The translations under genes were made by a program, and so were the position numbers. DNA of 64,000 nt from Actinocatenispora rupis (GTDB lineage Bacteria > Actinomycetota > Actinomycetes > Mycobacteriales > Micromonosporaceae). This document shows, one piece after another, positions 1 to 64,000 of this stretch (the first letter of the stretch is position 1; each line of letters opens with the position of its first letter). The notes beneath the pieces were generated by a model. The model was not told the origin of the DNA, did no database searches, and saw only the letters and a list, made by a program, of their open reading frames with translations. The stretch is from positions 124,001 through 188,000 of the forward strand of contig NZ_BOMB01000001.1 in NCBI RefSeq assembly GCF_016861975.1, written 5' to 3'.

Positions 1-60
1 GGGCGTGACCGCGCCGCACGGTCCGGGCGGTACGTGCCGTGAGGCGCGAATCGTGGATCC

Positions 61-89
61 TTGACCGGGCCGGTACGGGGACTTAGCCT
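61..89 (+). promoter_or_regulatory. Probable promoter of the rny transcript
   Basis: TTGACC at 61-66 and TAGCCT at 84-89 are separated by 17 bp, a good match to the main vegetative actinobacterial promoter. The predicted transcript start near 96 would give rny a leader of about 225 nt that contains a short open reading frame. The first 60 bases of the window show no gene I can identify; they may be the tail or spacer of an upstream gene. Confidence 0.55.
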
Positions 90-117
90 CAGCCGTACCA
101 AAGGAGCAGTCCGAACC

Positions 118-195
118 ATGCGGGCAACGGGCCCGCGCCATAGAGCAGCGACACAACGTCATACGTCCGGAAAGAGCAGGAGCAACCGCGGGTAG
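118..195 (+). CDS. Possible 25-codon leader ORF upstream of rny
   Basis: An ATG at 118 is preceded by AAGGAG (101-106) and opens a 25-residue, strongly basic reading frame ending with TAG at 193-195. It lies inside the predicted rny leader, downstream of the promoter. It could be a regulatory upstream ORF or a small peptide. I recognise no family, and the basic composition is partly a by-product of GC-rich sequence. Support is only the Shine-Dalgarno and the position. Confidence 0.3.
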
Positions 196-320
196 CGCGC
201 GAGTGTTGGCTACCCTCCGTCCAGCACGGCGCTGCGGGGCGCCACTGGCCGCGTGCTCATGGCCGGACTCTCCTTTCCGCACGCCGTGCTGTGCCACGGC
301 GCCGAAGGGAGGAGGCGGTC

Positions 321-2084
321 ATGACCGCGAACGAGTTGCTGGTGCTGATCGCGCTGGTCCTCGTCGTCGTTGCGGTTGTCGCGGTCGTGGTCGCCGTCGT
401 CCTGGTGCGCCGCATGCAGACGTCGGTCCGGACCACGCCGGCGACCCTGCCGGAGGAGGACCCGGCGGTCGCCGCGGAGCGCAAGCGGCACGAGGCGGCG
501 CTGGCGTCGGTGCGCAAGGCGGCGGACGACGCGGCCGAGGAACTGGAGCGCATCCGGTCACAGACCGTGGCCGTACAGGCGGATGTGGCGGCGGCGCGCG
601 CCGAGGTGACGGCGGCGCGTACGGAGGCGGAGCGGGTGCTCGGCGCGGCGCGCAAGGAGGCCGACGATCTGCTGGACCGGGCCCGACGGCGGTCGGAGCA
701 GGAGGCCGAGCAGACCGTTGCCGCGGCTCGGCGTACCGGGGAGCAGGAGCAGGCGCAGATCCTCGCGTCGGCGAAGGACCGCATCACCGACCTGGAGCGC
801 CGCGAGCAGCGTACGGACGAGCGTGAGCAGCGGCTGTCGGAGGAGGCGGAGCGGCTCGCCGACCGGGACCGCCGGTTGGTGGCCGCCGAGGCTGAACTGG
901 CCGAGCGGGCGTCGGCGGTGGCGGAGGTCGCCGAGGCCCGGCAGCGGGAGCTGGAGCGGGTGGCCGGCCTGACCGCCGAGGCGGCGAAGGCCGAGCTGGT
1001 GGAGTCGATCGAGACGCAGGCGAAGCGCGAGGCGGCGATCCTGGTCCGCGACATCGAGTCGGACGCGCGGTCGACCGCGGAGCAGCGGGCCCGGTCCCTG
1101 GTGGTGGACGCGATCCAGCGGGTGGCGAGCGAGCAGACCGCGGAGAGCGTGGTCAGCGTGCTGCACCTGCCGTCGGACGAGATGAAGGGCCGCATCATCG
1201 GCCGCGAGGGCCGCAACATCCGGGCGTTCGAGTCGGTGACCGGGGTCAACCTCATCATCGACGACACGCCCGAGGCGGTCCTGCTCTCCTGCTTCGATCC
1301 GGTACGGCGGGAGATCGGCCGGCTGACGTTGGAGAAGCTGGTCCTGGACGGCCGGATCCACCCGCACCGGATCGAGGAGGTACACGAGTCGGCGCGCCAG
1401 GAGGTGCAGCGGCTGTGCATCCGGGCGGCGGAGGACGCGCTGGTCGAGGTCGGCATCACCGAGATCCATCCGGAACTCGTGACGCACCTGGGCCGGCTGC
1501 GCTACCGAACCAGCTACGGGCAGAACGTACTGAAGCATCTGGTGGAGACGGCGCACATCGCCGGCATCATGGCGGCCGAGCTGCGGCTCGACCCGGTGCT
1601 CATCAAGCGCTGCGCGTTCCTGCACGACGTGGGCAAGGCCCTGACGCACGAGGTGGAGGGCAGCCACGCGCTGATCGGCGCCGACCTGGCCCGGAAGTAC
1701 GGGGAGGACGAGGGGGTGGTGCACGCGATCGAGGCGCACCACAACGAGGTCGCCCCGCAGACCATCGAGGCGGTGCTGACGCAGGCCGCGGACGCGTGTT
1801 CGGGCGGGCGGCCGGGTGCCCGGCGGGAGAGCCTGGAGGCGTACGTCAAGCGGCTGGAGCGGATCGAGGAGATCGCCGGCGGCAAGGCGGGCGTGGACAA
1901 GGTGTTCGCCATGCAGGCGGGTAGGGAGATCCGGGTGATGGTGCGCCCGGAGGAGGTGGACGAGATCGGCTCCGCGGTGCTGGCCCGGGACGTGGCCAAG
2001 CAGATCGAGGAGGAGCTGACGTACCCGGGGCAGATCCGGGTGACGGTGGTGCGGGAGTCGCGCGCCACCGAGATCGCCCGCTGA
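321..2084 (+). CDS. rny: Ribonuclease Y
   Basis: 587-residue membrane-anchored endoribonuclease that initiates mRNA turnover. The order of parts is the family's: an N-terminal hydrophobic anchor (about residues 5-27), a long charged coiled coil (about 50-270), a KH RNA-binding domain with the [10 protein letters not shown] signature near residue 290, and an HD metal-dependent hydrolase domain with HDVGKA near 435. The ATG at 321 was chosen because GGGAGGAGG lies just upstream (308-316); the ATG at 291 would put ten arginine-rich residues before the membrane anchor. It is followed by a strong hairpin. In many actinomycetes rny lies near recA/recX and miaB; here miaB is about 7 kb further on, with a transport operon between them. 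Confidence 0.95.
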
Positions 2085-2104
2085 CGACAGCCGAGGGGTA
2101 CGAG

Positions 2105-2131
2105 CGGATCCGTTGTGCCGCAACGGATCCG
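2105..2131 (+). terminator. Hairpin terminator after rny
   Basis: A perfect 11-bp stem (CGGATCCGTTG / CAACGGATCCG) with a 5-nt loop starts 21 nt after the rny stop. The stem extends by further pairs including a G-U. There is no T tract, as is usual for actinomycete terminators. The core is almost identical to the hairpin at 50621-50637. Confidence 0.7.
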
Positions 2132-2514
2132 TTCGTCGTGTCCGGGGCGGGTCGGGCGAGGGGCGACGGTCGTGACCGGCCGTCCGGGTGGACGGTGCAC
2201 GATCGCGTCGACGACCCGGCCGGCGAGTACGGGGTCGTGACCGGCGGCGCGGCTAGGGGGTAACCCCGAGCCCCGCCCGGGGACCGGTACGGGGGCGAAC
2301 CGGGGCCGCGTCCCCGATGTGCGGCATCCGCCGGGCCGGCAGGCTCAGCGTTATGCCAGTTGATCACCGAGAGCCACGGAGCGGCCGGCGCCAGGCCCGC
2401 GGTGGGGACAGCACCACCTCGGATCCGGGGGCGCACGGCAGTGTGTACGAGCCGTCGCGATGTGACCGTGAAGTGGGCGGCGGGACCGCCCCTGTCGGGA
2501 CATCGGAGGTCGGC
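2132..2514. other. Intergenic region before the DUF998 gene
   Basis: About 380 bp without a convincing gene. The reading frame of the downstream membrane protein stays open through it, with ATGs at 2317 and 2353, but neither has a good ribosome binding site and the encoded stretch is unlike the conserved protein. No clear promoter was identified. Confidence 0.4.
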
Positions 2515-3177
2515 GTGCGGTCGGTCAGGGGAGCGGCGGTGGTGTCGCTGTCGCTGCTGGCCGTCGCGGTGGCCGTCATCGGCTACCTGCATCTGACCAC
2601 CGGCATCAGCCCGGTCAGCGGCATGATCAGCGACTACGTGTTCACGCACGTCGGCGCGGTCCTGCTGCCGGTCGCGGTACTGGCGCTGGCGGGCGGGCTG
2701 ATGGTGTTGCGGCGCGGGTTGGCGGCCACGGGCGTGTCGTGCCGCGGTACCGGCTGGTTGCTCCTGACGGCGGCGCTCGGTGCGGCGCTGATCGCGTTCT
2801 TCCGGGCGGATCCGGCGGGCGCGGCGCCGACGGCCACCGGGCTGGTGCACAAGGCGGCGGGTGGGCTGCTGTTCGGGTCGATGCCGGTGGCGGGCTGGTT
2901 GCTCGCGCGCCGGTTCGCCGACCGGTACGGCTGGCGTCCGCTCGCCACCCGGGTACGCCGGCTGGCGGTGGTCGCGGGTGGTCTGTTCGCGCTGTTCCTG
3001 GTGACGTACCTGCCGCTGTTCGGGGTTCCGCTGCCCGGCGGTACGGCGCTGGTGGACGTGCAGGGGCTGGCCGAGCGGCTGGTCCTGCTGCCGGAACTGG
3101 CGCTGGTGGTCCTGGTCGCGGTGCGGCTGACGCGCCCGGTTCCGGTCTGGCGCACACCGACACGGGAGGTGGTCTGA
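2515..3177 (+). CDS. DUF998 family integral membrane protein
   Basis: 220-residue protein with about six hydrophobic segments, the length and pattern of the DUF998 family. The first segment begins at SLSLLAVAVAVIGYLHL, followed by the typical motif around GISPVSGMISDYV. The function of the family is unknown. The GTG at 2515 was chosen because GGAGG lies 5 nt upstream (2505-2509); upstream ATGs would add a charged, low-complexity N-terminus. The stop TGA at 3175-3177 directly abuts the GTG of the transporter/glycosyltransferase gene, so the two are very likely one transcriptional and translational unit, perhaps concerned with cell-envelope glycans or lipids. That role is inference from context only. 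Confidence 0.75.
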   Translation: MRSVRGAAVVSLSLLAVAVAVIGYLHLTTGISPVSGMISDYVFTHVGAVLLPVAVLALAGGLMVLRRGLAATGVSCRGTGWLLLTAALGAALIAFFRADPAGAAPTATGLVHKAAGGLLFGSMPVAGWLLARRFADRYGWRPLATRVRRLAVVAGGLFALFLVTYLPLFGVPLPGGTALVDVQGLAERLVLLPELALVVLVAVRLTRPVPVWRTPTREVV

Positions 3178-5325
3178 GTGACGGCGCTGGCGATCGGCCT
3201 GGCGGTACTCGGCGCGGTGGCGTACGCGCTGGCCGCGCAGCTGCAGCACGGCGCGGTACGGACCGCGTTGGACCGCGGGGCGCGGCCGGTGGCCCGGCTG
3301 CTCCGGCAGCGGCGCTGGTTGGCGGGACTGGCCCTGATCGGTACGGGCGCGGGGCTGCATGCCGCCGCGCTGGGGCTGGCCCCGCTGACCGTCGTACAGC
3401 CGGTCGGGGTGCTGGCGGTGGTGCTGGTGGCGGTGTTGCAGGCCCGGTCGCACCGGTCGGGTCTGGGGCGCCGCACCGTACTGGCGATCGCGGCGACGAC
3501 GCTGTCGGTCGGCGGGTTCGTGGCGGTGGCGGCGGGCGACGCGCGGTCGACGCTGATCTCGGACGCGGCGCAGGGCCGTACGGCGGTGTTGGCGGCGGCG
3601 GCCGTCGCCGTACTCGGGGCCGCGGCGCTGCTGTGGCGTGGCCGGCCGCGGTGCCTGCTGCTGGCCACGGCCGGCGGCGTGGCGTACGGCTTCGTGTCGG
3701 TGTCGACGCGGGTCGTGGTGCAGCGGCTGACGACGGGCGGGCTCGGCGCGGTGCCGCTCGCGACCGTACTCGGCATCGGGGTGGCGTTGGCGGTCGGCGG
3801 CACCGCCATCCAGCTCGCGTACGCCAGCGGCCCGCCGACGGTGGTGGTCGCCTGCTTGACGATGGCCGATCCGTTCTTCGCGGTCGCGGTGGGCGCGCTG
3901 CTGCTGGGCGAGGGCGCGACGACGCCGCTGCCGGTGGCCGCCGGCCAGCTCGGTCTCGCCGGTGTCGCGGCGGCCGGGGTGGCGCTGCTGGCCAGGTTCC
4001 ATCCGGACGCGACGACCCGGCGGGGTGGGCCGGGCCGCGGTCGGACGCACGACGAGCACGACGTACTGACGCATCCGGCGGCCGCGGGGGTCGCCTCGAC
4101 GGAGGAGAACACGGTGAAGGTTTCGGACAGGCTCGGCGACGGTCGGCTGCGGATCGTGGTGGGCGCGGACACGTTCCCGCCGGACGTCAACGGCGCGGCA
4201 CGCTTCTCGTACCGGCTGGCGACGGGGCTGGCGGCCCGGGGCCACGACGTGCACGTGCTCGCCCCGTCCCCGGACGGCGCGCCCGGAGTGTCCATGATGG
4301 ACGGTGTCACGGTGCACCGGGTACGTGCCCGGCGCACGCCGTTCCACCCGACGTTCCGGTTCTGCACGCCGTGGCAGGCCGCGCGCGCCGCCGACGACCT
4401 GCTCACCGAGCTGGCGCCGGACCTGGTGCACATCCAGTCGCACTTCCTCGTCGGCCGGGCGCTGTCCAAGGCGGCCGTCGCGCACGACATCCCGCTGGTG
4501 GCCACCAACCACTTCATGCCCGAGAACCTCTTCGGGTACGTCCGGCTCCCCGGGCCGCTGCACCGCGCCGCGCGGGACGCCGCCTGGCGCGACGCGGCCC
4601 GCGTGTTCGGCCGGGCGAAGGCGGTCACCGCGCCGACCCAGCGTGCGGTGGATCTGTTGCAGGCCAACGGAATCGAGCACGGTGAGGCGGTGTCGTGCGG
4701 GATCGACCTGGAGCGCTTCGGCGCGCGGCGCGCACCGGACGCGCACGTACCGACGGTGCTGTTCGTGGGTCGGCTGGACGCGGAGAAGCGGGTCGACGAA
4801 CTGATCCGCGCGGCGTCGATGCTGCCGCCGTCGCTGCCGTTCCGGATCGAACTGATCGGCACCGGCTCCCGACGCGCCGAGTGGGAGCGGCTGGCCGCGT
4901 CCGTCGGGGTCACCGAGCGGATCACGTTCCGCGGCTTCGTACCGGACGAGGACCTGCCCGCCGCGTACGAGGGGTGCGACGTGTTCTGCATCCCCGGCGT
5001 CGCCGAACTCCAGAGCCTGGTGACGATGGAGGCGATGGCCGCCGGCCGCCCCGTCGTCGCCGCCGACGCGATGGCGCTGCCGCACCTGGTCCACCACGGC
5101 GAGAACGGCTGGCTGTACACCCCGGGCGACGTGCCCGGCCTCGCCGACCGCCTCGCCGCCCTGCTCACCGACCCCGACCTGCGCGTACGCATGGGCGAGG
5201 CGGGTCGGCGGCGGATCGCCGAGCACGGCGTCACGACCACGCTCCGCCGGTACGAGGAGATCTACGGCGAGGTACTGGGTGTGCCGGTGGCGGGCGCCGA
5301 GCCGGTCCTGGCCGCGGCGGCCTGA
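3178..5325 (+). CDS. DMT/EamA-like transporter fused to a family 4 glycosyltransferase
   Basis: One 715-residue open frame with two separable halves. Residues 1 to about 285 form around nine hydrophobic helices resembling small-multidrug/EamA-type transporters. Residues about 320-715 are a GT-B glycosyltransferase of the group 1/GT4 kind, with the N-terminal PPDVNGAARF motif, the FVGRLDAEKRVDELI start of the donor domain, and the E-x7-E type signature in ELQSLVTMEAMAAGRPV. The GTG start at 3178 follows GGGAGGT (3164-3170). An in-frame GTG at 4114 has its own GGAGGAG at 4101-4107, exactly where a free-standing glycosyltransferase would begin. The gene may therefore make both the fusion and a soluble transferase. 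The acceptor is unknown; a cell-surface lipid or glycan is plausible. Confidence 0.8.
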   Translation: MTALAIGLAVLGAVAYALAAQLQHGAVRTALDRGARPVARLLRQRRWLAGLALIGTGAGLHAAALGLAPLTVVQPVGVLAVVLVAVLQARSHRSGLGRRTVLAIAATTLSVGGFVAVAAGDARSTLISDAAQGRTAVLAAAAVAVLGAAALLWRGRPRCLLLATAGGVAYGFVSVSTRVVVQRLTTGGLGAVPLATVLGIGVALAVGGTAIQLAYASGPPTVVVACLTMADPFFAVAVGALLLGEGATTPLPVAAGQLGLAGVAAAGVALLARFHPDATTRRGGPGRGRTHDEHDVLTHPAAAGVASTEENTVKVSDRLGDGRLRIVVGADTFPPDVNGAARFSYRLATGLAARGHDVHVLAPSPDGAPGVSMMDGVTVHRVRARRTPFHPTFRFCTPWQAARAADDLLTELAPDLVHIQSHFLVGRALSKAAVAHDIPLVATNHFMPENLFGYVRLPGPLHRAARDAAWRDAARVFGRAKAVTAPTQRAVDLLQANGIEHGEAVSCGIDLERFGARRAPDAHVPTVLFVGRLDAEKRVDELIRAASMLPPSLPFRIELIGTGSRRAEWERLAASVGVTERITFRGFVPDEDLPAAYEGCDVFCIPGVAELQSLVTMEAMAAGRPVVAADAMALPHLVHHGENGWLYTPGDVPGLADRLAALLTDPDLRVRMGEAGRRRIAEHGVTTTLRRYEEIYGEVLGVPVAGAEPVLAAAA

Positions 5326-5343
5326 GAACCCCGTGAACGACGA

Positions 5344-5375
5344 ACGGCCCGACGGAGCGCACTCCGTCGGGCCGT
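5344..5375. terminator. Bidirectional terminator between convergent genes
   Basis: A perfect 14-bp stem (ACGGCCCGACGGAG / CTCCGTCGGGCCGT) with a 4-nt loop lies between the stops of the glycosyltransferase fusion (plus) and gluD (minus). Confidence 0.8.
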
Positions 5376-5392
5376 CGTGGTGGCGGGTCTCG

Positions 5393-6331
5393 TCAGTTCG
5401 GCGGCTCGACACCGGCCGGCACGGCATCGGCCGCGGCGACCTCGTCCCCGGTCTGCGCCGCGGTCAGCGGCTTGCCGGCGAGCTTGGTGGACCGGGACAT
5501 CCGCCGCTCCAACCAGCCGGCGAACCAGGACAGCACCAGGTTGATGGCGATGTAGATCGCGCCGATGACGACCAGGGTGGTGACCACCGGCGGCTGGGAC
5601 AGCTGCCAGATCTCGGCGGCACCCTGGTAGATGCGCTTGCCGAAGCTCAACAGCTCCTGGTACCCGACGATGAAGCCGAGCGCCGAGTCCTTCAGCGCGA
5701 CCACGCACTGCGCGACGATCGCCGGCAGCATCATCCGGATCGCCTGCGGCGCAAGGATCATCCGCATCACCGCGGTCTTGCGCATGCCCAGCGCGTACGC
5801 CGCCTCGGACTGGCCGCGCGGCACCGCGTTGATGCCGGCACGGAACACCTCGGCGAGCACCGACCCGTTGTACAGGGTCAGGCCGACGACCAGCGCGGCG
5901 AACGCGTCGGGCGGGCTCGCGCCGATCGCCTCGCCGATGAACGCCAGCGGCTGGCCCCAGGTGAACAGGCCGAACAGGATCAGCAGCAGCAGCGGTACGG
6001 CCCGGAAGAACTCGATGACCACGAACGCCGGCCAGCGCAGCCAACCGCGGTTGGACAGCCGCCCCGCGGCGAGCACCGCACCGAGCACCAGCGCGAGCAC
6101 GATCGACAGCAGCGCCGCCTTGATCGTCGAGAACAGCGCGCTGAACAGCTGGTTCCACAGGCCGGAGTCCGCGAACGGGGTCCACATGTCGGCGGAGATC
6201 TGACCCTTGCGGGCCACCTGCCAGATCGCGAACCCGACGATCGCGGCGAGGGCGACGACGCTGACCGCGGTCCAGAAGCGGATCCGCCGGCGCGTCTTCG
6301 GCCCCGGGTTGTCGTACAGCACGCTCGTCAT
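5393..6331 (-). CDS. gluD: Glutamate/amino-acid ABC transporter permease GluD
   Basis: 312-residue inner-membrane permease of the polar amino-acid uptake family. It has an N-terminal helix, a periplasm-facing stretch, then a core of about five helices with the EAA coupling motif around GQSEAAYALGMRKTAVMRMILAPQA. The acidic, proline-rich C-terminal tail (last 40 residues) is typical of GluD in actinobacteria. Its ATG overlaps the gluC stop by 4 nt (ATGA), so translation is coupled. With gluA, gluB and gluC it forms a complete importer. Confidence 0.92.
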   Translation of the reverse strand: MTSVLYDNPGPKTRRRIRFWTAVSVVALAAIVGFAIWQVARKGQISADMWTPFADSGLWNQLFSALFSTIKAALLSIVLALVLGAVLAAGRLSNRGWLRWPAFVVIEFFRAVPLLLLILFGLFTWGQPLAFIGEAIGASPPDAFAALVVGLTLYNGSVLAEVFRAGINAVPRGQSEAAYALGMRKTAVMRMILAPQAIRMMLPAIVAQCVVALKDSALGFIVGYQELLSFGKRIYQGAAEIWQLSQPPVVTTLVVIGAIYIAINLVLSWFAGWLERRMSRSTKLAGKPLTAAQTGDEVAAADAVPAGVEPPN

Positions 6332-7041
6332 CGGGTCACCGCCAGTTTCCGCTCGGCCAGGTTGAACGCCGCGGACACCAGCAGCGTCAGCACGATGTAC
6401 CCGAGCGCCACCGCGATGAACTCGGCGTACAGGTGCTCGGGGTGGTCGCGGACCGAGTCGTCGAAGAACTTGGTCAGCTCACCCACGTTGAAGAACTCCG
6501 CGATCGCCGAGTTCTTGATCATCGCGATGTACATGCTGGCCAGCGGCGGCAGCACGGTACGCAGCGCCTGCGGCAGTACGACGAGCCGCAGGGTCTGGCC
6601 GAACGTCATGCCGACCGCCCGCGCCGCCTCCGCCTGCCCCACCGGTACGGAGTTGAAGCCGGACCGGATCGCGTCGGCGACGAAGCACGACGTGTACGTC
6701 GACAGCGCGATGACCGCGAAGATGAAGAACGTGTCGAGCCCGATCGCGTCGGCCCAGGCGAACCGGATGCCGACGATCGGCAGGACCACGGAGGTACCGA
6801 GAAAGACCAGGGTGAGCGGGGTGTTGCGGAAGAACCCCGACCAGGCTGTGCCGGCGATCCGCAGCGCGGGGATCGGGGACACCCGCATCGCGGCCACGAT
6901 CAGCCCGAGAATGGTCGACAGGATGCCCGCGATCAGCGACAGCTTGACGGTACCGAGCAGGCCGTCGAGGAACGCGTTGTGTTCCTGCCACAGGTACTGC
7001 ACGCCGCCAACCGCGAGGTTGCCGGATTCGGCGAGAGCCAC
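6328..7041 (-). CDS. gluC: Glutamate/amino-acid ABC transporter permease GluC
   Basis: 237-residue permease of the His/Glu/Gln uptake type. Hydrophobic helices begin at TVKLSLIAGILSTILGLIVAA, and the EAA loop is GQAEAARAVGMTFGQTLRLVVLPQALR. The GTG at 7041 was chosen because a perfect GGAGGAG is centred about 6 nt upstream (7044-7050); the longer frame from 7125 lacks a ribosome binding site and adds a Cys/Pro/Arg-rich segment. It lies third in the operon after a 143-nt gap that contains a strong hairpin, which could reduce its expression relative to gluB. Confidence 0.92.
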   Translation of the reverse strand: MALAESGNLAVGGVQYLWQEHNAFLDGLLGTVKLSLIAGILSTILGLIVAAMRVSPIPALRIAGTAWSGFFRNTPLTLVFLGTSVVLPIVGIRFAWADAIGLDTFFIFAVIALSTYTSCFVADAIRSGFNSVPVGQAEAARAVGMTFGQTLRLVVLPQALRTVLPPLASMYIAMIKNSAIAEFFNVGELTKFFDDSVRDHPEHLYAEFIAVALGYIVLTLLVSAAFNLAERKLAVTR

Positions 7042-7142
7042 GTCTCCTCCACATGACGCCGGACCGCGGATCGGTGCTGCGTTCCGCGCCGGCCGGGGAC
7101 CCGGATGGGGACAGCGGCGGCACACGCCGCCGGATGGGACGC

Positions 7143-7175
7143 GGGTGCCGGCCCGACGGGGTCAGGCCGGCACCC
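7143..7175 (-). terminator. Intercistronic hairpin between gluB and gluC
   Basis: An 11-bp perfect stem (GGGTGCCGGCC / GGCCGGCACCC) with an 11-nt loop starts 10 nt after the gluB stop codon. In binding-protein-dependent transport operons such hairpins stabilise the upstream message or terminate part of the transcripts, so that binding protein outnumbers permease. That is the likely role here. Confidence 0.65.
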
Positions 7176-7184
7176 GGCCGGTTC

Positions 7185-8102
7185 TTAGTAGCGGTCCAGG
7201 GTGGGCGGGTTCGGCGCGTCCGACCCGGACTTGCCGAGGGTCAGGTCGTACGCCTTCTTCCAGTGCCCGTCCTTGAACGCGGCGTCCAGCTTGTCGTTGA
7301 CGAAGCCGCGCAGGTCGTTGCGGTCCTTGGCCATGCCGATGCCGTACTTCTCGGTGGAGAACGGCTTGCCGACCACCATCAGGTGCTCCGGGTCGGAGGC
7401 GGCGTAGCCCAGCAGGATCGCGCCGTCGGTGGTGAGCACGTCGACCGTGGAGTTCTGCAGCTGGGTCACGCAGTCGGAGTACTGCGCGAGCGCGACCGGC
7501 TTGGCCTTCGGGTAGTTCTTCTCGATGTTGGCCAGCGGGGTCGAGCCGGTGACCGAACAGACCTTCTTGCCGGCCAGGTCCTGCGGGCTCTTGATCTTGT
7601 CCTTGTCCGCCTTGCGGATCAGCAGGTCCTGACCGGTCTCGTAGTACGGCCCGGCGAAGCCGACGAGCTGCTTGCGCTCCGGCGTGATCGAGTACGACGC
7701 GATGACCAGGTCGACGGTGCCGTTCTCCAGGAACGTCTCCCGGTTCTTCGACACGGTCTCGACGAACTCGACCTGCTTCTGGTTGTTGTAGTCGAGCCCG
7801 AGCTGACCGGCCACGTACTTGCCGACCTCGACGTCGAAGCCCTCGATCTTGCCGCTGGTCGGGTTCTTGTACCCGATGCCCGGCTGGTCGAACTTGACGC
7901 CGATCTTGATGTGCTTGGCCTTGTACAGCTTCTCCATCGTCGAGCCCGCGGCGAACTTCGGGTTCTTGACGATGGTGTACGCGCCGGCGTTCTTCGCGTC
8001 GTCCTTGGCCTTCTCGTCCAGCTTGCTCTTGCCGCAGGCGGCGGACCCGCCCAGGGCGAGCGCGCCGATGGCGGCGACCGCGAGGAGTCGCTTGAGCTTC
8101 AT
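7185..8102 (-). CDS. gluB: Glutamate-binding lipoprotein GluB
   Basis: 305-residue solute-binding protein of family 3. The signal peptide MKLKRLLAVAAIGALALGG leads to SAAC, with Cys23 as the probable lipidated residue. The mature protein has the SBP family 3 pattern, including the conserved region around GKIEGFDVEVGKYVAGQLGL. The ATG at 8102 was chosen because it opens the signal peptide; the longer frame adds an arginine-rich stretch. The gene ends with TAA, rare in this genome. It follows gluA after 95 nt. The substrate is predicted as glutamate or a related polar amino acid from operon order; the sequence does not fix specificity. Confidence 0.92.
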   Translation of the reverse strand: MKLKRLLAVAAIGALALGGSAACGKSKLDEKAKDDAKNAGAYTIVKNPKFAAGSTMEKLYKAKHIKIGVKFDQPGIGYKNPTSGKIEGFDVEVGKYVAGQLGLDYNNQKQVEFVETVSKNRETFLENGTVDLVIASYSITPERKQLVGFAGPYYETGQDLLIRKADKDKIKSPQDLAGKKVCSVTGSTPLANIEKNYPKAKPVALAQYSDCVTQLQNSTVDVLTTDGAILLGYAASDPEHLMVVGKPFSTEKYGIGMAKDRNDLRGFVNDKLDAAFKDGHWKKAYDLTLGKSGSDAPNPPTLDRY

Positions 8103-8197
8103 CAGTGCCTCTTTCGTGATGACGTGCCGCCCCGGGCCGACAGCTCGGGGCGCGCGGATGTACGACGGCACGGTCGGGCCGGTGCCGGGGGGTCGGA

Positions 8198-8992
8198 TCA
8201 GTGCGTGAGGATCTTGGAGAGGAAGTCCTGCGCCCGCTCGGACTGCGGGTTGGTGAAGAACTCCTCGGGCGTGTTCTGCTCGACGATCTGGCCGTCGGCC
8301 ATGAACACCACCCGGTTGGCGGCACGGCGGGCGAAGCCCATCTCGTGCGTCACCACGATCATCGTCATGCCGTCGCCGGCCAGCGAGGTCATGACGTCCA
8401 GTACCTCGTTGATCATCTCCGGGTCGAGCGCGCTGGTCGGCTCGTCGAAGAGCATCACCTTCGGCTGCATCGCGAGCGCCCGGGCGATCGCGACACGTTG
8501 CTGCTGCCCACCGGACAGCTGCGCCGGGTACTTGTCGGCCTGGTTGGCGACGCCGACCCGGGTCAGCAGGGCCATCGCCCGTTCCCGGACCACGGCCGAC
8601 TTCTCCTTGCGGACCTTGATCGGCCCGAGCATGACGTTTTCCAGGATCGTCTTGTGCGCGAACAGGTTGAACGACTGGAAGACCATGCCGACCTCGCTGC
8701 GCAGCCGGGCCAGCCCCTTGCCCTCCTCGGGCAGCACCTCGCCGGACACGGTGATGGTGCCCGAGTCGATCGGCTCCAGCCGGTTGATGGTGCGGCAGAG
8801 GGTGGACTTGCCCGAGCCGGACGGGCCGATCACCACGACGACCTCGCCGGTCCGGACGGAGAGGTTGATGTCCTGGAGCACGTGCAGCGGGCCGAAGTGC
8901 TTGTTGACGTTCTCCAACACGACCAGGGGGTCGCCCGTCGCCGCGGCCGGGTTCGTCGGCTCCGACGCCATGGGCTCGGTCTCGGTTGCCAC
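8198..8992 (-). CDS. gluA: Glutamate ABC transporter ATP-binding protein GluA
   Basis: 264-residue ABC ATPase. Walker A is GPSGSGKST, the signature is [15 protein letters not shown], and Walker B is [12 protein letters not shown] with the following H-loop VTHEM. It energises import through GluC/GluD. The GTG at 8992 has GAGGA 7 nt upstream (9000-9004); an ATG at 8971 is an alternative that would remove seven residues. The frame remains open for another 110 codons into the divergent miaB region, which I regard as non-coding. First gene of the operon. Confidence 0.92.
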
Positions 8993-9061
8993 TGCTTCGT
9001 CCTCGCTCCTGCTGGAAGCCTGGGGGATCGGCGACGCCCGTTGCGCACCGTGGCGGCCACT

Positions 9062-9114
9062 GTAACGGTAGCTGTCATGATCGCGGGCGGTGACCGCAGT
9101 CACGGGGCGGTAAC
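9062..9114 (-). promoter_or_regulatory. Candidate regulatory site upstream of gluA (GlnR-like half sites)
   Basis: On the minus strand GTTAC at 9114-9110, six bases, then GTGAC at 9103-9099 partly match the actinobacterial GlnR pattern gTnAC-n6-GaAAC. GTGAC-CGCA-GTCAC at 9090-9103 is also a perfect inverted repeat, and a second minus-strand GTTAC lies at 9066-9062. It sits in the divergent gluA/miaB region, 70-120 bp from the gluA start. Nitrogen or glutamate control would make sense, but the match is incomplete. Confidence 0.3.
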
Positions 9115-9281
9115 GGCCTCGGAACGTGTCGCGGCCAATCGTGCAAAAGCCACCAGGCGCCCGGACTTCCGGTACGTCCGCGGTACGCGGGTGACGTTCC
9201 GGCGGGGGACGATGGGGGAGCGGGTCGCCCGGCGGGCGGTGCGGAGCGTACGCACCGTGGCGGCTACCCTGGTGAGTTGAC

Positions 9282-10748
9282 ATGAGCGCACCCGTGAGTA
9301 CCCCAGCCTCCGCTGGCCGCACGTACCAGGTCCGGACGTACGGCTGCCAGATGAACGTGCACGACTCCGAGCGGATCGCCGGGCTGCTCGAATCGGCCGG
9401 TTACGTCCGGGCCGACGACGAGCAGTCGCCCGACCTGGTCGTGTTCAACACCTGCGCGGTCCGGGAGAACGCCGACAACCGGCTGTACGGCAACCTCGGC
9501 CACCTGCGCCCCACCAAGGACGCGCACCCGGGCATGCAGATCGCCGTCGGCGGCTGCCTGGCGCAGAAGGACCGCGGCGAGATCGTCAAGCGGGCCCCCT
9601 GGGTCGACGTCGTCTTCGGCACGCACAACGTCGGGTCGCTGCCGACGCTGCTGGAGCGGGCCCGGCACAACCAGCAGGCCGAGGTGGAGATCCTGGAGTC
9701 GTTGGAGGTCTTCCCCTCCACGCTGCCGGCCAAGCGCGAGTCGGCGTACGCGGGATGGGTGTCGATCTCGGTCGGCTGCAACAACACCTGCACCTTCTGC
9801 ATCGTGCCGTCGCTGCGCGGCAAGGAGACCGACCGCCGGCCCGGCGACATCCTCGCCGAGGTCCGCGCGCTGGTCGCGGAGGGCGTGCTGGAGGTGACGC
9901 TGCTCGGGCAGAACGTCAACTCGTACGGGGTGGAGTTCGGTGACCGGCAGGCGTTCGGGAAGCTGCTGCGGGCGTGCGGCGAGATCGACGGGCTGGAGCG
10001 GGTGCGCTTCACCAGCCCGCACCCGCGCGACTTCACCGACGACGTGATCGCCGCGATGGCCGAGACACCCAATGTCTGCCATCAGTTGCACATGCCGCTG
10101 CAGTCCGGGTCGGACGCGGTGCTCAAGGCGATGCGCCGCTCGTACCGGTCGGGGCGCTACCTGGACATCCTGCGCCGGGTGCGCGAGTCGATGCCGGACG
10201 CGGCGATCACCACCGACATCATCGTCGGCTTCCCCGGCGAGACCGAGGACGACTTCGCCGCCACCCTCGACGTCGTCCGCGAGGCGCGCTTCGCCTCCGC
10301 CTTCACCTTCCAGTACTCGATCCGGCCCGGCACTCCCGCCGCGACGATGGACGGCCAGGTGCCGAAGGCGGTCGTGCAGGAGCGGTACGAGCGGCTGGTC
10401 GCGTTGCAGGACGAGATCTCCTGGCAGGAGAACCGCGCGATCGAGGGCCGCGAGGTCGAGGTGCTGGTCGCGCTCGGTGAGGGCCGCAAGGACGACGCCA
10501 CCGGCCGGCTGTCCGGCCGCGCCCGGGACGGCCGGCTGGTGCACTTCACCGGCGCCGACGGCATCCGGCCCGGCGACATCGTCACCACCGAGGTGACGTA
10601 CGGGGCGCCGCACCACCTCGTCGCCGACGGCCCGGTCCGCGCGCACCGGCGTACCGCGGCGGGTGACGCCTGGGCGGCCGGGCGTACCCCGACCACCCCG
10701 GGCGTCCTGCTGGGCATGCCGGGCGTCGGCGCGCCGGCCGCCCGCTGA
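9282..10748 (+). CDS. miaB: tRNA-2-methylthio-N6-dimethylallyladenosine synthase MiaB
   Basis: 488-residue radical-SAM methylthiotransferase that thiomethylates i6A37 of tRNAs reading U-starting codons. The N-terminal UPF0004 domain begins with [11 protein letters not shown] and carries the auxiliary-cluster cysteines. The radical-SAM motif CNNTCTFC gives C166, C170 and C173. A TRAM domain follows, roughly residues 380-445. About 40 extra residues at the C-terminus are low-complexity. The start at 9282 has only a weak ribosome binding site (GGTGAG). Confidence 0.95.
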
Positions 10749-10760
10749 GCCGACCGGCGG

Positions 10761-11411
10761 TCACACCCCCGTGACGCCCACGTGCGTGCGGTGGTGCGCC
10801 GGCGTCTCCACCTCGTCCAGTACGGCGACCGCGAAGTCGGCGTACGAGATGCGCGCGGTGGCGTCGCCCGGCGCCACCCGGTAGCGGCCGATGCGTACTC
10901 CGTCGTGGTCGAAGTCGCCGGACGGGCTGAGCACCACCCAGTCCAGCGCCGGCCCGGCGGCGTGCAGCGCGTCGGTCCCGGCCGCGTGCCCCAGGAAGAA
11001 CTCCCGGTACTCCCGCGGGTAGCCGGCCGTGTCCATCAGCGGCACGCCGGCCGGATCCGGCAGTACGGCGGCGAGTCCGACCCCGACGAGCCTCGGTACG
11101 CCCGCCGCCGTCAGGCCCTCGACCAGCGCGTGGGCCGCCGCGGCGAAGAACGTCGACTGGTCGGCGCCGCCGTCGTACACGGCGCTGACGGCCGCGGCGT
11201 GTCCGGCCGCCGTCGTGGCGACCGCGTCCGCGTCGCCGACGTCCCCGGCGACCAGCCGTACGCCCGCGGCGGCCAGGTCGGCGTGCCGGTCCGGCACCCG
11301 TACCACCGCGGTGACGGGCCGCCCGCGCCGCCGCGCCTCCGCCACCACCGCGCGCCCGGCGCGGCCGCCCGCTCCGTACACGACGATCCCGTCCTGCCCG
11401 ATCCCGTTCAT
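10761..11411 (-). CDS. NAD(P)H-binding NmrA-like short-chain protein
   Basis: 216-residue Rossmann protein. The dinucleotide motif is IVVYGAGGRAGRAVVAEA at the N-terminus, with a basic VVRVPDRHADL after beta-2 that suggests NADP preference, and a Y-x3-E pattern (TAGYPREYREFFL) in the region of the usual active site. Members are NAD(P)H-binding/NmrA-like or azoreductase-like proteins of uncertain substrate. The ATG at 11411 follows GGAAGGGGAG. It is divergent from an HxlR regulator, the classic pairing for redox or quinone-stress responses; a repeat element has inserted between them. Confidence 0.75.
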   Translation of the reverse strand: MNGIGQDGIVVYGAGGRAGRAVVAEARRRGRPVTAVVRVPDRHADLAAAGVRLVAGDVGDADAVATTAAGHAAAVSAVYDGGADQSTFFAAAAHALVEGLTAAGVPRLVGVGLAAVLPDPAGVPLMDTAGYPREYREFFLGHAAGTDALHAAGPALDWVVLSPSGDFDHDGVRIGRYRVAPGDATARISYADFAVAVLDEVETPAHHRTHVGVTGV

Positions 11412-11497
11412 CGCTCCCCTTCCGCGGCCGGTGCCGGTCACCGTGCGTCGCGGCGGAACCGTAGCCGGGCAGGTGGTTTCCGGTCGGATACCGGCCA

Positions 11498-11660
11498 GGG
11501 CGTGTCTGCACAGGTTGCTGGCCGGCTGCGCCGGGCCCCTTCGCCGCCTCGCCGCGTTGTCGGCACGAGCGCATACGACACCGGTATGCACTCGCACCTC
11601 CGCCTTGCGAGACAACGAACGGACTCCGGCTCGCTCGACCGAACCTGTACAGACACGCCC
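11498..11660. mobile_element. MITE-like element, copy 1
   Basis: 163-bp non-coding element bounded by 19-bp terminal inverted repeats: GGGCGTGTCTGCACAGGTT at 11498-11516 and its complement, with one mismatch, at 11642-11660. A second copy in the opposite orientation lies at 25515-25659; the interiors match over most of their length apart from two small deletions in copy 2. The outer base on one side is CTAG in both copies. No transposase is encoded. It lies in the divergent promoter region of the NAD(P)H-binding gene and the HxlR gene, and its right end touches the TAGACT hexamer of the latter. Confidence 0.8.
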
Positions 11661-11666
11661 TAGACT
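11661..11666 (+). promoter_or_regulatory. -10 element of the HxlR gene at the edge of the repeat element
   Basis: TAGACT lies 7 nt before the GTG at 11674, the spacing of a leaderless transcript. It begins immediately at the end of the terminal inverted repeat, so any -35 sequence would come from inside the element. No good -35 hexamer is visible at 17-18 bp; TCGACC occurs at a 20-bp spacing. Confidence 0.5.
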
Positions 11667-11673
11667 CGACCGG

Positions 11674-12081
11674 GTGCGTACTCCGCTTCCGGTCGACATG
11701 TTCGACGAGGTGTGCCCGTCCGACCTGACCCCGATCCGGTTCGGTGACAAGTGGGCCGGCATGGTCGTCCGCTGCCTGGAGGGCGGCCCGCGCCGGTTCT
11801 CCGAGCTGCGCGTACCGCTGCGCGGCGTGACCGCGAAAGTCCTGACCGCTTCGCTGCGTGGACTGGAACGCGACGGGTTCGTCCGGCGCACCGCGCACCC
11901 GGACCGGACCGTCGAGTACGAGCTGACGCCGTTGGGGCGGAGCCTGCTGGGGCCGCTGGACGCCGCGTGCGCGTGGGCGGCCGAGCACTGGGAGGAGCTG
12001 CTCGACGCCCGCGAGGCCGGCGTGTCCGGTCGACGGAGCCCGGCAGCTGCCTCGCCCGGCCCCGGCCGCGGGCCGGCCTGA
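11674..12081 (+). CDS. HxlR-family winged-helix regulator
   Basis: 135-residue DNA-binding protein. The conserved N-terminal cysteine is in VCPSDLTPIRFGDKW, followed by the winged helix (FSELRVPLRGVTAKVLTASLRGLERDGFVRR) and the wing ending in VEYELTPLGRSLL. The GTG at 11674 fits a leaderless start; an ATG at 11698 is the alternative. HxlR proteins often use that cysteine to sense aldehydes, quinones or diamide. The natural target is the divergent NAD(P)H-binding gene. It converges with the polyprenyl synthase gene. Confidence 0.85.
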   Translation: MRTPLPVDMFDEVCPSDLTPIRFGDKWAGMVVRCLEGGPRRFSELRVPLRGVTAKVLTASLRGLERDGFVRRTAHPDRTVEYELTPLGRSLLGPLDAACAWAAEHWEELLDAREAGVSGRRSPAAASPGPGRGPA

Positions 12082-12099
12082 CGACGCCCGCGGTCGTCA
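12079..12099. terminator. Bidirectional hairpin built from both stop codons
   Basis: TGACGAC (12079-12085) and GTCGTCA (12093-12099) form a perfect 7-bp stem with a 7-nt loop. The outer three bases of each arm are the stop codons of the convergent HxlR and polyprenyl synthase genes. An outer CCGCGGG/CCCGCGG pair gives an alternative fold. Confidence 0.5.
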
Positions 12100-13182
12100 G
12101 AAGGCGCGGTTCGTGGCGGCGGCGGCGAGCCGGGTCAGGACCTCGGCCGCCGCCGGTTCGATCGCGGCGCCGGTCAGCGCGTCCAACGCGGCGGCCGTCA
12201 GCGTGGCGATCCGCGACTCGGTGTCCGACAGCGCGCCGGTGTCGATGATCAGCGACCGCAGTTCGGCCACGCCCGCGGCGGTCAGCGCCCGGTCGCCGAG
12301 CCGCGCGTCGAGCAACGCGCGCCCGGTCGGCGTCGCCGTCTCGTACGCCGCGGCCACCAGGTAGGTCCGCTTGCCCTCGCGCAGGTCGTCGCCGGCCGGC
12401 TTGCCCGTCGACGACGGGTCGCCGAACACCCCGAGCACGTCGTCGCGCAGCTGGAACGCCTCGCCCAGCGGCAGCCCGTACGCCGAGTAGGCGGCGAGAA
12501 CGTCCGGCGTCGCCCCGGCCAGCCGGCCGCCCAGCAGCAACGGCCGCTCCACCGTGTACTTCGCGCTCTTGTACCGGGCGACCTTGCCGGCGCGTTCCCG
12601 GGACGAGTGCCGCACGTCGGCCTGCGCCAGCAGATCCAGGTACTGCCCGGCCATCACCTCGGTCCGCATCAGGTCGTACTCGCGGCGCGCGGCGGCGAGC
12701 ACCGCGGGCGGCAGCCCGGACGCGTCGTACATCTCGGCGGACCAGCCGAGGCACAGGTCGCCGAGCAGGATCGCCGCCCCGGTACCGAAGGCGTCCGGGT
12801 CGCCGGTCCAGTCGCGGGCCGCGTGCAGCCCGGCGAACCGGCGGTGCACGGCCGGCTCGCCGCGGCGGGTGTCGGACGCGTCCATCACGTCGTCGTGGAT
12901 CAGCGCGCACGCCTGCAGCAGCTCCAGCGACGCGACCGCGCCGACGAGCTGGTCCGAGTGCGCGCCGCCGGCACCCCGGTGCCCCCAGTACGCGAAGGCG
13001 GGGCGCAGCCGCTTCCCACCGTTCAGGACGAAGTCGCGCAGGGCCGCGGCGACGGGCGCCAGGTCGGCGTCGATGTCGGCCAGCCGGTCCCGCTGCCGGG
13101 CGAGGAACCGGTCGAGGGCTGCCTCCACCACCGTCCGCAACGCGGCCTGGTCGGTGGGTACGGTGGCGGGCACGGTCGGCAC
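12097..13182 (-). CDS. Polyprenyl diphosphate synthase (trans-isoprenyl type)
   Basis: 361-residue all-helical prenyltransferase that condenses isopentenyl diphosphate with allylic diphosphates. The first aspartate-rich motif is LIHDDVMDASDTRRG (DDxxD). The second region reads LRDDVLGVFGDP, a DDxxG variant seen in several actinobacterial enzymes. GGKRLRP for diphosphate binding and the RYKSAKYTVERPLLLGG segment are present. The GTG at 13182 was chosen because GGGAGA lies upstream and the family starts near here; the frame is open further but becomes Arg/Pro-rich. Product length (geranylgeranyl or longer) cannot be read from the sequence. It is divergent from metF. Confidence 0.88.
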   Translation of the reverse strand: MPTVPATVPTDQAALRTVVEAALDRFLARQRDRLADIDADLAPVAAALRDFVLNGGKRLRPAFAYWGHRGAGGAHSDQLVGAVASLELLQACALIHDDVMDASDTRRGEPAVHRRFAGLHAARDWTGDPDAFGTGAAILLGDLCLGWSAEMYDASGLPPAVLAAARREYDLMRTEVMAGQYLDLLAQADVRHSSRERAGKVARYKSAKYTVERPLLLGGRLAGATPDVLAAYSAYGLPLGEAFQLRDDVLGVFGDPSSTGKPAGDDLREGKRTYLVAAAYETATPTGRALLDARLGDRALTAAGVAELRSLIIDTGALSDTESRIATLTAAALDALTGAAIEPAAAEVLTRLAAAATNRAF

Positions 13183-13407
13183 CTGCGCTGGTCTCCCTGG
13201 TCGATTCGGCCACCTCCGGCGGGGGCCGTCCTGCCTTCGAAAGTAGTCGCCCCACCGGCTGTCGCGGCGTCCCGCCCGGCGTCCGTTGTCGCCGGTATCA
13301 CCGTCGCGCCGGGGTACCGACCGCGCGAAAGCCGCCGAAACGTCCTGCCGCCGCCGTACCCGACATCCCGGGCGTGCCAACACGAGCGAACCTGAAGGTG
13401 TGGCCGG

Positions 13408-13413
13408 TACAGT
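13408..13413 (+). promoter_or_regulatory. -10 element of metF (leaderless arrangement)
   Basis: TACAGT ends 6 nt before the GTG start at 13420, which places the transcript start at the start codon. There is no Shine-Dalgarno sequence, consistent with leaderless translation. Confidence 0.55.
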
Positions 13414-13419
13414 GTCCGG

Positions 13420-14343
13420 GTGGCTCTCGGTACCCCTTCGGTGATGCCCGGTGGCGACCCGTCCATCGGGCAGTTGGTGCGCGACTCGGCGCCGACGTTC
13501 TCGTTCGAGTTCTTCCCGCCCAAGACCGAGCAGGGTGACCGCCTGCTGTGGCAGGCGATCCGGGAGTTGGAGGTCTTACACCCGTCGTTCGTCTCCGTGA
13601 CGTACGGGGCGGGTGGCGGCACCCGCGACCGGACCGTCGACGTGGTGGAGCGGATCGCGACGGAGACGACGCTGACCGCGATGGCGCACCTGACCGCCGT
13701 CAACCACTCGAACGCGGAGCTGCGCAACCTGGTCGGCCGGATGGCCGCGGCGGGCATCCGTAACCTGCTCGCGGTGCGCGGCGACCCGCCCGGCAACCCG
13801 ATGGGTGAGTGGGTCAAGCACCCCGAGGGCGTGTCGTACGCGGCGGACCTGGTGCGGCTGATCCGCGAGTCCGGCGACTTCTCCGTCGGTGTGGCCGCCT
13901 TCCCGTACAAGCATCCGCGGTCGTCCGATGTGGACAGCGACACCCGCCACTTCGTGCGCAAGTGCCGGGCCGGTGCCGACTTCGCGATCACGCAGATGTT
14001 CTTCGACGCCGACGACTACTTCCGGCTCCGCGACCGGGTGGCCGCGCTCGGCTGCGACGTACCGATCGTCGCGGGCATCATGCCGGTCACCAAGATGAGC
14101 ACGCTGGAGCGGTCGGAGCAGCTGTCCGGGGCGCCGTTCCCGCCGGCGCTGGCCGCCCAGTTCGAGCGGGTGGCCGACGACCCGGAGGCGGTGCGGCGGC
14201 TCGGCATCGAGCAGGCCAGCGAGCTGTGCCAGACGCTGCTCGACGGCGGGGTGCCCGGCATCCACTTCATCACGTTCAACCGCTCCACCGCGACGCGGGA
14301 GGTCTGGCGCAACCTCACCCTGCCCACGCCGGTCGGCGGGTAG
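13420..14343 (+). CDS. metF: Methylenetetrahydrofolate reductase MetF
   Basis: 307-residue (beta/alpha)8 flavoprotein that reduces 5,10-methylene-THF to 5-methyl-THF for methionine synthesis. FSFEFFPPKTEQG near the N-terminus carries the catalytic glutamate, VTYGAGG follows, and the folate/FAD loops include AVRGDPPG, ADFAITQMFFD and PIVAGIMPVTK. The GTG start has no ribosome binding site but a -10 hexamer 6 nt upstream, so it looks leaderless. Codon 53 (13576-13578) is TTA, the rarest leucine codon in such genomes and in Streptomyces a bldA-dependent control point. Confidence 0.95.
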   Translation: MALGTPSVMPGGDPSIGQLVRDSAPTFSFEFFPPKTEQGDRLLWQAIRELEVLHPSFVSVTYGAGGGTRDRTVDVVERIATETTLTAMAHLTAVNHSNAELRNLVGRMAAAGIRNLLAVRGDPPGNPMGEWVKHPEGVSYAADLVRLIRESGDFSVGVAAFPYKHPRSSDVDSDTRHFVRKCRAGADFAITQMFFDADDYFRLRDRVAALGCDVPIVAGIMPVTKMSTLERSEQLSGAPFPPALAAQFERVADDPEAVRRLGIEQASELCQTLLDGGVPGIHFITFNRSTATREVWRNLTLPTPVGG

Positions 14344-14378
14344 TCACCGCCATGGCCGGGGGGTAGTCACCGCCATGG
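14338..14378. repeat. Direct duplication across the metF stop and next start
   Basis: The 18 bases GGGTAGTCACCGCCATGG occur at 14338-14355 and again at 14361-14378, a 23-bp period. The first copy holds the metF stop codon and an ATG that is followed after three codons by TAG. The second copy holds the ATG used by the next gene. A tandem duplication has thus left a vestigial start codon. Confidence 0.85.
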
Positions 14379-15064
14379 TGGCGAGCGGGGGGATCCAGAG
14401 CGACTGGGGTGCGTACGCGACCCGGTGGAAGGCACTGCACGGCGGCTTCGACCCGGACACGGCGGCGGTGCCGGTCCGGGTCTGGCTGAAACTCGTCTAC
14501 CAGCTGGCCCGCGGGTTGACCCGGGTGCACGTCTCGCCCGGCACGGTCACCGCGATCGGCCTGGTGACCTGCCTGTTCGTACCGGCGGTGGCGGCGCAGG
14601 GCGGACTGTGGCCGGTGACCGCCGGCGTCCTGGTGGTGCTCGCCGGCCTGTTCGACAGCCTCGACGGCGCGGTCGCCGTCGTCTCCCGCCGCGTCACCCG
14701 CTTCGGCTACGTGTACGACGCGGTCGTCGACCGGCTCGGTGAAGCCGCGTGGCTGGTGGCGTTCTGGCTGGTGGGCGTGCCGGGCTGGCTGGTCGCGCTG
14801 ACCGCCTGCCTGGCGTACCTGCACGAGTACCTGCGGGCGCGGGCAGTCGCGGCGGGGCTGTCCGGGCTGGCCGTGGTGAGCGTGGCCGAGCGTCCCGTCC
14901 GGGTGCTGATCTGTGCGTTCGGCCTGGCCCTGGCCGGGGTGTGCGGGCTGCTGTCGCCGACGTTCGCGGCCGGCGCCGGCACCCTCGCCGTGTCGATCTG
15001 GCTGCTGCTCGGGCTGACCGGCTTCGTCCAGCTGTTCGCCGCGATCCACCGCGACCTGCGGTAG
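14375..15064 (+). CDS. CDP-alcohol phosphatidyltransferase family membrane protein
   Basis: 229-residue membrane enzyme of the class that moves a phosphatidyl group from CDP-diacylglycerol to an alcohol. The catalytic signature is present as DSLDGAVAVVSRRVTRFGYVYDAVVD: the four aspartates and glycines of D-x2-D-G...G-x3-D-x3-D are all kept, while the usual arginine after the conserved alanine is valine. About six hydrophobic helices follow the pattern. The acceptor alcohol (inositol phosphate, glycerol phosphate or other) cannot be told. It follows metF after a small duplication and converges with the monooxygenase gene. Confidence 0.85.
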   Translation: MVASGGIQSDWGAYATRWKALHGGFDPDTAAVPVRVWLKLVYQLARGLTRVHVSPGTVTAIGLVTCLFVPAVAAQGGLWPVTAGVLVVLAGLFDSLDGAVAVVSRRVTRFGYVYDAVVDRLGEAAWLVAFWLVGVPGWLVALTACLAYLHEYLRARAVAAGLSGLAVVSVAERPVRVLICAFGLALAGVCGLLSPTFAAGAGTLAVSIWLLLGLTGFVQLFAAIHRDLR

Positions 15065-15073
15065 CCGCGCCGG

Positions 15074-16552
15074 TCAGGCCGGGTCGGGCGCGCCGAACCA
15101 GTACGTGAGGGCGTCGGTGGGGTCGTCGTCCGCCGCGGTCCAGCAGACGTGCCCGTCCGGGCGGATCAGCAGCGCGTCGGCGTCGGGCTCGGCGACCTGG
15201 GCCGCGACGTACCGGATGCGGGTGGACCAGGGGCGCGCGGTCGCGGCCAGCCGACCGGTGTGGTCGAGCAGGATGCCGCGGCCGTCGTGCTGGAGCGTGC
15301 TGAGGCGTACCGGGCCGGTGGTGGTGTCGAGGTCGAGGTCGGGCATCCGGGCGCCGAGCAGCGGGTGCGGTTTTCCGGCCAGCGCGTACCGGACGTCGAG
15401 GCCGCTGATCATCCCGGTGACCGCGTGGTTCGCGGCGGGCAGTCGCAGCAGGTCGGTGAGCAGGTCGCGCAGCGCGCCGACGTCCGGGTCGCCCGGTCCC
15501 ATCAGTACGCCCTGGGCGCGGGTGTTGGCGAGGACGCGGGCGGCGACCGGGTGCCGCTCGTCGTGGTACGTGTCGAGCAGGTCGGTGTGGCCGTGCACCC
15601 GGGCGGCGAGCTTCCAGCCGAGGTTCGCCGCGTCCTGTACGCCGAGGTTGATGCCCTGACCGCCGGCGGGCAGGTGGATGTGCGCGGCGTCGCCGGCCAG
15701 CAGCACCCGACCCGTCCGGTACGCGGCGGCCTGCCGGGTGGCGTCGGAGAAGCGCGACGCGTACCGGACGGTGTCGAGGCGGACGTCGGTGCCGCACGCG
15801 GCGGTCAGCGCGCGGGAGATCTCGTCGGCGGTGACCGGCGCGTCCCGCGGTACGCCGAGCTGGTCGCGACCGCCGAACATGAACCGGTACACCCCGTCGC
15901 CGAGCGGGGACAGCAGCGCCTGTTGCTCCGCGTCACCGCGTACGGCCTGGCTGAAGTGGCGCAGCGTGGCGGGCAGTTCGGCGGCGCCGGGGCCGGTCAG
16001 GGTGATGTCGCTGGCGACCATCCCGTACCGGCCGGAGCGGCCGGGGAAGTCCACCCCGGTGAGCCGCCGTACGGTGCTGTGCCCGCCGTCGCAGCCGACG
16101 AGCCACCGGCCGCGGACCGTACCGCCGTCGGCGAGTGTCGCGGTGACGCCGTCGTCGTCGGACTCCAGCGCGATCACCGCGCATCCGGTGCGTACGGCGA
16201 CGGTGCGGAAGCGTGCCAGGTGCCCCGCGAGGAACGTCTCCAGCTCGTACTGGGGGATCGAGACGGGGTGGGGGAAGCGGGTGCGCCAGCCGTCCGCGGT
16301 GAGCGGGACGGGCAGGCCGGCGAAGTGCCCGCCGACGGTGCCGCGGGGCGGTCGACCGGCCAGCATCGGCGCGAGGAGGCCGCGCGAGGCGAACACCTCG
16401 GCGGTGCGCGGCTGGATGCTGCCGGCGCGGGACTGGCGGCTGCGTTCGGTGGCGGCGTCGAGCAGCAGGGTGCGGACCCCGGCGAGGCCCAGTTCGGCGG
16501 CGAGGGTGAGGCCGGTCGGCCCGGCTCCCACGATGATCACGTCGGCGTCCAT
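15074..16552 (-). CDS. FAD-dependent aromatic-type monooxygenase
   Basis: 492-residue class A flavoprotein monooxygenase (PF01494, UbiH/rifampicin-monooxygenase/polyketide hydroxylase group). GXGXXG is in DVIIVGAGPTGLTLAAEL at the N-terminus. The DG motif is VGCDGGHSTVRRL, the GD motif is VLLAGDAAHIHLPAGGQGINLGVQDAANLGWKL, and there is a C-terminal thioredoxin-like tail. The ATG at 16552 follows GAAGGAG by 8 nt. It is divergent from a TetR regulator with an AT-rich inverted repeat between them, so it is probably inducible by an aromatic compound or drug. No biosynthetic neighbours identify its substrate. Confidence 0.85.
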   Translation of the reverse strand: MDADVIIVGAGPTGLTLAAELGLAGVRTLLLDAATERSRQSRAGSIQPRTAEVFASRGLLAPMLAGRPPRGTVGGHFAGLPVPLTADGWRTRFPHPVSIPQYELETFLAGHLARFRTVAVRTGCAVIALESDDDGVTATLADGGTVRGRWLVGCDGGHSTVRRLTGVDFPGRSGRYGMVASDITLTGPGAAELPATLRHFSQAVRGDAEQQALLSPLGDGVYRFMFGGRDQLGVPRDAPVTADEISRALTAACGTDVRLDTVRYASRFSDATRQAAAYRTGRVLLAGDAAHIHLPAGGQGINLGVQDAANLGWKLAARVHGHTDLLDTYHDERHPVAARVLANTRAQGVLMGPGDPDVGALRDLLTDLLRLPAANHAVTGMISGLDVRYALAGKPHPLLGARMPDLDLDTTTGPVRLSTLQHDGRGILLDHTGRLAATARPWSTRIRYVAAQVAEPDADALLIRPDGHVCWTAADDDPTDALTYWFGAPDPA

Positions 16553-16611
16553 CGGACGTACTCCTTCGGTCGGTGTCGGGGACACCGTGCCAGCTAAGAG
16601 TTAACCGAGTC

Positions 16612-16637
16612 AAGTTTTTGTTCTGGACAAGATACTT
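16612..16637. promoter_or_regulatory. Candidate TetR operator
   Basis: An imperfect inverted repeat, AAGTTTTTGTTC then one base then GGACAAGATACTT, lies midway between the divergent monooxygenase and TetR genes. The patch is conspicuously AT-rich for this genome. Position and symmetry suit an operator controlling both genes. Confidence 0.45.
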
Positions 16638-16655
16638 TCCCGGTCAAGGATGAGT

Positions 16656-16661
16656 TAGGCT
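16656..16661 (+). promoter_or_regulatory. -10 element of the TetR gene (leaderless arrangement)
   Basis: TAGGCT ends 6 nt before the ATG at 16668, the spacing expected for transcription starting at the initiation codon. Confidence 0.5.
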
Positions 16662-16667
16662 GGCGGC

Positions 16668-17318
16668 ATGACGGACGAGGGACTGCGGGAACGGAAGAAG
16701 CGGCGCACCCGGCAGGCCATCTCCGACGCGGCGATGGACCTGTTCCTGGCGCGCGGCTTCCGGCAGGTCTCGGTGGCCGACATCGCCGCCGCGGCCGAGG
16801 TGTCCAAGCCGACCCTCTTCAAGTACTTCGCGACCAAGGAGGACCTGCTCCTCGACCGCATCGCCGACCACCGCGAGGAGACCGCCCGGGTGGTGCGCGA
16901 CCGGCCCGCCGGCGTCGACCCGCTCGACGCGCTGCACCGGCACTTCCGGGACCGGCTCGCCGACCGCGACCCGGTCACCGGGCTCAACGACGCGCCCGAG
17001 ACCATCGCCCTGCGCGACATCCTGTACGGCACGCCCAGCCTCGCCGCCCACCTCATGCGGTACGCGGGGGCCAGCGAGGCGGCGCTCGCCGAGGCGCTCG
17101 CCGAGACCGGGGCAGACCCGCTCACCTGCCGGCTCGCCGCCGCCCAGATCACCGTCGTACTGCTGGCGCTGGCGGAGGACAACTGGCGGCGGGTCGCCGG
17201 CGGCGGCCGGGCCGACGACCTGCACGCGGAGGCCGCCGCCGCGGCCGACCACGCGTTCGCGCTGCTGGCCGGCGGCCTGTCCGTCCACTTCGGACAGCCG
17301 GCGGCGTCGGCCCGCTAG
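16668..17318 (+). CDS. TetR-family transcriptional regulator
   Basis: 216 residues. The N-terminal TetR helix-turn-helix reads RKKRRTRQAISDAAMDLFLARGFRQVSVADIAAAAEVSKPTLFKYFATKEDLLLD, a very typical sequence. The C-terminal ligand domain is variable. It is most likely a repressor of the divergent FAD monooxygenase and of itself. Its 3' end converges on the Hsp70-like gene. Confidence 0.9.
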   Translation: MTDEGLRERKKRRTRQAISDAAMDLFLARGFRQVSVADIAAAAEVSKPTLFKYFATKEDLLLDRIADHREETARVVRDRPAGVDPLDALHRHFRDRLADRDPVTGLNDAPETIALRDILYGTPSLAAHLMRYAGASEAALAEALAETGADPLTCRLAAAQITVVLLALAEDNWRRVAGGGRADDLHAEAAAAADHAFALLAGGLSVHFGQPAASAR

Positions 17319-17346
17319 CCGGCCGCCGCGGGCCGACCACGCGGGC

Positions 17347-17359
17347 GTCCACTGTGGAC
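17347..17359. repeat. Palindrome GTCCACTGTGGAC between convergent genes
   Basis: A perfect 6+1+6 inverted repeat lies between the stops of the TetR and Hsp70-like genes. It could be a weak terminator. Its core TCCACTGTGGA also occurs at 29860-29870, 30686-30696 and 54261-54271, inside genes. Confidence 0.6.
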
Positions 17360-17361
17360 GG

Positions 17362-19059
17362 TCAGTAGATGATCTCGGTCTCGATCACGTACGTGGAGCC
17401 CGACTTGCTCAGGTGGAACGACACCGAGTGCGGCTCGAACCTGCCCGCCGCGACGAACTGCGGCGGCGTCCGACCGTAGTAGTTCTTCTCCAGGTCCTCG
17501 GTGCTCGGCGCGTTGTCCATGACGCCGGTCAGCCAGTCGTGCGTCTTCGCCGCCGCATCCGACGAGGAACTGGTCGCCTTCGCGGTCAGCCAGGTGTTGC
17601 TCTTCATCGTCGGGTCGCCCTGCTCGCTGAACCCGGCCGGCAGCCCGACCTTGTGGTACAGGGCGAGGGTGTCGTTGCGCTTGCCGTTCTGGTTCAGCAG
17701 GATCACGCCGACCGTGCCGACGACGATGAGCAGCGCCGCGGCCACCCCCGCGATGAGGAACTTGCGGATCTGCGGGGTCATCCGCCGCTTCGGCCCCGGC
17801 GGCGCGTACGGCGCGGTCACCGGCGCCGTCCTCGGGCCGGGAGCCGTAGGCGGGCCGGGGACCGCCGAGTACGGCGCGACCGCGGCGGGATGCGCGGACA
17901 CCGGCGCCCCGGACATCGGTACCCCCGACATCGGTGCCCCGGACATGGGTGGGCCGGTCGGCGGGGAGGTCGGGCGCTGCGCGGGGGCGGCCGGGGCGGT
18001 GGCGTGCAGGCCGCCCTCGGCGACGACGATCTCCGGCTGCTCCAGTACGGCCGGGGCGCGGCCGGTCGCCTGGTGCAGCATCGTCGCGACCATCGGTACC
18101 CGGGTGGAGCCGCCGACCAGGAAGATCCCGGCGACGTCGGCGGGCTGGACCCGGGCGGCGCGGATCGTGTCCATCGTGGTCTCGACCGTACGGGCCAGCA
18201 TCGGCCGGGCGGCCCGCTCGAACTCCTCCCGGGCCACGTGCACGTCCCGCTCGACCAGCGGTACGAACAGGGTCACGGACGGCTGGCGGGACAGCCCCTC
18301 CTTGGCGGTGCGCGCGTCGTCCCACAGCGTGCGGAACGCGCGCCGGTCGGTCTGGTCGGCCGGCTGGCTCAGCCGCCGCCACGCGTCCGGCGCCGCCGCC
18401 GACACCGACCGGCCCACCTGGTCGAGGACCAGCCCGTCGAGGTCGACCCCGCCCACGTCGTCCAGCCCCAGGTACGCCAGCGGCTCGAAGCCGGTCGCCG
18501 TACGCCGCACCACGCAGGCGTCGAACGTGCCGCCACCCAGGTCGTACACGACGACGGAGCGGCCGGGCGGGACCTGGTGGCCGAGCGCGGACACGAAGTA
18601 CGTGGCGGCGGCGACCGGCTCCGGTACCAGCGTCGGCGCGGGCAGGCCGGCGCGGGCCGCGGCGTCGGACAGCATCGCGCGCCGGGTGGGCCCCCACGCC
18701 ACCGGGCAGGTCATCACCAGCGAGGCGACCGGGCCGCCGGCGACGCGCCGGGCCTCGGCAGCGACCCGCCGCAGCGTCGCCGCCGCCAGCTCCGCCACCG
18801 GTACGGCACGGTCGGCGAGCAGTACCTCGCCGTCGTCGATGCGGCGCTTGGGATGCGGCTCGTACCGGCCCGGGTCGAGCCGGGCGCTGCGTGCCGCGTC
18901 CCGTCCGGTGCCGAGTTGCCCGTCGGTACCGAGGTAGACCGCGGACGGCAGCAGGGGAGCCCCGTCGAACACGAGCGGGGTGGCGCGACCGTCCGGGCCG
19001 CGCAGCACCGCGACCGTGTTGGAGGTGCCGTAGTCGATCGACAGGCGGAAACCGTTCAC
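17362..19059 (-). CDS. Membrane-anchored Hsp70-like ATPase with an extracytoplasmic domain
   Basis: 565 residues. The N-terminal 350 or so form an actin/Hsp70 nucleotide-binding fold: phosphate loop 1 is LSIDYGTSNTVAVL, phosphate loop 2 is VVYDLGGGTFDACVV, and the adenosine motif is GIFLVGGSTRVPMV. There is no Hsp70 substrate-binding domain. Instead a proline/alanine-rich linker follows with a short MSGAP/MSGVP repeat, then one transmembrane helix (FLIAGVAAALLIVVGTVGVILL) and about 110 residues predicted outside the membrane. A cytoplasmic ATPase wired to an external module suggests signalling or envelope quality control, but no function is established here. Confidence 0.8.
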   Translation of the reverse strand: MNGFRLSIDYGTSNTVAVLRGPDGRATPLVFDGAPLLPSAVYLGTDGQLGTGRDAARSARLDPGRYEPHPKRRIDDGEVLLADRAVPVAELAAATLRRVAAEARRVAGGPVASLVMTCPVAWGPTRRAMLSDAAARAGLPAPTLVPEPVAAATYFVSALGHQVPPGRSVVVYDLGGGTFDACVVRRTATGFEPLAYLGLDDVGGVDLDGLVLDQVGRSVSAAAPDAWRRLSQPADQTDRRAFRTLWDDARTAKEGLSRQPSVTLFVPLVERDVHVAREEFERAARPMLARTVETTMDTIRAARVQPADVAGIFLVGGSTRVPMVATMLHQATGRAPAVLEQPEIVVAEGGLHATAPAAPAQRPTSPPTGPPMSGAPMSGVPMSGAPVSAHPAAVAPYSAVPGPPTAPGPRTAPVTAPYAPPGPKRRMTPQIRKFLIAGVAAALLIVVGTVGVILLNQNGKRNDTLALYHKVGLPAGFSEQGDPTMKSNTWLTAKATSSSSDAAAKTHDWLTGVMDNAPSTEDLEKNYYGRTPPQFVAAGRFEPHSVSFHLSKSGSTYVIETEIIY

Positions 19060-19117
19060 GGCCGCAGAGCGTACAAAGTCCCGGCCAGTGAGGGGGAAGC
19101 CACGCCCGGTACGTCCG

Positions 19118-21451
19118 TCACCGTACGGTCTGTGCCGCCGACGGCCAGCCGTGCGTCAGCCGCAGCAGCCCCGCCAGGACGACCAGCCCGGCCGCCCCGA
19201 TCGCCACGCCGGCCACGTCCCCGACCGTACTCACCGGCGACAGCGCGAAGAACGTCCGCCCGGCCGGTACGGCGAGGGTCAGCACGAACAGCCCGCCCAT
19301 GGTGGCGACCAGCGCGAGCCGCCAGCCCCGCAACGGCCGTGCCACGAACGCCAGCGCCCCCAACGTCACCACGAACAGCGCCAGCGCCGCGGACGTACGG
19401 TCGGCGGTCAGGTCGGTGCCGTCGTCCGTCCGGGCCAGCGCGTACGCGGCGAACGAGCAGCCGGCCGCGACCACCCCGGCCGGGACCGCGAAGCGCAGCA
19501 CCCGCGGTACGAAGCCGGGCCGGGCCCGCCGCGTGTTCGGCGCCAGCGCCAGCAGGAACGACGGGATGCCGATGGTCAGCGCGCCGATCAGCGTCAGGTG
19601 CCGCGGCAGGAACGGGAACGGCAGGCCGGCGATGCCGACGAGTACGGCCAGCAGCATCGCGTAGCAGGTCTTGGTGAGGAACAGGCTGGCGACGCGTTCG
19701 ATGTTGGCGAGTACCCGGCGGCCCTCGGCGACCACGTGCGGCAGCGTCGCGAACGAGTCGTCCAGCAGGACGACCTGCGCGACCGACTTCGCCGCCTCCG
19801 ATCCGGACCCCATCGCCACGCCGATGTCCGCGTCGGACAGCGCCAGCACGTCGTTGACGCCGTCGCCGGTCATCGCCACCACGTGCCGCCGGGCGTGCAG
19901 CGCCCCGACGAAGTCCCGCTTCTGGTGCGGCGTCGTACGGCCGAAACAGGTGCGGGCGGACAGCGTGTCGGCGAGCACTGCCGGATCGGCGGGCAGCGTC
20001 CGCGCGTCGACCGGCTCGTCCGCCCCGGGTACGCCGAGGCGTCCGGCGATCGCGCCGACCGTCGCCGGGTTGTCGCCGGAGATCACCCGGATCCCGACAC
20101 CCTGCGCCGCGAAGTACGCGAGGGTGGCGCGGGCCTCCGGCCGGATCGCCTGCGCCAGCACGACGAGCGCGACGGCCCGGTGCCCGTCGTCCGGCGCGGC
20201 GAGCCCGGCGACCGCAGGGACGACCGCGAGTACCCGGGAACCGGCGCCGGCCAGCCCGTCCGCGTCGACCCGCGCCGGGTCGTCCGCCGCGAGCAGGATC
20301 TCCGGCGCGCCCAGCAGGAACCGCCCGGCCGTACCGAAGTCGGCGCCGGAGTACTTGCGGGCCGAGGAGAACGGCACCGTGTCGGTGGCGCGCCAGCCCG
20401 GGTCGCCGGTGCCCGCCGCGATCGCCCGGGTACTCGGGTTCGGCCGCGGCTCCGCCCGGGACAGCGCGCCGAGTACCTCGGCGGCCCGCTCGGGCGCCAG
20501 CCCGTACGGCCGGATCTCGCCGAGGCGCATCGCCGGGTCGGTGAGCGTGCCGGTCTTGTCCAGGCACACCACGTCCACCCGGGCCAGGCCCTCGATCGCG
20601 GCCAGCTCCTGCACCAGGCAGCGGCGGCGGCCGAGCCGGATGACGCCGACCGCGAACGCCACGCTGGTCAGCAGTACCAGACCCTCGGGGACCATGGTGA
20701 CCACGCCGGCGACCGAACCGGACACCGCGCCGCGGAACCCGGTGTGCGCGAGGAGCTGGCTGACCACCAGCAGCAGCCCGATCGGTACGAGCAGCCAGAC
20801 GATGATGCGCAGCAGCCGGTTGATGCCCAGCCGCAGTTCCGAGTCGGTGAGCCGGAACCGGCCGGCCTCCGCCGCCAGCCGCGCCGCGTACGCGTCCGCG
20901 CCGACCTTCGTCGCCAGGTACGCCCCGGAGCCGGCCACCGCGAACGACCCGGACAGCACCTCGGCGTCCGGCTGCTTCGCCACCGGGTCGGTCTCGCCGG
21001 TCAGCAGCGACTCGTCGATCTCCAGCCCGTCCGCCGACAGGACCGTGCCGTCCACCGGTACGGTGTCGCCCGTCGCCAGCAGCACCACGTCGCCGCGCAC
21101 CAGCTCGTCCGCCGGCACGGCCCGCTCCGCGCCGCCCCGGCGTACCCGGATGTCGTTGCGCGCCAACAGACTCAGCCGCGCCAGCGTACGCCGGGCGCGC
21201 AGTTCCTGGACGATCCCGATGCCGGTGTTGGCGACCACGGTCAGCCCGAACAGCGCGTCCTGCCACGGCCCCACCACCAGCATCAGTACGGCCAGCGAAC
21301 CGAGCAGCACGTTGAACAGGGTGACCACGTTGGCCCGGACGATCTGCGCGACGGTCCGCCCCGTCGGATCCGGCCGTACGTTGCCCTCGCCGGCGGCCCG
21401 CCGCCGTGCCACCTCGGCGTCGCTCAGCCCCACCGCCAGGTCAGTCGTCAC
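19118..21451 (-). CDS. P-type cation-transporting ATPase, CtpE-like
   Basis: 777 residues. TGETDP in the actuator domain starts at residue 151, PEGL in transmembrane helix 4 near 255, the phosphorylated aspartate is D298 in LDKTGTLT, and MTGDGVNDVLALSDADIGVAMG forms the hinge. PEGL rather than CPC argues against a heavy-metal pump and suits the CtpE-like calcium/monovalent group; ion specificity is inferred. The GTG start at 21451 overlaps the stop of the upstream membrane-protein gene by 11 nt, so the two are co-translated and possibly functionally linked. Confidence 0.88.
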   Translation of the reverse strand: MTTDLAVGLSDAEVARRRAAGEGNVRPDPTGRTVAQIVRANVVTLFNVLLGSLAVLMLVVGPWQDALFGLTVVANTGIGIVQELRARRTLARLSLLARNDIRVRRGGAERAVPADELVRGDVVLLATGDTVPVDGTVLSADGLEIDESLLTGETDPVAKQPDAEVLSGSFAVAGSGAYLATKVGADAYAARLAAEAGRFRLTDSELRLGINRLLRIIVWLLVPIGLLLVVSQLLAHTGFRGAVSGSVAGVVTMVPEGLVLLTSVAFAVGVIRLGRRRCLVQELAAIEGLARVDVVCLDKTGTLTDPAMRLGEIRPYGLAPERAAEVLGALSRAEPRPNPSTRAIAAGTGDPGWRATDTVPFSSARKYSGADFGTAGRFLLGAPEILLAADDPARVDADGLAGAGSRVLAVVPAVAGLAAPDDGHRAVALVVLAQAIRPEARATLAYFAAQGVGIRVISGDNPATVGAIAGRLGVPGADEPVDARTLPADPAVLADTLSARTCFGRTTPHQKRDFVGALHARRHVVAMTGDGVNDVLALSDADIGVAMGSGSEAAKSVAQVVLLDDSFATLPHVVAEGRRVLANIERVASLFLTKTCYAMLLAVLVGIAGLPFPFLPRHLTLIGALTIGIPSFLLALAPNTRRARPGFVPRVLRFAVPAGVVAAGCSFAAYALARTDDGTDLTADRTSAALALFVVTLGALAFVARPLRGWRLALVATMGGLFVLTLAVPAGRTFFALSPVSTVGDVAGVAIGAAGLVVLAGLLRLTHGWPSAAQTVR

Positions 21452-22241
21452 CCGGGCCCTCCCGTTCCGCCGGGGGCGCCGGGTCGCGGTCCGGCCGCCC
21501 CGCGACGAACTCCTGCAACGCGATCTTGCCGCGGATCAGCGGCCGGCGGATGCGCTCCTCCCGGCGGCGGGCGCGCGCCAGCTTCTTCGGCCGGTTCCGG
21601 TACCGCCAGCGGGCCCACGGCGCCTCCGGCCGGCTCAGCCGGATCGCTCCGATCATCGTCAGCACCGGTACGAAGATGCCGACCAGCCCGGTCCAGATCT
21701 TGCCCTTGAGCAGCGTGACCACCACCAGCCCCAGGTTCAGCACCGTGTACCCCGCGCCGACCACCCACCCCGCCACCCCCGGGTACTGGCTCCGCGCGTC
21801 GGCGACGTCCGACACCCCGATCGGCGTGATCCGCAGCAGGATCAGCCCGGTCAGCGCGATCGCCGCGAACACCGCGTCGATCGAGGTGCGCCCCGCCTCC
21901 TTCCAGTACACGTCGTCCAGGTGCAGGATCAGCGCGAACTCGTCGAGTACCAGGGCGGCGCCGACACCGAACAGCGCGGCGAACCCGGACGACCACCCCA
22001 CCAGATCGTCCGGTACGGCCAGCCCGAGTACGCCGCCGACGAGCATGAACACCACCCCGAACACGACATGGTGGATGTGCGTACCGCCGGACGACACGTT
22101 GCCCGGCCACCACCTCACCTGCGCCCGGATCATCCGCACGCTGAACCGGATGAACACGAACGCGACGACGAAACCGCAGAAGAAGCAGAACAGCGGCAGT
22201 CGGCCGGTCGCGATGACCGTGTCGTGGAACCAGCGCCCCAT
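21441..22241 (-). CDS. Conserved integral membrane protein with HIHH motif
   Basis: 266 residues, six or seven hydrophobic segments and a basic cytoplasmic tail. Distinctive conserved-looking polar residues sit in or near the membrane: SSGGTHIHHVVFG and VLDEFALILHLDDVYW. Histidine and acidic clusters of this sort suggest metal binding or an enzyme, but I cannot name the family function. It is translationally coupled to the P-type ATPase downstream. The ATG at 22241 has only a weak ribosome binding site, while a 10-codon ORF just upstream has a strong one. Confidence 0.75.
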   Translation of the reverse strand: MGRWFHDTVIATGRLPLFCFFCGFVVAFVFIRFSVRMIRAQVRWWPGNVSSGGTHIHHVVFGVVFMLVGGVLGLAVPDDLVGWSSGFAALFGVGAALVLDEFALILHLDDVYWKEAGRTSIDAVFAAIALTGLILLRITPIGVSDVADARSQYPGVAGWVVGAGYTVLNLGLVVVTLLKGKIWTGLVGIFVPVLTMIGAIRLSRPEAPWARWRYRNRPKKLARARRREERIRRPLIRGKIALQEFVAGRPDRDPAPPAEREGPGDD

Positions 22242-22247
22242 GCCCCG

Positions 22248-22280
22248 TCACCCGGGACGACGGAGCCCGCGGTACGACAT
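22248..22280 (-). CDS. Possible 10-codon upstream ORF
   Basis: ATG at 22280, immediately after GGAGGGAGCGCC, encodes MSYRGLRRPG and stops 6 nt before the ATG of the membrane-protein gene. Ribosomes loaded here could re-initiate at the membrane-protein start. Evidence is the strong Shine-Dalgarno and the tight spacing only. Confidence 0.35.
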   Translation of the reverse strand: MSYRGLRRPG

Positions 22281-22355
22281 GGCGCTCCCTCCGGCGGCGG
22301 CCTGACAGGTGTTTCATACCGCCACCGGGCCGGCCGGCCGGGCGAATCGCGAGAA

Positions 22356-22895
22356 TCAGTCCAGCGGCAGGGCCCGGCCGAGCACCGCGAACGGCCGGTC
22401 GTCGCCGGGGAAGTGGAAGTGCCGCAGCACGTCGGTGAACCCGGTACGCCGGTAGAGCCGCCAGGCCCGCGAGTCCTCCTGCGGCGCCTCCGGGGTGGAC
22501 AGCAGCACCGTCGCCTCCGTCGCCCCCTCCAACAGCGCGCCGAGCTGCGTGTACCCCAGGCCGTGGCCCTGCGCGTCCGGCCGGACGTGCAGCTCGACCA
22601 GCTCGAAGCAGTCGGACAGCCAGCGCCGCGCGTCGCCGCGGGACAGCCCGGACCGCACCTGCTCGTGCCACCACTGGCCGGGTGACGACAGGTAGCCGTA
22701 GCTGAAGCCGAGCAGCCGGTCGTCGTTGTCCAGCGTCGCCACCGCCCGGAAACCCTGGTAGTGCGTGTGCGCGGCGACGAACCCGCGACGCGCGGCGACC
22801 AGATCCGCCGGGTACTCCATGGCCTCGGCGTACACGGTCAGCACGTCGTCGAGTCGGGCGAGCAGGTCCTCCGGGGCCCAGTGCACGAGCGTCAT
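22356..22895 (-). CDS. GNAT-family N-acetyltransferase
   Basis: 179 residues. The acetyl-CoA binding region reads LVELHVRPDAQGHGLGYTQLGALLEGA, the V/I-x-x-x-x-Q/R-x-x-G-x-G/A type loop of GNAT proteins, followed by a terminal YRRTGF motif. Substrate unknown. Start at ATG 22895; a possible Shine-Dalgarno (GGAAGGA) is farther upstream than usual. The about 200 bp upstream of it shows no gene. Confidence 0.8.
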   Translation of the reverse strand: MTLVHWAPEDLLARLDDVLTVYAEAMEYPADLVAARRGFVAAHTHYQGFRAVATLDNDDRLLGFSYGYLSSPGQWWHEQVRSGLSRGDARRWLSDCFELVELHVRPDAQGHGLGYTQLGALLEGATEATVLLSTPEAPQEDSRAWRLYRRTGFTDVLRHFHFPGDDRPFAVLGRALPLD

Positions 22896-23103
22896 TGCGA
22901 CAGGGGGTTTCCTTCCGGTCGGGGCCGGCGCCGGGCACCGACCCCTCGGCTGGCTGCCCGCCGAGAACTCGGACCCGACCGTCGGCCCGCAGGTCGATCA
23001 GCGCGTCGCAACCCTCGCGGGCGCGACCGGTCTTGCCAGGACGGTACGCGAAGCGATCAACGACCGGGCCGGTTCACGCCACGTACGGTCGGCGCGTCGC
23101 CCG

Positions 23104-23598
23104 TCACGCCACGTCCGCGGGCTCGCCGCCGGTGATCCGTACCAGCTCCGCGAACGTCGTCGGGAACACCGCACGCGGCACCCCGCCCGCCGCCCACACC
23201 ACGTCGTAGGTGGCGAGCGCCGAGTCGACCAGGGTGCGGACCGGCGCCGGGTGACCGACCGGCGCCACCCCGCCGATCGGCTGCCCGGTGTGCGTCCGCA
23301 CGAACTCCGGCGTGGCGCGACGCAGCGCCGTCGCACCGAGCCGCTCGCGTACCCGGTCGGTGTCGACGCGGTGCGCGCCGGACGTGAGGACCAGCAGCGG
23401 CTCCGGGCCGTCGGCCAGCTCGGCGGCGAAGATCAGCGAGTTCGCGATCTGGCCGACCTGGACGTCCAGCGCCGCGGCCGCCGCGGCGGCGGTGTGTACG
23501 GCGTCGGGCAGGATCACGACGTCACCGGTCGCGCCCGCATCGCGCAACGCGGCACGGACGGCGAGGACGTTGGGGTGTTCGGCGCTCACGCGTTCCAT
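23104..23598 (-). CDS. YbaK/EbsC (ProX-like) aminoacyl-tRNA deacylase family protein
   Basis: 164-residue single-domain protein of the YbaK/ProRS-editing fold. Conserved features include the lysine-less variant around QVGQIANSLIFAA, VLTSGAHRVD, and the glycine-rich GQPIGGVAPVGHPAPVRTLVDSAL loop. Relatives hydrolyse mis-charged prolyl-tRNAs in trans. The substrate of this one is not determinable. Close upstream of it on the same strand is a GntR regulator. Confidence 0.82.
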   Translation of the reverse strand: MERVSAEHPNVLAVRAALRDAGATGDVVILPDAVHTAAAAAAALDVQVGQIANSLIFAAELADGPEPLLVLTSGAHRVDTDRVRERLGATALRRATPEFVRTHTGQPIGGVAPVGHPAPVRTLVDSALATYDVVWAAGGVPRAVFPTTFAELVRITGGEPADVA

Positions 23599-23645
23599 CT
23601 TCGACGCGCCCCGCGGCGCACCCGACGCCGGGGTACCCGCGGTGG

Positions 23646-24029
23646 TCAGGTGCGGTCGGCGGCGGTGACCTCGATCAGGCCGAGCGCCGCCCGCACGTAC
23701 CGCAGGGAGACGTCGGGGGACAGGCCCAACCGGCGGGTCTGCTCGGCGTAGTGGTCGGCCAGCTCGCGGGCCCGCTGCGCGGTCAGGTCCGCACCGGCCG
23801 CCACGTACGTCCCGCCCCGGCCGCGCGTCTCCACCAGCCCCGACGACTCCAGCTCCCGGTACGCCCGGGCCACGGTGTTCACCGCCAGCCCCAGCTCCGC
23901 CGCCAGCTGCCGTACGGTCGGCAGCCGGGTGCCCGCGGGCAGCTCACCGCTGCCGGCGAGCTGCGCGAGCTGCCGCCGCAACTGTTCGTAGGGCGGTACC
24001 GACGAGGACGATTCCACCCGCAGCCGCAT
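23646..24029 (-). CDS. GntR-family regulator, YtrA type
   Basis: 127 residues. The N-terminal winged helix is YEQLRRQLAQLAGSGELPAGTRLPTVRQLAAELGLAVNTVARAYRELESSGLVETRGRGGTYV, a canonical GntR domain. The short C-terminal tail (about 45 residues) is the YtrA subclass. Such regulators usually repress neighbouring transporter genes, but none is adjacent here. GGGAG lies 9 nt before the ATG at 24029. Confidence 0.88.
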   Translation of the reverse strand: MRLRVESSSSVPPYEQLRRQLAQLAGSGELPAGTRLPTVRQLAAELGLAVNTVARAYRELESSGLVETRGRGGTYVAAGADLTAQRARELADHYAEQTRRLGLSPDVSLRYVRAALGLIEVTAADRT

Positions 24030-24269
24030 CGTTGCACTCCCGTCGCTGAGGCAGGCCGTGCCGCCAATTCTGGCAGTACCACAGGGTTTCGGCGATCCGT
24101 CCGGGCCCGCGTGACCGTCCCGTCATCTGGCCCGGCAGCCCCGGCCGCGACCGCCAACGGACCGTGCCGGACGGGAGCGCCCCGCACCGGCGCACGGGAA
24201 CGCCCCTCGCCCGCGGACCGGGAGCGCGTCCCGCCAGCTCCGACCGGAGTCGCGTCCCGGCACAGTGGC

Positions 24270-25469
24270 TCACCAGCGGACGGGGAGCGCGTCGACGCCG
24301 CTGACCAGTACGCGGCGCCAGCGCAGGTCGTCGGCCGGCACCGCCAACCGCAGCCCCGGGTACCGGGAGGTCAGTGCGGTCAGCGCCTCCTGCAGCTCGA
24401 CCCGGGCCAGGTGCGCGCCGAGGCAGAAGTGCGGCCCCACCCCGAACGCCAGGTGCCGCCCCGGTTCCCGGTCCAGCACGATCTCGTCCGGCCGGTCGAA
24501 CGCGCGGGGATCCCGGTTGGCGGCGGCGATCGCGGCCATCACGCCGTCACCGGCGCGGACCGTACCGCCGGCGAGGGGGACGTCCTTGACGGCCACCCGC
24601 AGCTGGCCCGTCTCGCTGAGCCGGGTGTGCCGCAGCAGCTCCTCGACGGCGGTACCGACGAGCGCGGGTTCGGCGACGAGGCGGTCCCACAGCGCCGGGT
24701 CGCGCAGCAGCGCGGCGACGAATCCGGTGATCTGGTTCGCGGACGTCTCGTGCCCGGCGACCAGCAGGTTCAGCCCGAACGCGGTCAGTTCGCCGGGGCT
24801 CAGTCCGGCCGGGTCGGCGGCCAGCTCGGACAGGATGTCGTCGCCCGGGTCGGCCCGCTTCGCCGCCACCAGCCCGGCCAGGTAGTCGGTCAGCGCGGCC
24901 ATCGCGGCGTGCACCCGGTCCGCCTCCGCCGGCACCATGCTGTACGCCAGCTCCGTCCACTCCCGGAACCTGTCCCGGTCCTCGTACGGGACGCCGAGCA
25001 GCCGGCAGATCACCCGGATCGGCAGCGGCAACGCCAGCGCGGCCCGCAGGTCCGCCGGCGACCCGTCCGCGGCGAGCCCGTCGGCCAGCTGCCCGGCCAG
25101 CTCCCGGATCCACGGCCGGTAGGTCTCCACCCGCCGGTACGCGAAGGCGGCCGACACCAGTCGCCGTAGCCGGGTGTGCTCCGGCGGGTCGGTGGTCGGC
25201 AGGGTGCCCGGCAGCGGGCTCGACACCGCCACCCGGGGCGCGCCGGGCGCGACCGTACCGGCGCGGGAGAAGCGCGGGTCGGTCAGGACCGTGCGCACGT
25301 CGTCGTACCGGGTGACCAGCCAGACCACGTCACCGGCGGGCGTCCGTACCCGGGTGAGGGGTGCCTCGTCGCGCAGGTGCGCCCAGCGCGGCCCGGGGTC
25401 GAACCGGAAGGCGTCCGGGAACGGGATGTCGGGCACGTCGTCGGCCCCGTGTTCGTACGGACAGCTCAT
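24270..25469 (-). CDS. Cytochrome P450
   Basis: 399-residue soluble bacterial P450 monooxygenase. The I-helix oxygen-activation motif is AGHETSANQ, the K-helix ExxR is EELLRHTR, and the haem-binding loop is FGVGPHFCLGAHLARVE with the ligand Cys349. The ATG at 25469 is preceded by GGGAGTGG. It appears monocistronic and its promoter abuts a MITE-like element. No redox partner or biosynthetic cluster is next to it, so the substrate is unknown. Confidence 0.92.
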   Translation of the reverse strand: MSCPYEHGADDVPDIPFPDAFRFDPGPRWAHLRDEAPLTRVRTPAGDVVWLVTRYDDVRTVLTDPRFSRAGTVAPGAPRVAVSSPLPGTLPTTDPPEHTRLRRLVSAAFAYRRVETYRPWIRELAGQLADGLAADGSPADLRAALALPLPIRVICRLLGVPYEDRDRFREWTELAYSMVPAEADRVHAAMAALTDYLAGLVAAKRADPGDDILSELAADPAGLSPGELTAFGLNLLVAGHETSANQITGFVAALLRDPALWDRLVAEPALVGTAVEELLRHTRLSETGQLRVAVKDVPLAGGTVRAGDGVMAAIAAANRDPRAFDRPDEIVLDREPGRHLAFGVGPHFCLGAHLARVELQEALTALTSRYPGLRLAVPADDLRWRRVLVSGVDALPVRW

Positions 25470-25508
25470 GTGGCCACTCCCGGTTTCGGCTCGGTCGACC
25501 GGTTTCCG

Positions 25509-25514
25509 AGCCTA
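25509..25514 (-). promoter_or_regulatory. -10 element of the P450 gene at the edge of the repeat element
   Basis: On the minus strand TAGGCT starts immediately after the element end (CAGACACGCCC) and lies about 40 nt before the P450 ATG. The geometry mirrors the HxlR promoter at copy 1. Confidence 0.45.
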
Positions 25515-25659
25515 GGGCGTGTCTGCACAGGTTCGGTCGAGCGAGCCGGAGTCCGTTCGTTGTCTCGCAAGGCGGAGGTACCGGTGTGGTCTGCGCTCGC
25601 GCCGACAACGCGGCGAAGGGGCCCGGCGCAGCCGGCCGGCAACCTGTACAGACACGCCC
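25515..25659. mobile_element. MITE-like element, copy 2
   Basis: 145 bp with the same 19-bp terminal inverted repeats (25515-25533 and 25641-25659) as the element at 11498-11660, in opposite orientation. It differs by two internal deletions and scattered substitutions. It is non-coding; short reading frames within it differ between the copies. It separates the P450 gene from the SOS mutagenesis operon. Confidence 0.8.
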
Positions 25660-25791
25660 TGGCGGCCACGGTGCGCGGCCGGACCGTTCCGAACGGTCGG
25701 GGTGTGTCGCCGGGCGGTGGTCGCGGTGGGCCGGGGTGGTGCTCCGGGACACGGCGCGGGGCCGGTTGTTGCGCTCGGCCGGGAAACGCGC

Positions 25792-25823
25792 TTTACTGGG
25801 ACTCGGTTCGAACGTATGTTCGA
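25792..25823 (+). promoter_or_regulatory. SOS promoter with LexA box
   Basis: TTTACT (25792-25797), 17 bp, then TATGTT (25815-25820) make a promoter. TCGAACGTATGTTCGA at 25808-25823 is a perfect actinobacterial LexA box (CGAAC-N4-GTTCG) covering the -10. LexA bound here would block transcription of the HEPN-imuA'-imuB-dnaE2 genes until DNA damage. Confidence 0.88.
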
Positions 25824-25834
25824 ACTGGCCCGGA

Positions 25835-25903
25835 ATGGTGAATCGCGGCATCGTTCCGGGTTGGTTGCGGCTTCCGCCCGCCTGCCGGCTGACCCCCAGG
25901 TAG
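25835..25903 (+). CDS. Possible leader ORF of the SOS transcript
   Basis: ATG at 25835, about 8 nt after the predicted transcript start, opens 22 codons ending at TAG 25901-25903. There is no Shine-Dalgarno. It resembles no protein I recognise. It is listed because it is the first ORF on the SOS transcript and the leader before the next gene is unusually long. Confidence 0.2.
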   Translation: MVNRGIVPGWLRLPPACRLTPR

Positions 25904-26070
25904 GTGGGCGGGGCCGTTGCCGGCCGGTCGGCCGGACGAGGTGAGGGGAAGCATCCCGCCCGGCCGGCTGGCGCCTCCCGCTGGTTCTTCCCCTGCGGCG
26001 GTGGGCGTACGGCGACGTTGGATCGCAACTGAGCTGCCTGGCGCCACCGCAGGCGGAGGGGACGACCGAG

Positions 26071-26538
26071 ATGCCGAAGGTTCTGACGCCCGGCCAGCAG
26101 CGGGCCGACAAGCCCACCGTGCCGGCGCACGCGCTGCCGCACCGGTCGCCCCGGGAGCTGCTGGCGCTCGCCCGACACGGCCTGATCGAGGCGGCCGGCA
26201 CCCGCGCCGAGGGCCAGCGGTACGCCACGGCCCACCTCGCCGCGCTGCGCGCCGCCGCTGCCGTACTGGTCGCCCGGGCCCGACCCGTGTCGTCCCGCCG
26301 CGGCCGCCCGACCAGCGTGTGGGCGCTGCTGAGCAGCGTCGCGCCGGAGATGACCGAATGGGCCGACCGGTTCGCGGCCGGCGCCGCCAAGCGGTCCGCC
26401 GCCGAGGCCGGCATCCTGCGCGTGGTCACCCCCCGGCAGGCCGACGACCTGTGCCGCGACGCCGAACGGTTCGTCGCCGCGGTGGAGATCTCCCTCGGCC
26501 TGCCCCACCAGCCCCTGCTCACCACCAGAGCGAGCTGA
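26071..26538 (+). CDS. SAV_6107-type HEPN domain protein
   Basis: 155-residue helical protein. The segment ELLALARHGLIEAAGTRAEGQRYATAHLAALRAAAAVLVARA matches the SAV_6107 HEPN group, which in actinomycetes is regularly the first gene before imuA'/imuB/dnaE2. HEPN folds include RNases and nucleotidyl-transfer partners; the R-x4-6-H catalytic motif of RNase HEPNs is not evident, so a structural or regulatory role in the mutasome is more likely. The start has GGAGGGG upstream (26056-26062). Confidence 0.75.
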   Translation: MPKVLTPGQQRADKPTVPAHALPHRSPRELLALARHGLIEAAGTRAEGQRYATAHLAALRAAAAVLVARARPVSSRRGRPTSVWALLSSVAPEMTEWADRFAAGAAKRSAAEAGILRVVTPRQADDLCRDAERFVAAVEISLGLPHQPLLTTRAS

Positions 26539-26658
26539 CCCGACCGCCGCCGGTCCGTCACCACGGGGTACGGACCGGGCCGGCGCGGTCGGTGGATCCA
26601 CCTTCCCGAGGCGTACGCACCGTCGGGGAGGGCACAGCGCAGCGGGGGGACGACACTC

Positions 26659-28149
26659 ATGGGGGGCACAGCCGTACGGCTGGTCCGGTCGGGACGGGCG
26701 GGACGCGCCACCCGGCCGACCCGCGGCCGGGTGCGCGACAGTGACCGTACGGTCGCCGACGGACCGGTCACCGACCCCCGCCCCGCCACCTCCCGATCCC
26801 TTGCCCCGCAAGACATTCCACCCCCGCCGCTCCCGACCGCGCCGCTCCCTCCCGAGCCGCTCCCGGACATGCCGCTACCGTCCGGGTCGCTCCCTCCTGC
26901 GCCGCTTCCGGGCATGCCGCTTCCTCCCGAGCCGCTCCCGATCGCGCCGCCCCGGGACGCCAGCTCCGTACCCCCTGCGCGGGGACGGGGCGCCAGCCAC
27001 GCGCTTCCTGTGCAGGGACCTCCTTCCCGGGACACCAGCCCCGGCCGCCCAGCGCAGGGATCCCTCGGGGACGTTGGCCCGGGCGTTCCCGTGCAAGGCG
27101 TCCTGCCCGGGGATTCCAGTGCCGCGGCCCCTGCGCGGGGACCTCGTTCCCGGAGCGCCAGCCCCGTTCGCCCGGCGCAAGGGACTCTGACCAGGGATGC
27201 CGACGCGGGCACCCCGGCGCAGGGGGCCCTGCCCGAGGATTCCAGTGCCGCGGCCCCTGCGCGGGGATCGTTGGCCGTGCTGCCGGCTGGGCCCCGGCGT
27301 GGCCGCTTGGCGGAACCCGTACCGGAAGCGTCGCCGGATGCGGACGGCACGCGCGCCGTTGCGGGGTTGCGACCGGCGTACCCGGGCGGGGCCGCAACGG
27401 TGGACGGTGGCCCGGCGGACCGGGGTACCGGCCGGGGACCGGTGCCGGCGCACCTGGTGCGTTCCGGTGGGGTACGGGCGGGGTCGGCGCTGCGGGACGG
27501 CGTCGACCGGCTGCTGCCGGTACACGGGGAGTTGCGGTCGCTGCTGCCGGAGGGCGGGCTGCGGCGGGGCGCGACGGTGTCGGTGGCGGCCGCGACGGGC
27601 GGGATGTCGCTGCTGTTCGCGCTGCTGGGGGCGGCGTCGAGCGGCGGGGAGTGGTGCGCGATGGCGGGCGTACCGGAGGTGGGTGTGCTGTCGGCGGCGG
27701 AGTACGGGGTGGTGCCGGAGCGGTTCGCGCTGGTGCCGTACCCGGGGCCGGAGTGGTGGACGGTGGTGGCCGCGCTGCTGGACGGGTTCGGTCTGGTGGT
27801 GGCCCGTCCGGCCGGGCCGGTGTCGCCGGTGCTGGCGCGGCGGTTGGCGGCGCGTACCCGGCAGCGGGGTGCGGTCCTGCTGGTGCACGGCGACTGGCCC
27901 GGTGCGGACGTGGCGATGCGGTGTTCGGATCCGGTGTGGGAGGGGCTCGACGCGGGGCGGGGCCGGTTGCGGCGGCGCGCGTTGACGATCGAGGCGACGG
28001 GGCGTGGTGCGGCCGCCCGGCCCCGGTCGACCCGGGTGCTGCTGCCGTCGGGGCGGACGGGTCCGGGGTCGGTCGCGCCGCTGCCGGCCGCGGCGCCGGA
28101 GGTCACCGTTCCGGAAGGGTTCGGTGCGGCGGACGAGGCGGTGGGGTGA
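26659..28149 (+). CDS. ImuA'-like mutasome accessory protein with repetitive N-terminal extension
   Basis: 496 residues. The C-terminal 230 (from about residue 270, LVRSGGVRAGSALRDGVDRLLPVHGELRSLLPEGGLRRGATVSV) are a degenerate RecA-like fold without a working Walker A, as in actinobacterial ImuA', which links LexA-induced mutagenesis to the ImuB/DnaE2 polymerase. The N-terminal 265 residues are disordered and repetitive: eight P-L-P-x-x units, then eight 12-14 residue units with P-A-Q/R-G. The ATG at 26659 follows GGGGGGA. Family members usually lack this extension, so an internal start cannot be excluded. ImuB starts 2 nt after the stop. Confidence 0.75.
   Translation: MGGTAVRLVRSGRAGRATRPTRGRVRDSDRTVADGPVTDPRPATSRSLAPQDIPPPPLPTAPLPPEPLPDMPLPSGSLPPAPLPGMPLPPEPLPIAPPRDASSVPPARGRGASHALPVQGPPSRDTSPGRPAQGSLGDVGPGVPVQGVLPGDSSAAAPARGPRSRSASPVRPAQGTLTRDADAGTPAQGALPEDSSAAAPARGSLAVLPAGPRRGRLAEPVPEASPDADGTRAVAGLRPAYPGGAATVDGGPADRGTGRGPVPAHLVRSGGVRAGSALRDGVDRLLPVHGELRSLLPEGGLRRGATVSVAAATGGMSLLFALLGAASSGGEWCAMAGVPEVGVLSAAEYGVVPERFALVPYPGPEWWTVVAALLDGFGLVVARPAGPVSPVLARRLAARTRQRGAVLLVHGDWPGADVAMRCSDPVWEGLDAGRGRLRRRALTIEATGRGAAARPRSTRVLLPSGRTGPGSVAPLPAAAPEVTVPEGFGAADEAVG
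26827..26946 (+). repeat. 15-nt minisatellite in the ImuA' gene
   Basis: Eight in-frame 15-nt units of the form CCGCTCCCNNNNNNG, coding for P-L-P-T-A, P-L-P-P-E, P-L-P-D-M, P-L-P-S-G, S-L-P-P-A, P-L-P-G-M, P-L-P-P-E and P-L-P-I-A. Third positions include T and A more often than in nearby genes. Confidence 0.85.
26956..27273 (+). repeat. About 42-nt minisatellite in the ImuA' gene
   Basis: Eight degenerate units of 36-42 nt encode a consensus like D-S-S-x-x-x-P-A-Q-G-x-L-P-x. A 30-bp stretch is identical at 27112-27141 and 27238-27267, exactly three 42-nt units apart, indicating recent duplication or conversion. Confidence 0.8.
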
Positions 28150-28150
28150 C

Positions 28151-29695
28151 GTGGATCCGGTGCGCACCCTGGTGGTCTGGTGCCCGGACTGGCCGGTCAC
28201 GGCGGCGGTCCGGGACGCCGACGGCGAGCTGCCCGAACATCTGCCGATCGCCGTTCTCGACGCCGGCACGGTGTACGCGTGCTCCGAGCCGGCGCGCGCC
28301 GAGGGGGTACGACGCGGGCAGCGGCGCCGGGACGCGCAGGCCGCCTGCCCCGAGCTGGTCGTCGTGCCGTACGACCCGGTCCGGGACGTGCGGGTGTTCG
28401 ATCCGGTGGTGGACGCGGTGGCCGACGTCGCGGCCGGGGTGGAGGTGCTGCGGCCGGGTGTCTGCGCGACGGCCGCGCGCGGCCCGGCGGGGCATGTGGG
28501 TGGCGAGGCCGCGGCGGCGGAGCGGATCGTGGACCGGATCGCCGAGTCGTGCGCGGTGGAGGCGCAGGTGGGCGTGGCGGACGGGATGTTCGGTGCGGTG
28601 CTCGCCGCGCGCGCCGGCGTCCTGGTCGAGCCGGGGCGTACGCCGGCGTTCCTGGCGGGGTTGGACGTCCGGGTGCTGGGCCGTCCGGAGCTGGTGGGTC
28701 TGTTGCGCCGGCTCGGCATCCGTACGCTCGGCGCGTTCGCGGCGCTGCCGCCGGGTGACGTGCTGGCCCGGTTCGGGTTCGACGCGGCGCTGGCGCACCG
28801 GCTGGCCGGCGGCCTGGACGAGCGGCTGCTGGCGCCGCGTTCGCTGCCGCCCGACCTGACCGTGTCCGCGGAGTACGATCCGCCGGTCGAGCGGGTGGAC
28901 ACGGCCGCGTTCACCGCCCGGACGTTGGCCGAGGAGCTGCACGAGCTGCTGCTGCGGCACGCGACGGGCTGCACCCGGTTGACCATCACGGCGGTCACCG
29001 GGCACGCCGAGGAGCTGACCCGCACCTGGCGGCACGACGGGGTGCTCGGCCCGGCCGAGGTCGCCGACCGGGTGCGCTGGCAGTTGGAGGGCTGGCTGAC
29101 CGGCGCGCGCCGGCCCACCGCCGGGATCCAGACGCTCCGGCTGGTACCGGAGGGTCTGGTGGCGCACGCCGGGTTCCAGCGCCGGCTGTGGGGCGACACC
29201 GGGGAGGACGCCGACCGGGCGCACCGGTCGATGACCCGGGTACAGGGGCTGCTGGGCCCGGAGCAGGTGTTCACCGCCGTGCCGAGCGGTGGCCGTACCG
29301 AGGGGGACCGGATCCGGCCGGTGCCGTGGGGTGACGAGCGGATCCCGACGCTGCCGGTCGACGCGCCGTGGCCGGGGCATCTGCCGGTGCCGGTCCCGGT
29401 GCCGGTCGCGGCGGCGGCCCCGCCCGTCCACGCCGTGGTACGTGCCGCGGACGGTGCCGCCGTCGGCGTCACGGGCCGCCACGAGATCACCGCGCCGCCC
29501 GCGACCGTCGCCACCGGTACGGCCGCGCCGGTGGAGGTCGTGCGCTGGGCCGGGCCGTGGCCGGTGGAGGAGCGCTGGTGGAGCGCGGGGGAGTCGCGCC
29601 GGCTGGCCCGGATCCAGGTGGTGCTCGCCGACACGCGCACCCTGCTGCTCGCCCTGGAGGCGGGCCACTGGCGGGTGGAGGCGACCTATGACTGA
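28151..29695 (+). CDS. imuB: ImuB, Y-family polymerase-like mutasome scaffold
   Basis: 514 residues of the Y-family polymerase fold. The catalytic aspartates of active Y polymerases are missing: where DinB has HVDMDAFFA this protein has VVWCPDWPVTA. This is the hallmark of ImuB, which serves as adaptor between beta clamp, ImuA' and DnaE2. A clamp-binding motif QRRLWG starts at Q343, matching the Q-x-x-L-W-G pattern known for ImuB. Start GTG 28151 lies 2 nt after the upstream stop. Confidence 0.92.
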   Translation: MDPVRTLVVWCPDWPVTAAVRDADGELPEHLPIAVLDAGTVYACSEPARAEGVRRGQRRRDAQAACPELVVVPYDPVRDVRVFDPVVDAVADVAAGVEVLRPGVCATAARGPAGHVGGEAAAAERIVDRIAESCAVEAQVGVADGMFGAVLAARAGVLVEPGRTPAFLAGLDVRVLGRPELVGLLRRLGIRTLGAFAALPPGDVLARFGFDAALAHRLAGGLDERLLAPRSLPPDLTVSAEYDPPVERVDTAAFTARTLAEELHELLLRHATGCTRLTITAVTGHAEELTRTWRHDGVLGPAEVADRVRWQLEGWLTGARRPTAGIQTLRLVPEGLVAHAGFQRRLWGDTGEDADRAHRSMTRVQGLLGPEQVFTAVPSGGRTEGDRIRPVPWGDERIPTLPVDAPWPGHLPVPVPVPVAAAAPPVHAVVRAADGAAVGVTGRHEITAPPATVATGTAAPVEVVRWAGPWPVEERWWSAGESRRLARIQVVLADTRTLLLALEAGHWRVEATYD

Positions 29696-29716
29696 CGTAC
29701 CGGGGGGAGGCCGCTG

Positions 29717-32700
29717 ATGGGGTGGAACAATCCGCCGGTGCCGTGGTCGGAGTACCACCGGCACCTGTCCGGCCGTCCGCTCCCACCCGATCCCGACCAC
29801 CCGGATCCCGTGGTACGACACGGGATGCGGGCGGTGCCGCCGCCGTCGGCGTCGAACAGTCCACAGTGGACTCCGCCGGCGGACCGCGTGCCGTACGCGG
29901 AGCTGCACTGCCACACCAACTTCAGCTTCCTGGACGGGGCGAGTACTCCGGGGGAACTGGTGGAGCAGGCGGCGGGGCTGGGGCTGGCCGGGCTCGCGGT
30001 GACCGACCACGACGGGTTCTACGGGGTGGTCGAGTTCGCGGAGGCGGCCGGCGAGGTGGCGCTGCCGACGGTGTTCGGGGCGGAGCTGACGCTGGATCTG
30101 GCGCCGGGCCCGTCCTCGCGCGGTGCCGTACCGCGGCCGGATCCGGTGGGGCGGCACCTGGTGGTGCTGGCCCGCGGCGCCGAGGGGTACGCGCGCCTCG
30201 CGTCCGCGATCAGCGAGGCGCACCTGCGCGGCGGCCGGAAGGGCAACCCGGTGTACGACATGGCCGAGCTGTCCCGGCTGGGCCGCGGGCACTGGTGGGT
30301 GCTGACCGGGTGCCGGAAGGGCGCGGTGCCGGCGGCGCTGGCCGCGGGCGGGCCGGACGCGGCGGCCCGGGAGCTGGCGACGCTGGTCGAGCTGTTCGGC
30401 GAGCACGTCGCGGTGGAGCTGACCGACCACGACCAGCCGGACGACGACGAGCGCAACGACGAGCTGGCGGCGCTGGCGGCGCGGGCCGGGCTGCCGGTGG
30501 TGGCGACGAACAACGTGCACTACCACCAGCCGGCGCGGCGGCGGCTGGCGACGGCGCTGGCGGCGGTACGGGCGCGCAGCTCGCTGGACGAGCTGGCCGG
30601 CTGGCTGCCCGCGGCGGGCTCCGCGTACCTGCGGTCGGGTGCGGAGATGGCCGCCCGGTTCGGGGCGTACCCGGGGGCGGTGGAGTCCACTGTGGACATT
30701 GCCGGGGACTGCGCGTTCGACCTGCGGCTGGTGGCACCGCGGCTGCCGGACTTCGACCTGCCCCCGGAGTACGACACGGAGCTGTCGTACCTGCGCGCCC
30801 TCACGTACGCGGGGGCCGCCACGCGGTACGGCACGCGCGCGGACAACCCGCAGGCGTACCAACAGATCGAGCACGAGCTGGAGATCATCGGCCGGCTGGG
30901 CTTCCCGGGATACTTCCTGGTCGTGTGGGACATCGTCCGGTTCTGCACCGAGCACGGGATCCTGTGCCAGGGCAGGGGGTCGGCGGCCAACTCGGCGGTC
31001 TGCTTCGCGCTCGGCATCACCAACGCCGACCCGGTCTTCCACACGCTGCTGTTCGAGCGGTTCCTGGCGCCGGAGCGCGACGGGCCGCCGGACATCGACG
31101 TGGACATCCAGTCGGACCGCCGCGAGGAGGTCATCCAGTACGTGTACGACAAGCACGGCCGGCGGCACGCCGCGCAGGTCGCCAACGTCATCTCGTACCG
31201 GCCGCGGTCGGCGGTGCGCGACATGGCCCGCGCCCTCGGATACTCGCCGGGCCAGCAGGACGCGTGGAGCAAGCAGCTCGACGGCTGGTCGGCGTCGGTC
31301 GCCGACGCGGAGGGCGTACCGGAGCAGGTGGCGGAGCTGGCCGGCGCGGTCCAGGACTTCCCGCGCCACCTGGGCATCCACTCCGGCGGGATGGTGATCT
31401 GCGAGCGGCCGGTGAGCGAGGTCTGCCCGGTCGAGCACGCCCGGATGCCGGGCCGCACGGTGCTCCAGTGGGACAAGGAGGGCTGCGCGTCGGTCGGGCT
31501 GGTCAAGTTCGACCTGCTGGGGCTGGGGATGCTGACCGCGCTGAGCGGCGCGCTGCGGATGGTCGCCGACCACCACGGCCGGCAGTACACGCTGGACACG
31601 TTGCCGAAGGCGGACGAGGAGGTCTACGCGATGCTGCGGCGGGCCGACTCGGTGGGCGTGTTCCAGGTGGAGAGCCGGGCGCAGATGGCCACCCTGCCCC
31701 GGCTCAAGCCCAAGGAGTTCTACGACCTGGTCGTGGAGGTGGCGCTGATCCGGCCGGGGCCGATCCAGGGCGGCTCGGTGCACCCGTACATCGAGCGGGC
31801 GAACGGGCGGGAACGGGCCGACATCCCGCACCCGTCGATGGTCAACGCGCTGGGCAAGACGCTCGGCGTACCGCTGTTCCAGGAGCAGCTCATGCAGCTC
31901 GCCATCGACGTGGCCGGGTTCACCGGCGCGGAGGCCGACCAGCTGCGCCGGGCGATGGGCGCGAAGCGGTCCACCCGCCGGATGGCCGAACTGCGCGACC
32001 GGCTGTACGCGGGGATGCGGGCCAACGGCATCACCGGCGCGCTCGCCGACGACATCTTCGCCAAGCTGTCCGCGTTCGCCAGCTTCGGCTTCCCGGAGAG
32101 CCACGCGATCAGCTTCGCCTACCTGGTGTACGCCAGCTCCTACCTCAAGCGGTACTACCCGGCCGCGTTCTGCGCCGCCCTGCTCAACGCGCAGCCGATG
32201 GGGTTCTACTCGCCGCAGACCCTCGTCGCCGACGCCCGCCGGCACGGCGTCACGGTGCTGCGCCCCGACATCAACCGGTCCGCCGCCGACGCCGTACTGG
32301 AGGGGCGGGCGGGTGCGCCCGGTGCCGCCCGGGAGGCGCCGCCGGACCGCTGGGGCGCACCCGGTCCCGCCGTACGGCTGGGGTTGTCCGGTGTCCGGCT
32401 CGTCGGCGACGACCTGGCGGAACGGATCGTGGCCGCGCGCGAGGAGGGCGGCCCGTACCGGGACCTGCCGGATCTGGCGCGCCGGGCGGAGCTGACCGCG
32501 GCGCCGCTGGAGGCGCTGGCCACGGCCGGCGCGTTCGACTCGCTGGGGTTGACCCGGCGGCAGGCGCTGTGGGCGGCGGGCGCCGCGGCGACCGAACGCG
32601 TCGACCGGATCCCCGGTACCGGCAGCGGTGCCCGCGCGCCGACCCTGCCCGGGATGGACGCGGTGGAGCGGATCGCCGCGGACGTCTGGGCGGTCGGCCT

Positions 32701-33067
32701 GTCCACGGACAGCCACGCCGCCGAGTTCGCCCGGGATCGGCTCGACGCGGCGGGCGCGGTCCGGATCGCGGAGCTGGCCCGGCACGACGACGGGGACCGG
32801 GTGCTGGTCGGCGGCGTGGTGACGCACCGGCAGCGGCCGGCGACCGCGGGCGGCATCACGTTCGTCAACCTGGAGGACGAGACCGGGATGCTCAACGTGA
32901 TCTGTACGGCCGGGGTGTGGCAGCGGCACCGCCGCGCCGCCCGCACGTCGGCGGCGCTGCTGGTCCGCGGCCGGCTGGAACGCGCCGACGGGGTCACGAA
33001 CCTTGTCGCGCAACGGATCGAGCCGCTGACCCTCGCCGTCCGCACCGCCTCCCGCGACTTCCGGTGA
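29717..33067 (+). CDS. dnaE2: Error-prone DNA polymerase DnaE2
   Basis: 1116-residue C-family polymerase for damage-induced translesion synthesis. The N-terminal PHP domain begins with AELHCHTNFSFLDGAS (H64), and catalytic aspartates lie in PDIDVDI (D459, D461, D463). The helix-hairpin-helix and OB regions follow (GGVVTHRQRPATAGGITFVNLEDETGMLNVI near residue 1035). The length matches DnaE2 rather than replicative DnaE1. The ATG at 29717 follows GGGGAGG. It is the last gene of the SOS operon, 21 nt after imuB, and converges with the next gene with only 8 bp between stops. Confidence 0.95.
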   Translation: MGWNNPPVPWSEYHRHLSGRPLPPDPDHPDPVVRHGMRAVPPPSASNSPQWTPPADRVPYAELHCHTNFSFLDGASTPGELVEQAAGLGLAGLAVTDHDGFYGVVEFAEAAGEVALPTVFGAELTLDLAPGPSSRGAVPRPDPVGRHLVVLARGAEGYARLASAISEAHLRGGRKGNPVYDMAELSRLGRGHWWVLTGCRKGAVPAALAAGGPDAAARELATLVELFGEHVAVELTDHDQPDDDERNDELAALAARAGLPVVATNNVHYHQPARRRLATALAAVRARSSLDELAGWLPAAGSAYLRSGAEMAARFGAYPGAVESTVDIAGDCAFDLRLVAPRLPDFDLPPEYDTELSYLRALTYAGAATRYGTRADNPQAYQQIEHELEIIGRLGFPGYFLVVWDIVRFCTEHGILCQGRGSAANSAVCFALGITNADPVFHTLLFERFLAPERDGPPDIDVDIQSDRREEVIQYVYDKHGRRHAAQVANVISYRPRSAVRDMARALGYSPGQQDAWSKQLDGWSASVADAEGVPEQVAELAGAVQDFPRHLGIHSGGMVICERPVSEVCPVEHARMPGRTVLQWDKEGCASVGLVKFDLLGLGMLTALSGALRMVADHHGRQYTLDTLPKADEEVYAMLRRADSVGVFQVESRAQMATLPRLKPKEFYDLVVEVALIRPGPIQGGSVHPYIERANGRERADIPHPSMVNALGKTLGVPLFQEQLMQLAIDVAGFTGAEADQLRRAMGAKRSTRRMAELRDRLYAGMRANGITGALADDIFAKLSAFASFGFPESHAISFAYLVYASSYLKRYYPAAFCAALLNAQPMGFYSPQTLVADARRHGVTVLRPDINRSAADAVLEGRAGAPGAAREAPPDRWGAPGPAVRLGLSGVRLVGDDLAERIVAAREEGGPYRDLPDLARRAELTAAPLEALATAGAFDSLGLTRRQALWAAGAAATERVDRIPGTGSGARAPTLPGMDAVERIAADVWAVGLSTDSHAAEFARDRLDAAGAVRIAELARHDDGDRVLVGGVVTHRQRPATAGGITFVNLEDETGMLNVICTAGVWQRHRRAARTSAALLVRGRLERADGVTNLVAQRIEPLTLAVRTASRDFR

Positions 33068-33075
33068 CGCCGGGG

Positions 33076-34386
33076 TCAGGGCCGGGCGGTGAGGCGCAGC
33101 CGCAACTCCGTCGGGGTCAGCAGGGTGCTGAACCGGGGGACCACCGGCCGCGGCCGGGTGGTCAGCTCGTAGTCCCGGGCGATCACCGCGACGATCAGCG
33201 TCAGTTGCAGCATCGCCAGCCGGGCGCCGAGCAACCCGCCCGACGTACGGCCGCCGGTGGCGCGCCGGTGCGGCACGCCCCCGAACGGCAGGTACGCGTG
33301 GCCGTGCGTACCCGGGCCGAGGAAACGCTCGGGGGAGAACGTGTCGGGGTCGTCCCAGCGCCGCGGATCCCGGTGGATCAGGTACGGGCTGACGAGGACC
33401 TGCTCGCCCGGCCGCAGCCGCCACCCGTCGAGTACGACGGAGGTGGCGACCTGCCGGGACAGCAACCAGGTCGGCGGGTACAGCCGGAGCACCTCGCGCA
33501 CCGTCGCCGCCGTGTACCGCAGCCGGTCGGGGTCGGCGCCCGCGACGGCCCGGTCCAGCCCCTCCACCGCCTCGGCCCGGATCCGCTCGTACGTCTCGGG
33601 GTGCTCGGCGACGGTGGCGAGCAACCAGCACAACGCCACACCCGGTACGGCGTGCAGGCCGGCGAGCGTGGTGACCAGCGCCCGGGTCGCGCTGCCCCGC
33701 CCGGCGCCCTCGGCGAGCACCTGGTCGAGCAGGTCGCCGGGGCCGTCCGGGGCGGGCGCGTCGAGCCGCGCGGTCACCGCCGCGGTCAGCCGGCCGGACA
33801 GCGCCCGGTCCGCGGCCCGCAGCCGTCGGCGGCGCGGATCCGGCACCCAGCGGGGCAGCCGGGCGCCCGAGTCGAGGACCGCGAGCAGCGCGAGCGCCGA
33901 CTCGCCGATCGCGTCGGCCAGGTCGGGGTCGGGCCCCGCCGGCCGGCCGAGGCAGAAGTCGGCGACCGCGGCCGCGGACAGCCGTTGCAGCGCCGACACG
34001 CCCGGCAGGATGCGGCCGGCGAGCGCCCCGAGCAGCGCCGGCAGCGCGGCGGTGAACCGTTCCGCGTGCCCGGTGAACAGCGCCGCGGACGGCCCCCGGT
34101 CGACCACGTCACCCGCGGCGGGCCAGTCGACCAGCCCGGCCGTCGGTCGCGCCCCGGCCAGCAGCGTGCCCTCCGCCCGGAACTCCTCACCGTCGTCGGT
34201 CAGTACCCGGCGGGCGAGGTCCGGGTCGCACACCGCGACCGCGGTGGCGTCCAGCCGGAACACGTCGCCGTACTGCCGCTGGCACCGACGCAGGAACCCG
34301 ATCCGGTCGCGCCGGTACGCCGGCTCGTTGCCGGCCAACGCGCTGCCGCGCGGCCCCGGCAGGGCCCTCGTCGTCGCCACGGCCAC
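33076..34386 (-). CDS. Cytochrome P450 homologue lacking the haem cysteine
   Basis: 436 residues with P450 landmarks: ExxR in VREVLRLYPPTWLLSR, the PERF motif in DTFSPERFLGPG, and the final beta region. The haem-binding loop, normally FGxGxRxCxG, reads YLPFGGVPHRRATGG then RTSGGLLGARLAMLQ, with no cysteine anywhere in the last 150 residues and an apparent insertion. Without the thiolate ligand it cannot be a normal P450. Cysteine-less P450 homologues such as EryCII and DesVIII activate glycosyltransferases; others are decayed. The GTG at 34386 has GGAGG 8 nt upstream; ATG 34401 is the alternative. Divergent from a kinase gene. Confidence 0.8.
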   Translation of the reverse strand: MAVATTRALPGPRGSALAGNEPAYRRDRIGFLRRCQRQYGDVFRLDATAVAVCDPDLARRVLTDDGEEFRAEGTLLAGARPTAGLVDWPAAGDVVDRGPSAALFTGHAERFTAALPALLGALAGRILPGVSALQRLSAAAVADFCLGRPAGPDPDLADAIGESALALLAVLDSGARLPRWVPDPRRRRLRAADRALSGRLTAAVTARLDAPAPDGPGDLLDQVLAEGAGRGSATRALVTTLAGLHAVPGVALCWLLATVAEHPETYERIRAEAVEGLDRAVAGADPDRLRYTAATVREVLRLYPPTWLLSRQVATSVVLDGWRLRPGEQVLVSPYLIHRDPRRWDDPDTFSPERFLGPGTHGHAYLPFGGVPHRRATGGRTSGGLLGARLAMLQLTLIVAVIARDYELTTRPRPVVPRFSTLLTPTELRLRLTARP

Positions 34387-34522
34387 CCCCTTCGCCTCCA
34401 TCCGCGCCGGATTCCGCCGTCGCCGTCGTCGTGCCCGGCGGCGACGCGCCCCACGCGCCACCGGATCGTCTCCGGCGTACCTCCGTGCGAGGAGATGCCC
34501 CTTCGTACCGAGATCTCGCCGC

Positions 34523-34582
34523 ACAGTCAATCCGTGGCCGGCCGTCCCCGCCACAATCGATCCGTGGCCGGGCGTCCCCGGA
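34523..34582. repeat. 30-bp tandem duplication
   Basis: Two adjacent 30-bp units (34523-34552 and 34553-34582) differ at five positions; both contain ATCCGTGGCCGG. They lie between the divergent P450-like and kinase genes and may influence their promoters. Confidence 0.7.
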
Positions 34583-34636
34583 ACAACGCGTACAAACCGG
34601 TTGGGTCGCGGCGGCCGTACCCGGAGGATCGGTGCC

Positions 34637-35419
34637 ATGCGCAAGCTCACCGGCGGTGGACGGTCCGTCGTGCACCTCGACGGCGACGTCGTGTACCGGC
34701 GGCCGACGCCGGCGACGCCCGCCGTGCACGCCCTGCTGCGGCACCTGGCCGCGGCCGGGTTCGCCGGCGCCCCAAGGCTTGTCGGCACCGGGTTCGCCAC
34801 CGACGGCCGCGAGACCCTGACGTACGTGCCGGGCGGGTTCACGCATCCCGGCCCGTGGAGTCTCGACGGCGTCACGGCCGTCGGGGCGCTGCTGCGCGAC
34901 CTGCACGATGCCACCGCGGACTTCCGCCCGCCGCCGGACGCGCGCTGGTACGACTGGCATGCCCGCGGGCTCGGCGACGGACCGCGCGTGATCAGCCACT
35001 GCGACGCCGCGCCGTGGAACGTGGTGGCCCGCGACGGGCTGCCGGTCGCGCTGATCGACTGGGAGTTCGCCGGCCCGACCGACGAACTGGTCGCCGTGGC
35101 GCAGGCCGCCTGGCTGCACGTGAAGCTGCACGACGACCTGGTCGCCGCCCGCGAGGGACTGCCGCCATTGGCCGAGCGGGCCCGGCAGCTGCGGGCGTTC
35201 GCCGAGGGGTACCGGCTGGCGGCGGCCGGTCGGCACCGGCTGGTCGAGACGATGATCGAGTTCGTGGTGTCGGAGGTGGCGTGGGAGGCGGACGACGCCG
35301 GCGTCACCTCGCCGGAGGTGACGGCGCATCCGGTGGCGCTGTGGGGGATGGCGTGGCGGGCCCGGGCCGCCAACTTCCTGGTACGGCACCGTCGCGTACT
35401 GGCGAACGCGCTGGCCTGA
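34637..35419 (+). CDS. APH-family phosphotransferase
   Basis: 260 residues of the aminoglycoside phosphotransferase/choline kinase fold (PF01636). The catalytic loop is VISHCDAAPWNVV (H-x-D-x4-N) and the metal-binding loop is ALIDWEFAGPTDEL. The N-terminal nucleotide loop is short and lacks a strong glycine-rich motif. Many chromosomal members phosphorylate small metabolites rather than antibiotics, so resistance should not be assumed. The ATG at 34637 has GGAGG 9 nt upstream. Confidence 0.82.
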   Translation: MRKLTGGGRSVVHLDGDVVYRRPTPATPAVHALLRHLAAAGFAGAPRLVGTGFATDGRETLTYVPGGFTHPGPWSLDGVTAVGALLRDLHDATADFRPPPDARWYDWHARGLGDGPRVISHCDAAPWNVVARDGLPVALIDWEFAGPTDELVAVAQAAWLHVKLHDDLVAAREGLPPLAERARQLRAFAEGYRLAAAGRHRLVETMIEFVVSEVAWEADDAGVTSPEVTAHPVALWGMAWRARAANFLVRHRRVLANALA

Positions 35420-35476
35420 CCCGGCGTGTGGGCAACCAGACGGAAGGGCCGTACGGGGTGGCGCGTTGCACCGGTC

Positions 35477-36538
35477 GTGACGTACCGGGAGATCGACGCG
35501 CTGGTGATCGGCGGCGGGCAGGCGGGGTTGTCGGCCGCGTACCACCTGCGTGGCTACGGGGTGCCGTTCGAGCTGCTGGACCACGGGGACGGGCCGGGCG
35601 GCGCGTGGCGGCAGCGCTGGGACTCACTGGTGCTGGGCCGTACGCACCGGATCCACGACCTGCCGGGCCTGCCGTTCGGTACGCCGGATCCGGAGCTGCC
35701 CGCGTCGGTGGCCGTGCCCGCGTACTTCGACCGGTACGAGCGGGCGTTCGCGCTGCCGGTCCGCCGCCCCGTCGACGTCACCGCCGTACGGCGCGGCCCG
35801 GACGACCGGCTGCTGGTCGACACCTCCGCCGGTGCGTACGCGGCGCGCGCGGTGGTCAACGCGACCGGTACCTGGGAGCGACCCTTCTGGCCGTGGTACC
35901 CGGGGCGGGAGACGTTCCGTGGGCGGCAGCTGCACACGGCGGACTACCGGAGCGCGGCGGAGTTCGCGGGGCGGCACGTGGTGGTGGTCGGCGGCGGCGC
36001 GTCGGCCACGCAGCTGCTGGCTGAGATCTCGCAGGTGGCCACCACGACGTGGGTGACGCGCCGGCCGCCGGAGTTCCGGGAGGGCCCGTTCACCGAGGAA
36101 CTGGGCCGGTCGGTGGTGGCCGAGGTGGACCGCCGGGTCCGCGCGGGACTGCCGCCGGGCAGCGTGGTGAGTGCGACGGGCCTGGTGCCCACCCCCGCGG
36201 TACGTGCCGCGATGGCGCGCGGCGTGCTGCACCGGTACCCGATGTTCCGGCGGATCACGCCGACGGGCGTCGAGTGGGCGGACGGCCGGGCGGTGGCCGC
36301 GGACGTGATCCTGTGGTGCACCGGGTTCCGGCCGGCGCTGGACCACCTGGCGCCGCTGGGCCTGCGCGCACCGTCCGGCGGGATCCGCGTCGTCGACACC
36401 CGGGTGGTCGCGGAGCCGCGGCTGTTCCTCGTCGGGTACGGCCCGTCGGCCAGCACGATCGGCGCGAACCGGGCCGGCCGGCTCGCCGCCCGTGGTGTCC
36501 GTGACCTGGTGCGTCCGGCCACCCCGGTAGGCTCATGA
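35477..36538 (+). CDS. FAD/NAD(P)-dependent oxidoreductase, flavin-monooxygenase-like
   Basis: 353 residues with two Rossmann dinucleotide sites: ALVIGGGQAGLSAAYHL near the N-terminus for FAD and HVVVVGGGASATQLLAEI near residue 170 for NAD(P)H. WRQRWDSLVLGRTHRIHDLPGLPF and the late ILWCTGFRPAL segment are typical of the CzcO/flavin-containing monooxygenase group. Substrate not identifiable. The GTG at 35477 is preferred because the conserved fold begins there; a start at 35426 would add 17 arginine-rich residues. It is followed after 58 nt by a methyltransferase. Confidence 0.82.
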   Translation: MTYREIDALVIGGGQAGLSAAYHLRGYGVPFELLDHGDGPGGAWRQRWDSLVLGRTHRIHDLPGLPFGTPDPELPASVAVPAYFDRYERAFALPVRRPVDVTAVRRGPDDRLLVDTSAGAYAARAVVNATGTWERPFWPWYPGRETFRGRQLHTADYRSAAEFAGRHVVVVGGGASATQLLAEISQVATTTWVTRRPPEFREGPFTEELGRSVVAEVDRRVRAGLPPGSVVSATGLVPTPAVRAAMARGVLHRYPMFRRITPTGVEWADGRAVAADVILWCTGFRPALDHLAPLGLRAPSGGIRVVDTRVVAEPRLFLVGYGPSASTIGANRAGRLAARGVRDLVRPATPVGS

Positions 36539-36596
36539 TCGAGCACGGGGACCGTTCGCGCACCGGTCGGGCCCCGCGGAGATCGAGGGGGCGTGG

Positions 36597-37340
36597 GTGG
36601 AGCGCAGCCAGGCGTACGGCACTGCGCGGACCGCGGTGGTCTGGCAGGTACTGCGGGCCGAGCTGGCCCGCCGCGACGGCGCGCCCCTGTCGGTGGTGGA
36701 CGTCGGCGGCGGCACCGGTGGCTTCGCCGTACCGCTGGCGCAGTCCGGGCACCGGGTGACGGTCGTCGACGCGAGTCCGGACGCGCTGGCCGCGCTGACC
36801 CGGCGCGCCGCGGACGCCGGGGTCGCCGACCGGGTCGACGCCCAGCAGGGTGACGCGAGCGACCTGCCCAGCCTCGTACCGCCCGGCAGCGTCGACGTGG
36901 TGCTGTGCCACAGCCTGCTGGAGGTGGTGGACGCGCCGGAGTGGGTGGCGTCCGCGCTCGCCGGCGCGCTGCGGCCGGGCGGCGCGGCGAGCGTCCTGGT
37001 GGCGAACCGGGCCGCGGCGGTGCTGTCCCGCGCCGTCGGCGGGCACCTCGGCGCGGCCACCGCCCTGCTTGCCGACCCGGACGGCATCGCCGGCCCCCGC
37101 GACACCCTCCAGCGCCGGTACGACACGGGCTCGGCCACCGACCTGCTCGCCGCGGCGGGCCTGGTGGTGGAGAGCGTGCACGGCGTCCGGGTGGTCGCCG
37201 ACCTGGTACCGGGCGCGCTGCTGGACGCCGAGCCGGGGTCGACGGAGGCGCTGGCCGCGTTCGAGCTGGCCGCCGCCGGGCTCCCGCCGTACCGGGACAT
37301 CGCCACGCAGCTGCACCTGCTCGCCCGCCGGCCGGTATGA
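36597..37340 (+). CDS. Class I SAM-dependent methyltransferase
   Basis: 247 residues. Motif I is VVDVGGGTGGFAVPLAQSG, the acidic end of beta-2 is VVDASPDAL, and motif II/III is DVVLCHSLLEVVD. The C-terminal half is more variable. The substrate is unknown; a small molecule or tRNA is equally possible. GTG 36597 follows GAGGGGG by 6 nt. Its stop overlaps the next ATG by 4 nt (ATGA). Confidence 0.82.
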   Translation: MERSQAYGTARTAVVWQVLRAELARRDGAPLSVVDVGGGTGGFAVPLAQSGHRVTVVDASPDALAALTRRAADAGVADRVDAQQGDASDLPSLVPPGSVDVVLCHSLLEVVDAPEWVASALAGALRPGGAASVLVANRAAAVLSRAVGGHLGAATALLADPDGIAGPRDTLQRRYDTGSATDLLAAAGLVVESVHGVRVVADLVPGALLDAEPGSTEALAAFELAAAGLPPYRDIATQLHLLARRPV

Positions 37341-38485
37341 CGCCGACGGCGACCGAGCCCGGCCCCTTCACCGCCCCGCGGTACGGGTCGGGCAGCCTCG
37401 CCGACGTCCTCCCCTCGGTACTGTGCGCGCTCGGCGCCGGCGGGACCGATCCGCTCGGGCTGACCGACCGGCTGGCCGGGACACGCCGCGTCGCCGTACT
37501 GCTGGTCGACGGTCTCGGCCACCATCTGCTGCCGCTCGCCGCGCCGGTCGCGCCGGCGATCGCCGCCGCGCCCCGGCTGCCGGTGCTGACCGCGGGGTTC
37601 CCGTCGACGACGCCGACCAGCCTGGTGTCGCTCGGCACCGGGGCGCCGCCCGGCGCGCACGGCGTCGTCGGCTTCACCGTCCGACTTCCCGGTACGGACC
37701 GGACGTTCACGCACATCACCTGGAACGCCGACGTCGACCCGCGGGTGTGGCAGCCGCTGGACACGCAGTTCGACCGGGCCGCCGCCGCGGGCGTCCACCC
37801 GTACGTGGTGGGGCAGCCGCAGTTCGCGGAGTCCGGCCTGACCGTCGCCGCGTACCGGGGCGGTGCGTACCGGCCGGCGGCGGACGTCGAGGCCACGGCC
37901 GCGGCGGTACTGGCCGCGCTGGGCGCCGCGGACCGCACGCTGGTCTACGCGTACCGGTCGGAGGTGGACCGGGCCGCCCACCTGCACGGACCCGGCTCGG
38001 CGGAGTGGCTCGCCGCGGTCGCCGAGACCGACCGGCTGGTCGCGGGCATCGCCGCCGGGCTGCCGCCGGACGCGGCGCTGCTGGTCACCGCCGACCACGG
38101 TGCGGTCCGCGTCGACGACGCCGACCGGATCGACGTGGACACCGCACCCGACCTGCTCGCCGGTACCACGCTCGTCACCGGTGAGTCCCGCGTCCGGTAC
38201 GTGCACACCCAGCCCGGCGCGCTCGCCGACGTCCTCGCCGCCTGGCGCGGGACGCTCGGCGACCGCGCCCTGGTCGTCACCCGCGACGAGGCGGTCACCG
38301 CCGGCTGGTACGGCCCGACCACGCCGGCCGCCGCGTCCCGCATCGGCGACGTCGTCGCCGTCTGCGCCGACCGGTACGTGCTCGTCCGCAGCGTCGCCGA
38401 ACCCGTCGAGTCGGCGTTCCTCGGCTACCACGGCTCGCTCACCGCCGCCGAGCTGGCCGTCCCGCTGCTCCTGCTGCGTACCTGA
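37337..38485 (+). CDS. Alkaline phosphatase superfamily nucleotide pyrophosphatase/phosphodiesterase
   Basis: 382 residues. The metal and nucleophile pattern is that of NPP-type enzymes: the first metal aspartate in VAVLLVDGLGHHLL, the nucleophile Thr/Ser in FPSTTPTSLVSLGTG, GAHGVVGFTVR, and the later LLVTADHGAVRV (D-H) motif. It cleaves phosphodiesters or pyrophosphates in principle; the true substrate is unknown. There is no clear signal peptide, so it is probably cytoplasmic. It is coupled to the upstream methyltransferase by an ATGA overlap. Confidence 0.85.
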   Translation: MTPTATEPGPFTAPRYGSGSLADVLPSVLCALGAGGTDPLGLTDRLAGTRRVAVLLVDGLGHHLLPLAAPVAPAIAAAPRLPVLTAGFPSTTPTSLVSLGTGAPPGAHGVVGFTVRLPGTDRTFTHITWNADVDPRVWQPLDTQFDRAAAAGVHPYVVGQPQFAESGLTVAAYRGGAYRPAADVEATAAAVLAALGAADRTLVYAYRSEVDRAAHLHGPGSAEWLAAVAETDRLVAGIAAGLPPDAALLVTADHGAVRVDDADRIDVDTAPDLLAGTTLVTGESRVRYVHTQPGALADVLAAWRGTLGDRALVVTRDEAVTAGWYGPTTPAAASRIGDVVAVCADRYVLVRSVAEPVESAFLGYHGSLTAAELAVPLLLLRT

Positions 38486-38539
38486 CCGGGCGCTGTCACA
38501 CCCCGCCGCTAGCCTCGGAGTACGACACGGGGGCGGTGC

Positions 38540-39814
38540 ATGGGACGGCAGCAACTGGAGCAGGGCGAGGGGCCGGGCGGCGCCGACGGGTTCGGACCGG
38601 ACGCCGACGACACCGGCTGCGGCATCCTGCACGTGGACATGGACGCGTTCTTCGCCTCCGTCGAGGTGCGCAACCGTCCCGAGCTGCGCGGCCGCCCGGT
38701 GATCGTCGGCGGCGTCGGCGGCCGCGGCGTGGTCAGTTCCGCGAGCTACGAGGCGCGCCGGTTCGGGGTGCACTCCGCGATGCCGACCGTTCGCGCCCGC
38801 CGCCTCTGCCCGCAGGCCGTCTTCCTCCCACCCGACTTCGAGGAGTACTCGACGGCATCGCGCGCGGTGATGGCGATCTTCGGTGAGATCACCCCGCTGG
38901 TCGAGCCGCTGTCGCTGGACGAGGCGTTCCTGGACGTGTCGGGCGCCCGGCGGCGGCTCGGCAGTGCCGCGGCGGTGGCCCGGCTGATCCGCGCCCGGGT
39001 CCGCGACGAGCTGCGGCTGACCTGCTCGGTGGGGGTGGCGCCGACGAAGTTCGTGGCGAAGCTGGCGTCCGGCCGGGCGAAACCGGACGGTCTGCTCGTC
39101 GTCCCCGCCGACCGCGTCGTGGAGTACCTGCACCGGCTGCCGGTGTCGGCGCTGTGGGGCGTGGGGGAGCGTACGGCGGCGCTGCTGCACCGGCTCGGCC
39201 TGGCCACCGTCGCCGACATCGCGCACACCCGGCCCGCCACGCTGGTCGCCGCGCTCGGCGAGGCCGCCGGTACGCACATCCACGAGCTGTCCTGGGGCCG
39301 CGACCCGCGCGCCGTGACGCCCCGGGTGGCGGAGAAGTCGGTCGGCGCGGAGACCACGTTCGACACCGACGTCGCCGACCCGGACGTGATCCGCCGGGCG
39401 ATGCTGGGCCTGGCCGGCCGGTGCGCCGCCCGCGCCCGCCGCGCCGGCGTCGTCGGCCGTACCGTGACGATCAAGGTCCGGTTCGCCGACTTCCGCACCA
39501 TCAACCGCTCGCGTACGTTGCCGGCCGCGACCGACGTCGCCCGCGAGATGTTCGAGACCGCCTGGTCGCTGTTCACCGCCCTCGCCACCGACGAGCAGGT
39601 ACGCCTGGTCGGGTTGCGGCTGGAGGGCCTCGACACCGAGGGCGGGGCGCCGCGCCAGCTCATGCTCGGCGAGCGGGAGCACGGCTGGCGGGACGCCGAG
39701 CGGGCGATGGACGCCGCGGCCGAGCGGTTCGGGTCCGCCGCGGTTCGGCCGGCGAGCCTGCTGCACCCGGACACCCCGACCGACCGTCCCGGGCCCACCC
39801 GGCCCGGCAGCTGA
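38540..39814 (+). CDS. dinB: DNA polymerase IV (DinB)
   Basis: 424-residue Y-family translesion polymerase. The first catalytic motif is ILHVDMDAFFASVEVRN, the second is LSLDEAFLDVSGA with the SVGVAPTKFVAKLASGRAKPDG fingers/palm segment, and all catalytic acidic residues are present, in contrast to ImuB in this window. The little-finger domain ends with a clamp-binding motif QLMLGE. The first 28 residues precede the conserved domain and are Gln/Gly-rich. TAGCCT at 38510-38515 may be its -10. No LexA box was found upstream, so it is probably not SOS-controlled. Confidence 0.93.
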   Translation: MGRQQLEQGEGPGGADGFGPDADDTGCGILHVDMDAFFASVEVRNRPELRGRPVIVGGVGGRGVVSSASYEARRFGVHSAMPTVRARRLCPQAVFLPPDFEEYSTASRAVMAIFGEITPLVEPLSLDEAFLDVSGARRRLGSAAAVARLIRARVRDELRLTCSVGVAPTKFVAKLASGRAKPDGLLVVPADRVVEYLHRLPVSALWGVGERTAALLHRLGLATVADIAHTRPATLVAALGEAAGTHIHELSWGRDPRAVTPRVAEKSVGAETTFDTDVADPDVIRRAMLGLAGRCAARARRAGVVGRTVTIKVRFADFRTINRSRTLPAATDVAREMFETAWSLFTALATDEQVRLVGLRLEGLDTEGGAPRQLMLGEREHGWRDAERAMDAAAERFGSAAVRPASLLHPDTPTDRPGPTRPGS

Positions 39815-40172
39815 ACCGCCCGGGCGGCGTCCGCGTCGCGTCCCGGGCGGCTTCGGGCGTGTCGATGGCGGTTCGGGGCGGCTCCCGGTGCTGTGCCGCG
39901 GTGCCCGGCAGTGCCGTCCGCGTCGGGTCAGGGCGGTGCAGGGGTGTCGCGGTCGCTCCGTTGGCGGACGAATCGGGCAGGTCCGCAGGGAAAGTGGGCG
40001 CACACCCCGCGCCGGTGAGAGCATGTGAGGCGTGAGGGCGACAACCTTCACACCGCCGGGCCAACTCCCGCTTTCCGCGGCGTTGACCCCCTCGTAGACT
40101 GGCCAGTAGGCAGCCGGTTGGCTGCTCGGTCCAGCCGGCCGTGCGCCGGCCGCGTCGACCGGGAGGAGTGCC
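39815..40172. other. Intergenic region before the DUF3040 gene
   Basis: About 360 bp with no gene I can support. CCGCCCGGGCGG at 39816-39827, just after the dinB stop, is a perfect palindrome that may help termination. TAGACT at 40095-40100 is a likely -10 for the DUF3040 gene; no well-spaced -35 accompanies it (TTGACC at 40083 is only 6 bp away). Confidence 0.4.
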
Positions 40173-40577
40173 GTGCCGCTCTCCGAGCACGAGCAGCGAC
40201 TGTTCGAGGAGATCGAGAAGTCGCTTGCTGACGATCCCAAGTTCGCTTCGGCCGTGCGCGCGAACGATCCGCGGCATCATGCGCGCCGTCGGCTGCTGAT
40301 CGCCGCGGTGATTCTCGTCGTGGGCCTGGGTGTGCTCGTCGCCGGCGTGATGCGGCACAGCACCGTCCTCGGCGTGATCGGTTTCGTGATCATGCTCGGC
40401 GGCCCGGCCTTCGCACTCCAGTCCCGGCGTCGGCGTTCCCCGCGCCTGCACGTCGTCGGCGGGGCGTCGGCACCCAAGACCCGCCGGAGCCGCCGCACCC
40501 GCACCCGCGGCGGCCGCAACTCCGTCATCGACCGTCTCGAAGACCGGTGGCGCAACCGGCCCGAAGGCCACCGCTGA
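40173..40577 (+). CDS. DUF3040 family membrane protein
   Basis: 134-residue small membrane protein. The N-terminus MPLSEHEQRLFEEIEKSLADDPKFA is the hallmark of DUF3040, followed by two hydrophobic helices (LLIAAVILVVGLGVLVAGV and VLGVIGFVIMLGGPAFAL) and a very basic C-terminus. The family is actinobacterial and often lies near dinB and the transglutaminase operon, as here; function unknown. GTG 40173 follows GGGAGGAG. Confidence 0.88.
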   Translation: MPLSEHEQRLFEEIEKSLADDPKFASAVRANDPRHHARRRLLIAAVILVVGLGVLVAGVMRHSTVLGVIGFVIMLGGPAFALQSRRRRSPRLHVVGGASAPKTRRSRRTRTRGGRNSVIDRLEDRWRNRPEGHR

Positions 40578-40605
40578 CGCGTACCTCGCTCGTCCGTACG
40601 TGACG

Positions 40606-40636
40606 ACGATCGGGCCGGCACGTCCGGCCCGATCGT
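40606..40636 (+). terminator. Hairpin terminator after the DUF3040 gene
   Basis: A perfect 13-bp stem (ACGATCGGGCCGG / CCGGCCCGATCGT) with loop CACGT begins 28 nt after the stop codon. It can also serve the convergent transglutaminase operon. Confidence 0.8.
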
Positions 40637-40959
40637 GCTGTCCCCACCGATCCGCGCCCTGTCGTACCGGGTAGGCGGACCAGCGGTGCACGTGTTCGAA
40701 CGGCCCTGCCGCCGGGCCCACCCCGGCTCGGCAGCGTGCTCCCGCTCCGCGCCTTGGTGTCCTGCGCCGGCCCCGCGTCCCGGTCCGCCCGGGGGTCTGG
40801 CGCCCGCCCGGCGTGTGCAGCCGCCCTGCGCCCGGCCCGGCGCGCGTCCTGCGTCAGGGTCTGCTCAGGTCCCGGCGCCTTCGAGGAGGCCAGCGCGGCG
40901 CGGTCCCGGTCCTGTTGCGCGCTCGGCCGCGGTGCTCGGCGACGCTGCCGTGCGGGCGG
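40637..40959. other. Intergenic region downstream of the transglutaminase operon
   Basis: About 320 bp, very GC-rich, between a terminator and the 3' end of the minus-strand transglutaminase gene. Reading frames here look like chance frames. I see no RNA gene or regulatory site. Confidence 0.4.
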
Positions 40960-43434
40960 TCAGGCGGAGCGGTCGGTACGGGGGCCGAAGAGCCGGCGCG
41001 GCACGACCGTCCGGTACGCCCGGTCCCGGGCCGCGCCGAGCCGGCCGGTGAGGCCCGTGGCGCTGTCCGCGACGGCGCCACGCCAGCGGCGGAGTACGGA
41101 GCGGGGCAGGAGTACGGCGGCGATCCGGCGGTGCCGGGGTACGCCGGCGGACAGGCCGGTGCGGACGTCCCGGGACGCGGCGCGCAGGCCGGTCGGGTCG
41201 GCGGGGGTCGGCGCGTACCGGGCGCGTTCCTCGGCTTCGGCGAGCCGTCGTACCGAGTCGGCGGCGTCGCCGGTCAGTCCGGGCGTGCGGATGAGCCGTT
41301 CGGCGGTGCCGCGCGGTGTCTCCGAGCCGATCACCTCGTACCGGAAGTCGACGAGGCTGTCGACCAGTTCGTCCCAGGCGGCGTGCGCGGCGCTGCGGGC
41401 GGCGGCACTGCGGGCGGTGTCGCCGCCGTCGACGGTCACGTCCGGCGGACCGCCCGCCGGGTCGACGGTCAACCCGGTGACCGCGCGGACCTCGGTACGG
41501 TCCCGGCGGCGCCGCAGCAGCCCGCGCCGCCCGGCCGGTACGGCGAGCAGGACGAGCAGCACGAGCACGCCGAGCACCCAGTACTGCCAGGTGGTGGTCC
41601 GGGTCTTGTGCGCGGCGGCCGAGCGGGCCAGGCCGGGGCCGCCGTGCTGGCCCTGGTCGGCGGATTTGCCGGCGGACCTGCCGGGCTTGTCCTTGCCGTT
41701 GTCGGCGGGGCCGCTGGACGTGTCGGGGGTGCTCGGGTTCGGCGCCCAGCCGAACACCGCGGCGCCGGTGATCTCGGTCGACGGCGTCGGGTCGAACGGC
41801 ACCCAGCCGAACGCGGGGAACCAGACCTCGACCCAGGCGTGCGCCTCGTGGCTGGTGACCTGCCAGGTGGCGGAGTTGCCGAGCCGGGTGCCGTGCGTGT
41901 ACCCGACGACGACGCGGGCCGGGATGCCGGCCTCGCGGGTCATCCAGGCCATCGCCGACGCGTACTGCTCGCAGTAGCCTTGGCGGCCCTTGAGGAAGTC
42001 GACGATCGCGCTGCCGCTCGTGCCCGCCTTCGTCTGCAGGCTGTACTTGAAGTGGTTCTTCGGCGAGAAGAAGTCGAGGATCGCCCGGACCCGGTCGTAC
42101 TCGGTGGCCTTGCCGGCGGTGAGCGCGTCGACCTGGTCGCTGATCTGCGCGATGTGCCGGACCTCGGTGTTGTCCCGCACGATCGGGTCGCCGGGCTGCA
42201 GCTCGGGCGCCTGCCGGAGCTGCGCGGGCTGGTACCGGAAGCTGTCGTAGCCGACCGACCAGTTCGCCCCGGCGGTCGCCGGATGGTCGGTGTACACGAC
42301 GCCGGTGGACGGCTCGTACCGCCAGTCGGTGCCGCCGGGCGCGCGCACCTGGGTCGGCCCCGCGAACAGCGGCAGGTACCGGTCGTTGAGGCGCTGCGCC
42401 TTCACCGACGCGGTGTACCGGTCGTACTTGAGGGAGACGGACACGCCGGTGGTCGGCGCGTCGAGCCCGGCGGTGAGCGGCTGCGGGTGCGGCGGCGGGC
42501 TCGGCTGGAACCCGTTGTCGGTGATCTGGTCGGCGACCGCGGTCCGCAGGTAGCCGGGGTCCGGGTCGTCGGTCTCGACGGTGAACAGGTTGATCGGCTG
42601 GCCCTGGGTGAGGTTGCCGCGCAGCGTGGAGATCGGGTTGATGCTGGTACCGAGCTGGGTGCCGGTGCCCGTCCCGGTCGTGGTCCCGTTGTTGTACCCG
42701 GCGATCCGGCTGAGCAGGTTGCTGGAGAAGCCGGGCACCGCCAGCGGTACGACGACGGCGAGCACCAGCGCGGCGAAGCCGACCCGGCGGCCGGCGGCGG
42801 CCAGCGGCGACGGCTCCCACGTGTCGATGTCGCGCCCGTCGCCGGTGAACCGGCGGCCCCACCGGCGCACCTGTTCGATGTGGTCGGTCATCAGCAGCCA
42901 CAGGTACCCGGCGGCGCCGAGCACGAACGGCAGCCACGACACGCTGCCGTTCTGTACGGCGACGGGCACCGAGTAGAGCGCGAGCAGGGGCAGGCCGGCG
43001 AGCGCCGGGTGCCGCATGCCGACGGCGAGGACGTCGACGGCCACGGCGACCAGGCCGACGCCGACCGTGGTCAGGAAGTCCAGCGACACCCGCTCCGGTA
43101 CGGGCACCGACAGGGTCTGGATGTCCTGCCCGGCCGCGGTGAGCAGGCTGTGGAAGTGGCGGAACGTGTGCCCGGTGGGCAGGAACCCGAGCAGCTCGTG
43201 CCCGGACGGGAACGTCCAGGTGACGAGCAGCAGCAGCCCGCCGAGCATGGCCAGCACCTGACCCCACACCGGGATCCGTACCGTCCGGGCGAGGATCGCG
43301 ACGACCACGACGACCGCGATCGCGAGGAACGAGTAGAGCACCCAGCTGTACAGCTGGAAGATCGTGGACAGCACCGAGGTGGCGAGGAAGGTGGCCGCCG
43401 CCGCCACGAGCGCGACCCCGCGCCGCTGGCTCAT
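40960..43434 (-). CDS. TgpA-like transglutaminase membrane protein (DUF3488/transglutaminase/DUF4129)
   Basis: 824 residues. N-terminal multi-helix DUF3488 region of about six helices (residues 1-215), a long extracytoplasmic segment with the transglutaminase core, and a late helix (YWVLGVLVLLVLLAVPAG) followed by a cytoplasmic tail. The catalytic triad is visible: Cys in GRQGYCEQYASAM, His in SHEAHAWVEVWFP, and Asp in WVPFDPTPS. The ATG at 43434 overlaps the DUF58 stop by 4 nt and has GGAGGG upstream. Such proteins act with MoxR and DUF58 partners on envelope proteins or peptidoglycan; the substrate is not established. Confidence 0.9.
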   Translation of the reverse strand: MSQRRGVALVAAAATFLATSVLSTIFQLYSWVLYSFLAIAVVVVVAILARTVRIPVWGQVLAMLGGLLLLVTWTFPSGHELLGFLPTGHTFRHFHSLLTAAGQDIQTLSVPVPERVSLDFLTTVGVGLVAVAVDVLAVGMRHPALAGLPLLALYSVPVAVQNGSVSWLPFVLGAAGYLWLLMTDHIEQVRRWGRRFTGDGRDIDTWEPSPLAAAGRRVGFAALVLAVVVPLAVPGFSSNLLSRIAGYNNGTTTGTGTGTQLGTSINPISTLRGNLTQGQPINLFTVETDDPDPGYLRTAVADQITDNGFQPSPPPHPQPLTAGLDAPTTGVSVSLKYDRYTASVKAQRLNDRYLPLFAGPTQVRAPGGTDWRYEPSTGVVYTDHPATAGANWSVGYDSFRYQPAQLRQAPELQPGDPIVRDNTEVRHIAQISDQVDALTAGKATEYDRVRAILDFFSPKNHFKYSLQTKAGTSGSAIVDFLKGRQGYCEQYASAMAWMTREAGIPARVVVGYTHGTRLGNSATWQVTSHEAHAWVEVWFPAFGWVPFDPTPSTEITGAAVFGWAPNPSTPDTSSGPADNGKDKPGRSAGKSADQGQHGGPGLARSAAAHKTRTTTWQYWVLGVLVLLVLLAVPAGRRGLLRRRRDRTEVRAVTGLTVDPAGGPPDVTVDGGDTARSAAARSAAHAAWDELVDSLVDFRYEVIGSETPRGTAERLIRTPGLTGDAADSVRRLAEAEERARYAPTPADPTGLRAASRDVRTGLSAGVPRHRRIAAVLLPRSVLRRWRGAVADSATGLTGRLGAARDRAYRTVVPRRLFGPRTDRSA

Positions 43435-44735
43435 CGCACCCTCCCGGTCACGGTGTCGGCCAACGTGGCGCGCACCGCGAAGCCCCGCGAACCCCGCGCC
43501 GCCTGCGGCCACAGCGGCCCCAGCGCACTCCCGTGCGGTACGTGGATGACGCGCCAGCCGCCGCGCAGCAACGCCAACGCGCTCGCCTGGTACTCCCGGT
43601 CGTGCCGGGCTCGCTGCGCCTCGGGCAGGTGCAGCCAGGTGGACGTGTCGAGCAGGAACCCGATGCAGGTGGTCCCGGACGTACGCAACGCGGCGACCGC
43701 CTCGGCCTCCTCCGGCGTGAGCATCCCGAGCAGCGCGATGACCAGCCCGCCGTCCTCCCGGGTACGCACCTGGCGGACCATCCGGGTCAGGTCCCCGCGC
43801 TGGGACAGCTTCACCTCGGCCAGGTGGTCGAGCAGCTCGCCCACCGAACTGCCGTCGCCCTCACCGGTGTCGATGTCCGTGCCGGTCTCGGTCACCAGCC
43901 GCAGCCGGTACCCGCCGTGCCGCAGGTGCACCGCCATGCTCGCCGCCGCGGACACCGCCCACTCGAAGCTCGCCGTCGGCCCCTCGCCGCGGTGCGCGCG
44001 CAGCCGGGTGTCGAGCACCATCGTCGCCCGGCTCTCCCACGGCTGCTCCTCGCGCCGCACCATCAGCTCGCCGGCCTTCGCGGTGGACCGCCAGTGCACC
44101 CGGCGCAGGTCGTCGCCGTACCGGTACTCCCGGGTCGCGACGTCGTCCTCGCCGTGCACCGCCACCGACCGGGCGTGACTCTCGCCGGCCCCCGCGTACT
44201 CCCCGGCCAGCCGTACCGGGGACAGCGGCACCACCTTCGGCACCACCCGCAGCGTGTCCACCGCCGGGAACGCCCGGGTCAGCTCGCACAGCCCGAACGG
44301 GTCGGTCAGCCGCACCACCAGCGGCCCCACCTCGTACCGCCCGCGCACGTCGGCGCGCACCGTGTACGCCACCGAACTCGCCTTGTGCCCGGGCAACCGT
44401 TCCAGCACGAGCCGGGGCCGGCTACCCAGCGCGTACGGCAGGCGGTCCTCGATCAGCAGGGTGCCGGTGGGCAGCCGGGACGTGTTCGTCAGCCGCAGGA
44501 CGATCCGCGCGGTGGCGCCGACCGACACCCGGTGCGGCTCCAGTACCCGGCTGCACCGCAGTTGGTAGCGGGTACGGGCGACGGCCGCGGCGGACAGCAG
44601 CGGCACCACGGCGAGCAGGACGGCGACCCGCAGCAGGTCCTTCTCGCCGAGGATCAGGGCCGACACCGCGGCGGCCGCGGCGGCGGCCAGGAAGCAGCGG
44701 CCGCGGGTGGTCAGGCCACGTAACGCGGACCTCAC
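43431..44735 (-). CDS. DUF58 (von Willebrand-like) protein
   Basis: 434 residues. Two N-terminal hydrophobic helices precede a beta-rich region and the DUF58 core signature (EDDVATREYRYGDDLRRVHWRSTAKAGELMVRREEQPWESRATMVLDTR), a degenerate vWA/MIDAS-like region. It is the standard partner of MoxR AAA ATPases. GTG 44735 has GAGG upstream. It is coupled to the transglutaminase gene downstream through an ATGA overlap. Confidence 0.92.
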   Translation of the reverse strand: MRSALRGLTTRGRCFLAAAAAAAVSALILGEKDLLRVAVLLAVVPLLSAAAVARTRYQLRCSRVLEPHRVSVGATARIVLRLTNTSRLPTGTLLIEDRLPYALGSRPRLVLERLPGHKASSVAYTVRADVRGRYEVGPLVVRLTDPFGLCELTRAFPAVDTLRVVPKVVPLSPVRLAGEYAGAGESHARSVAVHGEDDVATREYRYGDDLRRVHWRSTAKAGELMVRREEQPWESRATMVLDTRLRAHRGEGPTASFEWAVSAAASMAVHLRHGGYRLRLVTETGTDIDTGEGDGSSVGELLDHLAEVKLSQRGDLTRMVRQVRTREDGGLVIALLGMLTPEEAEAVAALRTSGTTCIGFLLDTSTWLHLPEAQRARHDREYQASALALLRGGWRVIHVPHGSALGPLWPQAARGSRGFAVRATLADTVTGRVR

Positions 44736-44799
44736 GAGCCGACCTCGTTCATCGCCGTGTCCCTCCCCGTCGCAGTCCTCGGCCGACCGTCGCGGGCGC

Positions 44800-45819
44800 T
44801 CAGCCGCGCCAGTGCGTGTGCCGGTCCCCGTGCCGGTCGCCGGGCACCGGGATGCGGTGCACCAGGTCCGCGATGATCGCGTCCGTCGTACGCCGGGCGA
44901 GCTGCGCCTCCGGCGTCGGGATGACCCGGTGCGCCAGGACGGGCACCACCAGCGCCTGCAGGTCGTCGGGCGTCACGTACTCCCGGCCGTCCAGGGCGGC
45001 GACCGCGCGGGCCGTGCGCAGCAGTTGCAGGGCGGCCCGCGGGCTCGCGCCGAGCCGCAGGTCGGGCGCCTCCCGGGTGGTCCCCACGATGTCCACCGCG
45101 TACTGCTTCAGCGGCTCGGCCACGTGCACCCGCCGTACCGTGGCGATCAGCCGGCGGATCGTGTCGGCGTCGGACACCGGGCGCAGCGCCGCCAGCGGGT
45201 CGCTCGCCCCGTGCAGGTCCAGCATCGCCAGCTCGGCCCGCGCGTTCGGGTACCCCATGGCGATGCGCGCGGTGAACCGGTCGCGCTGCGCCTCGGGCAG
45301 CGGGTACGTGCCCTCCATCTCGATGGGGTTCTGGGTGGCGATGACCATGAACGGCGTCTGCAACTGGTACGTCGTGCCGTCGACGGTGACCTGCCGTTCC
45401 TCCATGCACTCCAGCAGCGCGGACTGCGTCTTCGGGGACGCCCGGTTGATCTCGTCGCCGACCACCAGGTTCGCGAACACCGCGCCGGGTTTGAACTCGA
45501 AGTCCCGGGTCTCCTGGTTGAAGACGCTGACGCCGGTGACGTCCGACGGCAGCAGGTCCGGCGTGAACTGGACCCGGCGTACGGAGCAGTCGATGGAGCG
45601 CGCGAGCGCCTTCGCCAGCTTCGTCTTGCCGACCCCCGGTACGTCCTCGATCAGCAGGTGGCCCTCGGCCAGCAGGACCGCGAGGGCGAGCCGGACGATC
45701 GCCGTCTTGCCCTCGATGACCTGCTCGATGTTGCCGACGATGCGGTCCGCGGTGGCGCGCAGCTCGGGCGATGGCATCGGGGCACCGAGCTCCTCAACGG
45801 TGTGGTGCGTCGCGGTCAC
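44800..45819 (-). CDS. MoxR-family AAA+ ATPase
   Basis: 339 residues. Walker A is EDVPGVGKTKLAKALA, Walker B is NLVVGDEINRASPKTQSALLE, sensor 1 is FMVIATQNPIEMEGTYPLPEAQRDRF, and there is an arginine-finger region. It is a chaperone-like ATPase that typically activates proteins through a DUF58/vWA partner, encoded next. GTG 45819 was chosen for GGAGGA 5 nt upstream (45825-45830). A short ORF with its own leaderless-type promoter overlaps its start. Confidence 0.93.
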   Translation of the reverse strand: MTATHHTVEELGAPMPSPELRATADRIVGNIEQVIEGKTAIVRLALAVLLAEGHLLIEDVPGVGKTKLAKALARSIDCSVRRVQFTPDLLPSDVTGVSVFNQETRDFEFKPGAVFANLVVGDEINRASPKTQSALLECMEERQVTVDGTTYQLQTPFMVIATQNPIEMEGTYPLPEAQRDRFTARIAMGYPNARAELAMLDLHGASDPLAALRPVSDADTIRRLIATVRRVHVAEPLKQYAVDIVGTTREAPDLRLGASPRAALQLLRTARAVAALDGREYVTPDDLQALVVPVLAHRVIPTPEAQLARRTTDAIIADLVHRIPVPGDRHGDRHTHWRG

Positions 45820-45997
45820 CGGCGTCCTCCTTGTCCGGGCTGGCCTCCGAGCCCTGGTCCGGGCGAGCCGGCTCGGTCCGTGCGTCCGCCGCGGGTGGTG
45901 GGGGAGTCGCCTCCCCGTTCTGCCGCACGGGGCGACGGGCGCCGCCACCCCGTTCCCGAGCCTGGGCCCCGGGGTCCGCCGCTCGGTCCGTCTGCAT
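45794..45997 (-). CDS. Possible 67-residue ORF overlapping the moxR start
   Basis: ATG 45997 lies 6 nt after TAGCCT (46009-46004 on the minus strand), the same leaderless geometry seen at other genes in this window. The ORF is hydrophilic and Pro/Ala/Asp-rich, resembles no family I know, and ends 26 nt inside moxR in another frame. It could be a regulatory upstream ORF coupled to moxR, or simply the untranslated leader. Confidence 0.35.
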   Translation of the reverse strand: MQTDRAADPGAQARERGGGARRPVRQNGEATPPPPAADARTEPARPDQGSEASPDKEDAGDRDAPHR

Positions 45998-46003
45998 CCT
46001 CTC

Positions 46004-46009
46004 AGGCTA
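46004..46009 (-). promoter_or_regulatory. -10 element of the moxR operon
   Basis: TAGCCT on the minus strand, with transcription predicted to begin near 45997. No clear -35 hexamer is seen at 17-18 bp. Confidence 0.45.
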
Positions 46010-46152
46010 TACGTCCGGTCCGCGGAACCCGCGTGATCATCTTTCGACAACGGTTCCGTCACCGTTGGCAATCGTGCCGCCCGTACGCGCCCGGCGGTAC
46101 CACCCGATCGGCCGTGCCGGATATCGGCTCCGGGGGCCGGTGGCGTGCGCGG

Positions 46153-46158
46153 TAGACT
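46153..46158 (+). promoter_or_regulatory. -10 element of the leuS transcript
   Basis: TAGACT ends 6 nt before the ATG of the leucine-rich leader peptide, so the transcript should start at that ATG. No convincing -35 hexamer is visible. Confidence 0.6.
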
Positions 46159-46164
46159 GCCCGC

Positions 46165-46203
46165 ATGGCGACGTTCGGCCTGCTCCTTACCGGGCCGTGC
46201 TGA
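46165..46203 (+). CDS. Leucine-rich leader peptide of leuS
   Basis: A 12-codon ORF, MATFGLLLTGPC, with three consecutive leucine codons CTG-CTC-CTT and then TGA. It starts at the predicted transcript start (leaderless) and is followed by competing hairpins and an intrinsic terminator before leuS. This is the layout of a ribosome-mediated attenuator sensing charged leucyl-tRNA: a stall at the Leu codons would favour read-through. Confidence 0.75.
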   Translation: MATFGLLLTGPC

Positions 46204-46206
46204 GGT

Positions 46207-46265
46207 CGGTCGGGCGAGTCCCGACCGTGCGGCACGGCGAACCCCTCCTGCGCGAGGGGTTTTTT
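46207..46265 (+). terminator. Attenuator region of leuS
   Basis: Hairpin A: CGGTCGGG/CCCGACCG (46207-46227). Hairpin B: CCGTGC/GCACGG (46225-46237), overlapping A. Terminator: ACCCCTC (46241-46247), loop CTGCGC, GAGGGGT (46254-46260), with a run of six T at 46260-46265. GGCCGTGC at the leader-peptide end (46193-46200) can pair with GCACGGC (46232-46238), giving alternative folds. This is the only terminator in the window with a true T tract. Confidence 0.75.
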
Positions 46266-46334
46266 CATGCACGAAACCGCGGACCGACACCCGACCCGAT
46301 TCCGACATGACGACAGACAACGGTGGTGGAGACG

Positions 46335-49289
<2,955 letters not shown>

Positions 49290-49337
49290 TCCGGCACGAT
49301 CGACCGTCCGACGGTGTGCCGCCACCCCCGCCGCCCC

Positions 49338-49343
49338 TAGCGT
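49338..49343 (+). promoter_or_regulatory. Possible -10 of the GYD-domain gene
   Basis: TAGCGT lies 43 nt before the ATG at 49386. It is weakly supported, with no clear -35. Confidence 0.3.
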
Positions 49344-49385
49344 GATGGGGAGGCGGGGGAGGCACACCGATCGGGGGTGCGGGCG

Positions 49386-49679
49386 ATGCCCACGTACATC
49401 AGTCTGATCAACTGGACGGATCAGGGGATCCGGACGTTCGGCGAGTCGCTGAACCGGGCCGAGGTGGCCAAACAGGCGGCGCAACGGCTCGGCGGGACAC
49501 TGACCGAGACGTACTGGACCGTCGGCGCGTACGACATCGTGGCCGTCTCGGAGTTTCCCGACGACGAGTCGGGCACGGCGTTCCTGTTGCAGCTCGGCGC
49601 GCTCGGCAACGTGCGCACCACCACGCTGCGCGCGTTCGACTCGGACGAGATGGCCCGGGTACTCGACAAGCTCGGGTGA
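49386..49679 (+). CDS. GYD-domain protein
   Basis: 97 residues. MPTYISLINWTDQGIRTFGES at the N-terminus and YWTVGAYDIVAVSEFPDDES in the middle match the GYD family (PF08734), small ferredoxin-like-fold proteins of unknown role. ATG 49386 was preferred over GTG 49377 because the domain begins there. Its stop overlaps the next GTG by 4 nt (GTGA). Confidence 0.85.
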   Translation: MPTYISLINWTDQGIRTFGESLNRAEVAKQAAQRLGGTLTETYWTVGAYDIVAVSEFPDDESGTAFLLQLGALGNVRTTTLRAFDSDEMARVLDKLG

Positions 49680-50566
49680 GCACGCTCGCCCGGTCCGGGC
49701 GTACGGTGACCCCGATGGATCTTCCGCGGTTGGGCGCCGACGTCGATCCGGGCTGGGCGTCGCGGCTGGTCGACCGGCTGTCCGGCGGCCTGTACCCGGG
49801 CGAGCGGGTGCTCGCGATGGTGGGGGCGCGCCGCCTCCGGCCGATGATCCTGTTCGTCGCGGTGACCACCGGGCGGATCCTCGCACTGGACGCGAATCCC
49901 CAGGTCGGACCGCAGATCGCGGTGACGCTGGCGGGCACCCGGGTGGAGCTGTCCCGGCGCCGGCCCGGTAGCAACCGGCTGCGCGCCACGCCGCCCGGAG
50001 CGTCCGCCGTCGACCTCGGTACCGTCGGGGACCCGGACGCGCGGCTGCTGCGCGAGGTGCTGCCCGGCCCCGACGTACCGCCGCTGCCGCCGGGCGCCCC
50101 GGCGGTGTGGCGCCGGTCCGTGGCGCTGCGCGCCGGGCGACGGCGACGCTGGCCGGGCACCACGTTCGTCGGCGGCCGGCTCGACGACATGACCGTGCGC
50201 GCGATCCTCTGCCAGTGCCGCCCCGGCGAGTACCCGTGGCTGGTGCTCGGCTCGACCGCCGTCCTCGTCGCCTTCGCCGACCGCCTCGCCATCGTCAAAC
50301 CCGAACTCGCCGGCGACCATCCCGCCCTCGGATCCGTCGTCGACTACACCGACGTCACCGACCTGGAGTACCTGTCGGACGGGCGGGCCGGTGCGCTCGT
50401 CGTGCACAGCACCCGGTTCGCGCCGTACGACGTGGACCGCGCCCGGGCCGACGGCGTACGCGGGCCGCGGCAGGTGCCGAACGCGCTGCCCCTCGACCGC
50501 GACACGTACCTCGCCGCGCAGGAACCGTTGGCCCGCCTCCACACCCTCGTCACCGCGGGCGCCTGA
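49676..50566 (+). CDS. Hypothetical protein, possibly PH-like
   Basis: 296 residues, coupled to the GYD gene by GTGA overlap. The segment GGLYPGERVLAMVGARRLRPMILFVAVTTGRILALDAN has the beta-strand-rich look of bacterial PH-like domains, and TAVLVAFADRLAIVKPEL later may be a second such half. I do not recognise a defined family. An ATG at 49715 (MDLPRLGAD) is an alternative start that removes 13 residues. There is no signal peptide or membrane helix. Confidence 0.6.
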   Translation: MSTLARSGRTVTPMDLPRLGADVDPGWASRLVDRLSGGLYPGERVLAMVGARRLRPMILFVAVTTGRILALDANPQVGPQIAVTLAGTRVELSRRRPGSNRLRATPPGASAVDLGTVGDPDARLLREVLPGPDVPPLPPGAPAVWRRSVALRAGRRRRWPGTTFVGGRLDDMTVRAILCQCRPGEYPWLVLGSTAVLVAFADRLAIVKPELAGDHPALGSVVDYTDVTDLEYLSDGRAGALVVHSTRFAPYDVDRARADGVRGPRQVPNALPLDRDTYLAAQEPLARLHTLVTAGA

Positions 50567-50620
50567 CCGTGGCGTTCGTCCCGCGCCCGCTGCTGCTGCG
50601 CGGTCACTCGGCGCGCGAAA

Positions 50621-50637
50621 CCGTTGCGCCGCAACGG
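50621..50637. terminator. Hairpin between convergent genes
   Basis: CCGTTGC and GCAACGG pair around a 3-nt loop, 54 nt after the hypothetical gene and 35 nt after the gatD stop on the other strand. The 20 bases from 50621 differ by a single base from the core of the rny terminator at 2110-2129. Confidence 0.6.
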
Positions 50638-50671
50638 ATCGACGTCCTTGCCCGGCTGCGTGGTGGGTGGG

Positions 50672-51403
50672 TCAGCGGGGCATGACGGCGGCGAGCCGCT
50701 CGGCGCGCAACCGTTCCGGCCAGGTGTCGTCGATCGGCGGCATCGCACTCAGCGGCACGTCCAGCGCCCAGGACAGGACGAGGTCGGCGAGCGCCGGGTT
50801 GCGCGACAGCGCCGGCCCGTGCAGGTACGTCCCGACGACCTTGCCGGCCCACGCGCCCTCGGTCGCGCCGTCGTTGCCGACGCCGACGAGGACCTTGGCC
50901 AGCGGGTTCGCCGCGGGGCCGAGGTGGCAGCGCCCACCGTGGTTCTCGAACCCGGTGAGCAGCGGCAGCCCGAGCCGCGGGTCGACCTCGCCGACGAGCT
51001 CCCCGACGGCGCGGGAGTCGCCGCGGTCGCTGCGCAGGTCGAGCAGCCCGGCACCGGCGATCTGCTTGTCCTCGATGTGGAAGTACTCGCCGATGAGCTG
51101 GATGCCGGCGCAGACCGCGAGCACGGCGGCGCCCTGCGAGACGGCCGCGGTGAGTCCGCCGTCGGCCCGCATCCGAGCTGCCGCAAGGGTCTGCGGCCGG
51201 TCCTCGCCGCCGCCGACCAGATAGATGTCGCCGCCGCGCGGGATCGGCTCGTCGTACGCGATGGGGATGGTCTCGACGTCGATGCCGCGGGCCTGTGCCC
51301 GGCGGGCGAGGATCAACAGGTTGCCGCGGTCGCCGTAGGTCGACAGCAGGTCCGGGTAGACCCAGACGATCCGCAGGTGGGAGTCGCTGCGATCAGTTGG
51401 CAC
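50672..51403 (-). CDS. gatD: Lipid II isoglutaminyl synthase glutaminase subunit GatD
   Basis: 243-residue class I glutamine amidotransferase of the CobB/CobQ-like type. The nucleophile is Cys98 in VLAVCAGIQLIGEY and the catalytic histidine is His195 in GTYLHGPALSRNP. It supplies ammonia to MurT, which amidates the D-glutamate of lipid II. The GTG at 51403 overlaps the murT stop by 11 nt, fixing them as one unit. It lies beside the dcw cluster that makes lipid II. Confidence 0.92.
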   Translation of the reverse strand: MPTDRSDSHLRIVWVYPDLLSTYGDRGNLLILARRAQARGIDVETIPIAYDEPIPRGGDIYLVGGGEDRPQTLAAARMRADGGLTAAVSQGAAVLAVCAGIQLIGEYFHIEDKQIAGAGLLDLRSDRGDSRAVGELVGEVDPRLGLPLLTGFENHGGRCHLGPAANPLAKVLVGVGNDGATEGAWAGKVVGTYLHGPALSRNPALADLVLSWALDVPLSAMPPIDDTWPERLRAERLAAVMPR

Positions 51404-52664
51404 GGCCCAGCTCCGCTCGGATGTCCTGGAATGCGGTGTAGTTCGCGATGACCTCAAGCCGGCCCGGCGGTACGGCGGCGAGCGCGTCGGTGAACGTGTC
51501 GACCACCTCGAACGGCACCTCGTTGACCTCCAGCCGTACGGCAAGGTCGAACCGCCGGTCGCCGGTCACCAGCACCCGGTGCCCGCGCAGCGACGCGTAG
51601 TCCACGTCGTACAGCCAGGAGGTGTCGAGGCCGTCGACGACCCGGGCGTTGATCGACAGCAGCACCGGCGGCGGCGCGGCGCCCGCCGGTGACACCCGGT
51701 CCACCATGTCGAACGCCTCCAGCCAGCCGGCCGGGTTCTTCGCCAGCAGCAGCCGTATGGTGCGCCCGTCCCGCTCGACCGTCGCGTACCGCCCGGCGAT
51801 GGAGGCGACCTCGGCCAGTCGCGGCGCCGCGTCCGCCGGCCGTACTCCGAAGAGGGAGGCGGCGGCGAGGGCGGTGACCGCGTTGGACCGGTTGACCCGG
51901 CCGGGGAGCTGCAGCGACACCGGCTGGCGGAGGCCGTCCGGCCCGGCGACGGTGTCGTCGTCGGCGAGCCACCAGGACGGTTCGGGCCGGCGCAGGTCGC
52001 AGCCGGGGCAGGCCCAGTCGACGCCCTCGCGCTTGAGGTGCGCGCCGCACTGCGGGCACACCCACGAGTCCTCCTGCCAGCGCTGGCCGGCGGCCACCCA
52101 GGTGACCCGCGGCGCGGCGCTGGCCGCCCAGGTGACGAGCGGGTCGTCGGCGTTGGCGACGACGTGCGTCCGCTCGTGCGGCGGTACGTCGGTCTGTTGG
52201 CGCAGCGCGCCGAGCACCTCGCGCCACCGGTCGGCGAGCATGCCGACCTCCATGGCGCGGTCGAGCTGGTCGCGGCTGAGGTTGAGCAGTGCGACGACCT
52301 GCGGCCGGGTCTCGGCCAGCACCGTACGCAGGTAGTGCTCGTCGACCTCCAGCACGGCGTGCTGCGCGTTCGGCGACTGGGCGAGGGCGGTCGTGTGCCC
52401 GGTGGGCATGTTCGCCCCGTACGAGTTCGACGCGACCGGGCCGAGCGTGCTGAGCGCGGCGGTCAGCAGCCGGGTCGTCGTGGTCTTGCCGTTGGTCCCG
52501 GACACGAGGGCGACCTGGCGACCGCGGGCCAGCACCGTCAACAGGCGCGGCTCGACGGCGAGACCGATCCGGCCGCCGATGACGGAACCGTCACCGCGAC
52601 CGGTCATCCGGGACAACCGTGCCGCGGTACGTACCAGGGCCGTCGCGAGCTGCGCGCGCACCAC
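51393..52664 (-). CDS. murT: Lipid II isoglutaminyl synthase catalytic subunit MurT
   Basis: 423-residue Mur-ligase-like enzyme. The ATP loop is VALVSGTNGKTTTTRLLTAAL, and the MurT-specific four-cysteine zinc ribbon is CPQCGAHLKREGVDWACPGC. The C-terminal DUF1727 domain contains the GatD-contact region. With GatD it converts D-Glu of the stem peptide to D-isoglutamine. GTG 52664 follows GGAGGAG by 5 nt. It is divergent from mraZ. Confidence 0.93.
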   Translation of the reverse strand: MVRAQLATALVRTAARLSRMTGRGDGSVIGGRIGLAVEPRLLTVLARGRQVALVSGTNGKTTTTRLLTAALSTLGPVASNSYGANMPTGHTTALAQSPNAQHAVLEVDEHYLRTVLAETRPQVVALLNLSRDQLDRAMEVGMLADRWREVLGALRQQTDVPPHERTHVVANADDPLVTWAASAAPRVTWVAAGQRWQEDSWVCPQCGAHLKREGVDWACPGCDLRRPEPSWWLADDDTVAGPDGLRQPVSLQLPGRVNRSNAVTALAAASLFGVRPADAAPRLAEVASIAGRYATVERDGRTIRLLLAKNPAGWLEAFDMVDRVSPAGAAPPPVLLSINARVVDGLDTSWLYDVDYASLRGHRVLVTGDRRFDLAVRLEVNEVPFEVVDTFTDALAAVPPGRLEVIANYTAFQDIRAELGRAN

Positions 52665-53059
52665 CGAAGCTCCTCCGCAGGGTCTCCTACCGGTGGGCGA
52701 GCACCGGTGGCTGACGATGACCGGCGGCCGCACCCCGCTCGCCGCCACGACCGATCGACGTCGCGCGATCGGTCGTCCGTCGAAGTCTGGCACAGCCGTT
52801 CGAACGCCCCGCGCGCCGCCCCGGGCCGTCCGGAGTGTCGTCCGCGACACCACCACCGGCCCGCCGGTACGCCCTCCACTTCGCCCCACCGGTACCGGCG
52901 CGGGGCGGTGGTCCGCGGTCGGGTGCCTGGTTTGCCGGCTTTCACCGGCGTGGCGCAACGCCGGACAGGGCCGCGGCCGCCTCCGCCCACCACCCCGGCA
53001 CCACGCCCCTGACCTGCGCTTATGTCGGACAGGTCGCTCGAAAGTGTGGCCATTGTCGA
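52665..53059. other. Divergent murT/mraZ control region
   Basis: About 400 bp without a gene. ACGACCGATCG (52747-52757) and its complement (52766-52776) form a perfect 11-bp hairpin with an 8-nt loop about 85 nt upstream of murT, either in its leader or over its promoter. The rest shows nothing specific until the mraZ promoter at 53060. Confidence 0.5.
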
Positions 53060-53087
53060 TTGACGGTGGGGGGAAGTGGAGTACAGT
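53060..53087 (+). promoter_or_regulatory. Promoter of the dcw cluster (PmraZ)
   Basis: TTGACG (53060-53065), a 16-bp spacer, and TACAGT (53082-53087). Four TGGRG repeats overlap the spacer and the -10 and extend downstream, which suits repression by MraZ. Confidence 0.75.
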
Positions 53088-53101
53088 GGAGCGCGATGGG
53101 G
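53067..53101 (+). promoter_or_regulatory. MraZ operator: four TGGRG repeats at 10-bp spacing
   Basis: TGGGG (53067), TGGAG (53077), TGGAG (53087) and TGGGG (53097) are each separated by exactly 5 bp. The operator described for E. coli MraZ is direct TGGGN repeats with 5-nt spacers, so this array is the expected binding site for the MraZ encoded 96 bp downstream. Confidence 0.8.
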
Positions 53102-53196
53102 GAGCCGGTGGGCTGGGACGGGTGTCGCTCGCGACGTTCGGACGGGCTTGACGGGTCCGCCGGGCTTAGCGCCAGTTCCGGGGGGAAGGGGCGGCC

Positions 53197-53625
53197 GTGT
53201 TCCTGGGCACCCATACCCCGCGTCTGGACGACAAAGGTCGGCTGATCCTTCCGGCGAAGTTTCGGGACGAGCTTGCGGAGGGCCTGGTGGTCACCAAGGG
53301 GCAGGAGCGCTGCCTTTACGTGTTCCCCATGGCCGAGTTCCGTCGGCTCGCGGAGCAGTTGCAGGCCACGCCGGTCACGCACAAGGCGGCCCGGGCGTAC
53401 AGCCGGGTCTTCTTCGCCAGTGCCTTCGATCAGGTGCCCGACAAGCAGGGACGGATCACGATCCCGCCAGCTCTCCGGGAATACGGGGGACTACGACGCG
53501 ATCTCGCGGTCATCGGCGCATCGAGTCGCGTCGAGGTCTGGGACGCTGAGGCGTGGGAGACGTACCTCGCGGACAGCGAGGAGTCCTTCGCCGACATCGA
53601 GGAGGGGGTGCTGCCCGGCTTCTAG
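53197..53625 (+). CDS. mraZ: Transcriptional regulator MraZ
   Basis: 142 residues, with two AbrB-like swapped-hairpin repeats: [24 protein letters not shown] at the N-terminus and [23 protein letters not shown] in the second half, each with the conserved DKGR/DKQGR motif. It forms a ring that binds direct repeats at its own promoter and represses the division and cell-wall cluster. GTG start at 53197; GGGGAAGGGG lies upstream. Confidence 0.95.
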
Positions 53626-53794
53626 ATGTCGCGCGCGACGAGACGGGGGCCGGGTCGCGCGCGGTGGCTGACTGGATGTCGTGCCGTGAGGTCTCCAGCC
53701 GCTCGACGGCTCCTGGTGCTACTTCCCCGGTGCCAGGCGCGATTGAGCGGATGGGGACCTGATGGCACGGATCGTTGGAGTTCGCCGCGAATGG

Positions 53795-53823
53795 TGAGGG
53801 CCCGGACGCGTACCGGGCCCTCA
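53795..53823 (+). terminator. Hairpin between mraZ and rsmH
   Basis: TGAGGGCCCGG and CCGGGCCCTCA form a perfect 11-bp stem with a 7-nt loop, 170 nt after mraZ and 78 nt before rsmH. It may terminate part of the transcripts and separate mraZ from the rest of the cluster. Confidence 0.55.
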
Positions 53824-53900
53824 GCGCACCAGGGTTCAGGACACCGGGCGGAGGTGTTCCGGCGAGTACCAACGGTTGTGTCATGCACGAGGGGGTCAGC

Positions 53901-54956
53901 ATGGGGGACGAGCGCGCGCCGCGCCGGTCTCGGCCGGAGCGGGGCCGGCGGCGACCGGCGACGCCGGGCGTACCGGTGCCGGCGGGCACGCACGTTCCCG
54001 TGTTCGCCGCCCGGTCGCTGGAGTTGCTGGCACCCGCGCTCACCGGGCCGGGTGCCGTCCTCGTCGACGCGACGCTGGGGCTGGGCGGGCACGCCGAGCT
54101 GTTCCTGAGCACGTTCCCCGAGTTGCGGCTGGTCGGGCTGGACCGCGACACCGAGGCGCTGCGGCGCAGCCGGGAGCGGCTGGCCCCGTTCGCCGACCGG
54201 CTCGACACCGTGCACGCCGTGTACGACCGGATCGGTTCCGCGCTGGCGGATCTCGGTCTGTCCACTGTGGATGGTGTGCTGTTCGACCTGGGGGTCTCGT
54301 CGCTGCAGTTGGACGAGCCGGCCCGCGGCTTCGCGTACGCACGCGACGCGCCGCTGGACATGCGGATGGACCAGACGACCGGGCGTACCGCGGCGGACGT
54401 GGTGAACACCGAGCCGGCGGGTGAGCTGACCCGGATCCTCCGGGAGTACGGGGAGGAGCGGTTCGCGGGGCGGATCGCGGCGGCGATCGTCCGGGAGCGC
54501 GAGCGGGCACCGATCACGTCCAGCGCGCTGCTCGCCGATCTGGTACGGGACGCGATCCCGGCGCCGGCCCGGCGTACCGGGGGAAATCCTGCGAAGCGGA
54601 CGTTCCAGGCGCTGCGCATCGAGGTGAACGGTGAGCTGTCGGTGCTGCGGGCCGCGTTGCCCGCGGCGATCGACGCGCTACGGGTCGGCGGCCGGATCGT
54701 CGTGCTGTCGTACCAGTCGCTGGAGGACCGGATCGTCAAGCGGGAACTGACCACGCGGGCCCGGTCGAGCGCACCGCCGGACCTGCCGGTGGTACCGCCC
54801 GAACTGGAGCCGGAACTGCGGCTGTTGAGCCGGAGTTCCGAGGTGCCCGACGAGGCGGAGGCGGCGGCGAACCCGCGCGCCACATCGGCACGGTTGCGTG
54901 CCGCGGAACGGATCCGGGGCGGACGCCCCGGTGCTCGGGTGAAGGAGGGGTCGTGA
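53901..54956 (+). CDS. rsmH: 16S rRNA (cytosine-1402-N4)-methyltransferase RsmH
   Basis: 351 residues. The SAM site is [21 protein letters not shown], followed by [26 protein letters not shown] and the C-terminal [15 protein letters not shown] segment typical of RsmH/MraW. ATG 53901 was chosen because GAGGGGG is 5 nt upstream; ATGs at 53775 and 53883 lack a ribosome binding site. The frame remains open upstream without conserved residues. Its stop overlaps ftsL by 4 nt. Confidence 0.93.
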
Positions 54957-55492
54957 CCGCGGAACCGATTCGACGCTACGACGACGCCGGTTACCGGCCG
55001 CCCACCCGGTCGACCTCGGCCGCCCGGGGTGGGACCGCGACCCGTCCGACCCGTCCGGCGCGGCCCAAGCCCGACACGACGCGCGACGACACCACGGCGG
55101 TACCGAGCCAGCGCCGCGCGCCGGAGCCGGCCGGGCCGCGGCGCCGGGCCGCCCCGCCGGTACCGGTCGCGGCGCCGCGCGCGCCGTTCGTGGTGCTCGT
55201 ACTGGCGCTCGTCGCGGCCGGCATCGTCGGACTGCTGGTGCTCAACACCGCGATCAACTCCAGTTCCCTGACGCTGTCCCGGATGCGTACGCAGCAGGCG
55301 AACCTGGACGGGCAGGAGCAGGAGTACCGGCGGGAGCTGGCGGACCTGGAGTCGCCGGGCAGCCTGCAGGCGGCGGCGACCCGGATGGGCCTGGTCCCGG
55401 CCGGTACGACGGCGTACATCCGGCTGCCCGACGGGAAGGTGATCGGGGTGCCGCAGCCCGCGCCGGCAGCGAGCGACCCCGGCTCCCGCTGA
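54953..55492 (+). CDS. ftsL: FtsL-like septum protein
   Basis: 179 residues. A basic, disordered cytoplasmic N-terminus of about 75 residues, one transmembrane helix ([23 protein letters not shown]), then a coiled-coil/leucine-periodic segment ([33 protein letters not shown]). This is the FtsL/DivIC architecture, and its place between rsmH and ftsI is diagnostic. It forms a complex with the division proteins that recruits FtsW/FtsI. GTGA overlap with rsmH. Confidence 0.85.
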
Positions 55493-55519
55493 CACGTTCG
55501 CAACCGGAGGACACGACAC

Positions 55520-57823
55520 ATGCCGACGCCACGTACTCCCGGACCGGACCCGCGCCGCGGCAGGGGCGGATCCGATCCGGACCGGGTGGTGGTGCCGCTG
55601 CGTCGGGGTGGCGGCACCGGCCGCGAACCGGGTGGGCTCGCCGACGCCCGGCGGTACCGGCCGCGCGGGCGGACGGTGCGGGAGTCGGCGGATCCGGCGG
55701 ACGCGAGCCGGCGGGCCGACCGGGCGCGTTCGGCGCACGACTCGGAGCGGGCCGAGCCGCCGCGACGCGAGCCCACCGAGTCGCGGCGTACCGGGCGGGG
55801 CGGGTCGGGTTCGGCGGCGTCGCGGGGCTCGTCCGCCGGCCGGGGATCGGCGTCCCGCCGGTCGGCCGAGCGGGCGGAGCCGACCGGGCGCCGCGGCTCC
55901 GGCGGTACGGGTGGGCGCAGTCAGCAGGAGGCGCGGGATCGTAAGCGTGCCAGGCAGTCCGCGGAGCGCCCGCGCCGCGGTGCCGGGCGTACGACGGCGT
56001 CGCGGGGTGCGAAGCCGAAGGCCGCGAAGCCGAAGGCCGCGAAGCAGCCGAAGCCGCGGCGGACCGCGCCGGCGAGCGGGCCGTTCCGGGGCGGTGTGGT
56101 GCGGCTCGGCAGCCCGGGACGGCGGCTGCGGCTGGGCACGGTGGTCGTGCTGGTGCTGTTCACCGTGATCGCCGGCCGGCTGGTGCAACTCCAGCTCACC
56201 GACGCCCACGCGTACGCGACGAAGGCGTTGCAGCAGCGGCTGTGGACGGTGCCGCTGCCGGCGGCGCGCGGGTCGATCCTGGACCGGAGCGGCACGGTGC
56301 TCGCGCACAGCGTCGAGTCGCGGTACGTGTTCGCCGACCCCAGCATGATCAACGACGCGGCGAAGGTGGCGCGGCAGCTGTCCCCGGTGCTCGGCGTACC
56401 GCGGTCGACGCTGGAGAAGCAGATGCGCAAGCAGACGCTGCGCAACGGCGACCCGCTGCGCTTCGTGTACCTGGCGCGCGGGGTGGACATCCCGGTCGGC
56501 GACCGGGTCGCGGCGATGAACATCACCGGCATCGGCGTGAAGCAGGACGAGCGGCGCGACGATCCGGGACACGACCTGGCCGCCAACATCATCGGCAGTA
56601 CCGGCTACGACCTGTCCGGGCTGACCGGCCTGGAGGCGGAGTACAACTCGCTGCTGCGCGGCACCGACGGCGTCCGGAAGTACGAGGCGGGCCGGGACGG
56701 GGTGGAGATCCCCGACGGGTACCACGAGGAGAAGGCGGCGCGGCCGGGCGGTTCGGTGCAGTTGACGCTGGACCGGGACATCCAGTTCGAGGCGCAGCGC
56801 GCGCTGTTCGCGAAGCTCAACCACCTGAACTCGGACATGGGCGCCGCCGTGGTACTGGACGTCAAGACGGGTGCGGTGCTGGCGCAGGCGAGCTACCCGA
56901 CGTACGACGCGGGCGACGTGGGTGCGTCGACCACCGAGCAGCGCACCGACTGGGCGAGTCAGGCGGTCGTCGAGCCGGGGTCGGTGCACAAGGCGATCAC
57001 CATCGGCGCCGGCCTGCAGACCGGTGTCATCAAGCCCGACTCGGCGATCCCGATCAAGTCGACGGTCACCAAGGGCGACACGACCTACCAGGACACCCAC
57101 TGGCACGGGAACGTGAAGATCACCGTCCCCGGCATCTTCGCGTACTCGTCGAACGTGGGGACGATCGCGGTGGCGGACAAGGTCGGCGCGCAGCGGCTGT
57201 ACGAGTACCAGCGGAAGTTCGGGCTGGGTGCGCCGACGGGTGAGGGGATGCCGGGCGAGGCGGACGGCATCGTACGGCCGGCGAGCACCTGGCAGGGCGC
57301 CGACCACGGGTCGATCCCGATCGGGCTGGGCGTTGCGGTGACGCCGATCCAGCTGGCCGCGGCGTACGCGGCGATCGCCAACGACGGGGAGTACGTGCAG
57401 CCGCACCTGATCGAGCAGACGGTCGGGCCGGACGGCGCGGTGACGAAGCCGAAGGTGGCGAGCCACCGGGTGCTGTCGCCGTCGGTGGCGGCGGCCGAGC
57501 GCAAGGCGATGGTGGCGGTGACCACGGTGCCGGGCGCGACGGGCCTGTCCGGCGCGGTGGACGGCTACCAGGTCGCCGCGAAGACGGGCACCGGCCAGCG
57601 GGTCGTCAACGGCTCGTACCAGAGGGGCAACATCGAGTCGTTCATCGGCATGGCGCCGGCCGACCACCCGCGGTACGTGGTGGCCGTGTTCGCGCACACC
57701 AGCGGCTCGGGCGAGGGCGCCAACATGGGGCCCGTCTTCCAGCAGATCATGCGGTTCGCGCTGGGCCACGGAAAGGTCCCGCCGAGCGGCGCGAAGCAGC
57801 CGTCGTTCCGGGTGTACGGATAG
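55520..57823 (+). CDS. ftsI: Division-specific transpeptidase FtsI (PBP3)
   Basis: 767-residue class B penicillin-binding protein. The first 200 residues are Arg/Gly/Ser-rich and disordered, with an Ala-Lys-Pro-Lys repeat before the membrane helix ([22 protein letters not shown]). The transpeptidase motifs are SVHK (S488), SSN (543-545) and KTG (688-690). The long N-terminal extension makes it larger than the usual 600-650 residues. ATG 55520 follows GGAGGA. It cross-links septal peptidoglycan together with FtsW. Confidence 0.95.
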   Translation: MPTPRTPGPDPRRGRGGSDPDRVVVPLRRGGGTGREPGGLADARRYRPRGRTVRESADPADASRRADRARSAHDSERAEPPRREPTESRRTGRGGSGSAASRGSSAGRGSASRRSAERAEPTGRRGSGGTGGRSQQEARDRKRARQSAERPRRGAGRTTASRGAKPKAAKPKAAKQPKPRRTAPASGPFRGGVVRLGSPGRRLRLGTVVVLVLFTVIAGRLVQLQLTDAHAYATKALQQRLWTVPLPAARGSILDRSGTVLAHSVESRYVFADPSMINDAAKVARQLSPVLGVPRSTLEKQMRKQTLRNGDPLRFVYLARGVDIPVGDRVAAMNITGIGVKQDERRDDPGHDLAANIIGSTGYDLSGLTGLEAEYNSLLRGTDGVRKYEAGRDGVEIPDGYHEEKAARPGGSVQLTLDRDIQFEAQRALFAKLNHLNSDMGAAVVLDVKTGAVLAQASYPTYDAGDVGASTTEQRTDWASQAVVEPGSVHKAITIGAGLQTGVIKPDSAIPIKSTVTKGDTTYQDTHWHGNVKITVPGIFAYSSNVGTIAVADKVGAQRLYEYQRKFGLGAPTGEGMPGEADGIVRPASTWQGADHGSIPIGLGVAVTPIQLAAAYAAIANDGEYVQPHLIEQTVGPDGAVTKPKVASHRVLSPSVAAAERKAMVAVTTVPGATGLSGAVDGYQVAAKTGTGQRVVNGSYQRGNIESFIGMAPADHPRYVVAVFAHTSGSGEGANMGPVFQQIMRFALGHGKVPPSGAKQPSFRVYG

Positions 57824-57959
57824 CCCTCGGTGTGCGAACCGCGACGGGCGGATTCCGCTGCGTACACCAGCGGTACGAGCAGGCACGATCCGGACACGCA
57901 CCGCGTACCGGGGGTGTCGTCGGACGAGTACCGACGCCATGGGCACGACCGTGTCCGGG

Positions 57960-57965
57960 TAGGGT
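57960..57965 (+). promoter_or_regulatory. Possible internal promoter before murE
   Basis: TAGGGT lies 8 nt before the murE GTG, in the 150-bp gap after ftsI. The start has no clear Shine-Dalgarno, so near-leaderless initiation is possible. Confidence 0.35.
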
Positions 57966-57973
57966 CATGGCCC

Positions 57974-59503
57974 GTGCCAGGCTATCCGCGACCACGGACC
58001 GTCTCCGCGACCCGGCTCGCGACGCTCGCCCCGCTGGTGGCGGCCGCACCGCTGACGCCGGTCGACGCCGAGCGGCAGGTCACCGGCGTCACGCACGCCA
58101 GCGGTGAGGTCCGCCCCGGCGATCTGTACGCCGCACTGCCCGGTTCGCGCCGGCACGGTGCGGAGTTCGTCGACGCCGCGGTCGCGGCCGGCGCCGTGGC
58201 GGTGCTCACCGACGAGACCGGTGCCGGGGCCGCGCGCGCCGCGGGCGTACCGGCGCTGGTGGTGGCGGATCCGCGGGCGCAGCTCGGCCGGATCGCCGCC
58301 GCGGTGTACGGGAACCCCACCGAGCGGCTCGCCGTCATCGGCATCACCGGCACCAACGGCAAGACGTCCACCGCGTACCTGGTGGAGTCGGGGCTGACCG
58401 CCGCGGGCCGGCGTACCGGGCTGATCGGCACGGTGGAGACCCGGCTGGGCGACGAGCGCCTGGACAGTACGCGGACGACGCCGGAGGCGACGGACCTGCA
58501 GGCGCTGTTCGCGGTGGCGCTGGAGCGCGGTCTGGACACGGTCGTGATGGAGGTGTCGAGCCACGCGCTGGACCTGGGCCGGGTCACCGGCACCCGGTTC
58601 GCGGTGGGCGCCTTCACCAACTTCGGCGTCGACCACCTCGACTTCCACGGCACCGTCGACGAGTACTTCGCGGCCAAGGCGAAGCTGTTCGACGGCCGGG
58701 CCGCGGTGGAGGTGCTCAACGCCGACGACCCGGCGGTGGTGAAGCTGGCCCACCCGGGCCGCACCGTGACGGTGTCGGTGGACGGGCAGCCGGCCGCCGA
58801 CTGGCGCGCGGGCCGCATCGCTCGCGACGGGTACGGCCAACGGTTCGAGGTGGCGGGGCCGGGCGGGGTGTCGTTGCCCGGCAGCGTCGCGATGCCCGGC
58901 CGGCACAACGTGGCGAACGCGCTGCTCGCGGTCGGGATCCTGGCCGCGGTGGGCGTCGACCCGGCGACCGCGGTGGCCGGCGTGGCCGCGTGCGGTGGCG
59001 TACCGGGGCGGATGGAGCGGGTCGTGGCGCCGGGCGAGATCGTCGGCGTCGTCGACTTCGCCCACACGCCGAACGCGGTGGCCGCGGCGCTCGCCGCGCT
59101 CCGCGAGGCGGCCGCGCCCACCGGAGCCCGGGTGATCTGCGTGGTCGGTGCCGGCGGCGACCGGGACCAGTCGAAGCGTGCGCTGATGGGTGAGGCCGCC
59201 GCGCGCGGCGCCGACGAGGTGGTCGTCACCGACGACAATCCGCGTACGGAGGACCCGGCGGCGATCCGCGCGCAGGTGCTCGCCGGTGCCCTCGCCGTAC
59301 CGGAGGGGCATGCCGTGGACGGCGGTGTCCGGTCGGTGGCGATCGCCGCGGCGGTGGCGCACGCCCGGCCCGGGGACATCGTCGCGGTGCTCGGCAAGGG
59401 ACACGAACAGGGCCAGGAGGTGTCCGGCGAGGTGTACCCGTTCGACGACCGGATCGTGCTGCGGGACGCTCTGGCCGCCCGCGCCGCCGAGGGGGACGCG
59501 TGA
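57974..59503 (+). CDS. murE: UDP-MurNAc-tripeptide ligase MurE
   Basis: 509 residues. The ATP loop is GITGTNGKTSTAYLVESGL. The substrate-selecting motif DNPR (TDDNPRTEDP) marks meso-diaminopimelate as the third amino acid, as expected for most actinobacteria of this kind. HALDLGRVTG and NFGVDHLDFHG are further family motifs. The GTG at 57974 was chosen by similarity of the N-terminus; the frame is open upstream to 57830. GTGA overlap with murF. Confidence 0.94.
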   Translation: MPGYPRPRTVSATRLATLAPLVAAAPLTPVDAERQVTGVTHASGEVRPGDLYAALPGSRRHGAEFVDAAVAAGAVAVLTDETGAGAARAAGVPALVVADPRAQLGRIAAAVYGNPTERLAVIGITGTNGKTSTAYLVESGLTAAGRRTGLIGTVETRLGDERLDSTRTTPEATDLQALFAVALERGLDTVVMEVSSHALDLGRVTGTRFAVGAFTNFGVDHLDFHGTVDEYFAAKAKLFDGRAAVEVLNADDPAVVKLAHPGRTVTVSVDGQPAADWRAGRIARDGYGQRFEVAGPGGVSLPGSVAMPGRHNVANALLAVGILAAVGVDPATAVAGVAACGGVPGRMERVVAPGEIVGVVDFAHTPNAVAAALAALREAAAPTGARVICVVGAGGDRDQSKRALMGEAAARGADEVVVTDDNPRTEDPAAIRAQVLAGALAVPEGHAVDGGVRSVAIAAAVAHARPGDIVAVLGKGHEQGQEVSGEVYPFDDRIVLRDALAARAAEGDA

Positions 59504-60906
59504 TCGGAATGCGGCTGGCGGAGGTCGCCGCGGCGGTCGACGGCACCCTCGTCGACGGCGCGGCGCCGGACGCCGTGGTCACCGGGACGGTCGAGCACGA
59601 CTCGCGGAAGGTCGGGCCGGGCGGTCTGTTCGTCGCGTTCCGCGGCGAGCAGGTCGACGGGCACCGGTTCACCGCCGCGGCCGTGGAAGCGGGCGCGGCG
59701 GCGGTGCTCGCGCAGGAGCGCACCGGCGTACCGACGGTCCTGGTGGCGGATCCGCTGGCGGCGCTGGGCCGGTTGGCCCGCGCGGTGGTGGACCGGCTGC
59801 CGGACACCACGGTGGTCGGGTTGACCGGTTCGTCCGGCAAGACGACCACCAAGGACATGGTCGCCGCGCTGTGCGCCCGGCTCGGGTCGACCGTCGCGCC
59901 GGTCGGCACGCTCAACAACGAGCTGGGCCACCCGTACACGGTGCTGCGGGCCGACGCGGACACGCGATACCTGGTGCTGGAGTGCAGCGCGCGCGGCATC
60001 GGCCACGTGGCGTACCTGTGCGGGATCGCGCCGCCGCGGATCGGCGTGGTGCTCAACGTGGGTGCGGCGCACCTGGGCGAGTTCGGCTCGGTGGAGGCGA
60101 TCGCGCAGGCGAAGGGCGAGCTGGTGGAGGCGCTGCCGGCGGACGGGCTTGCCGTGCTGAACGCCGACGACCACCGGGTCCGCGCCATGGCGGAGCGTAC
60201 GAAGGCGCGCGTGGTGCTGGTGGGCACCGCCGCCGACGCCGACGTACGGGCGAGTGACGTGACGCTGGACGCGGCCGGCCGCGCGGCGTACACGCTGTCC
60301 ACGGTGGACGGCTCGGTACCGGTGCGGCTCGGCGTGTACGGCGCGCACATGGTGGCGAACACGCTGGCCGCGGCCGCGGTGGCGCTGGAGCTGGGCATGC
60401 CGCTGGCGGAGTTGGGGACCGCGCTGGGGGAGCTGCGGCCGGCGTCCGGGCGCCGGATGGACGTGTTCACCCGGCACGACGGGGTGACGATCATCGACGA
60501 CTCGTACAACGCGAACCTGGGGTCGATGACGGCGGCGTTGCAGTCGCTGGCCGCGATCGGCACGGGCCGCCGTACCTGGGCGGTGCTCGGCTACATGGCC
60601 GAGCTGGGCGAGTTCGAGCAGTCTCAGCACGAGCAGGTCGGCCGGCTCGCGGCGGATCTCGGCGTGGACCGTCTGGTCGTCGTCGAGGCCGTGGCCGGCG
60701 GCATCCACGACGGCGCGCGGGAACGCGCCCGCTCCAACGAGTGGGAGGGACAGTCGGTGCAGGTGCCTGATCAGCAGGCAGCAATCGCCCTGCTCGGCGA
60801 CGAGCTTCGGCCGGGCGACGTGGTCCTGGTCAAGGGATCGCGGTACCGGACGTGGCAGGTGGTCGACGCCCTCCGGGACGACTCCGGGGAGGCCCCCGCG
60901 TCATGA
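59500..60906 (+). CDS. murF: UDP-MurNAc-tripeptide D-Ala-D-Ala ligase MurF
   Basis: 468 residues. The ATP loop is [20 protein letters not shown], with [13 protein letters not shown] and the late [15 protein letters not shown] segment of MurF. It adds D-Ala-D-Ala to complete the UDP-MurNAc pentapeptide. The GTG start overlaps the murE stop and its own stop overlaps the mraY ATG (ATGA), so expression is coupled. Confidence 0.95.
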
Positions 60907-62024
60907 GGTCAGTCATTGTCGCGCCCCTGGTGGCGTTCGTCCTGACGTTGTTCGGCACCCCGCTGGCGATCCGGTACTTCAGCCGCCTGCGTGCCGACCA
61001 GCCGATCCGTGAGATCGGCCCGCAGTCGCACCTGGCGAAGCGGGGCACCCCGACGATGGGCGGTGTCGTCTTCATCGTCGCCACCGTCATCGCGTACCTG
61101 GTGGGGCACCTGACGTTGCTGACCCTGCCGGGCCGGCCGCACAAGCCGACGGTGACCGCGATCGTGCTGCTCGGCCTGTTCGTGTGCATGGGCGCGGTCG
61201 GCTTCATCGACGACTTCATGAAGATCCGGCGGCGCAACAGCGCCGGCCTGTCGGCCAAGGGCAAGCTGCTCGGGCAGGCGCTGGTCGGTGCGGTGTTCGG
61301 CGTGGTCGCGCTCTACTTCAACCCGGACAGCGTCTCGCCGGACGGGATCCACAACCCGACGGTGGGCAGCTCGTACATCTCGTTCATCCGGGACATCCCG
61401 TGGCTGGACATCACCCGGGTCGGCGCGGTGGTGCTGTTCATCTTCGTGGTACTGGCCGCGTCCAACGGGGTGAACCTCACCGACGGTCTGGACGGTCTCG
61501 CCACCGGTACGTCGGTGATGGTGCTGCTGGCGTACACGGTGATCTCGTTCTGGCAGTACCGGCACTGGTGTTCGGACCCGCACCAGCTCACCTCGTACTG
61601 TTACGCGGTCCGAGATCCGCTCGACGCGGCGCTGATAGCCGGGGCCGCGGCCGGGGCGTTGTTCGGCTTCCTGTGGTGGAACGCGTCGCCGGCCCGGATC
61701 TTCATGGGTGACTCGGGCGCGCTCGGCCTGGGCGGCCTGATCGGCGGCCTGGCCATCTCCACCAAGACGATCCTGCTGCTGTTCATCCTGGGCGCGCTGT
61801 TCGTCATCGAGACCGTGTCGCTGATCATCCAGGTCGTGTCCTTCCGCAGTACGGGCAGACGGGTGTTCCGGATGGCACCGATCCACCACCACTTCGAGCT
61901 GGCCGGGTGGAGCGAGGTCAACATCACCGTGCGGTTCTGGATCATCTCCGGCATCGGCATCACCGCCGGACTAGCGATCTTCTACGCGGACTTCACGGCA
62001 CACGCCATAGGCAGCAACCTGTGA
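60903..62024 (+). CDS. mraY: Phospho-MurNAc-pentapeptide transferase MraY
   Basis: 373 residues with about ten hydrophobic helices. Conserved motifs are [19 protein letters not shown] (DD), [12 protein letters not shown] and the cytoplasmic [10 protein letters not shown] loop. It transfers phospho-MurNAc-pentapeptide to undecaprenyl phosphate, giving lipid I. The ATG at 60903 overlaps the murF stop. Its stop overlaps the murD GTG. Confidence 0.96.
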
Positions 62025-63400
62025 CCTCCGGGTACGCGGGGCGTCCGGTGCTGGTGGCGGGCTCCGGCGTCAGCGGTACGGCGTGCGCCCGCGCGCTGGT
62101 CGCCGCGGGCGCCGAGGTCACCGTCCTGGACCGGGCGCCGAGCGAACGGCTGGCTGCGCTGGCCGGGGAGGGCGTCGCGACCGCTGTGGCCGTCGACCCG
62201 CCGGCCGACCTGCTGGCGAAGGCGTCCGACCTGGTCGTGTCGCCGGTGTTCGCGCCGCATCACCCGCTGGTCACGGCCGCGGTCGCCGCCGGCCTCTCCG
62301 TGTACTGCGAGCCCGAGCTGGCGTGGCGGCTGCGCCCGGCGGGTTCGGCCGACTGGCTCGCCCTGACCGGGACGAACGGCAAGACGACCGCCGTGACGAT
62401 GCTGGCGTCGATCCTCGCCGCGGCGGGCCTGCGTACCCGGGCGGTCGGCAACATCGGCGACCCGCTCATCGACGCGGTGCTGGCCGCCGACACCGACGTA
62501 CTGGCCGTCGAACTGTCCAGCTACCAGCTGCACTGGTCGTCGACGCTGGCGCCGCGGGCCGGGGCGTACCTGAACCTGGCCGACGACCACCTCGACTGGC
62601 ACGGCGACCGCGACGCGTACGCGACGGCGAAGACGGCGGTGTGGCGCGGCGCCGCGCACGGCGGTACGGCGGTGGGCAACGCCGACGACCCGGGCGTGGC
62701 CGCGCTGCTGGCGGACGTGCCCGGGCGGCGGGTGTCGTTCACCCTCGGCGAGCCGGCGGAGGGTCAGCTCGGCGTGGTCGACGGCGTCCTCGTCGACCGG
62801 GCGTACGGCGACGGTGTCGCGCTGGTCGCCGCCGACGTGGTCCGCCCCGCCGGCCCGCACAACGTGGCCAACGCGCTGGCCGCCGCCGCCCTGGCCCGGG
62901 CGTACGGGGTGCCGCCGCAGGCGGTGGCCGACGGGCTCGGCGGGTACACCCCGCAGGCGCACCGCAACCAGCCGGTCGGCACCGTCGACGGCGTGGCGTA
63001 CGTGGACGACTCGAAGGCGACGAACCCGCACGCCGCGCTGGCCTCGCTCACCTCGTACTCCCGGGTGGTGTGGATCGCCGGCGGTCAGCTCAAGGGCGTC
63101 GACCCGGACGAGCTGGTCGCCCGGGTCGCCGACCGCCTCGCCGGCGCCGTACTGCTGGGGGCGGACCGGGCGGAGATCGCCGCCGCACTTTCCCGACACG
63201 CGCCGCAGATCCCCGTGATCGAGGTGGCGAGGTCCGATGATGGGGCGATGGCGGACGTGGTGGCGCACGCCGCCCGGCTCGCCGGGCCGGGCGACACGGT
63301 GCTCCTGGCCCCGGCCGCCGCCTCGTACGACATGTTCGCCAGCTATGCGCAGCGCGGTGACCGGTTCGCCGCCGAGGTGGGCCGGCTGTCCGGTTCCTGA
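62021..63400 (+). CDS. murD: UDP-MurNAc-L-alanine:D-glutamate ligase MurD
   Basis: 459 residues. The N-terminal Rossmann-like UDP-binding domain is [18 protein letters not shown], the ATP loop is [20 protein letters not shown], and [17 protein letters not shown] and the C-terminal [11 protein letters not shown] segment are characteristic. It adds D-Glu to UDP-MurNAc-L-Ala. GTGA overlap with mraY. Confidence 0.95.
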
Positions 63401-63433
63401 GCCGGTCCACGCGCCACCGCCAGGGGAGTGCCC

Positions 63434-64000
63434 GTGACCGGTACGGTCAGTGACGCGCCGGCCGCGCGTGCCGACGCCAGCGCGCCGCCCGGCGTACCAG
63501 GGCCGTCGGCGGTGGGCCGGCTGATCGGGGAGCCGTTCGCCGCCCTGCGCGGCCTGCTCGCCCGCCCCCTCGCCTCGTACTACCTGCTCGTCGCCAGTGC
63601 CGGTCTGCTGCTGGTGATCGGCCTGGTGATGGTCTACTCGGCCACGAACGTCACGACCTCCGACGGCGGTACGGGCTCGGCGCTGGCCGGGGTGCAGCAG
63701 CAGGGGTTGTGGGCGGCGATCGGGCTGGCGGCGTTCTGGCTCGCGCAACGGCTGCCGACCCGTACGTACCGGCTGCTCGGGTTGCCGCTGCTGGTGCTGT
63801 GCATGGTGTTCGCGCTGATCCTGGTGCTGTTCCCGGATCTGAAGGCGGGCCCGGTCAGCACGTACCTGAACTGGATCACGGTCGGGCCGGTGCAGTTCCA
63901 GCCGGCGGAGCTGGCGAAGCTGGCGCTGATGTGGTGGGGTGCGGACCTGCTGGTCCGCCGCGGCGACTCGGTGACCCGGTGGAAGCGGCTGGCGATGCCG
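63434..64000 (+). CDS. ftsW: Lipid II polymerase FtsW (5' part; runs off the window)
   Basis: 189 codons are open to the last base, so the gene is cut by the window edge. About 40 disordered residues precede a first helix (YYLLVASAGLLLVIGLVMVYSATN) whose VYSA end is typical of SEDS proteins, then LVLFPDLKAGPVSTYLNWITVGPVQFQPAELAKLALMWW, which carries the family QPAE-x-x-K motif. FtsW polymerises septal glycan with FtsI. GTG 63434 follows AGGGGAG by 5 nt; murG and ftsQ would be expected beyond the window. Confidence 0.93.
   Translation, partial: MTGTVSDAPAARADASAPPGVPGPSAVGRLIGEPFAALRGLLARPLASYYLLVASAGLLLVIGLVMVYSATNVTTSDGGTGSALAGVQQQGLWAAIGLAAFWLAQRLPTRTYRLLGLPLLVLCMVFALILVLFPDLKAGPVSTYLNWITVGPVQFQPAELAKLALMWWGADLLVRRGDSVTRWKRLAMP

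Follow-up and report, generated by a model that had tools for sequence, protein, structure and literature searches.

Does a single reading frame that joins a membrane domain to a glycosyltransferase (GT) encode one protein or two? The question is raised by a gene of Actinocatenispora rupis in the window, that is, the whole 64,000-nucleotide stretch of DNA that was analysed. In this gene, a ribosome-binding sequence and an in-frame start codon lie at the junction of the two halves. From sequence comparisons, we interpret it as the fused form of an old gene pair, NIPA-like DMT and GT4, placed behind a DUF998 gene. The start at 3178 would give a membrane-tethered transferase and the start at 4114 a free one, and both products are probably made and used.

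Structure of the fused gene

The fused gene occupies positions 3178 to 5325 of the forward strand as a single open frame from GTG to TGA (715 codons, 715 amino acids). The sole stop in this frame is at 5323, which confirms the uninterrupted frame joining a membrane domain to a GT4 enzyme that a preliminary description had reported. We scored the 58 in-frame ATG, GTG, and TTG codons against the 16S anti-Shine-Dalgarno sequence. The best duplex belonged to the start at 3178 (-11.6 kcal/mol), served by GGGAGGT at 3164 to 3170 (forward strand), followed by the codon at 4114 (-9.5 kcal/mol); the third reached -7.9 kcal/mol.

Residues 1-276 (3178 to 4005, forward strand) form the membrane domain. 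As the preliminary description had proposed, the AlphaFold2 model (pLDDT 93.1, pTM 0.90) contains nine membrane helices, at residues 2-32, 45-67, 70-92, 98-120, 129-151, 156-185, 194-217, 220-241, and 251-273. The earlier label of EamA-like was only approximate. Pfam EamA (PF00892) gave no match for the window protein and weak matches in two of 38 relatives, against 30 of the 38 matched by Mg_trans_NIPA (PF05653) at E<=0.01. The window protein itself scored 24.3-24.9 bits with PF05653, just under the cut-off of 26.2, and a profile built from the 38 relatives matched the solved NIPA2 with E=2e-12. Judged by these profiles, the membrane domain appears nearest to NIPA and not to EamA proper. In structure comparisons, its N-terminal half superposed on the SMR protein Gdx-Clo (103 residues, 1.9 A, Z 11.4), and further matches were SLC35B1 (Z 8.9) and 5i20 (Z 8.3). 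Foldseek with the membrane domain returned no match under E 0.001; NIPA2 was absent among the 50 VIA-align matches listed, which excludes nothing. The domain resembles NIPA-type DMT transporters in its profile match to NIPA2 and its nine helices, but differs from them in being fused to a glycosyltransferase, and magnesium transport is not implied.

The C-terminal half, residues 324-700 (4147 to 5277, forward strand), adopts the GT-B fold in the AlphaFold2 model. Pfam confirmed its earlier description as a GT4 glycosyltransferase, with Glyco_transf_4 at 100.2 bits and Glycos_transf_1 at 120.1 bits, both above cut-off, and Foldseek found it to resemble structures of MshA, BshA, and PimA. The predicted active site includes an E-x7-E motif (E610 and E618; 5005 to 5031, forward strand), which we take to be the active-site motif of GT4 enzymes. 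Both glutamates, as well as R532 and K537, are invariant in 28 fused proteins. The GT-B fold, the E-x7-E motif, and the two Pfam domains are shared with PimA, PimB', MshA, BshA, and the bacterial glucosyl-DAG synthases. The difference is that the present GT sits on a membrane domain and that none of the NCBIfam equivalogs listed attained its cut-off, the best being MshA TIGR03449 with 99.2 of 462.5 bits. Additionally, the genome that contains the window has a GT paralogue (L005, G000:C15:37799-39046) whose match includes an in-frame TAG.

Between the two domains lies a disordered linker (residues 278-316, 4009 to 4125, forward strand; AlphaFold2 pLDDT < 50). Within the window's genus (L010/L011), its dN of about 0.31 equals its dS of 0.31, whereas the DMT domain shows dN/dS values of 0.02/0.18 and the GT 0.02/0.13. 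By this comparison, the linker evolves almost neutrally in the genus, as would be expected of an unconstrained tether that holds together two domains under constraint. On its own, the absence of stops from the linker is weak evidence because shuffled linkers stay stop-free 47-73% of the time and the offset +2 frame of the linker is likewise stop-free. The Actinosynnema pretiosum gene (L097, about 6750-7280) has a very long linker rich in Ala, Pro, Arg, and Ser, with repeat-like units between the domains.

Fused and split forms among actinobacteria

Relatives were collected by a scan of named genomes, from which 80 loci were kept, and from 150 genomes of the family, 394 of the class, and 297 of a second family. 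The two genes were found side by side across actinobacteria. After removal of repeated GT stretches and of GT matches that scored below 250 bits, the set comprised 206 distinct GT loci: 97 fused, 94 split, and 15 with no DMT match upstream. These are loci retrieved by homology, comprising part of the matches listed in the genome searches, and the numbers do not measure prevalence. The split versions that the preliminary description had suggested looking for are therefore plentiful; 51 of them have both genes in the same frame with stops between, and 43 have them in different frames.

In all four genomes of the window's genus, both halves share one frame at the junction. No stop codon between the halves, such as the preliminary description had envisaged from resequencing, was found in any of them, and this rules out a sequencing error or a lost stop in one assembly. 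A recent fusion limited to the genus was likewise ruled out, as fused genes occur in many other genera. The earlier suggestion of a recent fusion by stop-codon loss thus stood in part. Split pairs of neighbouring genes do occur, and in some of them a shared frame is interrupted by one or two stops a few codons ahead of the GT start; recency fails because the fusion is common to all four genus genomes and to many other genera.

Trees of the GT, of a quick kind with many weak forks, require four to six changes between the fused and split states, at least three of them forced by well-supported branches. One tree omitted near-copies and the GT paralogues of the window's own genome (L003-L008), and another kept every fourth of the 43 most distant split rows. 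On this comparative evidence, the two genes have long been paired in actinobacteria and have many split relatives; the fusion, too, is of long standing and has been gained or lost on several occasions.

In genus g217 (L237-L242), the two genes lie in a common frame and are kept apart by one or two stop codons immediately ahead of the GT start, as though fusion were only a change or two away. In the split pair L146, the DMT frame extends about 300 bases beyond the GT start, in another frame. A plasmid search returned only matches to the GT half, in four records.

Directly upstream, a DUF998 membrane protein gene (2317 to 3177, forward strand; Pfam DUF998 E=1.8e-16) ends with a TGA at 3175-3177 that abuts the GTG at 3178. 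Among L041-L120, the gene immediately preceding is a DUF998 gene at 35 of 39 fused loci, compared with 4 of 41 split loci. Among 41 DUF998 matches, the four bases ending in the DUF998 stop are ATGA in 30 and GTGA in 6, so that the stop and the next start may overlap. DUF998, the NIPA-like DMT, and the GT4 enzyme would thus constitute an uncharacterised three-part membrane operon of many actinobacteria. In the literature searched, which included few subscription journals, we found no description of this fusion, nor of an operon of DUF998 with such a glycosyltransferase. The other neighbours in the window, presumably an RNase Y-like gene, glutamate-type ABC transporter genes, and a miaB-like gene (the names are partly our own assignment), are common to the genus and hardly extend beyond it.

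A candidate internal start at the junction

The internal Shine-Dalgarno sequence, GGAGGAG at 4101 to 4107 (forward strand), lies 6 nt before a GTG at 4114 to 4116, codon 313 of the fused frame; the positions and the frame are as first described. A free GT product from 4114 to 5325 would have 403 amino acids. Apart from the codon at 4114, no in-frame start codon falls 12-28 codons ahead of the conserved DVNG motif, and each of the four genus genomes has an equivalent Shine-Dalgarno sequence and in-frame GTG.

For the comparison among relatives, an internal site was defined as an in-frame ATG, GTG, or TTG located 12-28 codons before DVNG with a Shine-Dalgarno energy <= -5.5 kcal/mol; the energy cut-off and the codon window were set after a first scan, which left out L056 and L073 for want of an anchor. 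The test resulted in 78 of the 97 fused genes with an internal site, 64 with GTG and 14 with ATG, and in 53 of these 78 the start lies 18 codons before the motif. Among representatives under 90% identity, 31 of 49 fused genes had the site, whereas same-size windows in the same GT bodies qualified in 166 of 1073 cases (15%) and resampling of synonymous codons expected 16.0 +/- 2.6 of 49, although the rows are related, the counts are not independent, and kinship inflates the significance of the enrichment. Because the observed number exceeds that from resampling, amino-acid constraint alone does not account for the site. Only 46 of the 94 ordinary split genes passed the same test, so the definition misses many true starts.

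The distribution of the site differs among clades. All 26 rows of one clade, which comprises Lentzea, Saccharothrix, Actinosynnema, and their kin, are fused, and 25 have kept the start. The 19 fused genes with no site include a clade of 13 tree rows from Glycomyces, Prauserella, some Amycolatopsis, and one Rhodococcus rhodnii copy, in which the linker is tight and all genes are fused. This clade has lost the internal site and can make only the fusion, which therefore suffices there. Rhodococcus rhodnii NRRL B-16535 carries two fused copies from different clades (L065 and L069), one without and one with an internal start.

The window gene therefore has what defines an in-frame internal start, namely a Shine-Dalgarno sequence and an in-frame start codon conserved in relatives. 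The earlier suggestion that the gene may yield a fusion tethered to the membrane as well as a free transferase gains comparative support, since most fused relatives keep the site and the frame is kept.

One product or two

It is unlikely that only the fusion matters, with the internal Shine-Dalgarno sequence and GTG left as a relic from the time when the GT gene stood alone and giving rise to little protein. Fusion by loss of a stop codon would at first leave just such a relic, and the clade of 13 rows lost the site while remaining fused. However, the site persists in most fused genes across many genera and above the synonymous expectation, while the neighbouring linker bases are poorly conserved; the latter profile was drawn from genes preselected for the site and illustrates the contrast but does not test it.

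We give still less credence to the converse, that the functional enzyme is the free GT started at 4114 and the fusion a tolerated read-through after the DMT gene lost its stop. The near-neutral linker within the genus agrees with it, as does one genus member (G050; L009, about 600-760) with a frameshift near DMT codon 50 and an intact GT half and internal start. This frameshift may be an assembly error or a real loss; if real, it would leave only the free GT. Were the fusion of no use and the GT equipped with a start of its own, nothing would prevent stops and frame-breaking indels from accumulating ahead of that start. Instead, across 76 fused genes that carry the internal site, a minimum of 29 length changes ahead of it left the frame intact, whereas that tree needs 4 switches between fused and split (4-6 over the trees). 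The length counts omit L232 and L253 for lack of a landmark, and some of the changes may fall in the last helix, which is constrained in any case. A clade with only the fusion also exists, and in another clade 26 of 26 rows are fused; both speak against mere read-through.

Finally, it is very improbable that GGAG and GTG meet at the junction by chance from high GC and Glu-rich linkers, for although GGAG-like matches are common in GC-rich coding DNA and 12% of 2940 in-frame starts taken from GT bodies pass the energy threshold, the site occurs in 63-80% of fused genes against 14-16% of control windows, and in 31 against 16 expected from synonymous resampling.

We infer from the conserved site and the conserved frame that selection has acted on both the tethered and the free transferase.

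Proposed function and significance

Under the preferred two-product reading, ribosomes initiating at 3178 would have to read through the junction and give the 715-residue membrane-tethered transferase, while ribosomes loading at GGAGGAG and the GTG at 4114 would give the free 403-residue enzyme. With nine helices and an Arg-rich linker on the inside, the GT is expected to be cytoplasmic. More tentatively, it may attach sugar to a membrane lipid on the cytoplasmic side, and the DMT domain may translocate, handle, or regulate the glycosylated lipid, as in synthase-flippase proteins such as MprF. The glycolipid role is suggested, more weakly than the two products, by family resemblance, and a coupling of flippase and transferase is conceivable; co-expression without channelling fits the data equally well. 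It is possible, but on balance doubtful, that the two starts of a flippase-synthase gene set how much of the lipid glycosyltransferase is membrane-tethered and how much is free, both products being maintained by selection.

MprF is a lipid-modifying synthase fused to its own flippase. The likeness lies in a single chain that combines a translocase-like membrane domain with an enzyme of the lipid-modifying kind; the domains are unrelated to those described here, and the window protein has no Pfam match to the MprF flippase or synthase.

In-frame internal starts are already known in bacteria, as in cheA and infB, and what is new here is that most fused genes keep the internal site. Western blotting in M. 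smegmatis has verified two isoform ORFs of M. tuberculosis (PMC9094748). These genes and the present one are alike in having two products and one stop codon, the second product being predicted here. They differ in that the present start looks inherited from a formerly separate gene and has been kept across many genera.

Gene fusions are usually read as single-product genes. Here, many fused lineages have retained the internal start and one clade has lost it. The contrast is a natural experiment on what an enzyme gains from attachment to a transporter, and on the reasons for retaining a free copy. Annotation of such a gene as one protein would miss a product. If the proposed reading is true, actinobacteria show the full series from split pair through dual-product gene to fusion-only gene, and the advantage of tethering would be directly testable.

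Follow-up and report, generated by a model that had tools for sequence, protein, structure and literature searches.

A leader element upstream of leuS

Homologues of leuS, the gene for leucyl-tRNA synthetase, were found in all 60 relatives as well as in the genome that contains the 64,000-nucleotide stretch of Actinocatenispora rupis DNA analyzed here (the window). In the window leuS is preceded by a leader whose parts are listed in Table 1. The spacer between the hexamer TAGACT and the ATG at 46165 consists of six bases (GCCCGC), and the transcript is predicted to start at or beside the ATG of the 12-codon ORF. No −35 hexamer was recognisable in the window leader and none is conserved in the leaders of relatives. 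Downstream of the Leu codons, hairpin P2 is nested inside hairpin P1 and both adjoin the terminator, in which CCCCTC (46242-46247) pairs with GAGGGG (46254-46259) and is followed by six T residues (46260-46265). The initial annotation had described the hexamer 6 nt before the ATG and a 12-codon ORF with three successive leucine codons, and both are present. Of its terminator before leuS, the T6 run and the GC-rich stem stand, but the stem length of 7 bp is replaced by 9 bp in the predicted fold. Its overlapping hairpins were not recovered: P2 lies within P1 and shares no strand with the terminator, nor does P1.

Table 1 Parts of the leuS leader in the window
Feature	Position	Strand	Basis or remark
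-10 promoter hexamer TAGACT	46153..46158	+	direct sequence reading; TAnnnT at matching place in relatives
Leaderless leader peptide ORF, MATFGLLLTGPC	46165..46203	+	M A T F G L L L T G P C stop; 12 codons
Putative regulatory Leu codons CTG CTC CTT	46180..46188	+	last, CTT, is the conserved rare codon
P1 hairpin, 5' arm, over Pro-Cys-stop	46194..46202	+	conserved pairing, compensatory changes
Inner hairpin P2 (CGGTCGGG / CCCGACCG)	46207..46227	+	MFE fold; variable in relatives
P1 hairpin, 3' arm	46230..46238	+	fold and alignment; partner of 46194-46202, P2 enclosed
Intrinsic terminator, CCCCTC/GAGGGG with flanking pairs, then T6	46239..46265	+	fold, alignment
leuS, leucyl-tRNA synthetase, putatively regulated gene	46335..49289	+	homologues in 61/61 whole genomes and 80 contigs

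When both strands of the window were scanned for a hexamer of −10 type placed 6-7 nt ahead of a short Leu-Leu ORF, together with a terminator-like element no more than 110 nt away, a single case was found, against none in 100 dinucleotide shuffles. When the terminator was not required the shuffle mean was 0.04, which is also the expected count of TAGACT-N6-ATG alone. In an Rfam search of the window the leader matched no family, T-box and other curated leader RNAs included; the sole match was mraW RNA (RF01746) at 53673-53780 (+), with 72.1 bits and an E value of 1.6e-13.

Distribution in actinomycetes and relation to known leaders

We surveyed the leuS upstream regions of relatives (L004-L052) with a rule that required TAnnnT just before a short Leu-Leu ORF, at a spacing of 4-9 nt, and a T-run after it. 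The element was present in 43 of the 49 regions. Six regions gave no match to the rule (L023, L027, L041, L046, L050 and L052). Because a −10-like match and a T-run were demanded, figures for spacing and conservation cover only the leaders that passed; among these, TAnnnT lies 6-8 nt before the leader start codon, and 6-7 nt in all but 3. The peptides of relatives keep the pattern M-x(n)-LLL-xx-P[CR]-stop. All 79 loci of a further set (L054-L132), nearly all from Streptomycetaceae, also show the element, the peptide being mostly MRAVRLLLSEPR or MRAVRLLLSGPR. One other candidate, the second genome match of a 301-nt query (L002), was discarded as a 25-nt match in unrelated sequence.

At E <= 0.01, a covariance model (R1) built from 45 leaders on the joint alignment has matches in 128 of 297 genomes from the class, as a rule one per genome. 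The window leader aligns with Streptomyces leaders and the model recovers both, which we took as the mark of homology. Downstream leuS homology was seen in 32 of 40 distant matches that were fetched. Among the other eight, one (L176) ends at a contig end and seven are weak (E > 0.001). The confident matches stand before leuS. Two weak matches (L195 and L202) have a leader of the form MCQRATGCGKLLSTMNNGLLIIGRRAG, are ilvB-like and carry a terminator. A second, usually weaker match is present in G116, G148, G159, G188, G203, G267, G310 and G330, and the one in G267 (C5, L193) precedes a leuS homologue. In one family of the same order (f8) the model matched none of the 20 genomes listed and the rule found no leader before leuS in L050 and L052; as judged from these sequences the element seems to have been lost or replaced in this family. 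In all, the Leu leader peptide, the leaderless start, the terminator and their place before leuS, as given in the initial annotation, are conserved in relatives. A lack of conservation of the leader ORF or terminator had been named there as a result that would refute its reading; both are kept and the reading is not refuted.

Attenuators of this kind have been known in Streptomyces. Seliverstov and colleagues predicted classical leuS attenuators in 2005 in S. coelicolor and S. avermitilis, and stated that an antiterminator hairpin is present in them (PMC1262725); this hairpin may be equivalent to P1. The 2021 reannotation of S. lividans TK24 described leuL2 (MRAVRLLLSEPR followed by a stop codon), leaderless by its mapped start and followed by a hairpin and a U-run (PMC8079986). 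The transcription start has been mapped only in S. lividans (PMC8079986), and the leaderless start of the window leader is predicted from the position of its −10 hexamer. Like leuL2-leuS, and like the 79 Streptomycetaceae-type loci which have the same layout, the window has a 12-residue leaderless peptide with three Leu residues and a hairpin with a U-run before leuS. Its Leu-run ORF ahead of leuS, leaderless start, hairpin with U-run and homology to Streptomyces leaders are the features of the leuL2 type. It differs from leuL2 in the peptide (MATFGLLLTGPC instead of MRAVRLLLSEPR), in the P1 arm (CCGTGC instead of CCGCGC) and in the order of the first two Leu codons. The window element is thus a further case, in another family, of an attenuator already known from Streptomyces.

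Other leaders resemble it less closely. The leuA LEU element and leuL1 of actinomycetes also have a leaderless Leu-run peptide and serve leucine metabolism, but they have a pseudoknot and pairing of the Leu codons with the leuA Shine-Dalgarno sequence, and no typical terminator (PMC1262725, PMC8079986). Actinomycete ilvB leader attenuators likewise combine a terminator with a short ORF that contains branched-chain codons, and differ by their biosynthetic operon, mixed Ile/Val/Leu codons and other hairpins (PMC1262725, PMC13236596). The use of rare Leu codons (CUA) as control codons has long been known from the leu operon leader of Salmonella and E. coli, as cited in PMC1183508. The window leader would likewise use a rare Leu codon for control. 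The enteric leu leader, unlike that of the window, has a strand-sharing antiterminator and a Shine-Dalgarno-led leader peptide, and belongs to a biosynthetic operon.

Conserved pairing and spacing around the CUU codon

In the alignment P1 (GCCGTGC with GCACGGC) is paired in 315 of 315 cells across all 45 sequences, and two of its pairs are altered on both sides, most notably with U-A in 33 and C-G in 11 of the 45 rows. The terminator is paired in 97-98% of the cells, also with compensatory changes. In a control with slid partners pairing dropped to 36-54% of the cells. Leaders that stop early (CTTACCTAGCCGTGC, and CTTACCTAG before CCGTGC) still keep the Pro-Cys sequence although it is untranslated there, and in distant leaders the stop codon lies as far as 22 nt into P1. 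Conservation of the Pro-Cys sequence where it is not translated, together with the shifting position of the stop codon, indicates that the constraint acts on RNA pairing. Beyond the stem, after the T-run (46260-46270 in the window, and the corresponding site in relatives), 52 leaders have TG and 79 have TT at positions 9-10 past the last stem G. Those with TT seem to be of the Streptomyces type, and TG resembles a G-10 Y-1 G+1 pause signal.

The motif CTT-N5-GCC is found in 138 of the 144 leaders, which means that the conserved Leu codon nearest P1 is CUU and that it lies exactly 5 nt before the hairpin. In the order-level set CTT is preceded by 6 to 11 codons, and the stop position varies as well, whereas the distance from CUU to P1 is constant. 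The interval between P1 and the first CCC of the terminator is 2 nt in 117 of the 144 leaders and 1-3 nt in 140. CTT is a rare codon, accounting for 4 of the 265 Leu codons (1.5%) in six coding sequences of the window and for 0.1% of the Leu codons of Streptomyces leuS. Among the long tRNAs checked, the tRNA-Leu anticodons of the genome are GAG, CAG, CAA and UAA, so that CUC and CUU have one common reader, tRNA-Leu(GAG), and CUG is read by tRNA-Leu(CAG). The suggestion that several Leu isoacceptors are sensed consequently holds for two at most. A literature search on CUU and leader peptides, with subscription journals mostly outside its scope, returned no description of the CUU-P1 rule, and we did not find the CUU-P1 spacing or the proximity of P1 to the terminator described before.

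Possible mechanism and significance

On the strength of its sequence and of the comparison with relatives the element is very probably a Leu-codon attenuator of leuS, and we are fairly confident that it acts as a leucine-responsive, ribosome-mediated attenuator of leuS transcription. Replacement of candidate regulatory codons in the related S. coelicolor ilvB leader is reported in PMC1262725 to have had no effect, which counts against this explanation. We folded the leader with a 27-nt ribosome footprint masked, in four states: no ribosome, ribosome at the first Leu codon, at the last Leu codon and at the stop codon. P1 had a probability of 0.98 both with no ribosome and with the first Leu codon in the A site; the value fell to 0.40 for a ribosome at the last Leu codon and to 0.02 for one at the stop codon. 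The probability of the terminator was 0.73-0.76 in all four states. This indicates that the position of the ribosome governs P1 while leaving the terminator, as folded at equilibrium, unaffected; standard folding therefore yields no switch, which also counts against the explanation. The initial annotation had supposed that disruption of one or the other hairpin would let transcription reach leuS, and folding shows no relief of the terminator from that alone. Its basic reading of the element as a Leu-codon attenuator of leuS is very probably right, and its interpretation as a whole is partly supported.

The constancy of the terminator could also mean that termination is constitutive and that the ORF, without responding to leucine, only sets the basal level of leuS or yields a short RNA. 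We regard this as highly improbable, as a Leu run, a rare CUU codon and a fixed CUU-P1 spacing ahead of the leucyl-tRNA synthetase gene would be unexpected without leucine sensing.

We found no strand-sharing antiterminator: the terminator is unaffected by ribosome state and no alternative helix covaries. In the folding models, an antiterminator that excludes the terminator through a common strand, as in a classical attenuator, thus appears to be missing. Pairing of the terminator 5' arm with upstream sequence before the 3' arm emerges was discarded, with a mean of only 0.12-0.20 in all states. A classical arrangement could consist in a helix between the Leu-codon run and the terminator's 3' arm (CUCCUU with GAGGGG) as antiterminator. 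With the terminator forbidden, 92 of 111 leaders folded so that the Leu codons paired with the GGGG arm, at a median cost of 7 kcal/mol, and in L026 this helix is the best fold. However, it does not covary, shuffles do equally well, and weak pairing with G-runs is expected of any Leu run. CUU is retained though CUC would pair better with the terminator arm, and also where that arm has changed (L045 and L174). In addition, stalling of a ribosome at the Leu codons would prevent the helix from forming, giving the wrong sign, and we consider such a switch very unlikely.

In a further alternative P1 would promote termination, as a protector or pause hairpin, and a stalled ribosome would open it, read-through then following by another route. 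In favour of this are the E. coli trp leader, where termination is helped by a first hairpin that overlaps the control codons, and the drop of P1 probability to 0.40 with the ribosome at the last Leu codon in the mask model. However, we found no conserved downstream partner for the freed P1 arm. Pairing with the terminator loop or with a conserved RTGC past the T-run was rejected by eye, since changes in the aligned sequences do not match, those in the loop running opposite to what such pairing would need. A ribosome at the stop codon opens P1 still more than one stalled at Leu, so that starvation would equal plenty, and we find this alternative unlikely.

We infer, tentatively and with less than even confidence, that P1 itself could be the antiterminator, acting by abutment with no sharing of strands. 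When leucyl-tRNA is plentiful, the ribosome would reach the stop codon, cover the P1 5' arm and hold P1 open, and RNA polymerase would terminate ahead of leuS. When it is scarce, the ribosome would wait at the Leu codons. If CUU occupies the A site, P1 would start at the mRNA entry, 11 nt downstream from the first nucleotide of the P site, and could stay folded; abutting the base of the terminator, it would hinder completion of the latter and allow read-through into leuS. Counted downstream from the first P-site base, 11 nt fit into the bacterial mRNA channel (PMC7282821), so that a ribosome with CUU in the A site (3+3+5 nt) would leave P1 just intact. This, the dependence of P1 on ribosome position and the lack of a covarying strand-sharing helix favour P1 as an abutting antiterminator. 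Against this model, a stall at CUU with the 27-nt mask already opens part of P1. As binding of tRNA to the A site of E. coli ribosomes is inhibited by hairpins that lie 11-12 nt downstream from the first nucleotide of the P site (PMC7282821), P1 might also amplify the stall: placed at the mRNA entry by a rare, wobble-read CUU 5 nt before it, it would slow A-site tRNA binding, and the same hairpin would antiterminate by abutment. This extension is speculative and we hold it to be doubtful.

These results extend the Streptomyces leuS attenuator, in nearly unchanged form, to many actinomycete families, and the quality of the alignment suffices for an Rfam-type family. With the fixed geometry of CUU, P1 and terminator it can be tested whether attenuation works without a strand-sharing antiterminator and whether a hairpin tunes the sensing of codons. 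If P1 does amplify the stall, one hairpin would do both the sensing and the switching, without strand exchange, in a form conserved across the class.
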